Of a DNA stretch of 64,000 nucleotides, positions 1 through 64,000 are shown one piece after another. The DNA comes from Chitinophagaceae bacterium. Lineage in GTDB: Bacteria; Bacteroidota; Bacteroidia; Chitinophagales; Chitinophagaceae. The stretch is taken from assembly GCA_019745155.1 (NCBI GenBank), contig JAIETM010000016.1, forward strand, positions 1 to 64,000, written 5' to 3'. A model generated the notes under the pieces. The model was not told the origin of the DNA. It saw only the letters and a list, made by a program, of their open reading frames with translations, and searched no databases. A program made the position numbers and the translations under genes. The stretch's first letter is position 1; each line of letters opens with the position of its first letter.

Positions 1-108
1 ATTTTTTAGATATCAAAACTCCCTCTCCTTTGGAGAGGGCTGGGGTGAGGTCAAACCAAGGCTTCGCAAAATATTCCCAAGACCAGATATTAAAGACCCT
101 TTTTGAGT
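1..108. repeat. Direct repeat X, copy 1, with hairpin core
   Basis: This 108-base unit recurs at 275-382 with a single substitution. Its core at 21-39 is a perfect inverted repeat, CCCTCTCCtttGGAGAGGG, followed by a G-rich tail (ctggggtgaggtc). Hairpin plus G-rich tail resembles REP-type extragenic palindromes known from other bacteria; that classification is inference. No coding function is seen. Confidence 0.8.
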
Positions 109-274
109 CCCAGCGGCCTGAGCGATAAAAACTTAGTACAAGTACATCGTGAAAAGCTAAAAGTGGCTGCTTATAAATTTTCAAATGAAATATTCAGAAG
201 AAGATAGAAGTTAGAAGCGAGTAGCCAGGGTTTCTCGCAAGGTGCGCAAAGTTGATTAAGCACGCAAGTCATCC
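109..274. repeat. Direct repeat Y, copy 1
   Basis: A 166-base segment that recurs at 772-937 with 8 mismatches and no indels by my alignment. It contains the phrase tctcgcaaggtgcgcaaag, a type of text common between genes in Bacteroidota. In both places copy Y is followed directly by a copy of X, so Y-X is the duplicated unit. No protein-like reading frame was recognised. Confidence 0.8.
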
Positions 275-382
275 ATTTTTTAGATATCAAAACTCCCTCT
301 CCTTTGGAGAGGGCTGGGGTGAGGTCAAACCAAGGCTTCGCAAAATATTCCAAAGACCAGATATTAAAGACCCTTTTTGAGT
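275..382. repeat. Direct repeat X, copy 2, with hairpin core
   Basis: Identical to 1-108 except for one base. The hairpin core lies at 295-313. A degenerate start of repeat Y follows (about 383-415). Reading frames crossing this stretch are repeat sequence and not credible proteins. Confidence 0.8.
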
Positions 383-771
383 TCCAGCGGCTTGAGCAAA
401 AGAAACCAAGTACAAATAAGTCTTATGTGCTTAACGCAAATTTGCATCGATTCAGCCTTTGCTATTTATCTGTACTTTCTTGCTGCTCCAAGAAAGTACC
501 AAAGAAGGAGCCACTTCGCTGATGTACGGCCAGCGAAGTGATACTTACTATCAGCGGCATTGCTACTGTGGTGAACAACAATAGAATAAGACTCAGCTGT
601 TCCAAGCTGGCAGACTTTGATTAGCTACTTTAGATGGCTTCACATCTTTTGTCTAATACCAGTCCCTGCGGACGGGCCTTTTTTGGGTGCGGTGACAAGC
701 GGAGCATTGTCAACCAAACAACGCGAAGCGGTGTTGGTAGCAGCCAAAGCAGACCGGAAGCAGGGACGAGG
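383..771. other. Gene-free stretch between repeat copies
   Basis: No convincing gene on either strand. Around 470-510 there is an imperfect inverted sequence (tactttcttg then caagaaagta) and around 660-690 a G/C-rich phrase. Two short open frames cross it, but both run into repeat sequence and show no recognisable domain, signal peptide or membrane segment. I read the stretch as decayed or repeat-derived intergenic DNA. Confidence 0.5.
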
Positions 772-937
772 CCCAGCGGCCTGAGCGATAAAAACTTAGT
801 ACAAGTACATCGTGAAAAGCAAAAAGTGACTGCGTATAAATTTTCAAATGAAATATTCGGAAGAAGATAGAAGTTAGAAGCGAGTTGCTAGGATCTCTCG
901 CAAGGTGCGCAAAGTTGATTAAGCACGCAAGTCATCC
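772..937. repeat. Direct repeat Y, copy 2
   Basis: Aligns base for base with 109-274 with 8 substitutions over 166 bases. It is followed directly by X copy 3, so the Y-X order of copy 1 is kept. This argues for duplication of one compound block. Confidence 0.8.
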
Positions 938-991
938 ATTTTTTGACATCTAAACTCCCTCTCCTTTGGAGAGGGCTGGGGTGAGGTCAAA
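938..991. repeat. Direct repeat X, copy 3, shortened
   Basis: Matches the first half of repeat X, including the hairpin core at 957-975 and the ctggggtgaggtc tail, then diverges (weak similarity to about 1010). Confidence 0.75.
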
Positions 992-1562
992 ACGAAGCTT
1001 TTGCGAAATACGGAGGGGGGTGAGGTGAAACTGAAGTTTTAGCGTTTTACCATTCGTAGCTTTAGCGAAGGGTGGAGGCGGATCTCTGCGGTGAATTTTT
1101 AGTAGACAGATTTTAGAAGTTAGTAGCAAGCTTTTCTCGCAAGGCGCGCAAGGTTAATCAAGCACGCAAATTGTCCTAGCGAAACTTTGCGTCTTGGCGC
1201 CTGCCTTCCGAAGCTTTAGCGTAGGGAGGTCTTTGCGGTTAAATCGCTGTAAAAAGAAGAGCAATAGAACAAGGAACAAATAATGCTGAACGCTTTACGC
1301 TGAAAGCTTAAGGCTCTAAAAACGAAAACCGAGTAAAGAAAAAACGAAAAGGCTGTCAACCGATATCAGGACATGACAATAGTAACAAATAACTACAAAC
1401 GATGGTCCATGAGCCATCAGCCAAAGACCAAAGGCAAAAGACCAAAGACTCACCTGCGCCAAGGCTTCGGTGACCTGTTATACGAAGCTGTAGCGAAGTA
1501 TAAGCAAGCCGCCCTAATAATATGCTTTCATTAAAATCCTAGCACATTCATCAACAAGCGAT
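992..1562. other. Gene-free stretch upstream of the polysaccharide locus
   Basis: No gene is supported here. A degenerate third copy of repeat Y is readable at about 1109-1176. The rest is repetitive text such as ctttgcggt, gaagctttagcg and aaagaccaaagg. The first gene of the polysaccharide locus starts just after it. Confidence 0.5.
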
Positions 1563-1570
1563 TAAATTTG
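1563..1570 (+). promoter_or_regulatory. Putative Bacteroidota -7 promoter element
   Basis: TAAATTTG matches the Bacteroidota -7 consensus TAnnTTTG. It would place the transcription start about 8-10 bases before the ATG at 1586 and overlaps the alternative TTG start at 1568, which argues for the ATG. No clear -33 TTG partner is seen at the usual spacing, and the 8-mer is common by chance. Confidence 0.35.
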
Positions 1571-1585
1571 GTTATTTTGTTGCAC

Positions 1586-3202
1586 ATGTTTACACGGGGG
1601 AATCAATTTCAAGGGTTGTTTAGGCGATCATGGAAGCAAATCTTTTGCATCGGATCACTTGTATGTATTACCAGCACGGCAGCTTATGCGCAACTAAACA
1701 GCACATGGGGTTGGGACAGGGATGCCGAGATCAGGCAAGCACAGCTATTGGGTAAATCTAAAGCAAACAATAGCTTATTCATCCGCCCAATCGCGCAGCA
1801 AACCAAACGAAATCTTGATACATCATTTATGTTAGGCGATAGTCTGGCCGATAAGCCCATGCGGTCTTTGGCTAGTAAAACTTTTGCATATGGTCTCATG
1901 CCCATCGTATGGGAAACCAAATACAATGGCAATCGCCCCTATGGCTGGAACGATGCAGGCATGATTATGGCGCGGGGCTGGCAAACCCAATTGGGTGCCG
2001 GTGTATATGCCAAAGCGGGTCCACTCACAATAAGACTAAGACCGGAGTTTGTCTGGGCAGCCAACAGTGCTTATGATACATCAAAGTATTTTGGTACGAT
2101 TCCCGACAAAGCCTATCAACAGGTTTTTCCGGGACAGTCATCCATTATGTTGAATATGGCCGGGTTAGGCTTAGGTATTTCTTCTGAGAACATCTGGTGG
2201 GGGCCGGGACAATTCAGTAGCCTTTTATTGAGCAATAATGCCCCGGGTTTTCCGCATTTGAAATTGCAAACCAATCGGCCCATCAAAACACCCATTGGTG
2301 CGTTGGAATGGCAATTGATTGCCGGCCGTTTATCAGAAGATACCAGCAGACCTTTTGAAAATGCTTATCTACAACAATATCGTCCTAAAAATGATTGGCG
2401 TTACCTCAATTGCTTTATCATCACTTGGCAACCATCATTCCTGAAAAACATTTACCTAGGTGCAGCCGCTTCCCAGCAATTGTATGGTACAGACTTAACC
2501 AATTCAAAAGAAGGGTTCTTGAAGAAATATTTGCAGGTGTTTAGTCCGCCTTCTGCGGTTGACAACGCCAATAGTGCAGCAGTAGCTACTGACGGACAGT
2601 TTACCATGATGTTGCGTTGGTTAATGCCCAAGCATAAAATGGAATGGTATATTGAATATGGCTATAATGATTACAAACAAAACTTCCGTGATCTGGCAGC
2701 CAATGCCAACCATGCTTCCGCTTATATCATTGGGTTTAAAAAATTAATGAACCTGCCAGATAAGGCAGTGCTCGATATTTCCGGAGAGATTACTCAGATG
2801 GCACAAACTACCAGCAATATGTTACGCAATGCTGGTAATTGGTATGAGCATGGTGGCGTTGCGCAAGGATTAACCCATCAGGGACAAATTCTTGGTGCCG
2901 GCAGTGGCATGGGCAACAATGTACAAACCCTGCAGTTAACCAGAATCAAGGGATTGGATAGAGTGGGATTAAAGTTGCAAAGAATACAACAGGATCCTAA
3001 GGGCATGTTTGGGCCTGATAATAATATGCGCATGCGCGAATGGGCGTGGACAGATATTTCCATCGGTATCATAGGACAGCGGCGTTGGAAAAATCTCTTA
3101 GCAGCTGCCGAATTACAATGGGTTAGTGCCCGCAATTATGCGTGGAAACCAGAAAACAAGACCAATTTATTTTTCACCAGTAGAATCGCTTATTTCTTTT
3201 GA
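1586..3202 (+). CDS. Capsule assembly Wzi-family outer-membrane protein (paralogue 1)
   Basis: Probable outer-membrane beta-barrel that helps hold or export surface polysaccharide, as Wzi does in Escherichia coli. I start it at the ATG at 1586 because that gives a good signal peptide (basic stretch, then IGSLVCITSTAAYAQ). The frame stays open to a TTG at 1568. The family signature is clear in the middle: ENIWWGPGQFSSLLLSNNAP, followed by alternating short amphipathic strands and an aromatic C-terminus (RIAYFF) typical of barrels. About 538 residues, a normal length for Bacteroidota members. Its stop overlaps the start of a second Wzi-like gene, so the two are surely cotranscribed. The barrel assignment is from family knowledge; the polysaccharide substrate is unknown. 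Confidence 0.85.
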   Translation: MFTRGNQFQGLFRRSWKQIFCIGSLVCITSTAAYAQLNSTWGWDRDAEIRQAQLLGKSKANNSLFIRPIAQQTKRNLDTSFMLGDSLADKPMRSLASKTFAYGLMPIVWETKYNGNRPYGWNDAGMIMARGWQTQLGAGVYAKAGPLTIRLRPEFVWAANSAYDTSKYFGTIPDKAYQQVFPGQSSIMLNMAGLGLGISSENIWWGPGQFSSLLLSNNAPGFPHLKLQTNRPIKTPIGALEWQLIAGRLSEDTSRPFENAYLQQYRPKNDWRYLNCFIITWQPSFLKNIYLGAAASQQLYGTDLTNSKEGFLKKYLQVFSPPSAVDNANSAAVATDGQFTMMLRWLMPKHKMEWYIEYGYNDYKQNFRDLAANANHASAYIIGFKKLMNLPDKAVLDISGEITQMAQTTSNMLRNAGNWYEHGGVAQGLTHQGQILGAGSGMGNNVQTLQLTRIKGLDRVGLKLQRIQQDPKGMFGPDNNMRMREWAWTDISIGIIGQRRWKNLLAAAELQWVSARNYAWKPENKTNLFFTSRIAYFF

Positions 3203-4854
3203 GATCATTTCGCTACATACTAACCATACTATCATGTATCAGTCTCTTGCAAACAGCCAAAGCACAATATGTAGGTGCAGAAATCATTTGGCAGGATCAT
3301 CAACGCATACAACAGATTACTGACAGCACGTCGGCAGATTCCAGTAGTTTCTTTCTCAGATCTGCCAGTATGGGTTTTCTAAGTCGTTTTGTTGGGCAAT
3401 CATTCAAGAAGCCTAGCATACAATTGAGCTTGGTGAATTATACCCTGCATCAAAATGATCGTATCACACTATCTGATAATGATGGCAGCATGATACCGGC
3501 CCTTGGAATGCAACAAAGAATCACATTGGGTGCGCGCATGCAATACAAAAACTGGTTCTTGCAATTGCAACCGGAATATGTAATTGCGGAAAATACCCAA
3601 CCGGAAACTTTTTCGGGTGACCCAAATAATGGTAATTACTGGCCACGATATTATCTCTACACCATCAATAAAATTGATGCTTTGACCCGTTTTGGTAAAA
3701 CAAAATACCAGCGTTGGTTACCCGGTCAATCTAGATTGAGTTATCAGCACAAACAAATCAGCGCGGGTATTTCTACAGAGAATCTATGGTGGGGGCCTGG
3801 CATCAGAAATAGTTTGGTGCTCACCAATCAGGCACCGGGCTTTCTGCATTTTACTGTAAATAGCACCAAACCCATTCCTACCAAATGGGGCAATATCGAA
3901 TTTCAGGCACTATGGGGTTGGTTAAACAAAACGCCCTTTCTTTCTGAAGAAGATTCCATCATGCGCAATATCTGGGCAGGCGGTATTCTGGGCAAGCCCG
4001 ATACTGTGAACAGAGGCATACTGGGTTATCAGTTTGTTTTCAATCCCAAGTGGACACCCCATCTCTATATTGGTTTTTCAGGCGTGAGTTATTTCTATAC
4101 CAAGTATGTGGGTGCCAAAGCTTCTGCGGAATTGCTCTTGCCGCATGAGAACAAAGCCCGTCCGGCCCGTCTCGGTGCCATCAGTCTGCGTTACCTCATG
4201 CCTAAAGAACGAGCAGAACTATACATGGAATACGGCAGGGCCAACCGATGGGCAGCCCCATGGAATATTTTCGGCGATACCATACCAACCGGTTATATGG
4301 CAGGGTTTCGAAAATTGATTCCCTTGAAATTGGGCAAGAAAGCATCATATCTATCGCTACACGCAGAAATCACCCAATTGCAATTGCCTGATGCGCGCTT
4401 GGTCTACAACCCGGCAGCGCCTTTGAGTATTCCCAAAACCAATAGCTGGTACACCCATCCTTATGTAACCCAAGGCTATACCAATGAAGGGCAGGTAATG
4501 GGGGCAGGTATTGGTCCGGGTAGCAATAGCCAGAGCCTTTTCCTAAGCTGGATTCAGGGCAAGAAACGTATTGGCCTTCAGGTAGAACGAGTGGCCAATA
4601 ACAATGATTTTGCTATTTACAGCAATTTTAGCGGCACTATCGGGTCAGGTACAGCCGACCGCTATTGGGTGAATATGCAATATGGTATCAATGCCCAATG
4701 GGATATTGGCCCCTGGCTGATTTCCGGGTTTTATCAATACACCCATGCCCTCAACTACCGCTGGGTGAAGCTCCATAGTATTTTTTCCGAACCTTCTGAA
4801 GCAGACAGGGTGAATAAGCGATTCTCCATTACCCTAACCCGTTTTTTTAATTAG
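3199..4854 (+). CDS. Capsule assembly Wzi-family outer-membrane protein (paralogue 2)
   Basis: Second Wzi-like barrel, 551 residues, starting with TTG in a 4-base TTGA overlap with the previous gene. That start gives a textbook signal peptide (MRSFRYILTILSCISLLQ, then TAKAQ). The motif ENLWWGPGIRNSLVLTNQAP near residue 195 aligns with the same region of paralogue 1, and both end in an aromatic residue-rich strand (ITLTRFFN). The overlap and similar length point to a tandem duplication followed by strong divergence. Likely role: outer-membrane anchoring or late export of the polysaccharide made by the downstream genes. Whether the two paralogues form a complex or act on different products cannot be told from sequence. 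Confidence 0.83.
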   Translation: MRSFRYILTILSCISLLQTAKAQYVGAEIIWQDHQRIQQITDSTSADSSSFFLRSASMGFLSRFVGQSFKKPSIQLSLVNYTLHQNDRITLSDNDGSMIPALGMQQRITLGARMQYKNWFLQLQPEYVIAENTQPETFSGDPNNGNYWPRYYLYTINKIDALTRFGKTKYQRWLPGQSRLSYQHKQISAGISTENLWWGPGIRNSLVLTNQAPGFLHFTVNSTKPIPTKWGNIEFQALWGWLNKTPFLSEEDSIMRNIWAGGILGKPDTVNRGILGYQFVFNPKWTPHLYIGFSGVSYFYTKYVGAKASAELLLPHENKARPARLGAISLRYLMPKERAELYMEYGRANRWAAPWNIFGDTIPTGYMAGFRKLIPLKLGKKASYLSLHAEITQLQLPDARLVYNPAAPLSIPKTNSWYTHPYVTQGYTNEGQVMGAGIGPGSNSQSLFLSWIQGKKRIGLQVERVANNNDFAIYSNFSGTIGSGTADRYWVNMQYGINAQWDIGPWLISGFYQYTHALNYRWVKLHSIFSEPSEADRVNKRFSITLTRFFN

Positions 4855-4892
4855 CGGCCTTCCAGCTCTGTTTAATCACTATTTTTGACGGA

Positions 4893-7337
4893 ATGAAAAA
4901 GGTATTCAGTATTCTCTTGTTATTCAGCCTTTTGGGTTTACCCTTGGTGCAGGTGAACGCACAGCTGCCCAATGTTCCGATTGAAAGTCTCAGCGATCAG
5001 CAGATTATTGCGCTGATGACACAGTACCAGCTATTTGGCTTGTCTGAATTGGAAATGGAAACCCGAGCAAGAGAGAAGGGCTTAACCACAGACCAGATCA
5101 ATCAGCTGAAAAAGCGCATGACCATGATTGATCCGATCACGGTGGCAGAATTGAACAAAGGTGGTAACAAAGCCAGCTACGATCCCTACGAATCCAGAAA
5201 AGCAACACCGATAAAAGCATTTCGTCCAAGATCATTCGATACATCCATACTCAGACCTTTTGGCGCCGATCTATTTGAAACCGCCATGCTGAGTTTTGAA
5301 CCTGAACTCAATATTCCCACGCCGGTGAATTATATCATTGGTGTGAATGACCAATTGAGTATCGACTTATTTGGCGTGTCTGATCTGACAAGAAAATTAA
5401 AAGTCAATACAGAAGGCTATATCCGCTTTCCTAATCTTGGTCCGATTAAAGTAGCAGGACTAACCGTAGATGAAGCTAGGCTGAAATTGAAATCAGCCCT
5501 CACCAAAATTTATCCCGGTATTGCCAATGGTTCTGTGGGTGTACAGGTATCCTTGGCGCAATTACGAACCATAAAGGTTACCATGATTGGAGAAGTGGTT
5601 TGGCCGGGCAATTATGAGCTATCATCATTTGCAACATTGATGAATGCCTTGTATGTATCTGGCGGTCCAAATAAAATAGGTTCCTTCAGAGATATTGAAT
5701 TAGTGCGTCATGGTAAAACAGTAGTGAAATTTGATTTGTATGATTTTCTACTGAAATCAGATCTGACCAAAAACCTGATCCTGAACGATGGTGATGTCAT
5801 CCGCATTAACCCATACAGCAATCGCATCATCCTAAAAGGTGCCGTGAAAAAACCTGCTTTGTTTGATGTACAGCCGCAGGAATCAGCAGCGGATATCATT
5901 CGTTATGCAGGAGGCTTTGCCGATATCGCCTATAAAGAATGGATACGTGTGTATCGCATGGGCTTGCGTAATAAAGAAATCATCAGCGTGCCGCAACAAC
6001 AACTCAGCAGTTTTCGCCTACAAACAGGCGATACCCTTGTTGTTGACTCATTGGCCAATCAATACGCAAATCGCGTAACCATTAGCGGGGCTGTTTATTA
6101 TGGAGGTGCTTATAGTTTACAGCAATTGCCCAGCTTGAAAGACTTATTACAAGCTGCAAGATTGCGTGAAGATGTATTCATGAACAGAGGGGTGATCAAA
6201 CGTCTGAAACAGGATTTTACACCGGAGATCATTGCTTTTGACCTTAATAAGGTGTTGCGTGATGAAGAACGTATTCTCTTACAGCGTGAAGATTCTGTGC
6301 AGGTATTTCGAATTACCGATTTACGCGAGCAATATGCGATTACGATTAATGGAGAAGTGAATAAGCCGGGCAGCTATCCCTATTTAGAGAACATGGGCGT
6401 ACAGGACTTAGTTTTATTGGCTGAAGGTTATCGCGATGGCGCTGCTTTGCAAAATATTGAAGTGTCCAGAAGATTGCGTATGCCGGGTGTCTATCAGAAA
6501 GACAGCGCAGTGTATTCGATGATCAAGGAAATCAATCTGGCTAACCCATCCAAAGCTGATCTTGAATTTAAGTTATTACCTTTTGATATTGTATCTGTGC
6601 GTAAATCGCCTGTGTACAAAGAACAGATCACTGTTTCTGTAGAAGGTGAAGTTGTTTTCCCAGGCAAATACACATTAAGTGGTAATGCTGAGCGCATTTC
6701 TGACCTGATAAAGAGAGCGGGTGGACTCAAGCAAAAAGGTTTTGCAGGTGGTGCCATGTTGTTGAGAAATGTTTACAGAGATGTGTCAGCATCAGATGTT
6801 ACTGTATTGAGTTCAAAGAATAGCCTTATCAATACTCAGAGTGGAAAAGCTGCTGCCGGTGCAGTGGATAGCTCGTTGATCAATACTTTGAACAAACAGC
6901 AAAAACCGGTGGGTATTCGCTTAGACCAAATTTTGAATAATCCAGGATCTGCGGAGGATTTGTTCTTAGTGGAAGGAGATATATTGAAAGTGCCGAAAGA
7001 GCTGCAGACCATTCAAACTTTTGGTGCAGTGAATGTGCCCAAACAAATCGTTTATTATGATGGTATCAGCTTCAAAGACGCTTTGCGCGAATCTGGCAGA
7101 TACAGCCTCAATGCTTCTCGTAAAAATGCCTATGTCATTTATCCCAACGGGCAGGTGCGCAAAACACGTAATTTCTTATTCCTGCGTTTTTATCCTAGCA
7201 TAAAACCGGGTACTGAAATCTATGTGCCGGAAAAAAGAGGAAAGATAAAATTGTCAACCGGCGAAGTGATCGGTATCGTAACAGGACTTACTTCATTGAT
7301 TAGTGTATTAGTGGTCTTGACCAATGCAACCAAATAA
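4893..7337 (+). CDS. Polysaccharide export protein with multiple SLBB domains (Wza-like)
   Basis: Outer-membrane or periplasm-spanning polysaccharide export protein of the Wza/OPX class, 814 residues, about twice the size of Wza. A signal peptide (MKKVFSILLLFSLLGLPLVQ) leads. A poly_export domain follows at about residues 145-220 (GVNDQLSIDLFG; VNTEGYIRFPNLGPIKVAG). Then come about six SLBB-like repeats, recognisable by their first strand near residues 226, 310, 393, 481, 578 and 705 (IGEVVWPGNY, INGEVNKPGSY, VEGEVVFPGKY and weaker forms). A hydrophobic segment near the C-terminus (VIGIVTGLTSLISVLVVLT) may cross a membrane. No lipobox is visible. The next gene encodes a Wzz-like partner. Repeat count is by eye. 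Confidence 0.88.
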   Translation: MKKVFSILLLFSLLGLPLVQVNAQLPNVPIESLSDQQIIALMTQYQLFGLSELEMETRAREKGLTTDQINQLKKRMTMIDPITVAELNKGGNKASYDPYESRKATPIKAFRPRSFDTSILRPFGADLFETAMLSFEPELNIPTPVNYIIGVNDQLSIDLFGVSDLTRKLKVNTEGYIRFPNLGPIKVAGLTVDEARLKLKSALTKIYPGIANGSVGVQVSLAQLRTIKVTMIGEVVWPGNYELSSFATLMNALYVSGGPNKIGSFRDIELVRHGKTVVKFDLYDFLLKSDLTKNLILNDGDVIRINPYSNRIILKGAVKKPALFDVQPQESAADIIRYAGGFADIAYKEWIRVYRMGLRNKEIISVPQQQLSSFRLQTGDTLVVDSLANQYANRVTISGAVYYGGAYSLQQLPSLKDLLQAARLREDVFMNRGVIKRLKQDFTPEIIAFDLNKVLRDEERILLQREDSVQVFRITDLREQYAITINGEVNKPGSYPYLENMGVQDLVLLAEGYRDGAALQNIEVSRRLRMPGVYQKDSAVYSMIKEINLANPSKADLEFKLLPFDIVSVRKSPVYKEQITVSVEGEVVFPGKYTLSGNAERISDLIKRAGGLKQKGFAGGAMLLRNVYRDVSASDVTVLSSKNSLINTQSGKAAAGAVDSSLINTLNKQQKPVGIRLDQILNNPGSAEDLFLVEGDILKVPKELQTIQTFGAVNVPKQIVYYDGISFKDALRESGRYSLNASRKNAYVIYPNGQVRKTRNFLFLRFYPSIKPGTEIYVPEKRGKIKLSTGEVIGIVTGLTSLISVLVVLTNATK

Positions 7338-7346
7338 AGCTTGTGC

Positions 7347-8396
7347 ATGATGCAGGAGAAAGAAACAGAGATTGTAGAAATGCGAACAGTATTGGCTGAA
7401 GTGGGTGCTTATTTCCAGCATTTGCGTAAGCAACTTGTGCGTATGTTACTGCTGGGTACTGTATTGTCGGCACTTGCTTTGGGTTATCATTTTTTTCAAA
7501 AGCCTTCATTTACCGCAGAAGCCACTTTTATTTTAGAAGAAAAGTCAGGAGGAAGCGGTTTAGCAGGGTTGGCTTCGCAGTTCGGATTCGATATTGCTGG
7601 CATGACGGGCAGCAATGGTATTTTTGCTGGTGATAATGTGTTGGATATCCTTGGCTCAAGATCGATTATTGAGCAAGTATTGTTGAGTGAAGTACCATCT
7701 GCACAAAATCAGCGTCGACGTTTGGTAGAATTATTTATTGATGCAGAAAAACTCAAACAAAAAAAGTGGCAAAAAATTGCCGGAATTGATACCCTCAGCT
7801 TTAAAAGCTATGCAGCGGGTGATCGCTTGAGAGATAGTCTTCTTTATTTGGTATATAAGCAAATTGGCAAGAAACATTTATTGGTAGATCGCTTGAATAA
7901 AAAAGGAACGATTATTAAAGTGAGTGCCACTAGTAGGGACGAAGTGTTTTCCAAACTCTTTACAGAGCGTCTGGTGAATGCAACAATTGCTTATTATGTT
8001 GGCATCAAAACATCTGTTGCACAGTTGCAGTTGCAGCGGTTAGAAAAAAGAGCGGACTCTCTATCGGCCATACTAAACGCCAAGACCTACGAAACAGCTA
8101 CACAGCAAATTCTGGATGCAAATATTGCTTTCAAGACAGCCGCAGTGCCGGGTGAGTTAACGCAAAGGCAAAAGACATTAGCCTATGCTTTATACACAGA
8201 AGTAACCAAAAACCTAGAAGCCAGCAGAATGTCGCTGGCCGCACAAACACCTGTCATCAATTTATTAGATACACCAAAGTATCCGTTGGAAGATGGCCGA
8301 ACACCTTGGTTTATATTGGTCTTATTGGCATGGGGCTTAGTCATTGGAGCAGGTTTACTCTGGACCTTCTTTACTTATCCATCTGTTAAATCATAG
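7347..8396 (+). CDS. Wzz/chain-length determinant protein without kinase domain
   Basis: Inner-membrane polysaccharide co-polymerase that sets chain length or links polymerisation to export. Two membrane segments frame the protein, one near residues 35-52 (MLLLGTVLSALALGYHFF) and one near the C-terminus (ILVLLAWGLVIGAGLLWTFF), with a periplasmic helical region between them, as in PCP proteins. It ends right after the second segment. There is no Walker A/B tyrosine-kinase domain and none is encoded elsewhere in this locus. The frame extends to a TTG at 7341; I prefer the ATG at 7347 (another ATG follows at 7350). It lies nine bases after the SLBB gene and is followed by glycosyltransferases, consistent with one operon. 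Confidence 0.82.
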   Translation: MMQEKETEIVEMRTVLAEVGAYFQHLRKQLVRMLLLGTVLSALALGYHFFQKPSFTAEATFILEEKSGGSGLAGLASQFGFDIAGMTGSNGIFAGDNVLDILGSRSIIEQVLLSEVPSAQNQRRRLVELFIDAEKLKQKKWQKIAGIDTLSFKSYAAGDRLRDSLLYLVYKQIGKKHLLVDRLNKKGTIIKVSATSRDEVFSKLFTERLVNATIAYYVGIKTSVAQLQLQRLEKRADSLSAILNAKTYETATQQILDANIAFKTAAVPGELTQRQKTLAYALYTEVTKNLEASRMSLAAQTPVINLLDTPKYPLEDGRTPWFILVLLAWGLVIGAGLLWTFFTYPSVKS

Positions 8397-8412
8397 CTGA
8401 ATCTGACTGGAT

Positions 8413-9321
8413 ATGGATGTATCCTTTATCATAGTCAATTATAATTCAGCAGCATTGGTGTTGAACTGTGTGAGGTCTATCAGGCAATTCACCCAAGGGC
8501 TCAAATATGAAATCATACTGGTAGATAATGCTTCTCCTGATCGTACAGTGGATGCTTTGTTAAACGAGTTACAAGGTGATGATTGTGTATTTGTACAACT
8601 AAATGAGAACAAGGGTTTTGGTGCAGGAAATAACGCTGCATTAACTCTTGCTAAAGGACGCTATCTTTTTTTATTGAATCCAGATACCCGCTTGTGTAGT
8701 AATGCAGCGGGTATTTTTATGAATATAATGGACCAAGCAGAATGGCAACAGGTAGCTGCTTGTGGAGCTGATCTCATTAACGAAAATGGCGTATCAGTGC
8801 AGGCCTATGGTAATTTCCCAACTTGGTTTGCTGCTTTTGCATCTTTTGGAGTACAATATATAATGCCGAAATATTATCGTCGCCATATCAGCCTAGGTGC
8901 GGTTAATCAAGGCAAGGATAATAAACTCGTCGATTATATTTCAGGAGCAGCTATGTTTATACGAAGATCAGTAGTGGATCAGATCGGTTTTTTTGATGAA
9001 GACTTTTTCTTGTTTTTCGAAGAAACAGAATGGGCTTACAGGGCAAATAAAGCAGGGTACCAACTCTATTTAATCCCTGCCGTTCAAATCATACATCTTG
9101 AAGGCGGAAGTGAAGGTCGTCTTGGTGGTGCTCCTTCCTTTAGTATGGGGCGATTTCGTATGTTTGAACAAAGCCGTCAATTGTTTTACCGGAAAACCCG
9201 TGGACCTTTCTTTGCAAGCTGTATGAAGCCCTTCGATGTTTTACAAATGTTACAGAAGACTTGGAGAGGTAAGGAAGGAGGTAATTGGGTAGAAAAAACT
9301 AAGTTGATATTTGCTGCATGA
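8413..9321 (+). CDS. Glycosyltransferase family 2 (rhamnosyltransferase-like)
   Basis: Cytoplasmic GT-A fold glycosyltransferase that adds a sugar from a nucleotide donor to the growing lipid-linked repeat unit. The N-terminus SFIIVNYNSAALVLNCVRSI and the acidic metal-binding stretch LNPDTRL near residue 95 are typical of GT2. The later block FFDEDFFLFFEETEWAYRA with the preceding SGAAMFIRR matches the WbbL-like subgroup. There are 302 residues, with no membrane segment. It overlaps the next gene by four bases (ATGA). Donor and acceptor sugars cannot be read from the sequence. Confidence 0.9.
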   Translation: MDVSFIIVNYNSAALVLNCVRSIRQFTQGLKYEIILVDNASPDRTVDALLNELQGDDCVFVQLNENKGFGAGNNAALTLAKGRYLFLLNPDTRLCSNAAGIFMNIMDQAEWQQVAACGADLINENGVSVQAYGNFPTWFAAFASFGVQYIMPKYYRRHISLGAVNQGKDNKLVDYISGAAMFIRRSVVDQIGFFDEDFFLFFEETEWAYRANKAGYQLYLIPAVQIIHLEGGSEGRLGGAPSFSMGRFRMFEQSRQLFYRKTRGPFFASCMKPFDVLQMLQKTWRGKEGGNWVEKTKLIFAA

Positions 9322-10052
9322 GTCATAACGCACTTAGTCATATCAAAGGATTTATTATTACGGCAGCACACGAAACTGCCCGTCAGGATCGCGTACAGCA
9401 ACTCATGCAGCTTTTGCCCGGTATTCAGCAAATGGAAGCGGTCTATCCTTCGCTTGAAAAAGTTCCTTTTTTAACTAAGCTACAGGCATTGTCTAAACAG
9501 CGTACGGGACATGCACTGAAGCATGGAGAGATTGGGGTATTATTATCGAGCAGAAAGATCTGGCATAGAATTGTGCAAGAGGCGTCAAGTGATACGGAAG
9601 CTTTTTTGGTATTGGAAAGTGATAGCTGGATGAACGATCCTGCTGTTTTTGGAGAATATTATTCGATGCTTACCCAGCAGTACGATATGTTTTTCTTTGG
9701 CTCTTGGTTAGGCCGAACACGTATTTTCCGGAGTACACGAAAACAACTGGATAAAGGATTTGTGTATGGAACACCCTTTATCAAAACCATCTCAGGAGGA
9801 TATGGTTATGCGCTTAACAAGAAAGCAGCGCAACATCTCCTAGAAAGATCTGGTAAAATTGCTTTTCCTGTAGACGAGTTTAAGCGTTACATTGAACCGG
9901 GCTATCTGCGTATTGGGGCTGTATTACCTGAACTGATTTCTGAAAAAGCAGAAGCCAGCATTATTGGCGAAAGACCTCAGTCGCCAGATAAGCAAAAATT
10001 GAAAATGATTGTGCTGGATATCCGTAATACCGTGATTGCATATTGTAAGTAA
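9318..10052 (+). CDS. Glycosyltransferase family 25-like protein
   Basis: Probable sugar transferase of the LPS/GT25 family, 244 residues. Recognisable elements are the N-terminal KGFIITAAHETARQDRVQQL, the segment ALKHGEIGVLLSSRKIWHRI (the GEIGC..SH type block of GT25) and an acidic VLESDS motif near residue 100. Later YGTPFIKTISGGYGYALNKK resembles the family's G(T/A)xGYxI block. The start ATG lies in a 4-base overlap with the GT2 gene, and the next gene starts directly after its stop, so expression is coupled. GT25 members usually transfer galactose or related sugars in LPS; the substrate here is unknown. Confidence 0.75.
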   Translation: MSHNALSHIKGFIITAAHETARQDRVQQLMQLLPGIQQMEAVYPSLEKVPFLTKLQALSKQRTGHALKHGEIGVLLSSRKIWHRIVQEASSDTEAFLVLESDSWMNDPAVFGEYYSMLTQQYDMFFFGSWLGRTRIFRSTRKQLDKGFVYGTPFIKTISGGYGYALNKKAAQHLLERSGKIAFPVDEFKRYIEPGYLRIGAVLPELISEKAEASIIGERPQSPDKQKLKMIVLDIRNTVIAYCK

Positions 10053-11348
10053 ATGACAGCAAGCAATACCAATAGATTGAAAGAGATTTACCTCAATTGG
10101 CTTGTGGTGGTCTATGCTGTTTACTGCTATTTCAATAAAGGTATTGCTTATACTTATTTGGCAGAAGCTACTTGGTTATTGGGTTTACTGATCGTTTTGA
10201 AAAATATTCGTGCATATGCTTTCGTATGGCGTAAAGAAACCATCCTCATTGTTTTTTTTCTATTGATCACATTGGTTTATTTGATTATTGGCATACCTGC
10301 GTACGGCTTGAAGGATACGGTTCGAGATAGTTTTGTTATCAATTATGCTTGGTATGTTTTTATCGCATTTTTATTCATGGGTAATTACCATGTGTTGGAG
10401 CAGAAGATTGCGAATGTCTATGCATACTTTCCTGTCATCATGACTTTGTCATTCCTGCTGCGTACTATTTTTCCGGAGTTGAATAATTTTATCCTGATCG
10501 GTAATTATCCATTATTGGCCTATAAGAATGGAGATATGGCTGTGCATTTGTTTATCTGCCTCATCTTCATGCTGAGTAATAAAGTCAATACTTCGCAAAG
10601 GCTACTACAATTGAATTATTTTTTAGTAGGGTATCTCTTGCTTATTTCAGCCACTTATAGTAGAGGTGGTATGCTGTCTTTTCTGCTACCCATGGCAATA
10701 TACATTTTTGCAATTCGGAAAACAGTAGAAGGGAAACGTTATTTAGGTTATTTGAAATATGCACCTATTGTACTGATGATTGCTTTGCCCTTGTATCTAT
10801 CTACCAAAGTAGAAGATAAGGCGCAGGGAAGAAAGATTGGTATTGAGCAATTGCAGGAAAATGTAACCAGTATTGTTGCGCAGGACTCAAGAAAAGTTAG
10901 TAAAACATTGAATGATAATATTGTCTGGCGTTTAACCTGGTGGGCAAAAATCATTGATTACACATTTGCTGGCCCTTATTTTTGGCAGGGCAAGGGCTTG
11001 GGGGTGAATCTTTCTGTGAGCGATGAAGTGAATGTTGGTGACGATAGTCTTAGATCACCACATAATTATAGCCTCACTTTGCTGGCTAGATATGGCGTTC
11101 CGTTTTTTGTGTTATGGATAATTTATCTGTTTCTGTTGTGGAGGCCATTGGTTAAACCTACAGGAAATCCTGATTTATTAATTTACTCACTTATATTAGT
11201 CTCGTTTTTCATCAATGCCAGTTTTGATGTCACGCTCGAAGGGCCTGTAACAGGAATGCCTTTCTGGTTGTTTACAGGACTGTTGTTGATGAAGAAAGCA
11301 GAAAATGACTCCCTTCATGCGTCCCATGATTCAATCAATATGGCATAA
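10053..11348 (+). CDS. O-antigen polymerase/ligase family membrane protein (Wzy/WaaL-like)
   Basis: Polytopic inner-membrane protein, 431 residues, with about ten hydrophobic segments. A large loop near residues 255-345 ends in the Wzy_C-type motif RSPHNYSLTLLARYGVPFF. Such proteins polymerise polysaccharide repeat units on undecaprenyl diphosphate, or ligate them to lipid A core. In this locus, next to a flippase and a Wzz-like protein, polymerase is the likelier role; that is inference from context. Its ATG follows the previous stop with no gap, and its end overlaps the flippase gene by 44 bases. Confidence 0.78.
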   Translation: MTASNTNRLKEIYLNWLVVVYAVYCYFNKGIAYTYLAEATWLLGLLIVLKNIRAYAFVWRKETILIVFFLLITLVYLIIGIPAYGLKDTVRDSFVINYAWYVFIAFLFMGNYHVLEQKIANVYAYFPVIMTLSFLLRTIFPELNNFILIGNYPLLAYKNGDMAVHLFICLIFMLSNKVNTSQRLLQLNYFLVGYLLLISATYSRGGMLSFLLPMAIYIFAIRKTVEGKRYLGYLKYAPIVLMIALPLYLSTKVEDKAQGRKIGIEQLQENVTSIVAQDSRKVSKTLNDNIVWRLTWWAKIIDYTFAGPYFWQGKGLGVNLSVSDEVNVGDDSLRSPHNYSLTLLARYGVPFFVLWIIYLFLLWRPLVKPTGNPDLLIYSLILVSFFINASFDVTLEGPVTGMPFWLFTGLLLMKKAENDSLHASHDSINMA

Positions 11349-12624
11349 ATATGTAATTCCGCATCAGCGCTATTGGTTGAACTTATTCTCTAGTTTTTTT
11401 TCACAGGGTGTTGCAGCTTTATCTGTTTTATGGCTCACGCCTTTCTTGTTAAATGTATTAGGTGAGCAATCATTTAGCGTATATGGTATACTGATTTTGA
11501 ACTTATTGCCATTCAGCCTCATCTTTGATTTAGGGTATAATATGGGCTTATTACGCAGACTGATTCATGAGCCTGAAAAAGCCTCCTCATTGATTTCCGG
11601 TGGTTGTTTTTTCTTCCTTGGATTACTCCCTATTACATTTTGTGTGTATAACGGACTTAGCCATTTCGGTTTTATACAAAACGCAGGTTTTACCGTTCAA
11701 CAATCGCTATTGCTGAGTATTTTGGTTGTATTACAATTGGGCGCTTTACTCTTCGATATTGTACTACAGTCAGTCAATAAAATATTCTTGGGCAAAGCCA
11801 TCAGGGTTGTCAAAACCATTGTTGAAACCATCACAGTATATATTGGCGCTACTAGGTTTGGATTACAAGGGGTTTTTGTGGCGTTAGTGTTTACTAACTT
11901 ATTCTATCTTGCGGTGTTGTATTGGTTTTCAAAACGTGAGCGCAATTTTAAATTGCATTGGCAGTATTTCAATTGGAAAGATTTGACCCATCATTTCAAC
12001 TACTCAATCTGGTTCTTTCTGGCAGCTTGTTCAGGCGTATTGGTCTATAATGCACAAACCATTTTGATGGGAAACTTATTGGATGCACAGGCGGTATCAA
12101 AATATGTGTTAATCACCCGTTTTTATGAAGTGGTAAGAATTGGGATGGGGAATTTCACTTTGATCTTGTTTCCTACAATCGCCATCTTAGAATCATCCAA
12201 TAGTTGGAAGCAATTGTTTGCACAATTCAAAACTGTTGCACTAAGAATCATTGTACTATGTGTCATAGCTGTCATCCTATTACTGACCATTGGGAAGTAT
12301 CTATTTGTTGTATGGTCTGGTATGGAAGATCAGGAAATACTGTTTGCCTACATCAGTTATACTTTTCTGATTTTACTCTTGATTATTGAACACGTACCGG
12401 TGGTCTTTTTAACTGCTCTTAAAATGAATCGTTATCCAACGATTGTTTCCATGATTCAGGGTATACTAGGCTTGCTGCTTAGTTATTGGTTGATTCCTAT
12501 TTATGGGATATTAGGTGTAGTGATAGCTAGTATTGCAGCACTAACTGTAACAAGCTTATGGTTTAGTTTTTGGTACCTTTATCAACAGCTTCAGCATAAA
12601 CTAAGTCATGCGCCGACAGCATAA
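11305..12624 (+). CDS. Polysaccharide flippase (Wzx/oligosaccharide translocase)
   Basis: Membrane protein of the MOP superfamily, 439 residues, which would flip the undecaprenyl-linked repeat unit to the periplasm. The typical opening is present, a hydrophobic helix then FLLNVLGEQSFSVYGILI, and about twelve further helices follow. I keep the first ATG at 11305, which overlaps the preceding gene by 44 bases. ATGs at 11317 and 11326 are equally possible and would shorten the overlap. The C-terminus overlaps the next gene by 17 bases. Confidence 0.83.
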   Translation: MTPFMRPMIQSIWHKYVIPHQRYWLNLFSSFFSQGVAALSVLWLTPFLLNVLGEQSFSVYGILILNLLPFSLIFDLGYNMGLLRRLIHEPEKASSLISGGCFFFLGLLPITFCVYNGLSHFGFIQNAGFTVQQSLLLSILVVLQLGALLFDIVLQSVNKIFLGKAIRVVKTIVETITVYIGATRFGLQGVFVALVFTNLFYLAVLYWFSKRERNFKLHWQYFNWKDLTHHFNYSIWFFLAACSGVLVYNAQTILMGNLLDAQAVSKYVLITRFYEVVRIGMGNFTLILFPTIAILESSNSWKQLFAQFKTVALRIIVLCVIAVILLLTIGKYLFVVWSGMEDQEILFAYISYTFLILLLIIEHVPVVFLTALKMNRYPTIVSMIQGILGLLLSYWLIPIYGILGVVIASIAALTVTSLWFSFWYLYQQLQHKLSHAPTA

Positions 12625-13429
12625 ATATATTCTGGCATTAAGGGCTTATGGTGATTTCACCATTTTATTGAACGCTATACAGCACGCAGCATATCCTTTG
12701 GAATACCATGTAATTGCTTCTACACACCTGAAGCCATTATATGAAGCTTTAATGCCCTATCTTAAATTGGATGTGTTGAGTGTTGAATTCAAAGAAATCG
12801 GTATTCGCCATTCATTGTTGGGCTTATTCACCAATCGATATTTGTTCAATGCCAATACATACCGAGAATTAAAGCAGTTGCAGCTTGCGCTGAATCCTTT
12901 GCCAGCAGGCGATTTCTATGTTGAGCAAGATTCCCGAAAATGGTTGCTTAGTATTTTGCTTCAAAAGAAATGTTCAGCAATTGCAGCTGGACATGCTGTG
13001 TATGCATTATATGCGGATTTTTTTCGCGCAGATTATCCAATAATCAGCGATAGTGTCAAGCCTAGCCGTGTCTTGATTTTGCCTACCGCCAGACAAAAAT
13101 TTCGGAATATACCATTGGCAGATATCCTTACCATCAAAAAGACATTTGCGGATACAGCCATTGTTCAAACAGGCTTTTACGCAGGCAATCAGATTGCAGC
13201 ATTAAGTGAAAACGATTTTGTATACGCTAGTTTTCAGGAGTTGATAGCGAAAATCATGGATAGCGAGCTAGTTTTTTGTCCGGATAGCCTGCAGGCGCAT
13301 CTGTGCCAATTGCTTGGGAAGCCACATTATATACTCCATCCAAAAGGGTTAAGCGAGGCGTTTTTTACCCCACATGTGATGCATTTTAAAAAGTACAAAG
13401 TATTCGGCTCTAGCTATCTTAATCAATAG
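12608..13429 (+). CDS. Divergent glycosyltransferase family 9-like protein
   Basis: A 273-residue cytoplasmic protein that I place tentatively in the heptosyltransferase (GT9) fold. The N-terminal KYILALRAYGDFTILLNAI resembles the GT9 opening (ILxxRxxxxGDxxxx). Near the C-terminus FCPDSLQAHLCQLLGKPHYI matches the donor-binding block that in GT9 reads like SNDSGxxHLAAALGKP. The middle is not recognisable. It overlaps the flippase gene by 17 bases and is last in the tightly packed run, followed by a gap of almost 200 bases. It may instead be a non-catalytic relative or a pyruvyl/kinase-type accessory protein. Confidence 0.55.
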   Translation: MRRQHKYILALRAYGDFTILLNAIQHAAYPLEYHVIASTHLKPLYEALMPYLKLDVLSVEFKEIGIRHSLLGLFTNRYLFNANTYRELKQLQLALNPLPAGDFYVEQDSRKWLLSILLQKKCSAIAAGHAVYALYADFFRADYPIISDSVKPSRVLILPTARQKFRNIPLADILTIKKTFADTAIVQTGFYAGNQIAALSENDFVYASFQELIAKIMDSELVFCPDSLQAHLCQLLGKPHYILHPKGLSEAFFTPHVMHFKKYKVFGSSYLNQ

Positions 13430-13622
13430 CTTAAGCTAACCACAAGGTAACTACTAGAAATTGTTGTCCGGTTTTCTTCATTCGCACACAAATAATTCGT
13501 GTTCAAATAAAGATTGTTCACTGACTTCATTGGAAAGAATCATTCATGGCTGGTAATCAGTTAATTTGCAGGCAGAAAATTGGTGCTGTTTGCTATGTGT
13601 TTTCCGTGCTAATTATTCTTTG

Positions 13623-14393
13623 ATGACATTTAGTAATGATATAAATATGGCAGCTAAGGTCAATTTATTGGGAGTTGATTTCACTTTAACAGATTATGAT
13701 CAGGCTAGTGATATCATTATTGATTATGCCGTGCGTAGGGCTTCTTTCGCCGTTTCTGCATTGGCTGTTCATGGCTTAGTAGAATCAAATCGCTCAGTCT
13801 CATTGAAAGAGAAGATCAGTAAAATCAGTATGGTTGTTCCTGATGGACAACCTGTGAAATGGGCACTGAACTTTTTTTTCAAAGCCAATCTAAAGGATCG
13901 TGTATATGGTCCAGAGTTAACAGTATGGGTACTTAGAAAAGCGAATACGCTAGGTTTGAAAGTATACCTGTATGGCAGTACAAGTGCCACATTAGAGAAG
14001 TTCTCTGCATTCATTAAACATCATTTCCCTGCAATAACCATTGTTGGTACTCATGTTGATCGTTTCCGTGAAGCAACGCCTGAGGAATTTATTAGCGATA
14101 CTGAAAAGATCAATGCATCAGGTGCCAATATTGTACTTGTGGGGCGAGGATGCCCGCGGCAGGAAGTATGGGTAAGTGATCATTTGAATAGGGTGCATGC
14201 ACCTATGCTGGCTGTAGGCGCTGCTTTCGATTTTCATGCGGGGGTATTAAAACAGGCGCCAGCTTGGATGCAGAAAAATGGGTTAGAATGGTTGTACAGA
14301 TTAATTCAGGAGCCCAAAAGACTTTGGCGCAGATACTTGATCACCAACAGTATATTTATCTATTTGATTGTACGTAAAATGATTCTTGGTTAG
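13623..14393 (+). CDS. WecG/TagA/CpsF family glycosyltransferase
   Basis: Membrane-associated transferase of the GT26 family, which commonly adds the second sugar (ManNAc or ManNAcA type) to undecaprenyl-linked acceptors. Signatures are VNLLGVDFTL at the start, VVPDGQPVKWAL, RVYGPELT, VYLYGSTSATLEKF, the near-C-terminal VGRGCPRQEVWV and VGAAFDFHAGVLKQAPAWMQ, then GLEWLYRLIQEPKRLWRRY. That C-terminal arginine-rich helix anchors the family to the membrane. The frame is open to a TTG at 13566, but the residues before 13623 look non-coding; ATG 13647 is also possible. It ends three bases from the convergent Wzi-like gene. Confidence 0.88.
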   Translation: MTFSNDINMAAKVNLLGVDFTLTDYDQASDIIIDYAVRRASFAVSALAVHGLVESNRSVSLKEKISKISMVVPDGQPVKWALNFFFKANLKDRVYGPELTVWVLRKANTLGLKVYLYGSTSATLEKFSAFIKHHFPAITIVGTHVDRFREATPEEFISDTEKINASGANIVLVGRGCPRQEVWVSDHLNRVHAPMLAVGAAFDFHAGVLKQAPAWMQKNGLEWLYRLIQEPKRLWRRYLITNSIFIYLIVRKMILG

Positions 14394-14395
14394 AA

Positions 14396-16015
14396 CTATC
14401 TTAATCCGTAGCTAACACCAAGAGAGAATCTACTACCAGTAAGTTTTTGTCCGTTCTGTCTTTCTTCATTAAGCCATAGATAATTTGCGTTGAAATACAG
14501 GTTATTCAACCATTCGTAACCGACTTGCACAAACAAGTCGGTTCTTTTTTTCTGGAAATCAAATAAGAATGGTGGTTGAGGTTCTGCTTCGTATTGTTGA
14601 AGCACCGTTCCTGCACCTCCTTTTTGAATTTGCTGAAATCTCAAATAGGTTCTTAATCTTGGAATAGGGGTGTATTTGGCAAACAATATCAATCGGTCGA
14701 AATTATTACCCATCCAATCACCAAGAGAAGCGCCATGCTGTGTGTAGACTTGCGCCGGCACGAGATTCCCATACACGAATGGATTAACGCGGGTATACTC
14801 CGCTCCAAGGGTAAGGTAGGGAAGTCCTATATCGGTAATGGATGCCCCTAAGGTATAACCAAGTTGGTTTCTTCTTTTTTGTTTATCAAATATCGAAGAA
14901 ACCCTGATTTCATCGATAAAGAATGTTGTATAGAAATGTGTGTTTTTGAGAATATTCCTGCCACTTGCCTGAAAGAAGAATTGTCCGTTTGAACCGGCAC
15001 GGATATCATAATTACTTCTGTTGTTGTCGTAAATCTTAAAGAAGTTAATTGGTATCAGGAAGCCGAGGTCCATATTATCGCTATAAACAATAGACTCACC
15101 AATGGATAGGTCTATGCCTTTCTTAGGGGTGAAAATAATTGCATGTGTTGCAAGGTATTTGGGTATATACTGGATTCTAGTTCCTGTACTCACTGGATTA
15201 CCCGTTCCATAAGTTGCACTGCTATCAATGATATTTGAATTCAACCAAGCGTTTGCATAATGAAAGCGTAGCCACTTCATTGGTTGGTAATCGAATCTGA
15301 TAAAAGGATAGGAGGGCGCTTTGTCAGATAAAATGATACGCCCGTTTTCTCCATAGCCACTAATAAGCTGGTCTTTACCAATACTGATGGAGCCGTTTTT
15401 CCAAGCATAACTGATATGGGCACGTACTTCAGAAAAATTCTGCTTACGCGGATTATTACTGAATAAGCGAATGATATTGGTTTCAGGACTTTCTGATCTG
15501 AAGCTATCTAAACCTGTACCAGTTTCTGTATAATCACGATAATAAAATTGAAATCCGAATTTCCCTGCCTGCCCCCAGAACTGCAATCCATTACTGGTTT
15601 GTGTGAATGATTGTCCCAGTCCATTTACACGCATAACACTGGCCATCGGATCTGCATATAGCTGAATATCCTTTCCCGAATAAAAAAGGCCTCTCAGCCT
15701 TTTATGCTGGTCTTTTGTAGCAATACCCAGTTGGTTGTTCAACAGTTGCGCAGGTCTGAATTCCTGCAGGTAGAAGTCTAGTTCCGATTTTTCTGTTTTG
15801 CTCAGTTTAGCTCTGGTGGAATCTAATTGCATCAGGCGTTCACCAATATAAGCCCGACTAAGCGGTTGTATCATATCATGAAACTCAATCAGCCCTTTTT
15901 GGGCCATACGATACAAATAAGGATAGACCTCACTACGGTGATTCTCCCAAATGACTTGTGTAAATACACTCATGGGGATGAATAGGGAGAGGCAAATGGC
16001 GGCTAGTCGTTTCAT
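14396..16015 (-). CDS. Wzi-like outer-membrane beta-barrel protein (paralogue 3)
   Basis: A 539-residue protein with a signal peptide (MKRLAAICLSLFIPMSVFTQ) and a long run of alternating strands. A distant version of the Wzi signature appears at about residues 225-265 (GKDQLISGYGENGRIILSDK, then AP.YPFIRFDYQ), but the WWGPG block of the other two paralogues is replaced by SGYGENG. The region before it (about 25-125) looks helical or linker-like and is longer than in paralogues 1 and 2. It lies downstream of the sugar-phosphate transferase on the minus strand, so that pair is probably one transcript. Wzi membership is likely but less sure than for the first two. Confidence 0.65.
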   Translation of the reverse strand: MKRLAAICLSLFIPMSVFTQVIWENHRSEVYPYLYRMAQKGLIEFHDMIQPLSRAYIGERLMQLDSTRAKLSKTEKSELDFYLQEFRPAQLLNNQLGIATKDQHKRLRGLFYSGKDIQLYADPMASVMRVNGLGQSFTQTSNGLQFWGQAGKFGFQFYYRDYTETGTGLDSFRSESPETNIIRLFSNNPRKQNFSEVRAHISYAWKNGSISIGKDQLISGYGENGRIILSDKAPSYPFIRFDYQPMKWLRFHYANAWLNSNIIDSSATYGTGNPVSTGTRIQYIPKYLATHAIIFTPKKGIDLSIGESIVYSDNMDLGFLIPINFFKIYDNNRSNYDIRAGSNGQFFFQASGRNILKNTHFYTTFFIDEIRVSSIFDKQKRRNQLGYTLGASITDIGLPYLTLGAEYTRVNPFVYGNLVPAQVYTQHGASLGDWMGNNFDRLILFAKYTPIPRLRTYLRFQQIQKGGAGTVLQQYEAEPQPPFLFDFQKKRTDLFVQVGYEWLNNLYFNANYLWLNEERQNGQKLTGSRFSLGVSYGLR

Positions 16016-16037
16016 TTGATAATATTAAACTGCTTTG

Positions 16038-17441
16038 CTAATAAGCATTTTGATCACCTCTGAGAATATTGATAACAGTTTGCAAGATAATTTGACAATC
16101 GAGCCAGAAAGTCCATCGATGTATATAATACAAGTCGAAGTCTACTCTCTGCTGCATAGAACCTTCTTTTCTTGTTTCTCCTCTAAAGCCATTCACCTGT
16201 GCCCAGCCTGTAATACCAGGAAGTACAATATGTCGTAACATGTAGTTGTCTACAGTATGCATCGACTCTAGGTTGAGTGGTGTAGGGTGTGGTCTGGGCC
16301 CCACTACAGACATATTACCTAGTAATACATTCCAAAACTGGGGTAATTCATCCATATTGGTTTTACGCAGCAAAGCACCAATGGGTGTTACACGTGGATC
16401 ATCTTTGGATGCTTGATTGTATAAACCGTTCTGATCAATATCTGCACTGTCGTGCACCATGGTCCTGAACTTATAGCAAATGATTTTTTCATTATTTAAT
16501 CCCCATCTTTCCTGCTTAAAAATGATCGGCCCTTTTGAAGTAAGTTTGATCACCAACGCTATCAGCGGCATCAGCCAGCTGCCCAGCAGTATAAAGTAGC
16601 TAAGTGAGAATAAAATATCAAATGTTCGCTTTAAAGCCTGATTTTCTATTTTATCAAGAGGCAAGGAGCGAATATTCAATACGGGTAGTAGTCCGATATT
16701 GTTCACCTGTGCTGTAGCTGCTGCAAACTGAAAAGCATCAGGGATGATTCTTGTTTTAGTCGCGTATTGATCACACACATCGATACAATCCCTGATTCTC
16801 GCACTTTCCTGATTGGGTAAAGCAATAATCACTTCATCTACCCGCTCTTTTTTCAGAATGGTTCCAAGATCTTGAACACGGCCTTTGTAGGGACAGCCAT
16901 TCATGGCGGGGGTATGGTCATCTACAAACCCAATACACTTATAACCGTAGTAGTAATATTTATTGATGGTTTCATAGAAATGCATGCCCGAGTTAGTTGC
17001 ACCCACAATCAATAAATTATCATACAGTCGGCCCTGATGAATGGCCGCATGCAGATATTTTCTGATCATGTATTTGGTGGCAATTAATAGCGGAAAAGCA
17101 ATCAGCAACATCCAGCCAATAATGCCCGCATCTACGTTAAGTTCTTTCTGCAAAAAAAAGGATGCCGAACTCAGTGCAATAGAGAATAGCATCAGGGTGT
17201 AGACGGTGAAAATAATTTCTTCAGAAAATTTGTTCGACCTTCTTTCTGTGTATAAGTGTGAGAAAGAAGCCACGATATACCAAATAGCAATGGATAGCAG
17301 CAAAAAGAGGTAGTCGCCATAGCTAAGCGATTCAAACTTTTGTGCATCAGTGAGTCTAATGGCTGAGAGATAGGAGATGCCAATAACCGGGCTATCGATC
17401 AAGTAGCGAATAACAATATATCGATTAACTCTTTTTGACAT
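16038..17441 (-). CDS. Undecaprenyl-phosphate glucose phosphotransferase (WcaJ-like)
   Basis: Initiating enzyme of repeat-unit assembly: it transfers a hexose-1-phosphate from a UDP-sugar to undecaprenyl phosphate at the inner membrane. About four N-terminal helices are followed by a nucleotide-binding-like region ([18 protein letters not shown], about residues 143-250). Then comes the reentrant helix and catalytic bacterial sugar transferase domain: [42 protein letters not shown] with PRPHP, and [17 protein letters not shown]. Length 467 residues is standard for the full-length WcaJ class. Glucose as substrate is the family default, not proven. It is transcribed towards the other polysaccharide genes from the opposite side. 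Confidence 0.92.
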
Positions 17442-17865
17442 GTGTTATTCTAGGTAACTACTGTTTGTTATATACAATTTAGCGGCTCTAAAATACTTGA
17501 ATCTGTCTATTTTCTGTGCTTTTAAAGGGTAAGTATATAAATATTATCTACTGATTCTATTTTCATCGTAAAAGCTGCTTTGTAATTATCGGTAAAATGC
17601 CTCGTGCTTTTATAAGTATTGTTGAAAAGTCCTTTGGCTAGTGCATAAAACGGAAAAGACATTTACCCCCGTATCCGGTGCCAACGATTCTGACTTTTCC
17701 TAGGGGTGCATACTTCATGTATGGAGTGCTGTTCTTGTGTAAAAAGGAACCTATAGGGCGGCAACTTATTCATCTTGAGGATAATACTTGTTGGGATTGT
17801 CATAAAATACTGTACCGATGATCCGTGTGGTATCGCTATCAGCATCCATTCATTACCTTCGCGCC
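17442..17865. other. Divergent intergenic region between WcaJ-like gene and dut
   Basis: 424 bases that must hold promoters for both the minus-strand transferase pair and the plus-strand dut operon. Before dut, TACCTTCG at 17854-17861 is one base off the Bacteroidota -7 consensus TAnnTTTG and ends four bases before the ATG. A 27-codon minus-strand open frame (17766-17849) ends in a tyrosine-rich, protein-like stretch; I do not annotate it as a gene. Nothing else is recognisable. Confidence 0.45.
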
Positions 17866-18309
17866 ATGCCCCTGACAAGCGTTCGGATTATTAATCAATC
17901 ACCTCATCCATTGCCTGCTTATGCAACAGTGGGTTCATCCGGTATGGACCTTCGTGCCAATCTGGATCAGCCACTGGAATTGGCCCCCATGCAAAGGGTA
18001 TTAGTGCCCACGGGACTATTTATTGAGCTACCAGATCATTTGGAAGCCCAAATACGCCCCAGAAGTGGGTTGGCTATTAAACAAGGGATTACTTGCTTGA
18101 ATACCCCTGGTACCATTGATGCGGATTATCGGGGAGAGATTAAGGTTATTCTGATCAACCTTTCCGGAGAAATGCAAATGGTTCAACACGGAGACCGTAT
18201 TGCTCAAATGGTGATTCAGCAGGTGGAAAAAATTGAGTGGGTCGAGGTGGAAAATCTTAACGAAACTGCCCGTGGTGAAGGCGGCTTTGGCCACACAGGA
18301 AAAAATTAA
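17866..18309 (+). CDS. dut: Deoxyuridine 5'-triphosphate nucleotidohydrolase (dUTPase)
   Basis: Hydrolyses dUTP to dUMP and diphosphate, keeping uracil out of DNA and feeding thymidylate synthesis. All five trimeric dUTPase motifs are visible in order: GSSGMDLRA (1), PRSGLA (2), [14 protein letters not shown] with the catalytic aspartate (3), GDRIAQMVI (4) and the flexible C-terminal arm [11 protein letters not shown] (5). I start at ATG 17866, giving 147 residues, the usual size; the frame is open to 17818 but that extension has no family counterpart. The next gene starts two bases after the stop. Confidence 0.95.
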
Positions 18310-18311
18310 TT

Positions 18312-19130
18312 ATGAAGCAATCCATATTCATATTTTCTGTACTTGTTTTCTTTTTTGCCTGTAAGCCGGCACAAAAAGTACAAAAGATTGAACAAGCTAT
18401 TTATAATAAGGATACCACCGAATCAGTCAAAGTAAAAGAAACACCCAAGGTGGATTCTGCTGCTATCGTGCGCGATATCATGCAGAAAGTGATGATGCGT
18501 AAAATCGACGTGAATACATTTGAAGCAAAGATCAAGGTGGATTATGAGGATAAAGATGATGCGAACTCCATCACAGCTTATGTGAAGCTGAAGAAAGACT
18601 CCGTGATCAATATTAAACTTACCTATCCTGTTATCGGTATCTTATTTGAATTGCAGGCATTTAAGGATAGCTTGATTCTCTTGAATTATCGCAACAAAAC
18701 AGTACAATACAGAAAGATTTCTTACTTACAAGAAATCACAGAAATTCCATTCGACTTTACCACTTTGCAGGATATGATTCTTGGTAATCCTGTTTTCGTG
18801 AATGGTACTATCGTGTCTTATAAGGATAGCGATGCAGGGCTGTTGGTCTTAGTAAACGGTGATATTTTTAAACACCTCATTACTTTAGAAAAAGACGAGT
18901 TTAAAGTAACCCATAGCAAGTTGGATGATATTCATGCAGAGCGCAATAGAACTTGTGACATTACGCTGTCTAACTACGAGACTTTTGGCACATATAAGTT
19001 CTCTAGTCTCAGAAAAATCTCTATTGCAGAGAAGTCTAAATTGGATATCCTGCTCGATTTCAAAAAGCCCGTGTTTAACCAGCCCTTAACGATTTCGTTT
19101 AATATTCCTAAAAATTTCAAGAAGCAATAA
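18312..19130 (+). CDS. DUF4292 family lipoprotein
   Basis: A 272-residue predicted lipoprotein: a short hydrophobic leader (IFIFSVLVFFF) ends in the lipobox FFAC with cysteine 17. The rest is rich in beta strands with many lysines and aspartates, for example TFEAKIKVDYEDKDDANSIT and IKLTYPVIGILFELQAF. The family is typical of Bacteroidota and resembles the LolA/LolB-like fold, which suggests a role in handling lipids or lipoproteins in the periplasm; that function is inference. It sits between dut and the EnvC-like gene, an arrangement I recall as common in this phylum. Confidence 0.8.
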   Translation: MKQSIFIFSVLVFFFACKPAQKVQKIEQAIYNKDTTESVKVKETPKVDSAAIVRDIMQKVMMRKIDVNTFEAKIKVDYEDKDDANSITAYVKLKKDSVINIKLTYPVIGILFELQAFKDSLILLNYRNKTVQYRKISYLQEITEIPFDFTTLQDMILGNPVFVNGTIVSYKDSDAGLLVLVNGDIFKHLITLEKDEFKVTHSKLDDIHAERNRTCDITLSNYETFGTYKFSSLRKISIAEKSKLDILLDFKKPVFNQPLTISFNIPKNFKKQ

Positions 19131-19150
19131 TTTTTTTGCTGTTTCACCGT

Positions 19151-19158
19151 TATGTTTG
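19151..19158 (+). promoter_or_regulatory. Putative -7 promoter element before the EnvC-like gene
   Basis: TATGTTTG matches TAnnTTTG. It overlaps an upstream in-frame ATG at 19152, so if it works as a promoter that ATG cannot be the start and translation begins at 19188, where a signal peptide starts. No convincing -33 partner was found. Confidence 0.35.
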
Positions 19159-19187
19159 GGATTCACCCGACTAATTATCCATTGATC

Positions 19188-20525
19188 ATGCTGAAAAGAG
19201 TTTTCTTCCTTCTTGTTGCTTTGTTCGCCTTTACTATTGCAGAGGCGCAGCAAACTAAGGAAGAACTGCAGCGTCGTCAGCAGGAATTACAGCGAGAGAT
19301 CAATGAACTGAATGCTACTTTGGGTGAAATTCAGCGGAGCAAGAAAAAATCCATCGGTCAATTGGCCATTGTGCAGCGTAAAATCGCTAAGCGTCAGGAG
19401 CTGATCAATAGTATCGGTAGAGATATCCGCAGAATTGATGATGAGCTTTTTCTGAATGAACGCGAAATCTATCGCCTCAATAAAGAATTGGATACGCTCA
19501 AGCATCAATATGCGCAGAGTATTCAATTTGCTTATAAGAACAGGGGTAGCTACGAATACTTGAATTTCCTCTTCTCGGCAAAGAACTTCAATGATGCTGT
19601 GAAACGTATCGCTTATCTCAAAAGCTATCGTCAGCAGCGCGAAACACAGGCTGTCGCCATCAATAAAACCCACACACTTTTGGAGGAACGTATGGGTATG
19701 TTGGCCATCAATAAAGAAGAGAAGACCAAAACCTTGAGTTCTCAGAGCGAGCAGTTAAAGGTATTGGAAGAAGATAAGCAGGAACAAGCCCAAGTAGTGA
19801 AGCAGTTGAAGGATCAGGAAAAAGACTACCAGGCCCAATTACGGAAAAGAGAAAAGGAACGTCAGGATCTGCGTAGGGCATTGGATGCAGCCATCAAACG
19901 CGAAATTGAAGATGCGCGCAGACGTGAGCGCGAGCGCATCGCCAAACAAGCAGAAGCAGCTAAGAAAACTTCAGGAAATAATGCATCAGCGGATAAGGAT
20001 GCAGTAGCGGCTAAACCTAGAAATGCAGAACCTGTTACAGGAGGCATTGCCGCCCGCCCTAAGGAGAATCGTGAAGTCAGTGCTTTTGAGTCTACACCGG
20101 AAGGTTTGACCATGTCGCTCAATTTTGAGAAGAACAGAGGTCGTCTACCATGGCCTGTAGAGTCAGGTATCGTCACTGGTGAATTTGGTACACATACTAT
20201 TCCGGGTACACGTTTGGCAGAGAAGAATGATGGTATCATTATCACCACCAAAGCTGAATCAAGCATTCGTTGTGTGGCAGATGGGGAAGTGGCCAGAATT
20301 TTTGATCTGGGCGAATACCAGGGTGTGATGGTACGTCATGGTAAATATTTTACGATCTACAGTCGCCTGTCTTCTGTGAATGTTTCTAAGGGACAAACAG
20401 TGAATGCCGGTACAGTCATTGGCAGAAATGCGCAAAATCTGGACGGCGATTATAAAGTAGAGTTTCTTGTTATGAACGAGAAGGGTGCCAATCTCGATCC
20501 GGAAACTTGGCTCAAGCGCAGATAG
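19188..20525 (+). CDS. EnvC-like murein hydrolase activator, coiled coil plus degenerate LytM domain
   Basis: Periplasmic protein likely to activate cell-wall amidases during division, as EnvC does. A signal peptide ([20 protein letters not shown]) comes first. A long charged coiled coil fills about residues 20-250, followed by an Ala/Lys-rich linker. A C-terminal M23/LytM-like domain occupies about 315-445. The zinc ligands of active M23 enzymes are not in place: the region expected to read HxGxD is KNDGIIIT, and the expected HxH pair is replaced by YKVEFLVM. This fits the inactive EnvC type rather than a peptidase. Start chosen at ATG 19188 because it opens the signal peptide. FtsE/FtsX partners are not in this window. 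Confidence 0.8.
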
Positions 20526-20541
20526 GATTCCCACATTCTAT

Positions 20542-20569
20542 CATTCATTCATCCACTCATTCACTCATT
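20542..20569 (+). repeat. Tetranucleotide tract upstream of glpK
   Basis: Seven consecutive 4-base units of the form CAYY (CATT, CATT, CATC, CACT, CATT, CACT, CATT) lie in the 80-base leader between the EnvC-like gene and glpK. Units are imperfect, so slippage would be limited. Confidence 0.6.
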
Positions 20570-20605
20570 ATTTATTTCGGTATCTTACGGCAAATCGCTT
20601 GCTGT

Positions 20606-22105
20606 ATGCAGAAATACATTCTGGCTTTTGATCAAGGTACTACTAGTAGTAGAGCCATTGTATTCGATCAAAAGGGTGGCATCATTGCAGTTGCACAAAA
20701 AGAATTCACGCAAATCTTTCCTCAGCCCGGTTGGGTAGAACATGATCCCAATGAAATCTGGAGCACGCAGTTGGGTGTAGCGGCAGAAGCTATTACCAAA
20801 GCGGGCTTAACTGTTGAGCATATTGCGGCTATTGGCATTACCAATCAGCGAGAGACAACAGTGGTTTGGGATCGGCAAACTGGTCAGCCTGTGTACAATG
20901 CCATCGTCTGGCAGGATAGGCGTACAGCGGCTTATTGTGATCAACTGAAAGCATCTGGTCATGCGGCGAGCATACAGTCGAAAACTGGTTTGGTGATTGA
21001 TGCTTATTTCTCTGCAACTAAACTCAAATGGATTTTAGATCATGTGCATGGTGCCAGAGAAAAAGCAGCCAAGGGTGATCTCTGTTTTGGTACAGTAGAT
21101 AGTTGGTTGTTATGGAAATTGACAAACGGACAAGTACATGCTACCGATGTGTCCAACGCATCGCGTACCATGTTGTATAATATTCATACACTTAGTTGGG
21201 ATCATGATTTGTTACAACTGATAGATATTCCTGCTGCTGTATTACCAGAAGTGCGCAGCAGTAGCGAAGTCTATGGTAGTACCAATCATATTCTCACCGC
21301 ACATGCCATTCCGATTGCAGGTATTGCGGGTGATCAGCAGGCGGCTTTATTCGGTCAGATGTGTACCCAACCCGGCATGGTGAAGAATACCTATGGTACG
21401 GGTTGCTTCATGTTGATGCAAACTGGCACCAAAGCTGTTCCCTCTAAAAATCATTTGCTCACGACGATCGCCTGGCAAATCAATGGCGTTACGGAATATG
21501 CGCTAGAAGGTAGTGTCTTTATTGCTGGTGCAGTAGTACAATGGCTGCGCGATGGAATGGGTATTATTCGCAGTTCTGCTGAAGTAGAATCTTTGGCCGC
21601 AACCGTGGCTGATACAGGAGGTGTCTATGTGGTACCCGCTTTCGCGGGATTGGGTGCGCCCTACTGGAATCAGCATGCAAGAGGCACGATAACTGGTATC
21701 ACCAGAGGTACCACTGCTGCGCATATTGCTAGAGCTGCATTGGAAAGTATTGCCTATCAAACCATGGATGTATTGAAAGCAATGGAAGCAGATGCAGACA
21801 TTGCCATTAAAGAACTGCGTGTAGATGGTGGTGCTACTGCCAATGATTTATTGATGCAATTTCAAAGTGATGTATTGCAGACCAGAGTTGTTCGTCCGCG
21901 CATCACTGAAACAACTGCTCTAGGTGCAGCCTATTTAGCCGGTTTGGCTGTTGGCTATTGGCCAAGTTTGGAATCGATACAAAATCAATGGCAGGTAGAA
22001 AAAGCTTTTACGGCAAGTTTGCCTGCTGATGCAGTTGCTGCAAGAACAAAAGGTTGGCAGCAAGCCATTCATACAACTATAGCAGGCGCAAATATTGATG
22101 TGTAG
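20606..22105 (+). CDS. glpK: Glycerol kinase
   Basis: Phosphorylates glycerol to sn-glycerol 3-phosphate with ATP in the cytoplasm. FGGY-family landmarks are all present: the N-terminal phosphate-binding [15 protein letters not shown], the substrate-binding [11 protein letters not shown], the conserved [11 protein letters not shown] and [23 protein letters not shown], and the FGGY-type end motif [20 protein letters not shown]. From ATG 20606 the protein is 499 residues, the usual length. The open frame continues upstream, but that part is not protein-like. glpD follows after six bases and glpF after that, so this is a glycerol uptake and oxidation operon. Confidence 0.96.
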
Positions 22106-22111
22106 GCAATC

Positions 22112-23665
22112 ATGAATAGACAGGAATCGCTCAATACAATACAGTCGACTAAGCAATGGGATATCTTGATCATTGGCGGAGGTGCTACCGGATTAGGTAC
22201 GGCACTGGATGCAGCATCGCGTGGATATAAAACACTACTTGTAGAAAAAAATGATTTTGGTAAAGGCACATCTAGTAAAGCAACCAAATTAGTCCATGGT
22301 GGTGTGCGTTATCTGGCGCAAGGCAATATCAAACTGGTGATGGAAGCCCTCAAAGAAAGAGGGCGCTTATTGCGCAATGCACCTCACCTCACCAGTCGTT
22401 TGTCTTTTGTATTGCCTGTCTATAGTATTTGGGATTATTTCTATTATGGCATTGGATTATTGTTGTACGATTTACTTTCTGCCAATTGGAGTCTGGGCAC
22501 TACACGTGTGTTGTCTAAAAAAGGGGCACTCAAAGCCTTGCCCGGCTTATCGTCCAAGGGACTGGTAGGTGGGGTACGTTTTTATGATGGTCAGTTTGAT
22601 GATACACGTCTCGCAGTTGACTTAGCAAAGACTGCAATAACACATGGTGCCACCATCATTAATTATTGCAGCGTACATGCTTTTGAGAAAAGTGGCGAGC
22701 AGATTGTTGGTGCTTGGTTAACCGATCATTTAAGCGGAAATCAATTCTTAGTCAATATAAACTCATGCATCAATGCAACAGGTGTCTTTGCAGAAACAGT
22801 GATGCAATTGGATGAACCCAATCCCGGTATTGCCGTATCACCATCACAAGGCATACACTTGGTAGTAGACAGTCATTTCTTCCCCGGCAATCAGGCACTC
22901 ATCATTCCCAAAACAGATGATGGACGTGTATTATTCGCCGTGCCTTGGCAAGGCAAAGTGATTTTAGGAACGACGGATACGCCTGTGAATACTATTACAA
23001 CAGAGCCTCAACCGATGGAAGCAGAGATCGATTTTGTTATCAGTCATTTCAATCGCTATTGCAGCAAATCCATCACGCGTGCGGATGTTTTATCCGTGTT
23101 CGCCGGTTTACGGCCCTTAGTAAAATCAAAAGGACAAACACATACTTCGCTTTTATCGCGAGACCATAGTATCATCATTCACAAAAGTGGATTGGTCAGC
23201 ATTGTAGGTGGTAAGTGGACGACCTACCGTAAGATGGCACAAGATGCAGTGGATAATGCTGTGTTTGTAGCTGGAGGCAAAAAACTTGCTTGTAAAACCA
23301 AGCAGCTGCCTATTGGGAATTGGCAAAAACCTTTGGATAAAACAGTGCGGTTGTTTGAATATGGAAATGATGCGGCGGTTATTCGATCATGGATGCAGCA
23401 GCCAAATTGGGCCGAGCTGATTCATCCAAACTATGCTTACACCAAAGCAGAAATACGCTGGCATGTAGAAGCTGAAATGGCGATGACGGTAGAAGATGTG
23501 TTGGCAAGAAGAATTCGTCTCTTGTTTCTCGATGCAAAAGCAGCGATGGAAGCGGCGCCAATCGTTGCTGCATTGATGGCGGAGCTATTACAGAAAGATC
23601 AGCATTGGCAGGAAACACAGGTAAACAGTTTTCGCGTTGTAGCGCAACAATATTTGCTATCTTAA
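22112..23665 (+). CDS. glpD: Aerobic-type glycerol-3-phosphate dehydrogenase (FAD)
   Basis: Membrane-associated flavoprotein that oxidises glycerol 3-phosphate to dihydroxyacetone phosphate and passes electrons to quinone. The FAD-binding Rossmann motif WDILIIGGGATGLGTALDAA is near the N-terminus, followed by the characteristic KGTSSKATKLVHGGVRYL. Further blocks are GVRFYDGQFDDTRLAVDLA, AVPWQGKVILGTTDTP, FAGLRPLV and VGGKWTTYRKMAQDAVD. A C-terminal helical cap ends in the family's RRIRLLFLDAKAA region. It has 517 residues and sits between glpK and glpF with very short gaps. Confidence 0.96.
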   Translation: MNRQESLNTIQSTKQWDILIIGGGATGLGTALDAASRGYKTLLVEKNDFGKGTSSKATKLVHGGVRYLAQGNIKLVMEALKERGRLLRNAPHLTSRLSFVLPVYSIWDYFYYGIGLLLYDLLSANWSLGTTRVLSKKGALKALPGLSSKGLVGGVRFYDGQFDDTRLAVDLAKTAITHGATIINYCSVHAFEKSGEQIVGAWLTDHLSGNQFLVNINSCINATGVFAETVMQLDEPNPGIAVSPSQGIHLVVDSHFFPGNQALIIPKTDDGRVLFAVPWQGKVILGTTDTPVNTITTEPQPMEAEIDFVISHFNRYCSKSITRADVLSVFAGLRPLVKSKGQTHTSLLSRDHSIIIHKSGLVSIVGGKWTTYRKMAQDAVDNAVFVAGGKKLACKTKQLPIGNWQKPLDKTVRLFEYGNDAAVIRSWMQQPNWAELIHPNYAYTKAEIRWHVEAEMAMTVEDVLARRIRLLFLDAKAAMEAAPIVAALMAELLQKDQHWQETQVNSFRVVAQQYLLS

Positions 23666-23683
23666 ATCACTAAACGATTGCAT

Positions 23684-24412
23684 ATGACTCCATTTGTCGC
23701 AGAACTTTTGGGTACAGCGTTGATCATCATTTTTGGGGATGGAGTAGTAGCCAATGTGCTGCTGAAAAACTCCAAGGGGAATAATGGTGGTTGGATTGTG
23801 ATTGCTTTTGGCTGGGCCATGGCTGTATTCATTGCGGTGTATGTATCTGCTGCGGCAAGTGGGGCACACCTGAATCCAGCCGTAACCTTGGCGCTGGCTT
23901 ATCTGGGTAAATTTGATTGGTCGCTGGTGCCCGGTTATTTACTTGCCCAGTTATTGGGCGGCATGTTGGGTGCATTACTGGTTTGGGCAGTGTATCGTCA
24001 GCATTATGATGCAACAGAAGATCCAGACCTACAGCTGGCCACTTTCTGCACTGGTCCCGCGATACGTAATTACCCACAGAATTTTCTGACAGAGCTATTG
24101 GCAACTTTCATTTTTGTGATAGCCATTTTATTTATTTCTAAACCCATGGATGCTTCCGGACTGGCTTTTGGGCTAGGTGCTTTGGACGCACTGCCTGTGG
24201 CTTTGTTGGTGTTGGGTATGGGCTTGAGTCTGGGCGGCCCAACCGGTTATGCCATCAACCCTGCGAGAGACCTCGGTCCAAGAATCATGCATTTTATCCT
24301 GCCCATCAAAGGAAAGCGGGATAGCGACTGGGCCTATAGTTGGGTGCCAGTGCTTGGTCCGATAGCTGGGGCGCTGCTGGCAGCATGGGTTTTCCAGACC
24401 TTTTTATCTTGA
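23684..24412 (+). CDS. glpF: Aquaglyceroporin (MIP family glycerol facilitator)
   Basis: Inner-membrane channel for glycerol entry. Six helices and both pore-lining NPA loops are visible: SGAHLNPAVTLALAY in the first half and GYAINPARDLGPR in the second. The aspartate after the second NPAR is the residue usual in glycerol-conducting channels, in keeping with the operon. I start at ATG 23684; an in-frame TTG lies six bases earlier. Length about 243 residues is normal. It closes the glpK-glpD-glpF operon. Confidence 0.93.
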   Translation: MTPFVAELLGTALIIIFGDGVVANVLLKNSKGNNGGWIVIAFGWAMAVFIAVYVSAAASGAHLNPAVTLALAYLGKFDWSLVPGYLLAQLLGGMLGALLVWAVYRQHYDATEDPDLQLATFCTGPAIRNYPQNFLTELLATFIFVIAILFISKPMDASGLAFGLGALDALPVALLVLGMGLSLGGPTGYAINPARDLGPRIMHFILPIKGKRDSDWAYSWVPVLGPIAGALLAAWVFQTFLS

Positions 24413-24525
24413 TTTTTCGAAGCTTTTCAAGCCTTTTTAAGAGCGGCTTTTTGCCTTTGCAAAGGGGGGCTAAAAAAACTCGCTTTTTTGTTGAAAATTC
24501 CCATTCGGTGAAAGGGGGATACCCT

Positions 24526-24533
24526 TACCTTTG
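24526..24533 (+). promoter_or_regulatory. Putative -7 promoter element of atpD-atpC
   Basis: TACCTTTG matches TAnnTTTG exactly and is followed by CGGCC, the same context as at queA. A possible weak -33 element (TTCGG, 24504-24508) lies at about the right spacing. It predicts a leader of roughly 20 bases before the atpD ATG at 24562. Confidence 0.5.
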
Positions 24534-24546
24534 CGGCCTGAAATAA

Positions 24547-26067
<1,521 letters not shown>

Positions 26068-26109
26068 TTGAAGGCACCTGGCGAAAGCTAGACAATGAAT
26101 TGATTAAAT

Positions 26110-26361
26110 ATGCAACTAGATATTTTAACACCAGAGAAAAAGTTGTACAGCGGCGAAGTGTACGGCGTTCAACTGCCCGGTATCACTGGTTTGTTTGAAG
26201 TGCTGGACAAACACGCGCCTATGGTGAGTGCTTTGAAACAGGGTAACCTGAAAATCCTTAAGGATCAAAAGCAATCAGCAAACTACACCATTCAAGGAGG
26301 CTTTGTTGAAGTATTGAACAACAAGGTTACTGTACTGGTGGAAGGTGCTGTAGAAGCATAA
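26110..26361 (+). CDS. atpC: F-type ATP synthase subunit epsilon, N-terminal domain only
   Basis: Rotor subunit that links gamma to the c-ring. The sequence MQLDILTPEKKLYSGEV, then VQLPGITGLFEVLDKHAPMV and GGFVEVLNNKVTVLVEGA, is the beta-sandwich domain of epsilon. At 83 residues it lacks the C-terminal helical hairpin that inhibits ATP hydrolysis in longer versions; short forms are common in Bacteroidota. It follows atpD after 42 bases and ends just before a terminator. Confidence 0.95.
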   Translation: MQLDILTPEKKLYSGEVYGVQLPGITGLFEVLDKHAPMVSALKQGNLKILKDQKQSANYTIQGGFVEVLNNKVTVLVEGAVEA

Positions 26362-26380
26362 GCATATTACACGATTATAA

Positions 26381-26413
26381 AAAAGCCCCTGCAGATTTGT
26401 GGGGGCTTTTTGT
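26381..26413. terminator. Bidirectional intrinsic terminator after atpC
   Basis: Inverted repeat AAAAGCCCC...GGGGGCTTTT with an 11-base loop, A-rich on the left and T-rich on the right, between the convergent ends of atpC and the minus-strand lipoprotein gene. It can serve both directions. Confidence 0.85.
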
Positions 26414-26860
26414 TTAGTAAGCTGCGCGATAATTGACTTGAATATTCTTTTCTGTCCACTTGCCAGTATCAATCATTACTGGTTGTACGGTATTTCCATC
26501 AGATTGGTGTGCAAACCAGCCATCCTTTAAAACGACAATCATACTGTATTTTCCTGCAGGTAAAGCTTGACGGAATTTTCCTGATTGATCTGCAACGCAA
26601 GTAGCGATTGGTTGTATTGCGTTTAATGGTTTGTATAAACCATGCTCATTCAGTTGTAAATCGGTTGTAGCAATGGGTGCAAAGAAATGAATAGTCGCAG
26701 CCAAAGCTTGTCCCTGTGTGGCAGATTTGGGTAAATCTGGCGAAGGCATCTGATTGCCGATTATTTCCGTAACTATTCCATAGACGCCTTGAGGACTTTG
26801 CTTATTTGATTGCTGGCTAACACAGCCAACACAAAGGAGCAAAAAGAGTAGATACTTCAT
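26414..26860 (-). CDS. Predicted lipoprotein with carboxypeptidase-regulatory-like fold
   Basis: Small predicted lipoprotein of unknown function. I start at the ATG at 26860 (another lies one codon before), where a leader (MKYLLFLLLCVGC) ends in a possible lipobox cysteine. The open frame continues 20 codons further upstream but that part looks non-coding. The remaining region (about 45-145) has the rhythm of a prealbumin-like carboxypeptidase regulatory domain: GVYGIVTEIIGNQMPSP at the start and GKFRQALPAGKYSMIVVLKD later, as in Bacteroidota surface proteins. No enzyme motif. The gene is monocistronic and divergent from the subtilase gene at 26976. Confidence 0.6.
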   Translation of the reverse strand: MKYLLFLLLCVGCVSQQSNKQSPQGVYGIVTEIIGNQMPSPDLPKSATQGQALAATIHFFAPIATTDLQLNEHGLYKPLNAIQPIATCVADQSGKFRQALPAGKYSMIVVLKDGWFAHQSDGNTVQPVMIDTGKWTEKNIQVNYRAAY

Positions 26861-26975
26861 CATAGCGTGAATTTCGGTTTTTGTTGAATTAGTTTTCAGC
26901 TCAATAGCTGAAAGTTGTGGCAATTTTAGCAGAGTGGGCTACAGATTTGTACATTCACCAACTTATTAAACGCAA

Positions 26976-29900
26976 ATGAGAAAACTGATTTTTGGATTAT
27001 TACTTTTTTCTCCAGTTGCATTAATTGCACAAGAGAGAACCAATAAACAGGTATTGCAATCCTTATCGCAATCTTTGAATCAGCAATACAAAAACGACAG
27101 TACGGAACTATCATTACTGGTGAGGCAAAAAAAAGCCGTACAGCGTTTCAAAGTTGAAAATGGTTCCACCGCACAGTTAACAGGTATTGCACCAAATAAA
27201 CTACCTATTTATACAGTTGTCGACAATAACACAACGGCTGCTGCTACTACCAGTACACAAACATTGTGGCAAGGAGGTAGTACTGGTTTGGGCTTAACAG
27301 GCGGTATACAGGCTTTAACAGGTAAGCTGGGTATTTGGGATGGTGGTCGTGTTTTCTTTGACCATGTGGAGTTTCAAGGGAAAGGTGGTTTACAGCTGGA
27401 TAATCCTGCGGCTAATGATGATCATGCTACGCATGTGGCAGGTACGATGATTGCCAAGGGCATCAATACTGGTGCCAGAGGTATGGCATATGGCAACAGA
27501 GGATTGATAGCATATGATTTTAATAACGATGCTGCAGAGATGGCAGCGCAAGCCGGTTCGCTTTTGTTATCAAACCATTCCTATGGTACAATTGCGGGAT
27601 GGAGAGTCAACACATCAGCAAACAATCGCTGGGAATTCTGGGGTGAACCAGGCGCAACAGAGGATTATACATTTGGATTTTATGATACGAGATCCAGATT
27701 CTGGGATTCTATTACTTATGCAGCTCCATTTTATTTGCCTGTAAAATCTTCCGGAAACAATAGAAGTCAAAATGGTCCGCCAGAAGGCAGTCCTTACTGG
27801 CGTAGAAATGCTGCTGGTACTTGGGATTCTATTCCTGCAAGACCTGCAGGTATTTCCAGCAACGACAGCTATGACATCATTTCTACTTACGGCAACGCCA
27901 AAAATATTTTGACTATTGGTGCGGTTAGTTCCATTCCAAGTGGATATAGGCAAGCATCTGATGTACTCATCTCCACATTTAGTAGTTGGGGGCCAACAGA
28001 CGACGGAAGAATTAAGCCAGATTTGGTTGGAATGGGTGTGAGTCTTACCAGTCCGGTATTTGGTGGAAATATTACGAATCTGGCTGCTTATGGTATACTT
28101 AGCGGTACTTCTATGTCAACACCAAATGTAACTGGCTCATTATTGCTGCTGCAGGAATTATATCACAGACAAACAGAAGGTAATTTCATGCGTGCTGCTA
28201 CTTTGAAAGGTGTGGCGATTCATACAGCTAGTGAAGCCGGAACAACAGCCGGGCCTGATTATGTGTATGGTTGGGGTTTATTGAATGCAGAACAAGCAGC
28301 CAATGTCGTTAGAAACCATCAGAACAACCACCGAATGATTGAAGCAAACTTGCAGCAAGGGCGAGATACTTCAATTACAGTCATTGCATCAGGTAAAGGC
28401 CCCTTAGTAGTAACACTTTCATGGACTGATCCTCCAGGTGCAGTTAATTTTAATGACCGGTACAATAACAGAACTCCTAAGCTGATGAATGATCTGGATG
28501 TTCGGGTAACGAGCGGTAGTAATACTTTTATGCCTTGGATATTGGATCCCGCAAATCCAGCAGCACCTGCAACAAGAGGTGATAATATCCTAGACAATGT
28601 AGAAAAGATAGAAATTCCAAATGCTGTAGCTGGCCAATCATACACAATTCGTCTTACGCATAAAGGGGCTTTAACCAATAATGCACAAGCCTATTCCTTG
28701 ATTGTTAGCGGTATCAATGGGGTGGCATATTGTGCATCTGCACCATCTTCAAATGCAGATACTAGAATCAATAATGTGAGTTTTGGCAGCATCAACAATA
28801 CACCTAGTGCAGGTTGTACTACTTACAGCGATTTTACAAGCTTAACAGCCAGCTTAAGGCCGGGACAAACATTGCCCATTTCCATCACACCAGGAACATG
28901 CGGTGCGGATAAAGAAAAAATGATTCGCGTATTTATTGACTGGAATCTTGATGGTGACTTTGCTGATGCCAATGAAGTAGTGGCAACTAGTGCTGTTATT
29001 GCAGGTAGTACTGCGTTTACAACAAATGTTCAAGTGCCTGCATCAATTGCTTCAGGACTCAGAACAAGGATGCGTGTTATTGTTGCCGAAACCAATAATG
29101 CTTCAACTATCAATGCTTGTGGCACATATACTGGAGGAGGAGAAACACAGGACTATAGTATTCAAATCGTTGCAAATACGACAGATCTTGCATTAGAAGA
29201 TATCCAAGAGCCAATAACAAATGATTGTAGTAAAGAAGCACAGTATGTGAGTTTGCGTGCTAGAAATTTGGGAGAGACCATCGTACAGGGAACAGATATT
29301 GTTTATACTACTGAGGTGAGACAGGGTGCCAACTTAATTCAAACCCTGAGTGACACTATCAGACATTTTGTAGCGAAAGGTGATGTGATGATCTTACCCC
29401 ATAGCCAACCTTTTCTGGCAAATGCAGGTAGTTATCAATTTGTAAGTACGATAAGCATTAATGGCGATCAGAATAGTGGTAACAATACCCTTACTGTAAG
29501 TAAAACTTACAGCAACGGATTATCTGCAACTGTTAGCAACATTCAGGCTCAAGTTTGTAATAATACTTCTGTTTCTTTCAGGGCGAATATAAGTCCGGCT
29601 TCAGCCTTACTTTGGTATACACAGCAAACCGGGGGCGCACCTATTGGTGGCGGTACTGCAGCATTCGCTTCTGCAACTGTTCCTGGCAATAGAACTTTTT
29701 ATATTGGTATTAATGACTTTAAAGGGAATATTGGTATCAACAATAAAGAGCATTTTAGCTCCGGGGGTGGCTATAATCAGTTTTCGCCTGGTGTTAGAAT
29801 TCAAACTTTTACTCCAGTAGAAATAGAAAGTGCTAGGCTATATGTAGGTAATTCCGGTAAGGTTACCATTATGGTTGTTGATAGTGCTAGTATGTCAATC

Positions 29901-30743
29901 GTTTCCTCAACAAGTCTTGAGTTGAAAGCAACTTCACCATCACCATCATCAGGTGCACAGGGTAATCAACCAGAAGATATGGGTAGGGTATATCCATTGA
30001 ATCTAAGAATTCCTCAAGCTGGTAGTTATGTAATCAAAGTTGATTTCGGTCCTTCGGCAACTTTGTTTAGAAACAATGCTATTCCATTAACCCAAAATCC
30101 TTATCCTATCACTGTGCCGGGTGTAATGGCTATTACAGGGCATGAGGCTACTGTTACTACAACGCAGTTTTATTATTATTTCTATGATATGCGTATTCGC
30201 TCCCTAGATTGTGCAAGTGGTGCTGCTAGAACAGCAGTTACAGCAACAGCTCCATTGAACATCAGCATTACCCAAACTGGAAATAACCTGGCGAGTAGTA
30301 GCAATCAGGGTAGTATACAGTGGCTCTTTAATAGTAATCCTATTTCTGGGGCGAATGCACAAAACCTAAACATCGGTGCAACAGGATCAGGTATTTATAA
30401 AGTGAGACATGGTATTTTAGATTGCAGTTTCGAGTCTCCAGAATTGAATGCAACCATCACTGCGCTTACTGTGCTAAACCCAGAGAAGATTGGCTTGCAG
30501 GCTGGTCCCAACCCGGTGAATGGATTGTTGAATCTGCGCTATAGTAGTACAACATTACAGCCGCATCAGGTAGAATTATTCCACCAAGATGGAAGCCGAG
30601 TATATCAGGAACGATATCAATCACCCGGCACGAATACTGTTGTTAATCGACAATTCCGAATCGGGGCACTCGCAGCTGGTGTCTATGTGTTAAAACTAAC
30701 ATTAGGTAAAGAAGTCTATCTCACGAAAGTGATTGCACAGTAA
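26976..30743 (+). CDS. Secreted S8 (subtilisin-family) peptidase with GEVED and T9SS sorting domains
   Basis: Large secreted serine peptidase, 1255 residues. A signal peptide (MRKLIFGLLLFSPVALIAQ) is followed by the S8 catalytic domain at about 95-440. The triad is complete: Asp122 in GIWDGG, His150 in DDHATHVAGT and Ser379 in GTSMSTPNVTGS. A jelly-roll-like P-domain follows (about 450-580), then a GEVED domain around 595-730 (VFIDWNLDGDFADANEV and GGETQDYSIQI). After CARDB-like and Ig-like segments, a C-terminal type A T9SS sorting domain ends the protein (AGPNPVNGLLNLRYSS to YVLKLTLGKEVYLTKVIAQ). It would leave the cell through the type IX system; its substrate is unknown. A strong hairpin follows the stop. 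Confidence 0.92.
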   Translation: MRKLIFGLLLFSPVALIAQERTNKQVLQSLSQSLNQQYKNDSTELSLLVRQKKAVQRFKVENGSTAQLTGIAPNKLPIYTVVDNNTTAAATTSTQTLWQGGSTGLGLTGGIQALTGKLGIWDGGRVFFDHVEFQGKGGLQLDNPAANDDHATHVAGTMIAKGINTGARGMAYGNRGLIAYDFNNDAAEMAAQAGSLLLSNHSYGTIAGWRVNTSANNRWEFWGEPGATEDYTFGFYDTRSRFWDSITYAAPFYLPVKSSGNNRSQNGPPEGSPYWRRNAAGTWDSIPARPAGISSNDSYDIISTYGNAKNILTIGAVSSIPSGYRQASDVLISTFSSWGPTDDGRIKPDLVGMGVSLTSPVFGGNITNLAAYGILSGTSMSTPNVTGSLLLLQELYHRQTEGNFMRAATLKGVAIHTASEAGTTAGPDYVYGWGLLNAEQAANVVRNHQNNHRMIEANLQQGRDTSITVIASGKGPLVVTLSWTDPPGAVNFNDRYNNRTPKLMNDLDVRVTSGSNTFMPWILDPANPAAPATRGDNILDNVEKIEIPNAVAGQSYTIRLTHKGALTNNAQAYSLIVSGINGVAYCASAPSSNADTRINNVSFGSINNTPSAGCTTYSDFTSLTASLRPGQTLPISITPGTCGADKEKMIRVFIDWNLDGDFADANEVVATSAVIAGSTAFTTNVQVPASIASGLRTRMRVIVAETNNASTINACGTYTGGGETQDYSIQIVANTTDLALEDIQEPITNDCSKEAQYVSLRARNLGETIVQGTDIVYTTEVRQGANLIQTLSDTIRHFVAKGDVMILPHSQPFLANAGSYQFVSTISINGDQNSGNNTLTVSKTYSNGLSATVSNIQAQVCNNTSVSFRANISPASALLWYTQQTGGAPIGGGTAAFASATVPGNRTFYIGINDFKGNIGINNKEHFSSGGGYNQFSPGVRIQTFTPVEIESARLYVGNSGKVTIMVVDSASMSIVSSTSLELKATSPSPSSGAQGNQPEDMGRVYPLNLRIPQAGSYVIKVDFGPSATLFRNNAIPLTQNPYPITVPGVMAITGHEATVTTTQFYYYFYDMRIRSLDCASGAARTAVTATAPLNISITQTGNNLASSSNQGSIQWLFNSNPISGANAQNLNIGATGSGIYKVRHGILDCSFESPELNATITALTVLNPEKIGLQAGPNPVNGLLNLRYSSTTLQPHQVELFHQDGSRVYQERYQSPGTNTVVNRQFRIGALAAGVYVLKLTLGKEVYLTKVIAQ

Positions 30744-30746
30744 AAT

Positions 30747-30780
30747 CAAAACGCCCCTACAGCATTGTAGGGGTGTTTTG
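30747..30780. terminator. Bidirectional intrinsic terminator between subtilase and YqgE genes
   Basis: A 15-base-pair stem (one G-T wobble) with a 4-base loop: CAAAACGCCCCTACA and TGTAGGGGTGTTTTG. It lies between convergent stop codons; A and T tracts on the two sides allow use in both directions. The stem resembles that of the terminator at 26381. Confidence 0.88.
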
Positions 30781-31332
30781 TTAATTCAGTTGTGGATCTA
30801 AGGGATAATGTATGAGTTGTTGATATTCTCCGCCCATTTCTTTTAATGCTTCTTTCCAGATTTGTTCAGGCTCAGCAAAGAAGACAAGCTTTTCAGAACC
30901 TGTACTGGTAATCCAACTTTTTTCTTCCAGCTCTTCGGCCAATTGGCCCTCACCCCAGCCGCTATAGCCAATATAAAAGCGAATATCCTCTTCTGCTATT
31001 AAGCCAGCGTGTATGTATTGAATAATCTGGGTAAAATCGCCACCCCAAAAAACACCGGGTACAACTTCAATTGAATCTGTAATTAAATCTGGTCTGCGAT
31101 GTAAAATGTGCACCGTATCTGTTTGTACAGGCCCGCCATAGTACACGGGAAAATCACAGCCTTCCATATCTGAAATTAAGTCACTTACTGTATCTTCTGT
31201 TTTTCTATTGATGACAAATCCGCAAGTGCCTGTTGTTTCATGATCGCAGAGTAGAACCACTGTGCGCACAAAGTTGGGGTCCTTTAAGAAAGGATCTGAA
31301 ATCAGGATTGTACCATTCTTAACTGTGTCCAT
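30781..31332 (-). CDS. YqgE/AlgH family protein (paralogue 1)
   Basis: Cytoplasmic protein of the UPF0301/YqgE/AlgH family, whose biochemical role is unsettled. Family blocks are clear: GTILISDPFLKDPNFVRTVV near the start, GTCGFVINRKT, YYGGPVQTDTVHILH, GVFWGGDF and the aromatic block RFYIGYSGWGEGQLAEELEE. I start at ATG 31332 (183 residues, the usual size); the frame stays open to 31398 but the added part is not family-like. A second member lies at 45740-46246 on the same strand. The two share architecture but differ widely in sequence, so the duplication is old. Confidence 0.88.
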   Translation of the reverse strand: MDTVKNGTILISDPFLKDPNFVRTVVLLCDHETTGTCGFVINRKTEDTVSDLISDMEGCDFPVYYGGPVQTDTVHILHRRPDLITDSIEVVPGVFWGGDFTQIIQYIHAGLIAEEDIRFYIGYSGWGEGQLAEELEEKSWITSTGSEKLVFFAEPEQIWKEALKEMGGEYQQLIHYPLDPQLN

Positions 31333-31548
31333 TGCGTGAATTAAGGTAAGGATTTTTTCTGCCCGAAAAATACAGTTTGATGCACAAGGTAATTCCATTA
31401 CAATTTCTTGTGGATAAACAAGCTATAATTTGTGGTAGAGAGTATAGTTATACGAAGCTAAAAAATTACCTTTTGAGATATTGCTATGGACCAGGCATTT
31501 CTGGAAATGCCCTTTAGCGATAGGTTGTAATGATGTTTATATCAATAA

Positions 31549-33474
31549 TTAATTATTTCGAAGTTCATCTATAAAATACATATCTATTTCGCCAACGTTT
31601 TTTGCATATATTTTTCCCCGATAGGAGCAATTATAGTCTGACTTGATGCTTTCGTAAACTGCTGACGAGATGTTCACTCTGCCGGGTTCTCCATTGCTTT
31701 CCATTCTGCTGGCAATATTCACCGTACTGCCCCAGATATCATACGCATATTTCTTTTTCCCTACCACTCCTGCAACGAGAGGGCCAACATGGATACCTAT
31801 TCTTAAATCCCAGGCAGGTAAACCGTTGGTTAGTCTTTTTTCATTATTGGTTCTAATCCAATTTTGCATTTCAAGGCTTGCTTTCACCATACTTTGGACG
31901 TGTCCTTCTCTTTCGATAGGAATTCCGCCTGCGCACATATAGGCATCTCCAATTGTCTTGATTTTCTCAAGATTGTATTTACCAATAATTTCATCAAATG
32001 CAACAAAGCATGCGTTGAGTTCTTGTACCAGCTCCTGCGGACTTAGTTTTTCCGCGTGCGCTGTAAATCCTTTAAAGTCGCTGAATAAGACGGATACTTC
32101 ATTATAATGTTTTGGCTCTGCTTCACCGGTTGTTTGTAATTCTTTGGCAACTTCAGCAGGCAGAATATTTAGTAATAATCCTTCAATCTCATCTTTTTGT
32201 TTATCCAGAAGCTTATTGATTTTTACTTTTCTGCGATAGTTCCTATATAAAATAAGCGCAATCATCAAAATCAGGAATAAACCTGACAGAAATGCATTCT
32301 TGGCAAATTTCTGACGTTTAATATTCTCCTGTTGCAGCTGATTATCTTTTGTTAAGAGATCTACTTCGCTCTGTTTCTTTTGAATTTCAAAATCAAATTG
32401 TAGGGTTCCTAATTTCTTATCAGTTTCAATGTTATATAGGGTGTCCTTTATAGCAGCATATTTATATTGGTAGGTATATGCATTTTTATAGTCGCTAATC
32501 TGATTATAGACAAATGAGAATGATTCAAACACATTTTTCAGCTCTCCTGAATATTGATGTTCGGTAGCTATTTGTTCTGCTTCTTTCAAATAAGTCAGTG
32601 CTTCTTTCCAATTTTTTTTCGAGATATTCGTTTTTGCAAGTCCCATTAAAGATTGTACAATATCAAGGCTGCCATTCAGTTTTCTAGCAATCCCTAATGC
32701 CTTTTTATGGTATAAAATAGCTAAGTCATACTTCTTTTGTCTGTCATAAACCTTGCCAAGATTATTGTAAGCATAGGGGCTATTTTCAGAATCGTTAAAT
32801 GCTTTCGCGGATTTGTTGAAATAAACTAAAGCCATCGAATCATCGTTTCTGGCATAATATATTTCTCCAAGGTTTGCAGCTGTAGTACCAAAGGATTCAG
32901 TATCATTTAACTCTGCACTAAGTGGTAATGCTTTTAAGAAGTAAACGAGTGCTTTGTCGTGTGTGGCTGGCTTTTCAAAATAAACACCGCCAATATTATT
33001 TAAGGCAGAAAGTATGCGCAGTTTATCTTTTGTTTTTTCTGCTAGTTTTAATGATTGTAGGTAATATTCCAATGCATTGGTCAAATCTTTTTGATTGAAA
33101 TAGATAGCGCCAATATTATTTAAAATATTAGCGGTACCGATTTCATCATTCATTGACTTAAAAATCTCAAGAGACTTTTTCCAGAAATCCAATGCTTCTA
33201 CATCTTTTCCCTGGTAATAATAGGCAATCCCAATATTCTTCAGCGCATAAGCTACACCTTCTTGGTAGTTTACTGATGCAGCAAGGTCTCTAGCCCTTGC
33301 TGCATACAGTATTGCTGAATCTGGTGCTTTGCTAAAGTTGCTTTTACTTATCGACAACAACTGGTTAACCCTGGCCGTGTCTTGGCTAGTAAAGTTTCTT
33401 GTAGAAACATTCTGAGAATTTGCAACTGAGCTAGCTAATACACATATATAAATTAGTTCCTTTCTAAAAATCAT
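31549..33474 (-). CDS. TPR-containing class III adenylate cyclase
   Basis: Membrane-bound nucleotide cyclase, 641 residues. A signal peptide is followed by about eight tetratricopeptide repeats (about 40-345, for example ALKNIGIAYYYQGKDVEAL), then a coiled coil. One membrane helix at about 395-415 (FLSGLFLILMIALILY) precedes a cytoplasmic class III cyclase domain at about 455-640. Metal-binding aspartates are Asp466 (FSDFKGFT) and Asp510 (KTIGDAYM). The adenine-selecting pair Lys506 and Asp579 (YAYDIWGS) matches adenylate rather than guanylate cyclases, and the transition-state block NIASRMES is intact. The sensor part would face the periplasm. The gene lies 18 bases downstream of the giant secreted protein, so the two are probably cotranscribed. 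Confidence 0.88.
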   Translation of the reverse strand: MIFRKELIYICVLASSVANSQNVSTRNFTSQDTARVNQLLSISKSNFSKAPDSAILYAARARDLAASVNYQEGVAYALKNIGIAYYYQGKDVEALDFWKKSLEIFKSMNDEIGTANILNNIGAIYFNQKDLTNALEYYLQSLKLAEKTKDKLRILSALNNIGGVYFEKPATHDKALVYFLKALPLSAELNDTESFGTTAANLGEIYYARNDDSMALVYFNKSAKAFNDSENSPYAYNNLGKVYDRQKKYDLAILYHKKALGIARKLNGSLDIVQSLMGLAKTNISKKNWKEALTYLKEAEQIATEHQYSGELKNVFESFSFVYNQISDYKNAYTYQYKYAAIKDTLYNIETDKKLGTLQFDFEIQKKQSEVDLLTKDNQLQQENIKRQKFAKNAFLSGLFLILMIALILYRNYRRKVKINKLLDKQKDEIEGLLLNILPAEVAKELQTTGEAEPKHYNEVSVLFSDFKGFTAHAEKLSPQELVQELNACFVAFDEIIGKYNLEKIKTIGDAYMCAGGIPIEREGHVQSMVKASLEMQNWIRTNNEKRLTNGLPAWDLRIGIHVGPLVAGVVGKKKYAYDIWGSTVNIASRMESNGEPGRVNISSAVYESIKSDYNCSYRGKIYAKNVGEIDMYFIDELRNN

Positions 33475-33492
33475 ATATACAATCTAGATATT

Positions 33493-36400
33493 TTATAGCT
33501 TAATAAACATAATAAGTTCTGATCCTTTCTTGCCAATTACTTTCACATAATGACTGCCTTTGTTCAGATGAGTCACATCCATTTCTATCATATGCTTCGA
33601 TAGCAAACGAGTGTTTCGCTGTGGCATTATTTTACCAGCAAGATCTATGAGCATGACTTGATTGGTTGATTCCACTTCAGTATTTGTTTCAATCACCAAT
33701 CTTCCTTTTGTTGGATTAGGATATGCTCTAGATGGTCTTGCAGATTGATTTTTATCATCTGATAAGACTTTGGCAACTGGTATTATTAAAGCGCTAGGGC
33801 TTGGTGTTGAACAAACATTGTTGTCATCTAATACATAAACTTGAGCTGTACAGCTTGCTGAGTTTCCTGCTGCATCTGTAACGGTTAAGGTAGTGGTAAC
33901 TCCATTTCTGTTAATCCAATTACTGTTAAATGCTGTAGCATTCAGCAAAGTCGCATGGTTATTATTACCAGATGCATCCGTAATGCTAGTTCCAGTAGCT
34001 TCAGCAAAAGGATAGTACAATACCAGATTGCTTATTGCGCTACCTTGTCTGTCTAAATCAATTTCTGCTGCTGACAAAGCGCGGCTATAAACTTTCACTT
34101 CATCAATTGAGCCTTGATACTGCTGACGATAGGTTAGACCATCGTCTACAGTTTCTGCACCAACATAGAATTTGCTTGCTAGTGTATTTAAAGGCCAGCC
34201 ATGAGAACTCATCGGGTTAAATGGATATGCTTGACCATTCATATACAGGACACCGGTACTACCGTTAAAGGTAACTGCAATGTGTGTCCAAGTATTCATT
34301 GGCACTACTGCTGGTGAAATATAATCTGCGTAGCTACCCCAGAAGGTTAAGCGATTGCCACTTTGTAAACCAATGGCAAAAATGTTACCATTGGCATTAC
34401 CAGGGCCAGTACCCTGAGTAATGATACCCCAATTGTCATTAAGGGCACTTGGATTGACCCAAGCTGTAAAGGTTCTTGGGCTACTGCCGATTGGGATATT
34501 GGCAATATTGTTTGATACAACCACATCTCCGGTCAGTCCGAAATTCAAGGCACTATTGGCTTTGTCAGCACAAGTAAAGGTAGACTTACTCAATGTCATA
34601 GAAGCAATACCTACATTGTCTGAACTACCATTATTGACTTGTGCTGCAGTAATAGTAGCTGTTCCTGATGCGTCTAAAGAAACCTTCAAAGGCTGGCAAA
34701 TAACTGTTGGTGAAATACTATCTCTTACAGTAATGTTTACAGCACAAGTACTCAATACGCCATTTGCATTGGTGTTAATATAAGTATTGGTGGTAGTTCC
34801 TAGTGGGAAGGCGCTGCCACTTGCGATACCTCCAGTTTGTTGCCTTACACCTCCAATGTTTGGAATTTCTAAAATATGTCTCCAACTATCCGTAACTGGC
34901 ACATCGTTCCATCTGCCATTTGAATTTGGATCGCCAATGCCTATAATGGTTGCATCTTCAAGTCCTATATAGTTATCAGGTTGTTGGCCATAAATGAAAC
35001 TCCAATTTGTATAATTTACTGGTTCGCCATTCGCCCATACAAATGTCCCTTCCGTTGCAATATCATTCAATCCGATCCAATATCCTCCTGATCCAAGTTT
35101 GGTTACTAAGAACTGGTTTTCAGTTGCTGAGCCAATCGTAACTAAATGACCACCTCTAGTTGTTGCATTGGTATTCGCAACATCAAATGAACTAGCGGTA
35201 TTAGATAAGTAGTATGCACTTCCTTTGTGTACACCTATATAGGTATAACCTGGAATGTTTGCACTCAAAATTGGACCACAAGGTGTAGTTGTTGCTAGTG
35301 GAATATTTACAACAGCAGTAGCACTATTTAAATCAGTATTAACTGAAATATTTGCTGGACAAGGTAGAACAGGATTGCATTCTACTGTTACTACTTGGGT
35401 AGCAGTAGCACTATTTCCAGATGCATCAGTTACTTGTAATGTTACTGGGTTTGCACCAATATTTGCGCTAGTGTACACTATTTGCGATGCGGTTGATGGT
35501 GTTGGTTGTATACCAAATATTTCGTAGACATAGTTACAGTTACCTGAATATCCACCACCGTATCTGATACCACCAATTTGTGGTATTTCCTCAATATTGA
35601 TATCTAATGCAAGTACTCTTGATTGGATATTGTAGTGTTGTCCTAATTGTTGAACTGAGAATGGTGATTTATTCCTTAAATAGAATCCATTGAATATACT
35701 ACCTACCGACATTGAAACAACCGAACTATTATTGATTACACTTGCTGGGATGGTTAACACTACATTTCCCGCAACGTCTAATATTTGTATATCGTTCACT
35801 AATCCACCATGAACTATGAATATTTCAGGACCAGCACCTGGTATAATTGGATTATCAAATACTACTTGGTGATTTACAGGAGTTACATCTCCACAATCTT
35901 GAAACGCTGTACCCATATCAAAATCACCTAATACTCTCAATGCGGTTGACTCGCTCATTGTAGTAGCAGATAAATCCCAGAAACGATTGGCATTACTTCC
36001 AGATACAGGGTTCGCTGTAAGTGTTGATAACACCAATGTAGACTTTATTGCATTCGCTGGAGTAATGGTTTTTTGTTGACCATTATGCGTGTAAGTTATT
36101 CCAGTGATATTTCTTCCAGCAATTGTTCCGCTATTTACCGTAGTAACTCGTTGACCGTTGTTGTTTCCACCGGGAAGTAAGAAACTATACGTTAATGGTC
36201 CTCCACTATTATCGGTACTTCCATTATTTACTTGCGCTGCAGTAACTGTAGCTGTTCCTGTTTGATCAAGTGTAACAGTAACTGGTTGTGCTATAGCGGT
36301 AGGTGCTTGGGTATCTTTTACTACTGTAATAGATACATTACATGTTCCAACTTCACCAGAAGTATAATTGGTAATATAAGTATTGGTGGTTGTTCCAACT

Positions 36401-39400
36401 GGGAATGCACTACCACTGGCAATACCTGCTGTTTGCTCTCTAACACCTGCTATGTTTGGAATTTCGAGTATATAGCTTAGAGGGTAAGTGTTGGTTAAAT
36501 CATTCCAAGGTCCACCAGGAAGATTGTTAAGATGAACTGCATCCTCATTGCCATTATTATTCGGCTCTCCTACACTCCAATTGGTATATGATACAGGTTC
36601 TCCGTTAGACCACACAAAGGTATTTCCAGTGTAAATACGATTGAGCCCAATCCATACATCTCCTGCAGGAACATTACTTGAAATAAATTGATGTTCCTGT
36701 GCCGATTGAATGGTAGCCAAATAACCTCCTTTGGCTCTCGCATCCGCTTCGGCTGCAATCCATCCAAACAAATTATTTGATTTATAATAAGCGTTGCCAT
36801 TATACAAACCTAGATAAGTAAAGCCAGGTAAGTTTTTATTTACGATCGTACCACAGTTGGTAGTAGTTGTTAAAGGGATATTCACTACTGCAGTATTCAA
36901 ACCTAGGTCGGCATTAACAGTAATATTTGTAGGACAAACATTTTGAGCCACACATGCTGATATACCAGCTATTGTTAAGTTTCCATTTACATAATTAATG
37001 GTATAGTTAGATGGTCTTGTTAAGTCAGGCACGACTTCATAATCAGAACCCAATAGTCCAATCAAGAAGTCTGGTGGTGGTGGCACTTGCAATTGCAAGT
37101 TGGCACTAACAGTATAAGTACCAGATGCAGTTATCGGTGGCGTCACAGCCGTTCCACCTGCATTTTTAATGGTATAAGTTGGAATTCCTGTTAGCACATT
37201 GCCTACACTGTCTTCATTTTTAAATCCAGTAATCGAATGGCTAAAGCTTAATGCCCCGCCCAATGTTCCCACTGTATCTTTTGTAGTAACAGTAAGTGTT
37301 GCTGGTGTAATAGTAAGAATACCAGTTTCATAAGTGATTTCAAAATTCTCTGCCATTAATGCTGGAGGTATAATGAAATGCTGACCTACTGTAGTTCCTG
37401 TAATCATTGGGATGGCTTTCAGGTCTTCTAGTGGATCTTGCCCTATACTTGAATCTCTATTAAAGTCTAGATCTGTTTGGTCTATGATTACTGCAACTTT
37501 AATATTGCTGGTATCTGATTCACCTGCTACCGTATTTGAATTTACAATCGCTCTTGAGTTTACAATGGCTCTTGAATTCACGATGGCCCTGCTATTGGCT
37601 AATGGATCACCACTATAGGTTCCGTTTACAATCGCTCTTGAGTTTACAATGGCTCTTGAATTCACGATTGCTCTTGAGTTTACAATGGCTCTTGAGTTTA
37701 CAATTGCTCTGCTACTGGTTAGGGTAGAGGTTGAAGTTTGTGTTGCAGTATCGTAATTAAAGTCTAATACAACAGAAGCAGGAACGTCTACCACTTTAGT
37801 AGGCGCTGGTAAAAGGGTAGTGTCATTTACATAAGTAGTATCATACAACTGTATGCCATTTACAATGGCTCTTGAATTTACAATGGCTCTTGAATTTACA
37901 ATAGCCCTTGAGTTTACAATGGCTCTTGAATTCACAATCGCTCGGCTACTTACCAATACACCCATGTTCACAATGGCTCTTGAATTTACAATAGCCCTTG
38001 AGTTTACAATGGCTCTAGAATTCACAATGGCCCTTGAATCTACTAATGCAATTACGCTGGTATCTAAAATAGACTCATGTGCAATTTTAAGTGAATCAGT
38101 TAATCCACTTCTAAATCCACCACTCAATGTAGCAGTAGGATCAATTACATAATTGAATTTAAAATCATTAATTCGATCTCCATATACCAAGGTTTTGTCT
38201 TGAGGCGTTACTTTGATATTTAGTTTTTTAACCGTTAATACGCCTGGAACAAATTCATAGTTGTATAACTGTAATAAGTTTTGATCTGCCAATGATAAAC
38301 TGGTAGTGTCAAAAGGAGAGACTGGTTGAATGGCATATTTACCTACATTGGTTAACTGCCAAACCGAATTATTGAATTGTAAATTATTCAGTTTTAAAGC
38401 AGCCAGTGTAAGATTGGTTGAATCTATCGGCACGCCATCAACGGTTACCTTATAAGTAAAGGCAGGGGCTGCTTCTCCGTATTTTTTCTCTTTATTGTCA
38501 ACAATAACTTTTACAATCTTTCTTGCATCATCAAATAAACGAAGAGTTTCAGAAACGCCTCCATCCAATTGACTGCTGGTAATGGCTTGAGTGGCCAACT
38601 CTACAGTTGGGTTGCCTCCATTGTACACAGGAATGATTGCTGTTGCTGTTTGTTCATCAATGATATTGGTAGTAATAGGCACTCCATTAAAACGAATTTT
38701 TGTATCTGGAGATAAATGCTCACCTGTTACTTGCAATCTTGATAATGGTACAAAATTGGAATCACCCATCGACTTTAATGCATTCAGTTTAGGCGTAGGC
38801 TTCGCAAAGGACTTCAACATAGCATCGGCCTGTAGCAATCCTGCACCAGAAAGTTCTGGACGACTGCCATTATACATAGGCGCAGCGGTACTTTGAAGGA
38901 TACTCTTAATATTTGCTGGAGTAAGTGTTTGGTTGGAGAACTTCTGTTTTGCTTCTATCAAAAGTGCAACTGCACCAGCTACGTGAGGAGCTGCTGCTGA
39001 AGTACCAAAGAAGTTCGGGAATGCATCACCGTCGATATTAACACCACCCATATTCACCGTAGTATTTACACCATTGGGTGCGGTGATATCCGGTTTATTT
39101 CTGTTGGTATTGTTTACCATAGTACCACCTCTGGAAGAGAAAGAGGCAACAGTAGGTACACCACCAAATTGAGGCGTATTAGTAAACAATACTGCACCTA
39201 CAGAGATAGCTCCAGCGGCATTAGCCTGACCAACAATTGTTCCTTTATCAGAACCATTGAGTTGTTCAATGACAGCTTCACCTCTGAAAATAATGTACTT
39301 GAACTTGGTATTAGGACCGGTTGCTTTGGTAATCAAGATATTGGTAACGGTATTCTCATTTACAGTAAAGGGCATTACTTCAATTGGATCTCCGTTGATA

Positions 39401-41568
39401 TTGTTTCTATTAAAGCCAAATAGGGTAGAGCCATCATTATTGGCTAGGTAGATATCTAGATCTGTACGTGCGCCGCTATTACCGCCAAGTGAGTAAACAT
39501 CATCTTCCCACTGCAAAACAATAGTGTAAGTGCCAGGTACCAATGTGAGTTTTTGGTAAATAGAACCGCCGAAATTATGTGCCTGACCAGTAATGCCAGC
39601 TGGGGCTGTAGTAGGGTTGAAATTGTTTTCGTAAGATTTAGTGCCATAGTTACCTGCGGCTGTTACATAAGTAACGCCTGTTGCTGCAACTTCATCAACT
39701 GCTTTCGATACAATACCATCTTTGAAGAATGGCTCTGTGATATAGGTAATATCATCAACAATTACTTTACAACCATTATTGGCCAATTCTTTTATTCCTT
39801 GTGCAAAATCACCTGGGCTAATAAATCCAGTTCTAAATGCGAGGTTGGCTTTAGGTGCAATATCATGTACAATTTGCAACATAGCTCTTCCTTCATCTGA
39901 TTTTTTACCTGGGTAATCGAGCAGTACCTGTACGGGCATATCATGCCCATTAGGATTGTTGAGGCCTGGTAAATCACCATTCACCACATCAGCGAGCGCA
40001 GGGTTATTGGGAATAGTATTATAGCTATCAGACAATACACCCACTTTTACACCAGCGCCTCCAACTTTAAATCCAGATCTTACCATAGTAGATCTAATGG
40101 CCGCATCACCTTGCGATTTAGTTAATCCTGATTTAGTTAATGGTTGATACAATGGTCTAGAGAATCTAAGTAAACTGGTTTGTTGATTTAAATTTAATAA
40201 GTTAATAATAGGGAGGCTACCTGTAATAGTTAAAGAGCCATTGCCATTGTTTACAATATTGGTTAATCCTTGGCTTTGTAAATAAGCCAATAAAGCAGCT
40301 TCTTGTCCTGCTATTGCAACTGCTTCAATTGTTACATTGGTATTGTCGATGGTGAAAATATTATTGGAAGGAATACTGGTGATTGGTCCAATATTTTGAG
40401 TTAACTGTGTTAACTCTGCACCAATTAAATCGGTTGTTTTACCTGCATCAGGAGGCGGATAGTATGGAGAAATATTGTTCGGATCGAATCTTAGTGGAGC
40501 ATAAACCAGTTCTGTGTTGTTTTCGATAATGATTTTGTTACCACACCAAAGTGCACCTACAAATCGAGTTGTTGGTCCTTTTTCAGCAGATTTTATTTTG
40601 ATTTTGCCATAAGGTACCCATACTGTACCCAGCCAGATTGTGCCTGTATTAGCTATTTCATTAGATAAGAAAAATGCATTTTCCTCATCATCCTCATCTG
40701 AGTTGGTAGTTTTATTTGAATGCACTTCCGTGAAAATTCTTTTTGCGCTACCTCCATTAATCACTGAAGCATTGATATTTCTTAATTGAATTCTTTCTGT
40801 AACAAAAATTCGAATATGGCCTGTTGGTGAATTATTGAAATTGTAGACAATATTTACTCTTCCACTTCCATTACTGATAATAGATTTAAAAACATAAGTA
40901 CCTGTACCATTCAAGGTGAGTGTTTGTCCACTATTTAATGTAACCGTACCATAATTACCCGGGCTTAAAGTGATAGAGCTGTTGAAAGAGCCTGAACCAG
41001 CTTCATATTGGTTGATAACAGGGAGGGTTGGGAAAATGGGTAAGGCCAAGTTGCTTCGGGAAATACCACCGGTAGGGGTTGGGCCACTATAAGTAGTTCC
41101 TGTTGACTGTTTAACTGAGCCATTGATGCTGCTGCCTGAACTACTTAACTTGATATTACCATTGATGAGCAAATTACCTGTAATCGATACACCTTTATCG
41201 CCCTTTAGGATATCTGATTTGTTATTTAGATAATTGTTGGCTGTTATATTACCGTTGATGGATAATTCTTTATCCAAATCAATGGAGCTTCTGCCGAATA
41301 TATTGGCCGTTATGGATGACCCTTTTTTGAGTGATATGGTTTCTTTACTGCCGATACTGCCCTTTGTTGCAGTATCAGGTTTTATACTCACCTTATCATT
41401 GAGCTTTAGTTCTTTTGCACTATAGATAACAAAGTCTTTCATCTGTAACTGTTGGTTTTGCGCATATGAAGCAGCGCCCAGCAGTGTAAATAGTATCAAT
41501 AGTGTATTAGAGAAAATTAATCTGTATTGACTAATTTTTTCGTTAAACTGCATTTGAATAAAACTCAT
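33493..41568 (-). CDS. Giant secreted protein: variant subtilase, SRAIVN hexapeptide repeats, lectin-like domains, T9SS tail
   Basis: Predicted cell-surface or secreted protein, 2691 residues. In order, approximately: signal peptide (about 17-36), a strand-rich bactofilin-like or choice-of-anchor region (45-360), and a subtilase-like domain (500-905) with Asp514, Asn640 and Ser857 (GTSAAAPHVAGA). Glutamate 559 (SDEGRAM) stands where the catalytic histidine normally sits. An IPT/TIG-like domain (917-990) and MBG-type Ig-like domains (about 1020-1170) follow. SRAIVN repeats occupy about 1177-1343, then more MBG (about 1400-1530). Two C-type lectin-like domains (about 1580-1705 and 2107-2235) carry HYR-like segments. 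A LamG domain (about 2336-2516) and a type A T9SS sorting domain (RAYPNPTKGRLVIET, from about 2610) end the protein. Probable adhesin or autoprocessed surface protein; proteolytic activity is uncertain. Confidence 0.85.
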   Translation of the reverse strand: MSFIQMQFNEKISQYRLIFSNTLLILFTLLGAASYAQNQQLQMKDFVIYSAKELKLNDKVSIKPDTATKGSIGSKETISLKKGSSITANIFGRSSIDLDKELSINGNITANNYLNNKSDILKGDKGVSITGNLLINGNIKLSSSGSSINGSVKQSTGTTYSGPTPTGGISRSNLALPIFPTLPVINQYEAGSGSFNSSITLSPGNYGTVTLNSGQTLTLNGTGTYVFKSIISNGSGRVNIVYNFNNSPTGHIRIFVTERIQLRNINASVINGGSAKRIFTEVHSNKTTNSDEDDEENAFFLSNEIANTGTIWLGTVWVPYGKIKIKSAEKGPTTRFVGALWCGNKIIIENNTELVYAPLRFDPNNISPYYPPPDAGKTTDLIGAELTQLTQNIGPITSIPSNNIFTIDNTNVTIEAVAIAGQEAALLAYLQSQGLTNIVNNGNGSLTITGSLPIINLLNLNQQTSLLRFSRPLYQPLTKSGLTKSQGDAAIRSTMVRSGFKVGGAGVKVGVLSDSYNTIPNNPALADVVNGDLPGLNNPNGHDMPVQVLLDYPGKKSDEGRAMLQIVHDIAPKANLAFRTGFISPGDFAQGIKELANNGCKVIVDDITYITEPFFKDGIVSKAVDEVAATGVTYVTAAGNYGTKSYENNFNPTTAPAGITGQAHNFGGSIYQKLTLVPGTYTIVLQWEDDVYSLGGNSGARTDLDIYLANNDGSTLFGFNRNNINGDPIEVMPFTVNENTVTNILITKATGPNTKFKYIIFRGEAVIEQLNGSDKGTIVGQANAAGAISVGAVLFTNTPQFGGVPTVASFSSRGGTMVNNTNRNKPDITAPNGVNTTVNMGGVNIDGDAFPNFFGTSAAAPHVAGAVALLIEAKQKFSNQTLTPANIKSILQSTAAPMYNGSRPELSGAGLLQADAMLKSFAKPTPKLNALKSMGDSNFVPLSRLQVTGEHLSPDTKIRFNGVPITTNIIDEQTATAIIPVYNGGNPTVELATQAITSSQLDGGVSETLRLFDDARKIVKVIVDNKEKKYGEAAPAFTYKVTVDGVPIDSTNLTLAALKLNNLQFNNSVWQLTNVGKYAIQPVSPFDTTSLSLADQNLLQLYNYEFVPGVLTVKKLNIKVTPQDKTLVYGDRINDFKFNYVIDPTATLSGGFRSGLTDSLKIAHESILDTSVIALVDSRAIVNSRAIVNSRAIVNSRAIVNMGVLVSSRAIVNSRAIVNSRAIVNSRAIVNSRAIVNGIQLYDTTYVNDTTLLPAPTKVVDVPASVVLDFNYDTATQTSTSTLTSSRAIVNSRAIVNSRAIVNSRAIVNSRAIVNGTYSGDPLANSRAIVNSRAIVNSRAIVNSNTVAGESDTSNIKVAVIIDQTDLDFNRDSSIGQDPLEDLKAIPMITGTTVGQHFIIPPALMAENFEITYETGILTITPATLTVTTKDTVGTLGGALSFSHSITGFKNEDSVGNVLTGIPTYTIKNAGGTAVTPPITASGTYTVSANLQLQVPPPPDFLIGLLGSDYEVVPDLTRPSNYTINYVNGNLTIAGISACVAQNVCPTNITVNADLGLNTAVVNIPLTTTTNCGTIVNKNLPGFTYLGLYNGNAYYKSNNLFGWIAAEADARAKGGYLATIQSAQEHQFISSNVPAGDVWIGLNRIYTGNTFVWSNGEPVSYTNWSVGEPNNNGNEDAVHLNNLPGGPWNDLTNTYPLSYILEIPNIAGVREQTAGIASGSAFPVGTTTNTYITNYTSGEVGTCNVSITVVKDTQAPTAIAQPVTVTLDQTGTATVTAAQVNNGSTDNSGGPLTYSFLLPGGNNNGQRVTTVNSGTIAGRNITGITYTHNGQQKTITPANAIKSTLVLSTLTANPVSGSNANRFWDLSATTMSESTALRVLGDFDMGTAFQDCGDVTPVNHQVVFDNPIIPGAGPEIFIVHGGLVNDIQILDVAGNVVLTIPASVINNSSVVSMSVGSIFNGFYLRNKSPFSVQQLGQHYNIQSRVLALDINIEEIPQIGGIRYGGGYSGNCNYVYEIFGIQPTPSTASQIVYTSANIGANPVTLQVTDASGNSATATQVVTVECNPVLPCPANISVNTDLNSATAVVNIPLATTTPCGPILSANIPGYTYIGVHKGSAYYLSNTASSFDVANTNATTRGGHLVTIGSATENQFLVTKLGSGGYWIGLNDIATEGTFVWANGEPVNYTNWSFIYGQQPDNYIGLEDATIIGIGDPNSNGRWNDVPVTDSWRHILEIPNIGGVRQQTGGIASGSAFPLGTTTNTYINTNANGVLSTCAVNITVRDSISPTVICQPLKVSLDASGTATITAAQVNNGSSDNVGIASMTLSKSTFTCADKANSALNFGLTGDVVVSNNIANIPIGSSPRTFTAWVNPSALNDNWGIITQGTGPGNANGNIFAIGLQSGNRLTFWGSYADYISPAVVPMNTWTHIAVTFNGSTGVLYMNGQAYPFNPMSSHGWPLNTLASKFYVGAETVDDGLTYRQQYQGSIDEVKVYSRALSAAEIDLDRQGSAISNLVLYYPFAEATGTSITDASGNNNHATLLNATAFNSNWINRNGVTTTLTVTDAAGNSASCTAQVYVLDDNNVCSTPSPSALIIPVAKVLSDDKNQSARPSRAYPNPTKGRLVIETNTEVESTNQVMLIDLAGKIMPQRNTRLLSKHMIEMDVTHLNKGSHYVKVIGKKGSELIMFIKL
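37540..38055 (-). repeat. SRAIVN hexapeptide (18-bp) repeat array inside the giant protein
   Basis: Seventeen exact SRAIVN units in four blocks, read in protein order: four (37966-38037), five (37858-37947), five (37624-37713) and three (37540-37593). The first two blocks are joined by a degenerate unit (MGVLVS) and preceded by another (VIALVD), making eleven units in register (37858-38055). Spacers of 48 and 10 residues separate the later blocks. At DNA level the 18-base units vary at synonymous sites (Ser as TCA, TCT or AGC; Arg as AGA, AGG or CGA). The array interrupts an MBG-type domain region. Confidence 0.95.
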
Positions 41569-41594
41569 GTTTTACGTTTTTTAGTAAATACATA

Positions 41595-41608
41595 CGCATA
41601 TATATGCG
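41595..41608. promoter_or_regulatory. Perfect 14-bp palindrome upstream of the giant gene
   Basis: CGCATATATATGCG is a perfect palindrome starting 27 bases upstream of the ATG at 41568 of the giant minus-strand gene, within the 211-base divergent region shared with the HD-domain gene. A dimeric regulator site is plausible; no regulator can be named. Confidence 0.35.
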
Positions 41609-41779
41609 ACATGCATTTAGTTGATTAAATACCTAAGACGCGTAAGAATAATTGGATGGATATTGAATGGCTGAGAGTGTCAGCAGAAAAGAAGAGATGC
41701 GGAAGATATGATTTTTAATTACCAAATGTTAACTAATTATTAAAGCAAAGTCTTTTTAAGCTTTTTTTAAGGTGTTATT

Positions 41780-42370
41780 ATGGCGAATTTTTTTAATGCA
41801 GAAGCTGCTATTATTGAACGGTTAAAACATGAGCTTTCCCCAAAGCTGACGTATCACAGTTATTTTCACACCTTAGATGTGTTGAATGCTGCCATGATCA
41901 TTGCTTCAACAGAAAACATCTCCAAAGAGGAGTTGAGTTTATTGAGGGTTGCTGTTGCTTACCACGATTCTGGCTTTATAGAAGCATATAAGGATCATGA
42001 GCTAAAAAGCTGTGAATATGCAAGAAAGGAACTCCCTGATCAAGGATTTACAGCCGATCAAATTGAATTGATTTGTGGAATCATCATGGCAACTAAGATT
42101 CCACAAAATCCAACCACTTTATTGCAACAAATCATCGCAGATGCTGATTTGGATTATTTGGGCAGGCCCGAATATCAGCATATCGCAGCCAAATTATATG
42201 ATGAATTGACCAAGCAGAACCTCATTCAGGATGAGAAAAAATGGATGGCACTACAAGAGTCTTTTATCAAATCGCACAAATACTTCACCAATTTTAGTAA
42301 GAAGAACCGCGAGCATGTAAAGCTTCAGCACCTTCAAAAAATCATCGAACAGGGCTCGGGTAATGATTAA
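41780..42370 (+). CDS. HD-domain protein (predicted metal-dependent phosphohydrolase)
   Basis: A 196-residue cytoplasmic protein of the HD superfamily. The expected metal ligands are visible: histidines in the early YHSYFHTLDVL, the HD doublet in AVAYHDSGF (about residue 63) and a later aspartate in IADADLDYLG. The substrate cannot be told; relatives act on nucleotides or cyclic nucleotides, among others. The gene is divergent from the giant secreted protein and converges, with a four-base overlap at the stops, on the cyclic-nucleotide-binding protein. No signal peptide or membrane segment. Confidence 0.78.
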   Translation: MANFFNAEAAIIERLKHELSPKLTYHSYFHTLDVLNAAMIIASTENISKEELSLLRVAVAYHDSGFIEAYKDHELKSCEYARKELPDQGFTADQIELICGIIMATKIPQNPTTLLQQIIADADLDYLGRPEYQHIAAKLYDELTKQNLIQDEKKWMALQESFIKSHKYFTNFSKKNREHVKLQHLQKIIEQGSGND

Positions 42371-42831
42371 GTAGTCTTTTTCGACAACTCGAAAATTTTG
42401 TAATTCGCATCGCGTAAACGCTTACTCAGGTTTTGCATCACTGCTTTAAGCACTTCAGGCCTGAAGTCAATCAAGTCAAAAAATGGCTCTTGATTAATCT
42501 TATACAAAATACACTCTGATTGTGAGGTTACCGTAGCAGACCTGGTTTCTGTATCCAATAAGGATAGTTCACCAAAATAGTTTTTCTCTTTTAAGATAGC
42601 CAAGGTCTGGTTCCCCTTATGTACCCTCACTTGTCCTTGGAAAATGATATACATGCAATTACCAATTTCACCTTCGGTAACAATATTGATGTTGGGGTCT
42701 ACTGTTTGTTCTTCCATCAAATGGGCAATCTCACCCAAAATAGATTCTGGGGTCTCAGAAAAAATAGAGACTTCTTTCAATAGCAATACCCGCTCAATTA
42801 AGATCAGTCTTTGTTGATTCGAATTTTTCAT
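42367..42831 (-). CDS. Cyclic nucleotide-binding domain protein
   Basis: Stand-alone Crp-like sensor domain, 154 residues, without a DNA-binding helix-turn-helix. The beta-barrel and phosphate-binding cassette are intact: YFGELSLLDTETRSATV keeps the Glu and Arg that bind the cyclic phosphate and ribose, so cAMP or cGMP binding is credible. The C-terminal helix ends the protein. It starts eight bases after the 914-residue transporter-like gene on the same strand; in related proteins this domain can be fused to such transporters, so the two products probably act together. A class III adenylate cyclase is encoded about 9 kb away. Confidence 0.85.
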   Translation of the reverse strand: MKNSNQQRLILIERVLLLKEVSIFSETPESILGEIAHLMEEQTVDPNINIVTEGEIGNCMYIIFQGQVRVHKGNQTLAILKEKNYFGELSLLDTETRSATVTSQSECILYKINQEPFFDLIDFRPEVLKAVMQNLSKRLRDANYKIFELSKKTT

Positions 42832-42839
42832 AGTTACTA

Positions 42840-45584
42840 CTAGTGACTGGTTGTTTGTTGGTATAAATACTCTGCTGTATTTTTCAATACCTCATTTTTC
42901 GATAAAGTAAAAGGCATAATAAATTCCGGGGCTAAGAAATTGTGCTTTAAATTAATGGTATACAACACACATGACTTTGTCCAACTTGTATAACGATAGT
43001 TTACATCGTAAATGATGTTTTTGGCCAAAGTGTTCTCAGAGATTGGTTTGAATTTAAAATGCTGTTCTAATTGTAAACACTTGTCTTGAATTGATGAGTT
43101 CTCAAAAACAAGCGAGAAGAGGCCAGAGAAATCCTTGTTTACTTCTAATTGTAAGAGTTCAAGCGCATTGGCGATGGATTCTTTTGTGTTCAGTTGCAGT
43201 CCTTGCTTAATCTTCAAGACTGTTTCCTTGTCGTAAATGGTATAAAACCAATACAAGCACTTTGTTCGGATACTGAGTAATTCTGATTCTAGCGCAGCAG
43301 ATAAAATAGGATTGTTATTATCTAGAAATTTGATTTGAAATAGAATTTCTACAGAAGCATTGAGCAGCTTGTTTATTTTATTTTTTATATCTGCTTCCTC
43401 CAGACTGCTTTTATTAGATATGGAGAATAAACTATGCAATACTGCATCCGTGTTCTCAGTGTGTTTGATTAAAAGCAATTCAAGTAGATCTTTTGCTTCT
43501 TGTGTATTGATTTTACCGAGTAAAAAAATCAACTTTCTTGATTTCCCTCCCTGGCTTTCTGAATCTATTAGAATTGGTTGAAAAAAAGGGATGGCTTTGT
43601 TGCCAATTTTCTCTAGCGCTTCAATTATTTCATTGTCTTGTTTTTCATGTTTGAAGTCGTCAACTAGTTTCAGTATTACCTGAGTAGTGGCTATTTGCGA
43701 AGCGGCTAATCTAGCTGCAGATTTTATCTCCTTGTGCTCATGATACATTAACTCAACAACATTGTGCTCAAATGCAGTTAAGCCAAGTTTGCCAATAATC
43801 TTTAAAGCGTTGATCTTGTGTTCATCCGGACTAAAATTTAATTGCTGGTAAAGAATTAAAGCGACCTCTTCTGGATTGGTTTTAGACAATACGGGTAAGC
43901 TTGAAAGTGTTGCCTGGTAAGCAATGTCGCTGTTGGGGTGACTGATAAACTCATCAAAATTGTATTCTTTGTCCAGCAGCGCAATGGTGTTAATGATTTC
44001 AGACTTGATATTGTCCCTGGTTTCATCAAACAGCATGGCTTTTAATTCTGGTAACAAATCCATCTCTGCATGGCTTTGTATCATCTCCAATGAGAGTAAC
44101 TGAACATGTCTGGAGAAGTGTGACAAGCCTGCAAGTAGAAATTTACTCTTGTCAATAGGCTGTCCATTAATGAGTTTTAAAATAGAGATGGCTTCCGTTT
44201 CACTTCCATGCGAAAGTTTATCCAATAAATACGCAAGCGTGTCTTTGTCGGTAATTTCTAAATCTCTAGAATGCAGGCTACGGTTCCGGATGGCTGTTTG
44301 CAAAGTCTTTAAATAATCTTTCTCAACAGACCAGGTAAAATATGCCCATAATGTAATCAGGAAAATGATGAAGTAGTATAGGTAAGCAAAGTTGAAGATG
44401 GCAGAACCTGTATATAGCCATAATGCTACACCTGCAACCAAAAAAGAGAATGGATCCATCAACCCTTTAATGATGGTATGTCCTTTGAGCCTTTGGTGAA
44501 CTGGTAGCGGTTGTAAAATGGCCAATAGCACGGGTGTTTGTATTGCAGATCTCAATACATCTGTAATCACAATCAAAACTCCAAATAGATAAAAAGTATA
44601 ACGCTGCAACTCATGCTGATTCACAAAAAATACGCCAATTACACAGATAACAAACAAGATCACCGGAGATGCCATTAAGGCATTCCTTAAGCCAATTTTA
44701 TCAACCATTTTATTGGCAAAAGCAATTTTTATGATCAGGGTAAAAAGTCTGGTAACACCAAAAAAGATGGCGAAAAAGCTAACTAAAGATTTGTCTGATT
44801 TGAATTCAGCCTTTACGTAGCCATAGAAAATAAAATTCACCACCAGATAGATAGCAAAAGAAAAGAAGGATACGATGGCAATTTTTCGTATCAGGATATT
44901 TCCGGCCAGTGCAGTTTGAATATTCTTCACACTATGTGTGGTATGCATTTTTTGCTCACTTAGTTGAATCTGCCGGATATTCGAATGTTTGAACAAGGGT
45001 TTCAGCAGAAATAGCGAAATAGAAGAGAGAATGGCTGCTACAATCAACAAGTTTTCTGTACCGATAAAAGGGATAATCAGATAAGCTGAAAAATAACCAA
45101 TCATTTTGGCGGGAATATCTCCCGCACTAATTACTCCAAAAAGTCTTTTGCTTTGTCTTACATCAAATATCTGCGCAGCAAGTCCCCAGAATTCCAAGTT
45201 GTTTAATAAATACAAGACATTGAAAACAGCTAAGAAGAGATATAAGTACCAAATCTGGTGATCAAAAAAATTGTATAAGATCCTGAACAGGAGAATGATA
45301 GAGGTATTGATAATCACTACTATATAGATAACCCTTTTCATGGAGAGGTTGATCTCCAATTTGTGGTACATAAAACCTACTAACCACAATAGAAAAGAGG
45401 TAAAGATGTAAACTTTGGGTATATGGGTTGCCTGTAAGTGAACTAAGAAAATGGAGATTGCGGCAGTAAAAAAAAGGGCAATGGCAGAGCCTTGAAAGAA
45501 TTCATACACAAACAGGCTTTTTACCAATTTACTTTCCGATTCTCGAACTAAAATGAAATTGAGTATAGATCTTCTAAGCTTCAA
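42840..45584 (-). CDS. NTT/MFS-like nucleotide transporter with C-terminal HEAT-type repeats
   Basis: Membrane protein of 914 residues. The first about 410 residues hold ten to twelve hydrophobic helices and resemble the ATP:ADP antiporter (NTT/Tlc) or MFS group (ELEFWGLAAQ-like text: LNNLEFWGLAAQIFDVRQS, and LFGVISAGDIPAKMIGYFSA). A soluble part of about 500 residues follows, made of helical pairs typical of HEAT repeats (for example HEHKEIKSAARLAASQIATT). Translation must start at TTG 45584: an in-frame stop lies seven codons upstream with no ATG between, and the next ATG is about 70 codons in. The transport substrate is unknown; a signalling role through the HEAT part and the adjacent nucleotide-binding protein is inference. 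Confidence 0.7.
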   Translation of the reverse strand: MKLRRSILNFILVRESESKLVKSLFVYEFFQGSAIALFFTAAISIFLVHLQATHIPKVYIFTSFLLWLVGFMYHKLEINLSMKRVIYIVVIINTSIILLFRILYNFFDHQIWYLYLFLAVFNVLYLLNNLEFWGLAAQIFDVRQSKRLFGVISAGDIPAKMIGYFSAYLIIPFIGTENLLIVAAILSSISLFLLKPLFKHSNIRQIQLSEQKMHTTHSVKNIQTALAGNILIRKIAIVSFFSFAIYLVVNFIFYGYVKAEFKSDKSLVSFFAIFFGVTRLFTLIIKIAFANKMVDKIGLRNALMASPVILFVICVIGVFFVNQHELQRYTFYLFGVLIVITDVLRSAIQTPVLLAILQPLPVHQRLKGHTIIKGLMDPFSFLVAGVALWLYTGSAIFNFAYLYYFIIFLITLWAYFTWSVEKDYLKTLQTAIRNRSLHSRDLEITDKDTLAYLLDKLSHGSETEAISILKLINGQPIDKSKFLLAGLSHFSRHVQLLSLEMIQSHAEMDLLPELKAMLFDETRDNIKSEIINTIALLDKEYNFDEFISHPNSDIAYQATLSSLPVLSKTNPEEVALILYQQLNFSPDEHKINALKIIGKLGLTAFEHNVVELMYHEHKEIKSAARLAASQIATTQVILKLVDDFKHEKQDNEIIEALEKIGNKAIPFFQPILIDSESQGGKSRKLIFLLGKINTQEAKDLLELLLIKHTENTDAVLHSLFSISNKSSLEEADIKNKINKLLNASVEILFQIKFLDNNNPILSAALESELLSIRTKCLYWFYTIYDKETVLKIKQGLQLNTKESIANALELLQLEVNKDFSGLFSLVFENSSIQDKCLQLEQHFKFKPISENTLAKNIIYDVNYRYTSWTKSCVLYTINLKHNFLAPEFIMPFTLSKNEVLKNTAEYLYQQTTSH

Positions 45585-45739
45585 GACTGTGGTTTGATGG
45601 TTTTAAAGATAATAAGATATTGATACTCGTTGAAAAATGATGCCTTTTGCTATATTATATATAGTATGGATGACGGCAAAAGAAGAACGCTTTTTCATCT
45701 TGAGATAATGAAAATCAGCGCTAGGGTTCATTCTTGGAG

Positions 45740-46246
45740 CTAGGCCTGCTTATTTACTGGTTGGAAATTATCCCAATCATTCATGCTGTTACATGCAAAT
45801 ATCCAATAAGTACTGGCTTGGTGTAGTAACCAGCTTTGTTCTTCGCATTCTGCTTCTAGCTCATTGGTGTCCCATCCACAGTAGCCGACAAAAAAGCGAA
45901 TATCCTTTTCAGAGAGATTGCCATTACGTATTTCCTTCAATGCCCTAACGAAGTTTCCTCCCCAAAAAAGATTGTTGCTTATCTGTCTACCCTCAGGTAC
46001 GCTATCGGGTCTGCGATGTATGAAGTGTACTGCTGTTGGCTCCACTGGACCCCCATCAAAAACCTGAAAATGGATATTCTGTGCATCCTCAACAAGATCC
46101 TGTAGCTGAAAATTGATTGGTTTATTGATACGTAAACCAAAACTGCCATTTGCATTATGTTCGCAGATCAGTATGATGGCACTAATGAAGTTAGGGTCAG
46201 TCAATTGTGGGTGAGATGCCAGTAATGTACCAGTTAAAATATCCAT
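45740..46246 (-). CDS. YqgE/AlgH family protein (paralogue 2)
   Basis: Second UPF0301/YqgE/AlgH protein in the window, about 168 residues from ATG 46246 (the frame is open 12 codons further). Blocks align with paralogue 1: GTLLASHPQLTDPNFISAII, GSFGLRINKP, FDGGPVEPTAVHFIHRRPDS, NLFWGGNF and RFFVGYCGWDTNELEAE. Function unknown; the family is widespread and cytoplasmic. It is divergent from the histidine kinase gene and shares with it an upstream gap of fewer than 90 bases. Confidence 0.88.
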   Translation of the reverse strand: MDILTGTLLASHPQLTDPNFISAIILICEHNANGSFGLRINKPINFQLQDLVEDAQNIHFQVFDGGPVEPTAVHFIHRRPDSVPEGRQISNNLFWGGNFVRALKEIRNGNLSEKDIRFFVGYCGWDTNELEAECEEQSWLLHQASTYWIFACNSMNDWDNFQPVNKQA

Positions 46247-46318
46247 ATTGATTCTGATCAACAAGTTAAGGTCTTGTTGCAATAAAGCTAAACTGCTTCA
46301 TGGAAAACTGGTAAAATA

Positions 46319-46326
46319 TATATTTG
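46319..46326 (+). promoter_or_regulatory. Putative -7 promoter element of the histidine kinase gene
   Basis: TATATTTG matches TAnnTTTG and ends six bases before the ATG at 46333. It overlaps the alternative TTG start at 46324, so that start is unlikely. If active it would give a leaderless or nearly leaderless transcript. Confidence 0.35.
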
Positions 46327-46332
46327 TGGTTC

Positions 46333-47661
46333 ATGAAGAGAACTTTACCCCTCATTGTTATTTTGATTTCTATTTCCTTGTTGGGACTTGTGGTATTACA
46401 AGTGTCCTGGGTAAAGAATATTCTGGAAGTAAGAAAGGGGCAGATACTCTCCAAAGTAGATGAAGCAGGTGTGGCTGTTTCTGCAGATTTGAGTCGTGCC
46501 ATGTATACACTGCCTGGCAAGCGCAGCTTACTGAAACGTTTTGGTATTGGCTCAGATTTATCCATGCGTCTACTGAAGACACCAAGTGTAGCAGAGAAAT
46601 TCAGCAAAAAAGATATTGAAGAGAAAATTCATCAAGCCTTAAAAGGCTCTGGTATTGAAAAAGTAGATGTGGAGTTTGCCATCATCAATATGTACGGAAA
46701 TGCAGAAATGGTATCAAATAATTTCGCACAGAAATTCTATGATACCACACACAACAAGTTGCGATTCTATGCCATCATTCCAGAATCATTGATGGAATTA
46801 GATGCGATGAATAGCTATGAGAATCTCGCACTAATTGTACCTGATTTTAACGTGCAAGTTTGGGAATCTTTGCGTTGGGTAATTGCTGGAGCAGTGGTGT
46901 TCATGCTCATCATATTTGCAGCTTTTTATATCACCTTATCTGCTTTACTAAATCAAAAGAAATTGAGTGAAATCAAAAGTGATTTCATCAATAATATGAC
47001 GCATGAACTCAAGACGCCGCTAGCGACCATTGCCTTGGCAGTAGATGCTGTGCGAAACGAGAAAGTGCAAAGCAATAAGGAGAAGCTAGATTATTTTACC
47101 GGGATTATTAAGGAAGAGAATGTGCGCATGAATAAACATGTGGAAACCATTTTGCAATCAGCATTGATGGATAGGCAGGAGTTGCGTCTACAGCCTATTG
47201 AAATAGATGTACACTTACTCTTGCATAGCCTGGTAGATAATTACGAATTACAATTGGCAGATAAGCAAGGTAATGTAGAATGGAAATTGAATGCCGCAAC
47301 ACATGTAGTTGAGGCTGATGAAACACATTTCACCAATATGCTTTCCAATCTGCTGGATAATGCGATTAAGTATTCTAAAGAACAATTACTAATTCGTATC
47401 AGTACACATAGTACCCATAAACATATGGTCATACGGATTGAGGATAATGGTATTGGTATGAATAAGGAGACCGTAAAGCGAATCTTCGAAAAATTCTATC
47501 GTGCACATACTGGTAATGTACACAATGTAAAAGGCTTCGGACTGGGTATGAGCTATGTAAAGTCAGTGATTGATGCACACAAAGGCCGCATCAAAGTAGA
47601 CAGCACGATTGGCAAAGGTTCTACCTTTATTGTAGAAATTCCATTAAAAGCAAAGCATTAG
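46333..47661 (+). CDS. Sensor histidine kinase
   Basis: Membrane-bound sensor kinase of about 442 residues. It has one helix near the N-terminus (LPLIVILISISLLGLVVLQ), a periplasmic sensor region of about 150 residues without a recognised domain, a second helix (WVIAGAVVFMLIIFAAFYIT) and a cytoplasmic kinase core. The phosphoacceptor block DFINNMTHELKTPLATIALA contains the H box. The ATPase part shows NLLDNAIKYS (N box), IEDNGIGM (G1) and GFGLGMSYVKSVIDAHKG (G2). No response regulator gene is adjacent, so it is an orphan kinase here. Its stop overlaps the convergent queA stop by four bases (TTAG). Confidence 0.92.
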   Translation: MKRTLPLIVILISISLLGLVVLQVSWVKNILEVRKGQILSKVDEAGVAVSADLSRAMYTLPGKRSLLKRFGIGSDLSMRLLKTPSVAEKFSKKDIEEKIHQALKGSGIEKVDVEFAIINMYGNAEMVSNNFAQKFYDTTHNKLRFYAIIPESLMELDAMNSYENLALIVPDFNVQVWESLRWVIAGAVVFMLIIFAAFYITLSALLNQKKLSEIKSDFINNMTHELKTPLATIALAVDAVRNEKVQSNKEKLDYFTGIIKEENVRMNKHVETILQSALMDRQELRLQPIEIDVHLLLHSLVDNYELQLADKQGNVEWKLNAATHVVEADETHFTNMLSNLLDNAIKYSKEQLLIRISTHSTHKHMVIRIEDNGIGMNKETVKRIFEKFYRAHTGNVHNVKGFGLGMSYVKSVIDAHKGRIKVDSTIGKGSTFIVEIPLKAKH

Positions 47662-48899
47662 TCTTTGCACCACAACAAGCTTCCATCTCCATAGCTAAGA
47701 AAGCGATAATTGTTGGCTAATGCATGCTGATAAATGTTTCTCCATGCATCGCCTACAACAGCTGATATCAAAAGGAGTAAAGTAGATTGAGGCTGATGAA
47801 AATTTGTAATCAACGCATCTGCCATACGAATACGATAGCCTGGTGCAATGAGTATTTGTGTTTTGCACATCAGTCTTTGGTTGTTGTTGGCTTGCATCCA
47901 ATCAAGTAAGCCTTGCAGTGCATTTGTTCTGCTAATGTCTTGTGGTAATTCGTACGCATCCCATTGGTGCATCATCAAATCATCTATTGTAATAGCTGTG
48001 ATTGCACTTTTTTGTGTATGATGTAGAACTTTCACCCCCATCCAATACAATGTTTCAATGGTGCGTAGGGATGTTGTGCCTATGGCGATAATTTTTCTGG
48101 AAGCCTGTTGTAATTGTTGAATGAGCGATGCGTCTACATCTATCCATTCTGCATGCATATCATGATCTTCCAGTTTCGCTGCTTTTACAGGTTTGAATGT
48201 GCCTGCACCAACATGCAGTGTAACAAATGCAGGATGAATATTTTTTATTGCAAGATTATTGAGTACACGTTCTGTGAAGTGTAGTCCTGCAGTAGGTGCC
48301 GCAACTGAGCCGTCATGTTGTGCATACACTGTTTGATATCTTTCTACATCGCTTGCTTCTGTAGCTCTATTTAAATAAGGCGGAAGCGGAATAGACCCTG
48401 CAGCATGCAGTACTTCTGCGAAGCTGATACTAGATTGAGTCCATGTAAAGTGAATCAAAAAGCAATCATGCAGGCTTGCTTCTTTTGTTGCATGAATGGT
48501 GAGTGTTTGCCCTTGATATGAGACATCTAAAACCAAGCTTCCTTCTTTCCATTTTTTCGCACCACCAATCAAGCAGCGCCAATACACTTCTCCGCGAGAG
48601 AGCATTGCGGTGGTGATATCGCTATAACGATCATCGGGCTCAAGACAAAATATCTCTATTTGTCCGCCAGTTGCTTTCTGAAATAGTAGTCTAGCTTCAA
48701 CCACCTTGGTATTATTACAAACCAATAGACTATCTGCAGGTAATTGCTCATGCAAGTGTTGGTAGATGCTTTCGGTGATCTGTCCCGACTTCCATACTAG
48801 GAGTTTACTCTGGTCGCGAACTTCTAAAGGGTATTTGGCGATCCTTTCTTCAGGTAAATCGTAGGTAAAGTCCTGTATAGAGATGTCTTTTGGATGCAT
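47658..48899 (-). CDS. queA: S-adenosylmethionine:tRNA ribosyltransferase-isomerase
   Basis: Makes epoxyqueuosine in tRNA by transferring and isomerising the ribosyl part of S-adenosylmethionine onto 7-aminomethyl-7-deazaguanine. The family blocks are clear: FTYDLPEERIAKYPLEVRDQ at the start, LLVCNNTKVVEARL, GSIPLPPYLNR, VAAPTAGLHFTERVL, VTLHVGAGTFKPVK, AIGTTSLRTIE and the C-terminal LITNFHQPQSTLL. From ATG 48899 it has 413 residues, longer than the Escherichia coli enzyme (356) but usual for this phylum as far as I recall. Residues before this ATG in the open frame are not family-like, and a -7 promoter element sits there. Confidence 0.95.
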   Translation of the reverse strand: MHPKDISIQDFTYDLPEERIAKYPLEVRDQSKLLVWKSGQITESIYQHLHEQLPADSLLVCNNTKVVEARLLFQKATGGQIEIFCLEPDDRYSDITTAMLSRGEVYWRCLIGGAKKWKEGSLVLDVSYQGQTLTIHATKEASLHDCFLIHFTWTQSSISFAEVLHAAGSIPLPPYLNRATEASDVERYQTVYAQHDGSVAAPTAGLHFTERVLNNLAIKNIHPAFVTLHVGAGTFKPVKAAKLEDHDMHAEWIDVDASLIQQLQQASRKIIAIGTTSLRTIETLYWMGVKVLHHTQKSAITAITIDDLMMHQWDAYELPQDISRTNALQGLLDWMQANNNQRLMCKTQILIAPGYRIRMADALITNFHQPQSTLLLLISAVVGDAWRNIYQHALANNYRFLSYGDGSLLWCKD

Positions 48900-48905
48900 G
48901 GGCCG

Positions 48906-48913
48906 CAAAGATA
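48906..48913 (-). promoter_or_regulatory. Putative -7 promoter element of queA
   Basis: On the minus strand TATCTTTG matches TAnnTTTG and is followed by CGGCCC and then ATG 48899, six bases later. The same TAnCTTTGCGGCC context precedes atpD. It supports the shorter QueA start and a very short or absent leader. Confidence 0.5.
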
Positions 48914-49088
48914 CGGGGGGTAAAGGGGCCAATGCTGCTTTCAAAGGTGGTTTGCTACAACGAGGCGGGATAATCCTCCACTTTTTACCACAAAAACAGG
49001 AAATCAGGCATTTTGAGCCCTTTTTTAAGGGTCAAGTGGTCATCTAGTAACCCACAGCCTAGGGGCTGGGCTTTCTAATCGATGTAGC

Positions 49089-49097
49089 TTATGCACA
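49089..49097 (+). promoter_or_regulatory. DnaA box TTATGCACA
   Basis: Exact match to the bacterial DnaA box consensus TTATnCACA, 271 bases before the mraZ start codon. Same orientation as the boxes at 49174 and 49352. Confidence 0.5.
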
Positions 49098-49173
49098 GCT
49101 CAAATGACCGATTTTGGCTGTTTTTGGGTTGATTTTGGCGCTAATCCACCAATGTTTTCGGCTTCTTCACGGG

Positions 49174-49192
49174 TTATCCACAGCTATTCACA
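49174..49192 (+). promoter_or_regulatory. DnaA box TTATCCACA plus adjacent near match
   Basis: TTATCCACA at 49174-49182 is the strongest form of the DnaA box. One base further, CTATTCACA at 49184-49192 differs at one position and lies in the same orientation, forming a 10-base-spaced pair. Confidence 0.55.
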
Positions 49193-49292
49193 TGAATTGA
49201 ACGAGTGAAACGCAATAAAATCGAGCAAAATCAAGCCTACAAAGCATTGTAGCTCACTGTTTTTTGTGGAAAAATACAGTGCTCCCAGATTT

Positions 49293-49340
49293 GGGGTAAA
49301 AGTGGTAAAAAGTGTTATTTTGTGTCAATAAATGGTAAAT
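49293..49340 (+). promoter_or_regulatory. Probable MraZ operator (10-bp phased repeats)
   Basis: Five units at 49293, 49302, 49312, 49322 and 49332: GGGGTAAAA, GTGGTAAAAA, GTGTTATTTT, GTGTCAATAA and ATGGTAAAT. The 9-10-base spacing puts them on one helix face. In Escherichia coli MraZ binds direct repeats with G-rich cores at 10-base spacing upstream of its own gene, so autoregulation is the natural reading. The last units are weak and the assignment is inference from position and periodicity. Confidence 0.6.
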
Positions 49341-49351
49341 CTTAATTGAAT

Positions 49352-49360
49352 TTATTCACA
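49352..49360 (+). promoter_or_regulatory. DnaA box TTATTCACA at the mraZ start codon
   Basis: Exact TTATnCACA match whose last base is the A of the mraZ ATG. Bound DnaA here would lie across the start of the first dcw gene. A single match could be chance; the cluster makes it notable. Confidence 0.4.
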
Positions 49361-49824
49361 TGATCGGTTTCCTCGGAGAATATGAAGCAACAGTTGACGC
49401 GAAAGGTCGCTTCCTCCTGCCTGCCGGCTTTAAAAAGCAGCTGACAGAAGGGGAGAACCGCTTCATAATTTCCAGAGGTTTTGAAAAATGCCTCACCCTG
49501 TACCCGATGAAAAGTTGGGAGCCGATCATGAATAAGATTAACCAGTTAAATGATTTCGACCCAAAAGTACGCGAATTCCGTCGCCAGTTTCTGGGTGGCG
49601 CAACCGAGATCGAGCTGGACGCAGCCGGCCGTTTGTTGTTGCCCCCTACACTGAAGGAGTTCGCTGGCTTAAGCAAGGATATCATCCTTGTGGCTGCCCT
49701 CGACAAAATCGAAATCTGGGATGCCGGTAAGTACAAACAGCTCTTTGAGGATTTCTCTCCCGAAGCTTTCAGTAACCTGGCGCAGGATGTGATGACCAAA
49801 AAAGATGATGCACCGAAAAGTTGA
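49360..49824 (+). CDS. mraZ: Transcriptional regulator / division cluster protein MraZ
   Basis: First gene of the dcw cluster, a 154-residue DNA-binding protein of the AbrB-like (SpoVT) fold with two tandem domains. The repeated signature appears as YEATVDAKGRFLLPAGFKK (about residues 8-26) and again as ATEIELDAAGRLLLPPTLKE (about 80-99). MraZ forms ring oligomers and represses the dcw operon by binding repeats upstream of itself; matching phased repeats lie just before the gene. It ends two bases before, or overlaps, rsmH depending on which rsmH start is used. Confidence 0.95.
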   Translation: MIGFLGEYEATVDAKGRFLLPAGFKKQLTEGENRFIISRGFEKCLTLYPMKSWEPIMNKINQLNDFDPKVREFRRQFLGGATEIELDAAGRLLLPPTLKEFAGLSKDIILVAALDKIEIWDAGKYKQLFEDFSPEAFSNLAQDVMTKKDDAPKS

Positions 49825-49825
49825 C

Positions 49826-50770
49826 ATGATGCAGCAACCAAAACCAACCGCTAACTCGTCAGCCGCCTCATCTACTTATCATATCCCCGTCCTCTACCGC
49901 GAAAGCCTGGAAGCCTTGCAGATCAAACCAGCGGGTGTGTATGTGGATTGCACATTTGGTGGTGGTGGTCATAGCAGAGGTATTCTGGAACAGCTGGGCC
50001 CTGATGGTAAGTTGATCGCTTTCGATCAGGATGCAGATGCGCAACGCAATCTTCCTGAAGATGCACGTGTGCTCTTTGTGCCACAGAATTTCAGACATAT
50101 CCAGCGCTTTCTCCGTTTATATAAAATCACGGAGGTAGATGGTGTGCTGGCTGATCTGGGTGTTAGCAGTCATCAGTTTGATGAAGGCACGCGCGGTTTC
50201 TCTACACGTTTTGATGGTCCGCTCGATATGCGGATGGATCAGCGTCAGGAAGCCAGTGCTGCAGATGTTGTGAAAAATTTTACTGAGCAACAATTGCACA
50301 AATTGTTTGAGCAGTATGGTGAAGTAAGCAATTCCAGAACACTCGCTAAGCATATCGTTGAAAGCAGAGGTGCGCATGCCTTGCAAACCATTGATCAGTT
50401 CAAAGCGATGATTGCACCGGTGGTAAAGGGAAATCCCAACAAGTATCTGGCCCAGGTATTTCAGGCATTGCGGATTGAGGTAAACGACGAGATGGGTGCT
50501 TTAAGGGAAATGCTGCAGCAGCTTCCTGCTGTGCTGAAGAAAGGTGGGCGTGCAGCCATCATCACCTTTCACTCCATTGAAGACAGGATCGTAAAGAACT
50601 TTTTCCGTCAGGGCAGTTTTGATGAATTGCCTGATAACCCCTTGTTGTCTGTGGAGAAGTACAATCCGCTACAAGTAATCACCAAAAAACCTTTGGTGGC
50701 TACCGATGCAGAGCAAAAACAAAATACCAGAAGTCGCAGCGCTAAACTGCGTGTGGCTGAAAAAAAATAA
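49826..50770 (+). CDS. rsmH: 16S rRNA (cytosine(1402)-N(4))-methyltransferase RsmH
   Basis: S-adenosylmethionine-dependent methyltransferase acting on C1402 of 16S rRNA, formerly MraW. Visible blocks are YHIPVLYRESLEALQI, the SAM-binding VDCTFGGGGHSRGILE, ADLGVSSHQFDEGTRGFSTR, DGPLDMRMDQ and AIITFHSIEDRIVKNFFR near the end, with the Arg/Ser/Lys-rich tail SRSAKLRVAEKK. I place the start at ATG 49826 just after the mraZ stop; ATG 49829 is next to it, and an ATG at 49805 would overlap mraZ by 20 bases. The N-terminal 15 residues are not conserved in the family, so the exact start stays open. Confidence 0.95.
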   Translation: MMQQPKPTANSSAASSTYHIPVLYRESLEALQIKPAGVYVDCTFGGGGHSRGILEQLGPDGKLIAFDQDADAQRNLPEDARVLFVPQNFRHIQRFLRLYKITEVDGVLADLGVSSHQFDEGTRGFSTRFDGPLDMRMDQRQEASAADVVKNFTEQQLHKLFEQYGEVSNSRTLAKHIVESRGAHALQTIDQFKAMIAPVVKGNPNKYLAQVFQALRIEVNDEMGALREMLQQLPAVLKKGGRAAIITFHSIEDRIVKNFFRQGSFDELPDNPLLSVEKYNPLQVITKKPLVATDAEQKQNTRSRSAKLRVAEKK

Positions 50771-50772
50771 GG

Positions 50773-51108
50773 ATGAACGAAACCGTATCAACAGAACAAA
50801 AGCGCACTAAGCTCAATCCGCTAAAGGGTTTGGGCGGACAGTGGATTGTTGACAACACCGGTTTCTTTCTCTTCCTCGCAGTGCTGGCAGTAGTCTATAT
50901 CGCGAACGGACATGTAGCAGATAAAATGCTGCGCGATATTGATAGAACAGAAGATGAGATTAAGCAACTGCAGTTTGAATATAAGACAGTGAAGCGTGAA
51001 GTGATGTTCAGAACAGAAGAAGCGCAATTGGTGAAAGCGGTAACACCAATGGGCTTGGAGATACCAAAAGAAATGCCGCAAAGATTACAACTCGAGAAAA
51101 CACATTAG
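50773..51108 (+). CDS. ftsL: FtsL-like cell division protein
   Basis: A 111-residue bitopic membrane protein in the position of FtsL, between rsmH and the division transpeptidase. A short cytoplasmic N-terminus is followed by one membrane helix (FFLFLAVLAVVYIANG, about residues 31-46) and a periplasmic coiled coil (DRTEDEIKQLQFEYKTVKRE). Sequence similarity to proteobacterial FtsL is weak, as usual; the identification rests on topology, size and gene order. Bacteroidota versions form their own family. It would bridge FtsQ, FtsI and FtsW in the divisome. Confidence 0.82.
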   Translation: MNETVSTEQKRTKLNPLKGLGGQWIVDNTGFFLFLAVLAVVYIANGHVADKMLRDIDRTEDEIKQLQFEYKTVKREVMFRTEEAQLVKAVTPMGLEIPKEMPQRLQLEKTH

Positions 51109-51117
51109 TCCTAAGGA

Positions 51118-53235
51118 ATGGAGGTTAAAAAAGACATACTCTGGCGCGTATACCTGGTGTTTATCCTGGTGATCGTAGTATGCTTGTTCATTTTTGGCAA
51201 GGCATTCTACATTCAACAGGTACAGGGTGCTTACTGGAGAAGTCTGAGTGATAGCTTGCATCAGGGAGTAGAAATCATCGAAGCAGAGCGTGGTACCATT
51301 TATAGTGAAGATGGTGAAATGCTGAGCACTAGTGTGCCAGAGTTTGATTTTTATATTGATTTCCGCGCAAAGGGGTTACGTGAAAATAATGGCAAACGTT
51401 TCCGCGAAAATTTAGACTCATTAAGCTATTGCTTATCCAATCTCTTCAAGGATATGACACCTGCCGAATACAAGCGTATGCTGCAGCAGGGTTACAAAGA
51501 GCAATTGGGTTATTTCCCATTGCGTAAGAAAGTGTCTTATCGCGAGTATCAGCAGATCATGGAATTTCCGCTGGTGCGTCAAGGTAGAAACAAGAGTGGT
51601 TTTATTCCTGAGAATAGAAGCGTGCGCATGAATCCTTATCCCATGCTCGCTTTCAGAACCATTGGTTTGGCGAGAGATTCTTTCAAAGTAGGATTGGAAT
51701 TATCTTATGATACGGTGCTGAAAGGCAGAAGCGGTAGAAGATTGGTACGCAGAATTGCCGGCGGTGTAGGTGTACCTGTTGAGGATGAGTCAATGCAGAT
51801 CGAACCAGAGAATGGCAAGGATGTGGTAACAACGCTCGATGTATTCATTCAGGAAGTAACGGAGAATGCATTGTTGAAAATGATGACTGCTAACGAAGCA
51901 GTGCATGGTTGTGCTATCGTGATGGAAACGGCAACAGGTAAAATCAAAGCCATTGCTAATCTTGGTCGCAGAGCTGATGGTACATATTGGGAAGATTTTA
52001 ATTACGCTATCAATCCTTCAGAGCCTGGTTCTACGATTAAGCTGGCAACCATGATGGCTTTGTTAGAGGATAAGAAAGTTGGTTTGAACAATCAGGTGAA
52101 TCTGGAAGGTGGTAAATGGCAGGTGGCCGATAGAACCGTATTTGATAGTGAGCAGCACGGTCGCAGCAACGTAACTGTAGAGCAGGCTTTTGAATTAAGC
52201 TCTAATGTGGGCATGGCAAAATTGGCACTGCAGCATTATGGCAACACGCCTTCACAGTTTATTCGTCACTTAAGTAAAATGCGTTTGGATACAGTAACGG
52301 GTATTGATCTGCGTGGTGAGCGTAATCCTGTTATCTACAAGCCAGGCACACGTTATTGGAGTTCGACTACTTTACCTTGGATGGCTTTCGGTTATAACTT
52401 ATCTGTTAGTCCGCTCCAGACCTTGATGCTCTATAACGCCGTTGCGAATAATGGAAAACTGGTGAAGCCATATCTGGTGAAATCGATCAAAGATCAAGGT
52501 GTTACGGTGCGCGAGTTTCAGCCAATCACATTGAATGATCAATTGGTAAGTGCACAAACGCTACAGCAATTGAAAGTTTGTCTGGAAGGTGTTTGTCATT
52601 CTGAATATGGTACAGCGAGAAGGTTATTCCAGAATGCCGCGTATAAAGCAGCGGGTAAAACAGGCACTTCATTGGTAGCGGATGGCAATCGTGGCTATGC
52701 CGATAAAATTTATCAATCATCATTTGCAGGTTATTTCCCAGCGGATAATCCGCAGTACAGCTGTATCGTGGTGATTCGTAATAAACCGCAAGCATTGAAG
52801 TTTTACGGTGCAGATGTAGCTGGTCCGGTATTCAGAGAAATCGCTGACAGATTGTATGCAACCTATGTCCGTGGCGTTGATAAGAAGACAAACAGTAATC
52901 AATCTGATAGCAGCTTTTTCCGCTATGCGGGATACAAGCAGGATTTACAGCTCGTGACTAATAAGCTGAATATCCGATTCAAAGATTCTACCGGCAGAGC
53001 AGATGAGTGGATGCAACTGCAATCTGTAAACAAGCAAGTCTATGCTGGTAAGTTGCCCATGCAGCAGCAAAAAATGCCAGCATTGAAAGGAATGGCACTG
53101 AAAGATGCTGTCTACGCTTGTGAGAATATGGGCTTGAAAGTGCAGGTGCATGGAAGTGGTAAAGTGCAGCAACAATCTGTATTGGCAGGACAGCCTATTG
53201 CAAAAGGACAATTGATTCAACTGGAGCTAAACTAA
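51118..53235 (+). CDS. ftsI: Division-specific peptidoglycan transpeptidase (PBP3/FtsI) with PASTA domain
   Basis: Septal cross-linking enzyme, 705 residues. An N-terminal membrane helix (VFILVIVVCLFIFGKAFYI) is followed by the dimerisation domain and then the penicillin-binding transpeptidase domain. Active-site motifs are SxxK as S305-TIK (EPGSTIKLA), SxN as S361-S-N363 (ELSSNVGMAK) and KTG at K514 (AAGKTGTS). A C-terminal PASTA domain follows (about 640-705: MPALKGMALKDAVYACENMG), a feature of PBP2x/SpoVD-type proteins and of Bacteroidota FtsI, not of the Escherichia coli protein. It begins nine bases after ftsL and ends one base before murE. Confidence 0.95.
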   Translation: MEVKKDILWRVYLVFILVIVVCLFIFGKAFYIQQVQGAYWRSLSDSLHQGVEIIEAERGTIYSEDGEMLSTSVPEFDFYIDFRAKGLRENNGKRFRENLDSLSYCLSNLFKDMTPAEYKRMLQQGYKEQLGYFPLRKKVSYREYQQIMEFPLVRQGRNKSGFIPENRSVRMNPYPMLAFRTIGLARDSFKVGLELSYDTVLKGRSGRRLVRRIAGGVGVPVEDESMQIEPENGKDVVTTLDVFIQEVTENALLKMMTANEAVHGCAIVMETATGKIKAIANLGRRADGTYWEDFNYAINPSEPGSTIKLATMMALLEDKKVGLNNQVNLEGGKWQVADRTVFDSEQHGRSNVTVEQAFELSSNVGMAKLALQHYGNTPSQFIRHLSKMRLDTVTGIDLRGERNPVIYKPGTRYWSSTTLPWMAFGYNLSVSPLQTLMLYNAVANNGKLVKPYLVKSIKDQGVTVREFQPITLNDQLVSAQTLQQLKVCLEGVCHSEYGTARRLFQNAAYKAAGKTGTSLVADGNRGYADKIYQSSFAGYFPADNPQYSCIVVIRNKPQALKFYGADVAGPVFREIADRLYATYVRGVDKKTNSNQSDSSFFRYAGYKQDLQLVTNKLNIRFKDSTGRADEWMQLQSVNKQVYAGKLPMQQQKMPALKGMALKDAVYACENMGLKVQVHGSGKVQQQSVLAGQPIAKGQLIQLELN

Positions 53236-53236
53236 T

Positions 53237-54700
53237 ATGGCAATATTAAAAGACATATTGTACAAAGTGCGCCTTCAGGAGGTGATCGGTAGCACACAGC
53301 TGGAGATCAAAGCTGTGCACATCGATTCTCGAAAAGTGCAGGCTGGCGATTTGTTTATTGCCATCAAGGGCGTGCAGACAGATGGTCATCAGTTTATTGC
53401 AACAGCTATTCAACAGGGTGCTAGCGCGATTGTGTGTGAAAATATGCCTGCTGATATGGTAGAAGGTGTGGTTTATGTGCAGACTGCCAATGCACAAGAA
53501 GCAGCAGCCTATATCGCTACTAATTTTTATCAGCATCCTTCATCGAAAATCAAACTAGTAGGTGTTACTGGTACAAATGGTAAAACCACTATCGCTACTG
53601 TATTATTTAAGTTGTTTTCCAAACTGGGCTATCGTTGCGGTCTTATCAGTACGGTACAAAACCAGATTGGCGAAAACATCGTTCCTGCAACCCATACTAC
53701 ACCTGATGCCATTAGTCTAAACGCATTGCTGGCACAAATGGTAGAAGCTGGTTGTACCCATGTGTTCATGGAATGTAGCAGCCATGCCATTCATCAGCAT
53801 CGTATCACGGGCTTGCAATTTGCCGGAGCCATCTTCAGCAATATCACCCACGATCATTTGGATTACCACAAGACTTTCGATGAGTATATCCGTGTGAAGA
53901 AAGCTTTCTTCGATGGCCTGGGTAATGAAGCATTCGCTATCTCTAATGCTGATGATAAGCGTGGCACTGTGATGTTACAGAATACGAGCGCTAAGACCTA
54001 TTACTATGCGCTGAAGACAGCTGCTGCTTTCAAAGGAAAGATTCTGGATAATGCGTTAACCGGTTTACAAATGCTGGTGAATGAGCAAGAAGTGCATTTT
54101 CGTTTGATTGGTGAATTCAATGCCTACAACTTGTTAGCGGTTTATGGTGCTGCGATTTGCTTGGGTGAAGAGCGCAATCAAGTATTAACAGTACTCAGCA
54201 TGCTGAGTGGTGCAGAAGGCAGGTTTGAATATACCATCAGTGCACAGCGCATTGTAGGAATTGTGGACTATGCGCATACGCCAGATGCTTTGGAAAATGT
54301 ATTGGCGACCATTAAAAAGTTACGCAAAGGTCATGAGCAAGTGATTACTGTTGTTGGCTGTGGTGGTGATAGAGACAAAACCAAGCGTCCTATCATGGCG
54401 CAGGTGGCTTGTGATCTGAGTGATCGTGTGATTCTGACAAGTGATAATCCCAGAACCGAAGATCCGCAGGCGATACTGCAGGATATGGAAGCTGGATTGA
54501 ATAGTGCAGCAAAAAGAAAATACATCTCTATCGTGGATAGAAAGGAAGCCATTAAAACGGCGGTGAGTTTGGCTGGTCCGGAAGACATTATTCTGGTAGC
54601 CGGTAAGGGGCATGAGAAGTATCAAGACATCAAAGGCGTAAAACATCCTTTTGATGACAAAGCTGTACTGGCTGAGCAATTTGAATTACTAGGTAAGTAG
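53237..54700 (+). CDS. murE: UDP-N-acetylmuramoyl-L-alanyl-D-glutamate--2,6-diaminopimelate ligase
   Basis: Cytoplasmic Mur ligase adding the third residue of the stem peptide. The ATP loop GVTGTNGKTTIATVL lies near residue 112, the carbamylated-lysine region and FSNITHDHLDYHKTFDEY follow, and the C-terminal domain carries DNPR (about residue 403, TSDNPRTEDP). That motif selects meso-diaminopimelate over lysine, so the wall is expected to be of the mDAP type. The end block VAGKGHEKYQDIKG is typical of MurE. 487 residues. Starts directly after ftsI. Confidence 0.96.
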   Translation: MAILKDILYKVRLQEVIGSTQLEIKAVHIDSRKVQAGDLFIAIKGVQTDGHQFIATAIQQGASAIVCENMPADMVEGVVYVQTANAQEAAAYIATNFYQHPSSKIKLVGVTGTNGKTTIATVLFKLFSKLGYRCGLISTVQNQIGENIVPATHTTPDAISLNALLAQMVEAGCTHVFMECSSHAIHQHRITGLQFAGAIFSNITHDHLDYHKTFDEYIRVKKAFFDGLGNEAFAISNADDKRGTVMLQNTSAKTYYYALKTAAAFKGKILDNALTGLQMLVNEQEVHFRLIGEFNAYNLLAVYGAAICLGEERNQVLTVLSMLSGAEGRFEYTISAQRIVGIVDYAHTPDALENVLATIKKLRKGHEQVITVVGCGGDRDKTKRPIMAQVACDLSDRVILTSDNPRTEDPQAILQDMEAGLNSAAKRKYISIVDRKEAIKTAVSLAGPEDIILVAGKGHEKYQDIKGVKHPFDDKAVLAEQFELLGK

Positions 54701-54737
54701 GTAACTACTTATCGGAAATATATAAACCGTACCCACT

Positions 54738-56054
54738 ATGCTGTACCATTTATTTACATGGTTACACGAGCAATTTAATATCAGCGGAACCGGACTGTTT
54801 CAGTACCTGACTTTCCGCATTGCGATGGCAATTTTGTTATCGCTCTTTATTGCTACTGTATATGGTAAGCGTATCATCAACTTTCTGAAGAACCATCAGA
54901 TTGGTGAGAGCGTGCGCGATCTTGGTTTGGCAGGTGAGCAGCAGAAAAAAGGAACACCAACGATGGGTGGTGTAATCATCCTGCTGGCGATTATCATTCC
55001 AACATTGTTGTTTGCGAATCTGGATAAAGTGTATATCCGACTGATGTTGCTCTGTACGGTATGGTTGGGCTTGATTGGTTTTTTAGATGATTATTTCAAA
55101 ATCAAAGCACGCAAATCAGCACAAGCAAAAGGTGAGGCTTACAAGAAAAAAGACAGTGATGGATTGGCCGGTATTTCAAAAATCATCGGTCAGGTAGGTC
55201 TGGGTATCATCATCGGCGCAACATTGTATTTCAATAACTCAGTTACGGTTGAGCGAGAAATCATTGGTTCTGCAACTGTCGTAGGTGCATTAAAGCAAGG
55301 TGAACGTTTGGCAAAAGACAGTAATGTAATCACGCGTCAAATGGATGGCGTTGAAAGAAGTTTTGTAAAAGTAAAAACGCCAATCACCACGATTCCGTTT
55401 GTGAAGAATCATGAGTTCAACTACTCTAAGTTGATTTCCTGGATGGGTAATGGTGCAGAGCAATTCACTTGGATCATTTATATCCTGATTGTGGTGTTTA
55501 TTGTAACGGCTGTATCAAACGGCGCGAATATCACAGATGGTTTAGATGGCTTAGCAGCAGGTGTAAGTGCCATCATAGGTGCAGCACTGGGTGTATTTGT
55601 ATACGTGAGTGGTAACTACAAGTTTGCAGATTACCTGAACGTAATGTATATCCCTAACCTGGGTGAGCTGTCCATCTTTATTGGTGCATTCGTTGGTGCT
55701 TGTATCGGGTTCCTCTGGTACAATGCTTATCCCGCACAAGTATTCATGGGCGATACAGGAAGTCTTGCACTCGGTGGCATCATCGCTTCACTGGCCATCA
55801 TCGTGCGCAAAGAATTATTGATTCCTATTTTCTGTGGTGTGTTCTTGATTGAAAACCTGAGCGTGATTATTCAGGTGAGCTATTTCAAGTACACCAAGAA
55901 AAAATATGGAGAGGGGCGAAGGGTATTCCTGATGAGTCCGCTCCACCATCACTACCAGAAGAAAGGTTTTCACGAGAGCAAGATTGCTGTGCGTTTCTGG
56001 ATCATCACCATTCTCTGTGTAGTTGCTTCTATCATGACTTTAAAGATTCGATAA
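54738..56054 (+). CDS. mraY: Phospho-N-acetylmuramoyl-pentapeptide-transferase
   Basis: Membrane enzyme that forms lipid I from UDP-MurNAc-pentapeptide and undecaprenyl phosphate. Ten helices and the conserved loops are visible: [14 protein letters not shown], the catalytic [46 protein letters not shown] and the histidine-rich [15 protein letters not shown] near the end. The protein is 438 residues, about 80 longer than the Escherichia coli enzyme. The extra length sits in one loop at about 175-235 ([20 protein letters not shown] and following), an insertion I recall from other Bacteroidota. Confidence 0.95.
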
Positions 56055-56057
56055 ACA

Positions 56058-57398
56058 TTGGCATACAGACTTGTCATATTAGGTGGAGGTGAAAGCGGCG
56101 TAGGTGCTGCACTGCTCGGCAAACAGCAGGGATACGATGTATTCCTCAGCGATGGCGGCAGTCTGAAGCAGGCGTATCGCGATAAGCTGCAAGCCAATGG
56201 TATTGCTTTCGAAGAAGGTAAGCATACTGCTGAACTGATTCTGAATGCTGATGAAGTGATGAAGAGTCCCGGTATACCTGAGAAAAATGAATTGGTGAAA
56301 GCCATTCGTGCCAATGGTATTCCAGTGATTAGTGAGATTGAACTGGCGTATCGTTTTAAAGGTGAGAGCAAAATCATTGCGATTACTGGTAGCAATGGTA
56401 AAACCACTACGACTTCTTTGATTTATCATATCTGCAAAACTGCGGGACTGGATTGCGCACTGGTGGGCAATATCGGTTACTCTTTTGCAGGCCAGGTGGC
56501 AGAAGATCCAAAGCCTCTATACGTGGCTGAGATCAGTTCTTTCCAGCTGGATGATATCAAGACCTTTCGTGCAGATGTAGCAGTACTGCTGAATATCACG
56601 GAAGACCATCTGGACAGATACGACTACAAGTTCGAGAACTATGTGCACAGCAAGTTCCGCGTTATCGAGAACCAGACTAGCAGCGATTATTTCATCTACT
56701 GTGCAGATGATGAAGTGATCACTAAACAATTGTCTCTACTAACAACCCATACTAACCCACTACCATTCTCTATGAAACAAGAAATCAAATCCGGCGGCTA
56801 CATCAAAGGCGACAAGATGATGATCAGAGTACAGGAAGAACGCGTAAGCATGAGCATTTATGACTTTGCGTTAAAAGGCAAACACAACGGATACAACACC
56901 ATGGCAGCAGGTATTGCAGCAGCTACCATTGGTATCCGAAAGGAAAAGATCCGCGAAGCGGTGAACAATTTCCATGCATTGGAGCACCGTATGGAATTCG
57001 TGGCCATGGTACGTGGCGTTGAGTTTGTGAACGATAGCAAAGCAACCAACGTAAACAGCACCTGGTATGCACTGGAAAGCATGAGCAAACCAACAGTGTT
57101 GATTCTCGGTGGTGTGGACAAGGGTAATGATTATGAATTGCTCACTGATCTGGCAAAGGAAAAAGTAAAAGCCATCGTTTGTCTGGGTACGGACAACAGC
57201 AAGATCATTGCAGCTTTCAAAGATGTGGTACCGGTAATTGTAGAGACAGATAATGCAAAGAAAGCAGTGAACGCAGCTTTCAAACTGGCAGAGAAAGGTG
57301 ATGCAGTATTGCTGAGCCCTGCATGTGCCAGCTTCGATCTCTTCAAGAATTATGAAGACAGAGGTACTCAGTTTAAAAATGCGGTGAAAGAACTGTAA
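56058..57398 (+). CDS. murD: UDP-N-acetylmuramoylalanine--D-glutamate ligase
   Basis: Adds D-glutamate to UDP-MurNAc-L-alanine in the cytoplasm. The N-terminal nucleotide-binding YRLVILGGGESGVGAALLG, the ATP loop IAITGSNGKTTTTSLIYH (about residues 107-124), EISSFQLDDI, LNITEDHLDRY and the C-terminal LLSPACASFDLFKNYEDRG are all standard. Translation must start at TTG 56058: the mraY stop lies in the same frame two codons upstream and no ATG occurs before the conserved N-terminal glycine motif. 446 residues. Confidence 0.95.
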   Translation: MAYRLVILGGGESGVGAALLGKQQGYDVFLSDGGSLKQAYRDKLQANGIAFEEGKHTAELILNADEVMKSPGIPEKNELVKAIRANGIPVISEIELAYRFKGESKIIAITGSNGKTTTTSLIYHICKTAGLDCALVGNIGYSFAGQVAEDPKPLYVAEISSFQLDDIKTFRADVAVLLNITEDHLDRYDYKFENYVHSKFRVIENQTSSDYFIYCADDEVITKQLSLLTTHTNPLPFSMKQEIKSGGYIKGDKMMIRVQEERVSMSIYDFALKGKHNGYNTMAAGIAAATIGIRKEKIREAVNNFHALEHRMEFVAMVRGVEFVNDSKATNVNSTWYALESMSKPTVLILGGVDKGNDYELLTDLAKEKVKAIVCLGTDNSKIIAAFKDVVPVIVETDNAKKAVNAAFKLAEKGDAVLLSPACASFDLFKNYEDRGTQFKNAVKEL

Positions 57399-57409
57399 TT
57401 CTTGAAAGG

Positions 57410-58705
57410 ATGTTAGGCAATACAGCAGATAAGCTATTTAGTGAAATCCCCAGCCCACGTGGTGTTCAGCGCGAGCTGATTGGTCGTGCCCGTGGCGACA
57501 AATACATCTGGGGTATTGTATTGCTATTGTCTTTGATTTCTATTCTGGTAGTGTATAGTGCTACGGGATCGCTTGCCTATAAAATGTATCGCGGCAATAC
57601 GTCTATCTATTTATTCAAGCAGGTGTCTTTTACCATGTTGGGTTTGATGGTGATTTATTTCCTGCACCGCATCAACTATACCATCTTCTCTAGGATTGCT
57701 GCTTTATTATTCTGGATTTCTATTCCGTTATTGATTTATACCCTCTTTTTTGGTGCGCGTATCAACGAGGGCAGCAGATGGATTAAGTTGCCGGTGATTA
57801 ACATGACCATCCAGACAAGTGATTTTGCTAAGTTGGCCTTGTTCATGTATATCTCCAGACAAATGAGTAAGCGTCAGGAAACCATCAAGGATTTCAAAAA
57901 AGGTTTTCTGCCTGTGATTACGCCGGTGATTGTAATCTGCGCCCTCATCATGCCGGCCAACTTGTCAAACGCATTGTTAACTGGTGCAACTTCATTGTTA
58001 CTGATGTTTATCGGTCGCGTCAGTCTGCGTCATATTCTATTAACGATTGGTCTTGCTTTGATACCAGTAGCATTTATTGTTTCAGTAGCTGTTATGACTT
58101 ACGATAAAAAGCAGGTTACGGCAGATAAACTAGAGACAGCTGAAAAGATGAAATCCGTTGGGCGCTTTGGCACTTGGGTGAAGCGTGTACAGGATTTCAT
58201 GTATGCAAAAGATACGGAAGTGCCTTATCAGGTACAGCAGGCAAAAATTGCGATTGCGAATGGTGGTGTAGTGATGGGGTTGGGGCCTGGTAATAGTCGC
58301 CAGCGCAATTATTTACCACAAGCCTATAACGACTTTATTTTCTCGGTGATTATTGAAGAATATGGATTGCTGGGTGCAGCATTCATTATGATTGTCTACA
58401 TCATCTTTTTATTCCGCTGTATCCGCATCTTCAGAAAATGTCCTTATGCATTTGGTGCATTCCTTGCATTGGGATTAAGCTTCACCATGATCATTCAGGC
58501 TTTGGCCAATATGGCGGTGAATGTAAACTTGGTACCTGTTACCGGTGTAACACTGCCGCTGGTGAGTATGGGTGGTAGCTCATATTTATTCATGTGTGCG
58601 TCTATTGGAATTATACTGAGTGTTGCACGTAACGTAGAACAGCTGGAAGGTAAAGAGCCTGCTCCGGCAATGGTTTCACCTCAAAATCCTGTGAACAATG
58701 GCTAA
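57410..58705 (+). CDS. ftsW: Peptidoglycan polymerase FtsW (SEDS family)
   Basis: Septal lipid II polymerase of the SEDS family, 431 residues with about ten helices. Landmarks are YSATGSLAYKMYRGNTSIYL, the conserved NEGSRWIKLP in the large loop, DFAKLALFMYISRQMSKRQE, and the C-terminal YNDFIFSVIIEEYGLLGA and PVTGVTLPLVSMGGSSYLF. It works with FtsI encoded four genes upstream. The cytoplasmic N-terminus is longer than in Escherichia coli numbering would suggest for the core alone. It overlaps murG by eight bases. Confidence 0.95.
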   Translation: MLGNTADKLFSEIPSPRGVQRELIGRARGDKYIWGIVLLLSLISILVVYSATGSLAYKMYRGNTSIYLFKQVSFTMLGLMVIYFLHRINYTIFSRIAALLFWISIPLLIYTLFFGARINEGSRWIKLPVINMTIQTSDFAKLALFMYISRQMSKRQETIKDFKKGFLPVITPVIVICALIMPANLSNALLTGATSLLLMFIGRVSLRHILLTIGLALIPVAFIVSVAVMTYDKKQVTADKLETAEKMKSVGRFGTWVKRVQDFMYAKDTEVPYQVQQAKIAIANGGVVMGLGPGNSRQRNYLPQAYNDFIFSVIIEEYGLLGAAFIMIVYIIFLFRCIRIFRKCPYAFGAFLALGLSFTMIIQALANMAVNVNLVPVTGVTLPLVSMGGSSYLFMCASIGIILSVARNVEQLEGKEPAPAMVSPQNPVNNG

Positions 58706-59789
58706 GATCATTATTGCAGGAGGTGGAACAGGCGGACATATTTTTCCCGCAGTTGCTATTGCCAATGCTTTGAAGCAGTTGGAGCCGGCAACAGAGATTT
58801 TGTTTGTAGGCGCCAAAGGCAAGATGGAGATGGAGAAAGTGCCGCAAGCTGGATATCGCATTGAAGGATTAGACATTGCTGGATTTAATCGTGCTTCTTT
58901 ATTGAGCAATATTGGTTTGCCTTTTAAGTTGATCAAGAGTTTCTTTCAAGTAAGAACCATTTTTCAGTCCTTCAAGCCCGATGCTTGTATTGGGGTAGGT
59001 GGTTATTCTACTTTCCCCGTATTGAAGCTAGCGCAGCAAAAGGGCATACCTACGTTTATACACGAATCCAATTCATTCGCTGGAAAGAGTAATATTTTAT
59101 TAGGCAAGAAAGCAACTAAAGTGTTTACGGGCACTTCCAATATGGAGCAGTTCTTTCCTGCAGCAAAAATTCAGGTAACAGGCAATCCGGTTCGCGCAAG
59201 TATTGCACATAATAGACCAACCAAACAAACTGCAGTTACAGCTTTTGGTTTAGATGCAAATAAGCCTACCATATTAGCTATCGGGGGCAGTTTGGGTGCG
59301 CGCAGCATCAATGCTGCTTTGGCTGCAGGATTGAATGCAATTGAAGCTGCAGGTGTGCAGTTGATTTGGCAAACAGGTAAAACAACGGCTGCGCAGTTTA
59401 AAGAGCAAGCTGCAGGCAGAAGCAATATATGGTGTGATGCATTCATCAATCAAATGGAGCAGGCATATGCGGCTGCAGATGTGGTGATCAGCAGAGCTGG
59501 TGCTATGTCAGTTGCAGAACTCTGTGTGGTAGCCAAGCCAGCCATTTTTGTACCCTTTCCACATGCAGCAGAAGATCATCAAACCGTGAATGCTATGCAC
59601 TTGGTGAGTCAGGGTGCAGCATTATTGGTGAAAGATGCAGAAGCTAGTGATAAACTGGTATCTACAGCATTATCATTGGTAAAGGATGCTAGCAGATGTG
59701 CAGCATTACAAGAGAAGATTGCTGCACTAGCGATTACAGATGCAGATGTGGTGGTAGCAAAATCCATTCTTCATTATTTGAAAAAATAG
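58698..59789 (+). CDS. murG: UDP-N-acetylglucosamine--undecaprenyl-diphosphate-MurNAc-pentapeptide transferase
   Basis: Peripheral membrane glycosyltransferase that converts lipid I to lipid II. The N-terminal glycine-rich loop IIAGGGTGGHIFPAVAIANA, the second-domain entry AIGGSLGARSINAAL, the UDP-binding SRAGAMSVAEL and PFPHAAEDHQTVNAMHL are all present. 363 residues, usual size. It overlaps ftsW by eight bases and is followed by murC after one base, so translation of these genes is coupled. Confidence 0.96.
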   Translation: MAKIIIAGGGTGGHIFPAVAIANALKQLEPATEILFVGAKGKMEMEKVPQAGYRIEGLDIAGFNRASLLSNIGLPFKLIKSFFQVRTIFQSFKPDACIGVGGYSTFPVLKLAQQKGIPTFIHESNSFAGKSNILLGKKATKVFTGTSNMEQFFPAAKIQVTGNPVRASIAHNRPTKQTAVTAFGLDANKPTILAIGGSLGARSINAALAAGLNAIEAAGVQLIWQTGKTTAAQFKEQAAGRSNIWCDAFINQMEQAYAAADVVISRAGAMSVAELCVVAKPAIFVPFPHAAEDHQTVNAMHLVSQGAALLVKDAEASDKLVSTALSLVKDASRCAALQEKIAALAITDADVVVAKSILHYLKK

Positions 59790-59790
59790 C

Positions 59791-61143
59791 ATGATTAGTC
59801 TGAACGATATCAAACATATTTACTTCATCGGCATCGGCGGTATTGGCATGAGTGCACTTGCGCGCTACTTCCATTCGCGTGGGGTAGTAGTGCGCGGCTA
59901 CGATAGAACAGCCACTCCACTCACCCGAGAGTTGGAAGCTGCCGGTATGGATATCCACTACGAAGACAATATTGCTTTGTTGTCGAAAGAAGCAGATGCA
60001 GTTGTGTATACACCTGCTATTCCGGCCAATCACACTGAATTGAATTATTATCGCGACAATGGCTATGTGGTCGCCAAGCGCAGCGATGTATTGCAATGGA
60101 TTACAGAAAGTAGTTTTAATGTCTGCATTGGTGGTACGCATGGTAAAACAACCATCACCACCATGACTGCGCATTTGCTGCGTGATACTGGTTTTGGCTG
60201 TAATGCTTTTCTCGGTGGTATCGCAGCTAACTATGGTACCAATTTCTGGAGCAGCGATCAGAACAATGTAGTGGTAGAAGCGGACGAATACGATAGAAGT
60301 TTCCTGAAACTCTCTCCGGATATTGCTGTCATCACAGCGATGGATCCGGATCATCTGGATATATATGGTACACCACAAGCAGTTGAAGATGCTTTTGTAC
60401 AGTTTACACAGAAAGTAAAGTCCGGTGGTTGCTTGATCTATAAGTTCGGATTAAGCAGAGCTGCTGACTTGAAGGCAAGCCATACGTATAGCTATCACCT
60501 CAGCGATACTAGTGCAGATGTCTATGCACTGAATATTCGTGTGTTTGATGGTGAGTACACATTTGATGTGCAAGGTAAGGGTTGGACTTTAACCGATGTA
60601 GTGCTCACCATGGGTGGTTTACACAATATTGAAAATGCACTGGCTGCAATTACGGTTGCCAAGCATTTGCATATTGCTGATGAGCAAATCAAAGCAGCAG
60701 TGGCAAATTTCAAAGGTGTGAAGCGTCGCTTTGAATATATCCTGAAGAACGAGCGTCATATCCTGATTGATGATTATGCCCATCATCCGGAAGAATTGCG
60801 TGCCTTGATTAGTGGTGTGCGCAGTTTGTATAAGCAAAAAATCACCCTCGTTTTTCAACCGCATTTGTTTAGCAGAACAAAAGATCTCTCCACTGAATTT
60901 GCAGCAAGTTTGGATATGGCAGATGAAGTAATCCTGTTACCCATCTATCCTGCCAGAGAGTTGCCCATGGAGGGTGTTACCAGTAGTTTGATTCTGGATC
61001 AAATGCAGTTAACGCGCAAGCAGATACTTGATAAGGAATCGATGCTGACTTATATAGAAAAGAATCAGCCAGGTTTATTGGTAATGGCTGGAGCCGGAGA
61101 TATTGATGCATTAGTAAACCCTGTAAAACAAGTGTTGCAATAA
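59791..61143 (+). CDS. murC: UDP-N-acetylmuramate--L-alanine ligase
   Basis: First amino-acid-adding Mur ligase. The N-terminal IYFIGIGGIGMSALARYFHS, the ATP loop CIGGTHGKTTITTMTAHLL (about residues 111-129), VVEADEYDRSFLKLSPDIAV, DPDHLDIYG, and the later IDDYAHHPEELRALISG and FQPHLFSRTKDL are all diagnostic of MurC. 450 residues. Its position after murG follows the common dcw order; murB and ddl, often next, are absent here. Confidence 0.96.
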   Translation: MISLNDIKHIYFIGIGGIGMSALARYFHSRGVVVRGYDRTATPLTRELEAAGMDIHYEDNIALLSKEADAVVYTPAIPANHTELNYYRDNGYVVAKRSDVLQWITESSFNVCIGGTHGKTTITTMTAHLLRDTGFGCNAFLGGIAANYGTNFWSSDQNNVVVEADEYDRSFLKLSPDIAVITAMDPDHLDIYGTPQAVEDAFVQFTQKVKSGGCLIYKFGLSRAADLKASHTYSYHLSDTSADVYALNIRVFDGEYTFDVQGKGWTLTDVVLTMGGLHNIENALAAITVAKHLHIADEQIKAAVANFKGVKRRFEYILKNERHILIDDYAHHPEELRALISGVRSLYKQKITLVFQPHLFSRTKDLSTEFAASLDMADEVILLPIYPARELPMEGVTSSLILDQMQLTRKQILDKESMLTYIEKNQPGLLVMAGAGDIDALVNPVKQVLQ

Positions 61144-61144
61144 G

Positions 61145-62236
61145 ATGAATTGGCCATTGATTAAAAAGCGCGGAATACAAACCTTCTGGATACTGAGTGG
61201 TATCGGGATGGTGGTATTATTGGGTGCGGCCATGCAACGCAAGCAGGCATTAACCTGTAAAGACATTCGAGTGAGCATAGCCGGTGCGGAAGAGCATATG
61301 TTCATTGATGAGCAGGATGTATTGAAGCTGATTAAAGAGCAAGGTGTATTTGAGGGTAGAGTGATGGGTAAAGTGGCCTTGCGTACGATGGAAGAAACCT
61401 TGGAACAGAATCCCTGGATTAAAAATGCAGAACTCTTTTTCGATAATCAGCGCGTGCTGGAGGTAACGATTGAAGAAAGACAACCTGTTGCCAGAGTCTT
61501 CACAGCTCAGGGTAATTCCTTTTATCTGGATAGTGCGGGCGTTAGACTGCCTTTGAGTGATAAGCTTTCTGCTCGTGTGCCTATGTTTACTGGTTTTCCT
61601 TCTGATCTGGAGCGCTTATCGAAACCTGATAGCCTTTTATTACAAGGAGTATTGACTATCGGCAACCATGTAATGGCTGATAGCTTTTGGCGAGCACAAA
61701 CAGCACAGGTAGACATCAATAAGGAAGGTCAGTTCGAATTAATTCCTGTTGTGGGTGATCATTGTGTTGTATTGGGCAACGCAGAAGACCTCGATGCAAA
61801 ACTGAACAGACTCTATACTTTTTATCGTCAGGCTTGGTTGCAGAATGGTATCCATCGTTATGAAAAGCTGGATGTACAGTACGAAGGACAAGTGGTTGCC
61901 GTGAAGCGTGGAACAGCGCAGGCCTTACTGGATTCGGCGCAAGCCAGGGCTCAACTCAATGAATTGATGCAGCTGAGTATGGTGCCACCGGTAGATACGG
62001 TACAGGTGAAACCTGTAGTGGAAAAGAAAGTAGTGAAGCCTGTTGCAACAGCTGCTGTAAAAAAATCTGTAGAAAACAAAAAACTTCCTGTAGTTAAAGA
62101 CAATAAAACTGCTACGCAAAACGCTATTAGTAATGGCAAAGTCGGTGCCAAGGATAAAGTGGTATCTCCAAAAGAGAAACCTGTATCCAAACCACCAACG
62201 AAGTCAGTACCCAAAGCCGTGATGCAAAAGCAGTAG
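61145..62236 (+). CDS. ftsQ: Cell division protein FtsQ/DivIB
   Basis: Bitopic divisome protein, 363 residues. A short cytoplasmic start is followed by one membrane helix (TFWILSGIGMVVLLGAAM). A POTRA-like domain (about 35-110: DIRVSIAGAEEHMFIDEQDV, EQNPWIKNAELFFDNQRVLE) precedes the beta domain with VEVTIEERQPVARVF-type text. The identification rests on the POTRA domain, topology and position between murC and ftsA. The last 80 residues are a Lys/Pro/Val-rich, low-complexity tail (KPVVEKKVVKPVATAAVKK and onwards) that is not part of the usual domain and probably extends into the periplasm. Confidence 0.88.
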   Translation: MNWPLIKKRGIQTFWILSGIGMVVLLGAAMQRKQALTCKDIRVSIAGAEEHMFIDEQDVLKLIKEQGVFEGRVMGKVALRTMEETLEQNPWIKNAELFFDNQRVLEVTIEERQPVARVFTAQGNSFYLDSAGVRLPLSDKLSARVPMFTGFPSDLERLSKPDSLLLQGVLTIGNHVMADSFWRAQTAQVDINKEGQFELIPVVGDHCVVLGNAEDLDAKLNRLYTFYRQAWLQNGIHRYEKLDVQYEGQVVAVKRGTAQALLDSAQARAQLNELMQLSMVPPVDTVQVKPVVEKKVVKPVATAAVKKSVENKKLPVVKDNKTATQNAISNGKVGAKDKVVSPKEKPVSKPPTKSVPKAVMQKQ

Positions 62237-62294
62237 TTGAATGTATGCTACGGGTAAGATCGGTCCCTTTGATAACAACTAAAACACGTATACT

Positions 62295-63659
62295 ATGAAT
62301 CAGCACGAGTCACCAATTATTGTTGGTCTCGACATTGGAACTACAAAGATCGCCGCCATTGCCGGTCGCAAGAATGAATATGGCAAGCTGGAGATCCTTG
62401 GTTTCGGACGCGCCAATAGCAATGGGGTTCAGCACGGACAAGTATTGAACATCGACCAAACCATCAAAGCCATTCAACAGGCTTTACAAAACTGCTACGA
62501 TAGCAATCCTGATCTGGACATTAAAGAAGTGTATGTGGGTATTGCCGGTCACCACATCAAGAGTCTGCAGACTCGCGGTGATATGGTACGCCAAGACCCC
62601 GAGAATGAAATCCAGCGTTGGGAGATTGATCAATTGATCGATAATCAGCGTAAAACATTTATTCCTGCCGGTGATCAGATCATCGATGTGATTCCGCAGG
62701 ATTTCCATGTAGACAATAACCAGTACATCAAAGATCCGGTTGGTTACAACGGGGTAAAAGTGGGTGCGAATTTCCACATCATTACCGGTGATCGTAATGC
62801 GATACGCAACATCAATCGTGCTGTGGAAAGAAGTGGTCTGCAGACAAAAGACTTGGTATTACAGCCTTTGGCTTCTGCCAGCGCTGTGATGAGTGATATC
62901 GATATGGAAGCTGGTGTGGCTATTCTGGATATTGGTGGTGGTACATCTGATCTGGCTGTATTCTATGATGGTATCCTCAAGCATACTGCAGTAATTCCTT
63001 TCGGTGGTGAGAATATCACCAATGATATCCGCCTTGGTCTGGGTGTGTTGAAGACACAGGCTGAAGCGATGAAAGTGCAGTTCGGTAGTGCTTTAGCAGA
63101 TGAGGCTAAGACAAATGCATATATCACGATTCCTGGTTTAAAGGGAATGCCTGCTAAAGAAATCAGTGTGAAGAATCTTGCACAGATCATTCAGGCTAGA
63201 ATGGGTGAGATTTTAGATTTCGTTACCTATCACCTGAAGCAGGTTGGTTTAGACAGCCGTGCCTTAAATGGTGGTATCATCTTAACTGGTGGTGGTGCAC
63301 AGTTGAAGCATTTGATTCAACTGACAGAATATACAACTGGACTCAATGCAAGAATTGGTTTGCCTACAGAGCATCTTGCACCGAATCATATTGAAGAACT
63401 GCGTAAGCCTGTGTACTCAACCTGTCTGGGTTTGATCCTGAAAGGTTATAGCGATTATGAGCACAAGCACAAGCAGTTCACACAAACATTCACCAAAGTG
63501 TCTGTACCTAAGACGCTGACTGTGGAAACACCTGCTGCACCTGTGCAACAAGAGCCACAGTCTGTGAATATGAAAGATCGTAAACCACGTTTCTGGGATA
63601 AGTTTAAAGACAACCTGATTGATCTCTTCAAGGAAGAAGAAGATCAGGTGATAAAATAA
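62295..63659 (+). CDS. ftsA: Cell division protein FtsA
   Basis: Actin-like protein that tethers FtsZ filaments to the membrane. The phosphate-1 loop IIVGLDIGTTKIAAIAGRK, the 1C domain segment NENEIQRWEIDQL-type region, the phosphate-2 block GVAILDIGGGTSDLAVF and the adenosine loop IILTGGGAQLKHLIQL are present. After a variable linker the C-terminus has a probable amphipathic membrane-targeting helix (FWDKFKDNLIDLFKEEED). 454 residues. ftsZ follows after 81 bases. Confidence 0.96.
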   Translation: MNQHESPIIVGLDIGTTKIAAIAGRKNEYGKLEILGFGRANSNGVQHGQVLNIDQTIKAIQQALQNCYDSNPDLDIKEVYVGIAGHHIKSLQTRGDMVRQDPENEIQRWEIDQLIDNQRKTFIPAGDQIIDVIPQDFHVDNNQYIKDPVGYNGVKVGANFHIITGDRNAIRNINRAVERSGLQTKDLVLQPLASASAVMSDIDMEAGVAILDIGGGTSDLAVFYDGILKHTAVIPFGGENITNDIRLGLGVLKTQAEAMKVQFGSALADEAKTNAYITIPGLKGMPAKEISVKNLAQIIQARMGEILDFVTYHLKQVGLDSRALNGGIILTGGGAQLKHLIQLTEYTTGLNARIGLPTEHLAPNHIEELRKPVYSTCLGLILKGYSDYEHKHKQFTQTFTKVSVPKTLTVETPAAPVQQEPQSVNMKDRKPRFWDKFKDNLIDLFKEEEDQVIK

Positions 63660-63740
63660 TCCCTGATAGCGTACGTTGTAATGTTTTAAGTCCAGTATTC
63701 TTCGGAACCCTTTGAATAGCACTAACCCAAAACCGTAACT

Positions 63741-64000
63741 ATGATTCATTTCGATTTGCCCAAGGCAAAATCTTCCATCATCAAAGTCTTAGGCGTTGGT
63801 GGTGGTGGAAGCAACGCTGTAAACTTCATGTTTGAAGAGCACATTGAAGGTGTTGATTTCATCATCTGTAACACTGATGCCAAGGCGATAGAACAAAGTA
63901 AAGTCCCCAATAAAATACAACTCGGACCACACCTTACACAAGGTTTAGGCGCTGGCGCCAATCCTGAGGTAGGTAAGATGGCCACCGAAGAATCTCTTGA
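63741..64000 (+). CDS. ftsZ: Cell division protein FtsZ, 5' part only
   Basis: Tubulin-like GTPase forming the division ring; only the first 86 codons are in the window. From ATG 63741 the protein opens [20 protein letters not shown], continuing [20 protein letters not shown] with the conserved N-terminal nucleotide-binding loop, then [12 protein letters not shown] and [20 protein letters not shown]. The reading frame is intact to the edge. The end of the gene is outside the window. Confidence 0.95.

Follow-up and report, generated by a model that had tools for sequence, protein, structure and literature searches.

What does a protein gain by repeating one six-residue word 17 times without a single change? 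The question is raised by a giant secreted protein encoded in the window, the whole stretch of 64,000 nucleotides analysed here. The array gene and its parts are as follows.

33493..41568, minus strand: array gene, a 2691-aa open reading frame for a secreted protein with an S8 peptidase domain (aa 737-896), an MBG_2 domain (aa 1020-1084), the array domain (aa 1114-1427), two C-type lectin domains, LamG, HYR and a T9SS sorting domain (models from Pfam, and TIGR04183)
37288..38229, minus strand: MBG-type domain hosting the array as an insert, aa 1114-1427 (MBG_2 E 4.3e-4, 21.3 bits, cut-off 25)
37540..38055, minus strand: hexapeptide array, reading VIALVD, four SRAIVN, MGVLVS, five SRAIVN, spacer, five SRAIVN, spacer, three SRAIVN
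37966..38037, minus strand: block 1, four SRAIVN, aa 1178-1201
37858..37947, minus strand: block 2, five SRAIVN, aa 1208-1237
37714..37857, minus strand: spacer with DTT...VVDVPASVVLDFNYD, alignable across relatives
37624..37713, minus strand: block 3, five SRAIVN, aa 1286-1315
37540..37593, minus strand: block 4, three SRAIVN, aa 1326-1343

The two C-type lectin domains and LamG lie C-terminal to the array (33493-37287, minus strand).

The preliminary description of this DNA reported 17 unchanged SRAIVN copies in blocks of 4, 5, 5 and 3, and translation of the minus strand agrees. The degenerate units VIALVD (aa 1172) and MGVLVS (aa 1202) stay in phase with the rest as it had claimed, giving a run of eleven units. 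Its codon observations also stand: serine is TCA, TCT or AGC and arginine AGA, AGG or CGA in the SRAIVN units, and AGC opens the first unit in three of the four SRAIVN blocks. The 17 units comprise 12 different 18-mers, and two SRAIVN units share codons at a rate of 0.55, compared to 0.40 expected from the gene's own codon usage. In the 3.17-Mb window genome, a degenerate SRAIVN pattern matches these 17 sites only (a reversed-pattern control gave one match per strand); the word is confined to the array gene, and the genome holds no trans partner with the same word. No mention of SRAIVN was found in the open-licence PMC literature. Copy number and layout in relatives, proposed as a check, proved close to constant in the nearest one (genome G244, locus L081), which has 16 SRAIVN in almost the same layout. 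All compared unit residues are identical between the two proteins, and the compared protein flanks are 65-70% identical.

Two conserved peptide patterns were used to scan 84,980 species genomes, and matches were confirmed by tblastn. This gave 71 related loci, each with a record title naming Bacteroidota or a group inside that phylum. The distribution of the array domain in this phylum is patchy. Within the window's family it occurs in 29 of 394 genomes searched, and the genus's two other genomes lack it. Ilyomonas limi (L048), Daejeonella oryzae (L041) and Ginsengibacter hankyongi (L065) are cultured bacteria among the relatives. No viral relative of the array was confirmed. The array proteins are roughly 1500-5000 aa long, and 58 of the 72 domains counted hold at least five exact copies of a word. 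Each protein has its own word, largely uniform within the protein and different between proteins: SRAIVN, AHAIVN, ARALVN, GRAIVN, AKVVTN, GRVVTS, PRVITN, GRILSN, GQAILR, GKAIVA, GKAIVS, GKRSVN, SKAVAN and IKSVVN are among them. In 44 proteins (leaving out the window, which has a longer layout, and L083, which has a gap), the six core unit positions were identical within a protein at a mean of 0.88, compared to 0.46 when shuffled between proteins (maximum 0.49 in 1000 shuffles), and all six were identical in 18 of the 44. Non-core unit positions are partly exempt, with a mean identity to the word of 0.56-0.83. Word length varies: L084, L085, L094, L199, L225 and L227 carry octapeptide words (NGRAVAIV, NGQAVTIV, NGVPVAIV and others). 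L104, L105 and L108 are without a clear word.

What the array means changes when the next gene, outside the array's own coordinates, is considered.

31549..33474, minus strand: sensor gene, 641 aa, 18 bp downstream of the array gene, with TPR repeats and an adenylate/guanylate cyclase domain (class III) at residues 454-636
32920..33189, minus strand: sensor residues 96-185 (TPR), where the sensor covaries with the word
33127..33129, minus strand: codon of sensor residue N116, which covaries with the last word residue
42367..42831, minus strand: cyclic-nucleotide-binding protein (PF00027), upstream, cNMP_binding E 8.8e-18
42840-45584, minus strand: HEAT-repeat membrane protein, upstream of the array gene

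By eye, the sensor has a signal-like N-terminus and a membrane segment at about residues 395-416, between the TPR and the cyclase, an arrangement that would put the TPR domain in the periplasm. PF00211 has one match each in the window genome (G000) and G244, in both cases the sensor gene. The pairing is conserved: the following gene could be read at 58 of the 71 loci (the gene or contig ends at the other 13) and in the window, and in 43 of these 59 cases it encodes a TPR sensor on the same strand. Of the 43, 33 end in a cyclase domain, six are histidine kinases and four run into a contig end; their open frames start -33 to 256 bp from the array-gene stop. Pfam found TPR (TPR_12) plus Guanylate_cyc or HATPase_c in 10 of 10 sensors searched. 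The remaining 16 next genes are not same-strand TPR sensors; among these cases, L042 has a second array gene (L066) next to it and the sensor after that, a sensor lies about 5 kb from L050, and at L069 one lies behind a short frame. At the GYALVN locus (L239), no sensor was found in the 6.8 kb read. In L040, L048, L055, L059, L064 and L065 a histidine kinase replaces the cyclase while the TPR and the array are kept. The cyclic-nucleotide-binding gene also lies beside the sister operon L081, and its product is a possible target of the cyclase product. The whole block is bracketed, on its own strand, by two AlgH-like (DUF179) paralogues (30781-31398 and 45740-46282, minus strand). Another S8 peptidase (26976-30743, plus strand) has GEVED and Ig_7 domains, no array, and a T9SS sorting-domain match just under the Pfam cut-off.

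Word and sensor vary together, and they do so in a restricted part of the sensor. For the 28 sensors compared (18 of 46 rows had no adjacent or no complete sensor), word similarity correlated with TPR identity at rho 0.43, compared to 0.02 for the flanks of the array protein. The partial correlation of word and TPR given the flanks was 0.44 (0 of 2000 permutations). Among 21 cyclase-type pairs, the TPR gave 0.44 and the cyclase domain 0.135, or -0.07 once the TPR was held. Sliding along the sensor gave rho 0.50-0.58 for residues 96-185, compared to 0.04-0.39 elsewhere, and leaving out one row at a time kept the TPR value at 0.39-0.48. This stretch and N116 were both found by scanning related sequences and then tested on held-out sets. 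Nine held-out sensors set against the old set gave 0.468 at residues 96-185, compared to -0.02 to 0.21 elsewhere (permutation p 0.001). Taken alone, these nine gave 0.47 at residues 96-185 and 0.17-0.47 elsewhere, so among them residues 96-185 stand out only weakly from the other stretches.

A scan of 2082 column-position pairs found z above 4 in 31 of 534 pairs within residues 96-185, compared to 32 of 1548 elsewhere. The highest-ranking pairs, which involve word positions 4 and 5, each track a single clade, and we make no claim from them. N116 ranked 17th. In the scan set, Asn was present at 116 in 32 of 32 sensors paired with a word ending in Asn, and was replaced in four of the five others. 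The resulting prediction was noted before 20 further stretches were fetched, 17 of which held a sensor, and it held in 14 of 14 testable cases: N116 was kept with all eight Asn-ending words, and six sensors with other words had R (GRALVS), K (GKAIFS), R (QRAVVS) or T (three related LRGIVS). Left out of these counts are L230, L239 and L241, where no sensor was found, L248, which duplicates L065, and two octapeptide rows, both with N at 116; a predicted QRAIAS case, at a contig end, also falls outside them. Overall, N116 is kept with 40 of 40 Asn-ending words and changed with 10 of 11 others, the exception being QRVIAS (Fisher p 8.6e-10, which ignores relatedness). On a tree built without residues 96-185, each trait changes six times; well-supported branches hold three independent pairs only, which agree in most draws and are never opposed (p 0.25). 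Four more Asn-ending words (GIALVN three times and GTAFVN) have N116, as do three octapeptide rows. It is also present in five rows whose array has no clear word, so N116 is partly a default state. R153 and G113 change less regularly, in 2 and 4 of the 11 non-Asn cases, respectively. With the conserved Gly numbered 8, N116 falls at position 2 of a TPR helix A, a position that we take to face the peptide groove. After engineered TPR proteins, the nearest solved structures to the sensor are those of GPSM2 and PINS, both of which bind peptides.

From these sequence comparisons, we propose that the hexapeptide is probably a word read by the TPR sensor of the next gene, and that the large protein most likely serves as its multi-copy precursor or displayer. 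The receptor would be the periplasmic TPR domain of a membrane-bound cyclase or histidine kinase. SRAIVN itself, or a longer peptide that includes it, would sit in the TPR groove around residues 96-185, where its last Asn would be recognised with the help of N116, and its presence would alter the output of the cyclase or kinase. All copies within one protein would have to match because each must fit the same receptor, and lineages would have different words because a word and its receptor change in step. We take a signal released by proteolysis as the most likely form, since words diverge between lineages as private signals would, and unlinked array genes retain the same word.

The evidence for this last point comes from array paralogues within genomes. 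In nine genomes (G294, G295, G298, G299, G301, G304, G336, G338 and G587), an array without an adjacent sensor shares five or six of six letters with a sensor-bearing paralogue. The flanks of these pairs are 47-59% identical in six genomes, 79% in G301 and 86% in G336. Pairs in which each array has its own sensor share four (G300), three (G301) and one (G043) letters; in G043 one word is longer and the last six letters were compared. The contrast has a Mann-Whitney p of 0.014 without G043 and 0.005 with it, from few pairs and with relatedness ignored. Both situations meet in G301, where the sensor-less L144 matches L076 at 6/6 letters and L072 at only 3/6. In G296, G297 and G329, where contigs end and sensor status is not readable, 5, 6 and 1 letters are shared. 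The paralogue count excludes a third G587 array (L199, at a contig end) and G305, a near relative of G295. When sensors were not considered, a permutation of paralogue words gave p 0.0003 (ten genomes) and 0.026 (seven), again ignoring relatedness. The flank comparison excludes 24 rows, mostly Bacteroidales, octapeptide or unclear arrays. Codon sharing in six paralogue pairs was about the same at matching and non-matching positions, with the largest excess in L042-L066 (0.50 compared to 0.41). Homotypic assembly between arrays was considered as a reading of the paralogue pattern and dropped, as the sensor pattern explains it better. In P-type arrays (PRVITN and PRVVTN; L076, L144, L165 and L166), the first letter tracks paralogue type and most of the rest tracks the genome; the Q of QKGLVN (L198) tracks paralogue type in the same way.

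The pairing resembles peptide signalling of the RRNPPA type (Rap-Phr, NprR-NprX and AimR-AimP), in which short secreted peptides of about 5-7 residues act on TPR receptors and the peptide gene adjoins the receptor gene; TPR receptor and adjoining gene are both found here. RRNPPA propeptides are described in one article as holding several copies of the mature peptide, up to six (PMC9765709), and in another as holding one to four (PMC11343458). However, RRNPPA receptors are cytoplasmic proteins of Firmicutes/Bacillota and their propeptides are small, whereas the Bacteroidota sensors described here end in a cyclase or histidine kinase, with a membrane segment read by eye, and the window's array protein is a secreted, protease-like protein of 2691 aa. 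We do not file the pair as an RRNPPA member because it lacks a cytoplasmic receptor and a small propeptide. By analogy it may work like RRNPPA peptide-TPR signalling, in which case the word would bind the TPR groove and change receptor activity; the observation here that bears on this is the covariation of word and sensor. Yeast alpha-factor type precursors also carry many identical copies of a species-specific signal peptide, with processing sites between the copies and a GPCR as receptor. That system is eukaryotic, whereas the bacterial units often run head to tail with no visible processing sites.

More broadly, we consider it possible, at somewhat less than even chances, that Gram-negative Bacteroidota communicate between cells by peptides in this manner, with giant secreted proteases carrying many copies of hexa- or octapeptide words private to a species and releasing them for a transmembrane TPR cyclase or kinase to read, word and reader co-diversifying. 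A residue code belongs to that tentative reading and shares its standing as a whole: Asn-ending words would go with N116, Ser-ending words mostly with K, R, T or S, and Ala-ending words with L. No description of the array-sensor pair was found in the open-licence PMC literature, judged by titles and the starts of abstracts. We know of no identified ligand for periplasmic TPR-kinase or TPR-cyclase sensors of Bacteroidota, and none was found in the open literature, with most subscription journals outside the scope of the search. For each sensor the pairing offers one candidate ligand, and it predicts a receptor residue that would help to read the word, the last letter of which switches together with that residue. 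If true, it would be a new kind of peptide signalling in Bacteroidota, and synthetic hexapeptides make the word-receptor claim directly testable.

An alternative, which we consider unlikely yet the most serious of the competing explanations, is that the TPR sensor binds the intact array and no peptide is released, so that the sensor would monitor the folding or secretion of its own surface protease or respond to a tethered ligand. The gene pairing and the covariation fit this explanation too, and the T9SS sorting domain implies that the protein would cross the periplasm, where the TPR domain is likely to lie. However, a check on cargo offers no obvious reason why lineages should differ in their words, or why paralogues that lack a sensor and lie elsewhere in the genome should share the word.

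A second alternative is that the array is a structural repeat, either a left-handed beta-helix or other solenoid or an amyloid-like homotypic ladder, in which packing demands identical units. For the preliminary description, the results on the array are mixed. Its proposal that the array is inserted into an MBG-type domain gains support from split MBG_2 (PF18676) matches: the window protein matches the second half of the model following its array, and a relative (L013) matches the first half ahead of its array, each with a score under the cut-off. The array sits between two MBG_2-matching parts, whereas the array itself lies outside the MBG_2 family and the array-bearing domain misses the gathering score (21.3 compared to 25 bits); a whole-protein MBG_2 match of 52.6 bits comes from the preceding MBG_2 domain. 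The flanking halves of the window's MBG-type domain have AlphaFold pLDDT mostly of 80-93. The suspicion that no named repeat family covers the unit also gains support: no Pfam or NCBIfam model covers the window array above its curated cut-off. In relatives, repeat stretches of 16-19 residues pass the cut-offs for Pam3_gp18 (L010 and L019) and SOXp (L019), matches that we take as spurious.

The suggested left-handed beta-helix fared less well. The array has the six-residue period, and the phase V-N-S-R-A-I partly resembles the beta-helix hexapeptide pattern. Matches to left-handed beta-helix acetyltransferase models are sub-threshold only (NeuD E 0.0017, 18 bits compared to a cut-off of 160.8), and those to LbH_EIF2B and DCTN5 also fall below the gathering score. 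The array is not predicted to fold in this way: AlphaFold gave 10-residue mean pLDDT of 27-58 in the window array region and, in a relative whose units vary, of 26-68, with the 68 on a non-repeat stretch inside block A. Foldseek found no match to the array fold at E 0.001, and no solved structure related to the array domain was convincing (best E 0.21, HipB). The period is not fixed at six, as units in L084, L085, L094, L225 and L227 are octapeptides. If word positions 3 and 5 were both packed inside a strand, their volumes should compensate for each other, but the compensation was not significant (rho -0.16, p 0.28). AlphaFold handles amyloid-like repeats poorly, and a ladder of identical units would also explain identity at the protein level with random codons. 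Nevertheless, low array pLDDT in two proteins, the empty Foldseek search, the eight-residue units of relatives, the partial exemption of interspersed positions and the covariation with the neighbouring sensor, which packing leaves unexplained, together make a structural repeat very unlikely.

The word is kept at the level of the protein, while its codons are near random. Identical units match in codons at 0.445, compared to 0.369 expected from each gene's own codon usage (5760 codon pairs in 44 proteins), and in 18 of the 41 proteins with enough pairs the match is less than 0.05 above the protein's own expectation. Identical units share codons at 0.445 and differing units at 0.39-0.44 (42 proteins, Wilcoxon p 0.39); both comparisons exclude the window, which has a longer layout, and L081. 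In 12 orthologue pairs, array codons diverge about as much as flank codons, and in eight of the 12 the array residues are clearly more alike than the flank residues. In the window and L081 the values are 0.93 for array residues, 0.65 for flanks and 1.00 for units alone. The four pairs with little or no excess (L040-L055, L048-L051, L044-L045 and L044-L050) are those whose words are most different. The codon data and the comparison of the window with L081 support the earlier claim of selection on the peptide rather than a recent slippage array. Five of 21 arrays with Ser in the word (the window, L081, L059, L048 and L011) mix both Ser codon classes, which suggests more than one origin of the same residue. 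Clear excess codon sharing in L071, L083, L057, L046 and L044 indicates that DNA copying also occurs at times. With the same word spelled in nearly random codons, the family offers a clear natural case of protein-level concerted change.

That slippage or gene conversion alone keeps the copies alike, leaving the word without functional meaning, is the least probable of these explanations and conflicts with the codon data: the five arrays with excess sharing look recently copied and 16 of the 21 Ser-word arrays use one Ser codon class, as from one founder unit, but a single class could also arise by parallel single mutations, codons are near saturation in many arrays, identical units show no overall excess of codon sharing, array codons diverge between orthologues about like those of the flanks, five arrays mix Ser classes, and the words covary with the sensor. 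Units A6 and B5 (alignment A3) are identical in 89% of 46 proteins, including some in which sibling units differ.
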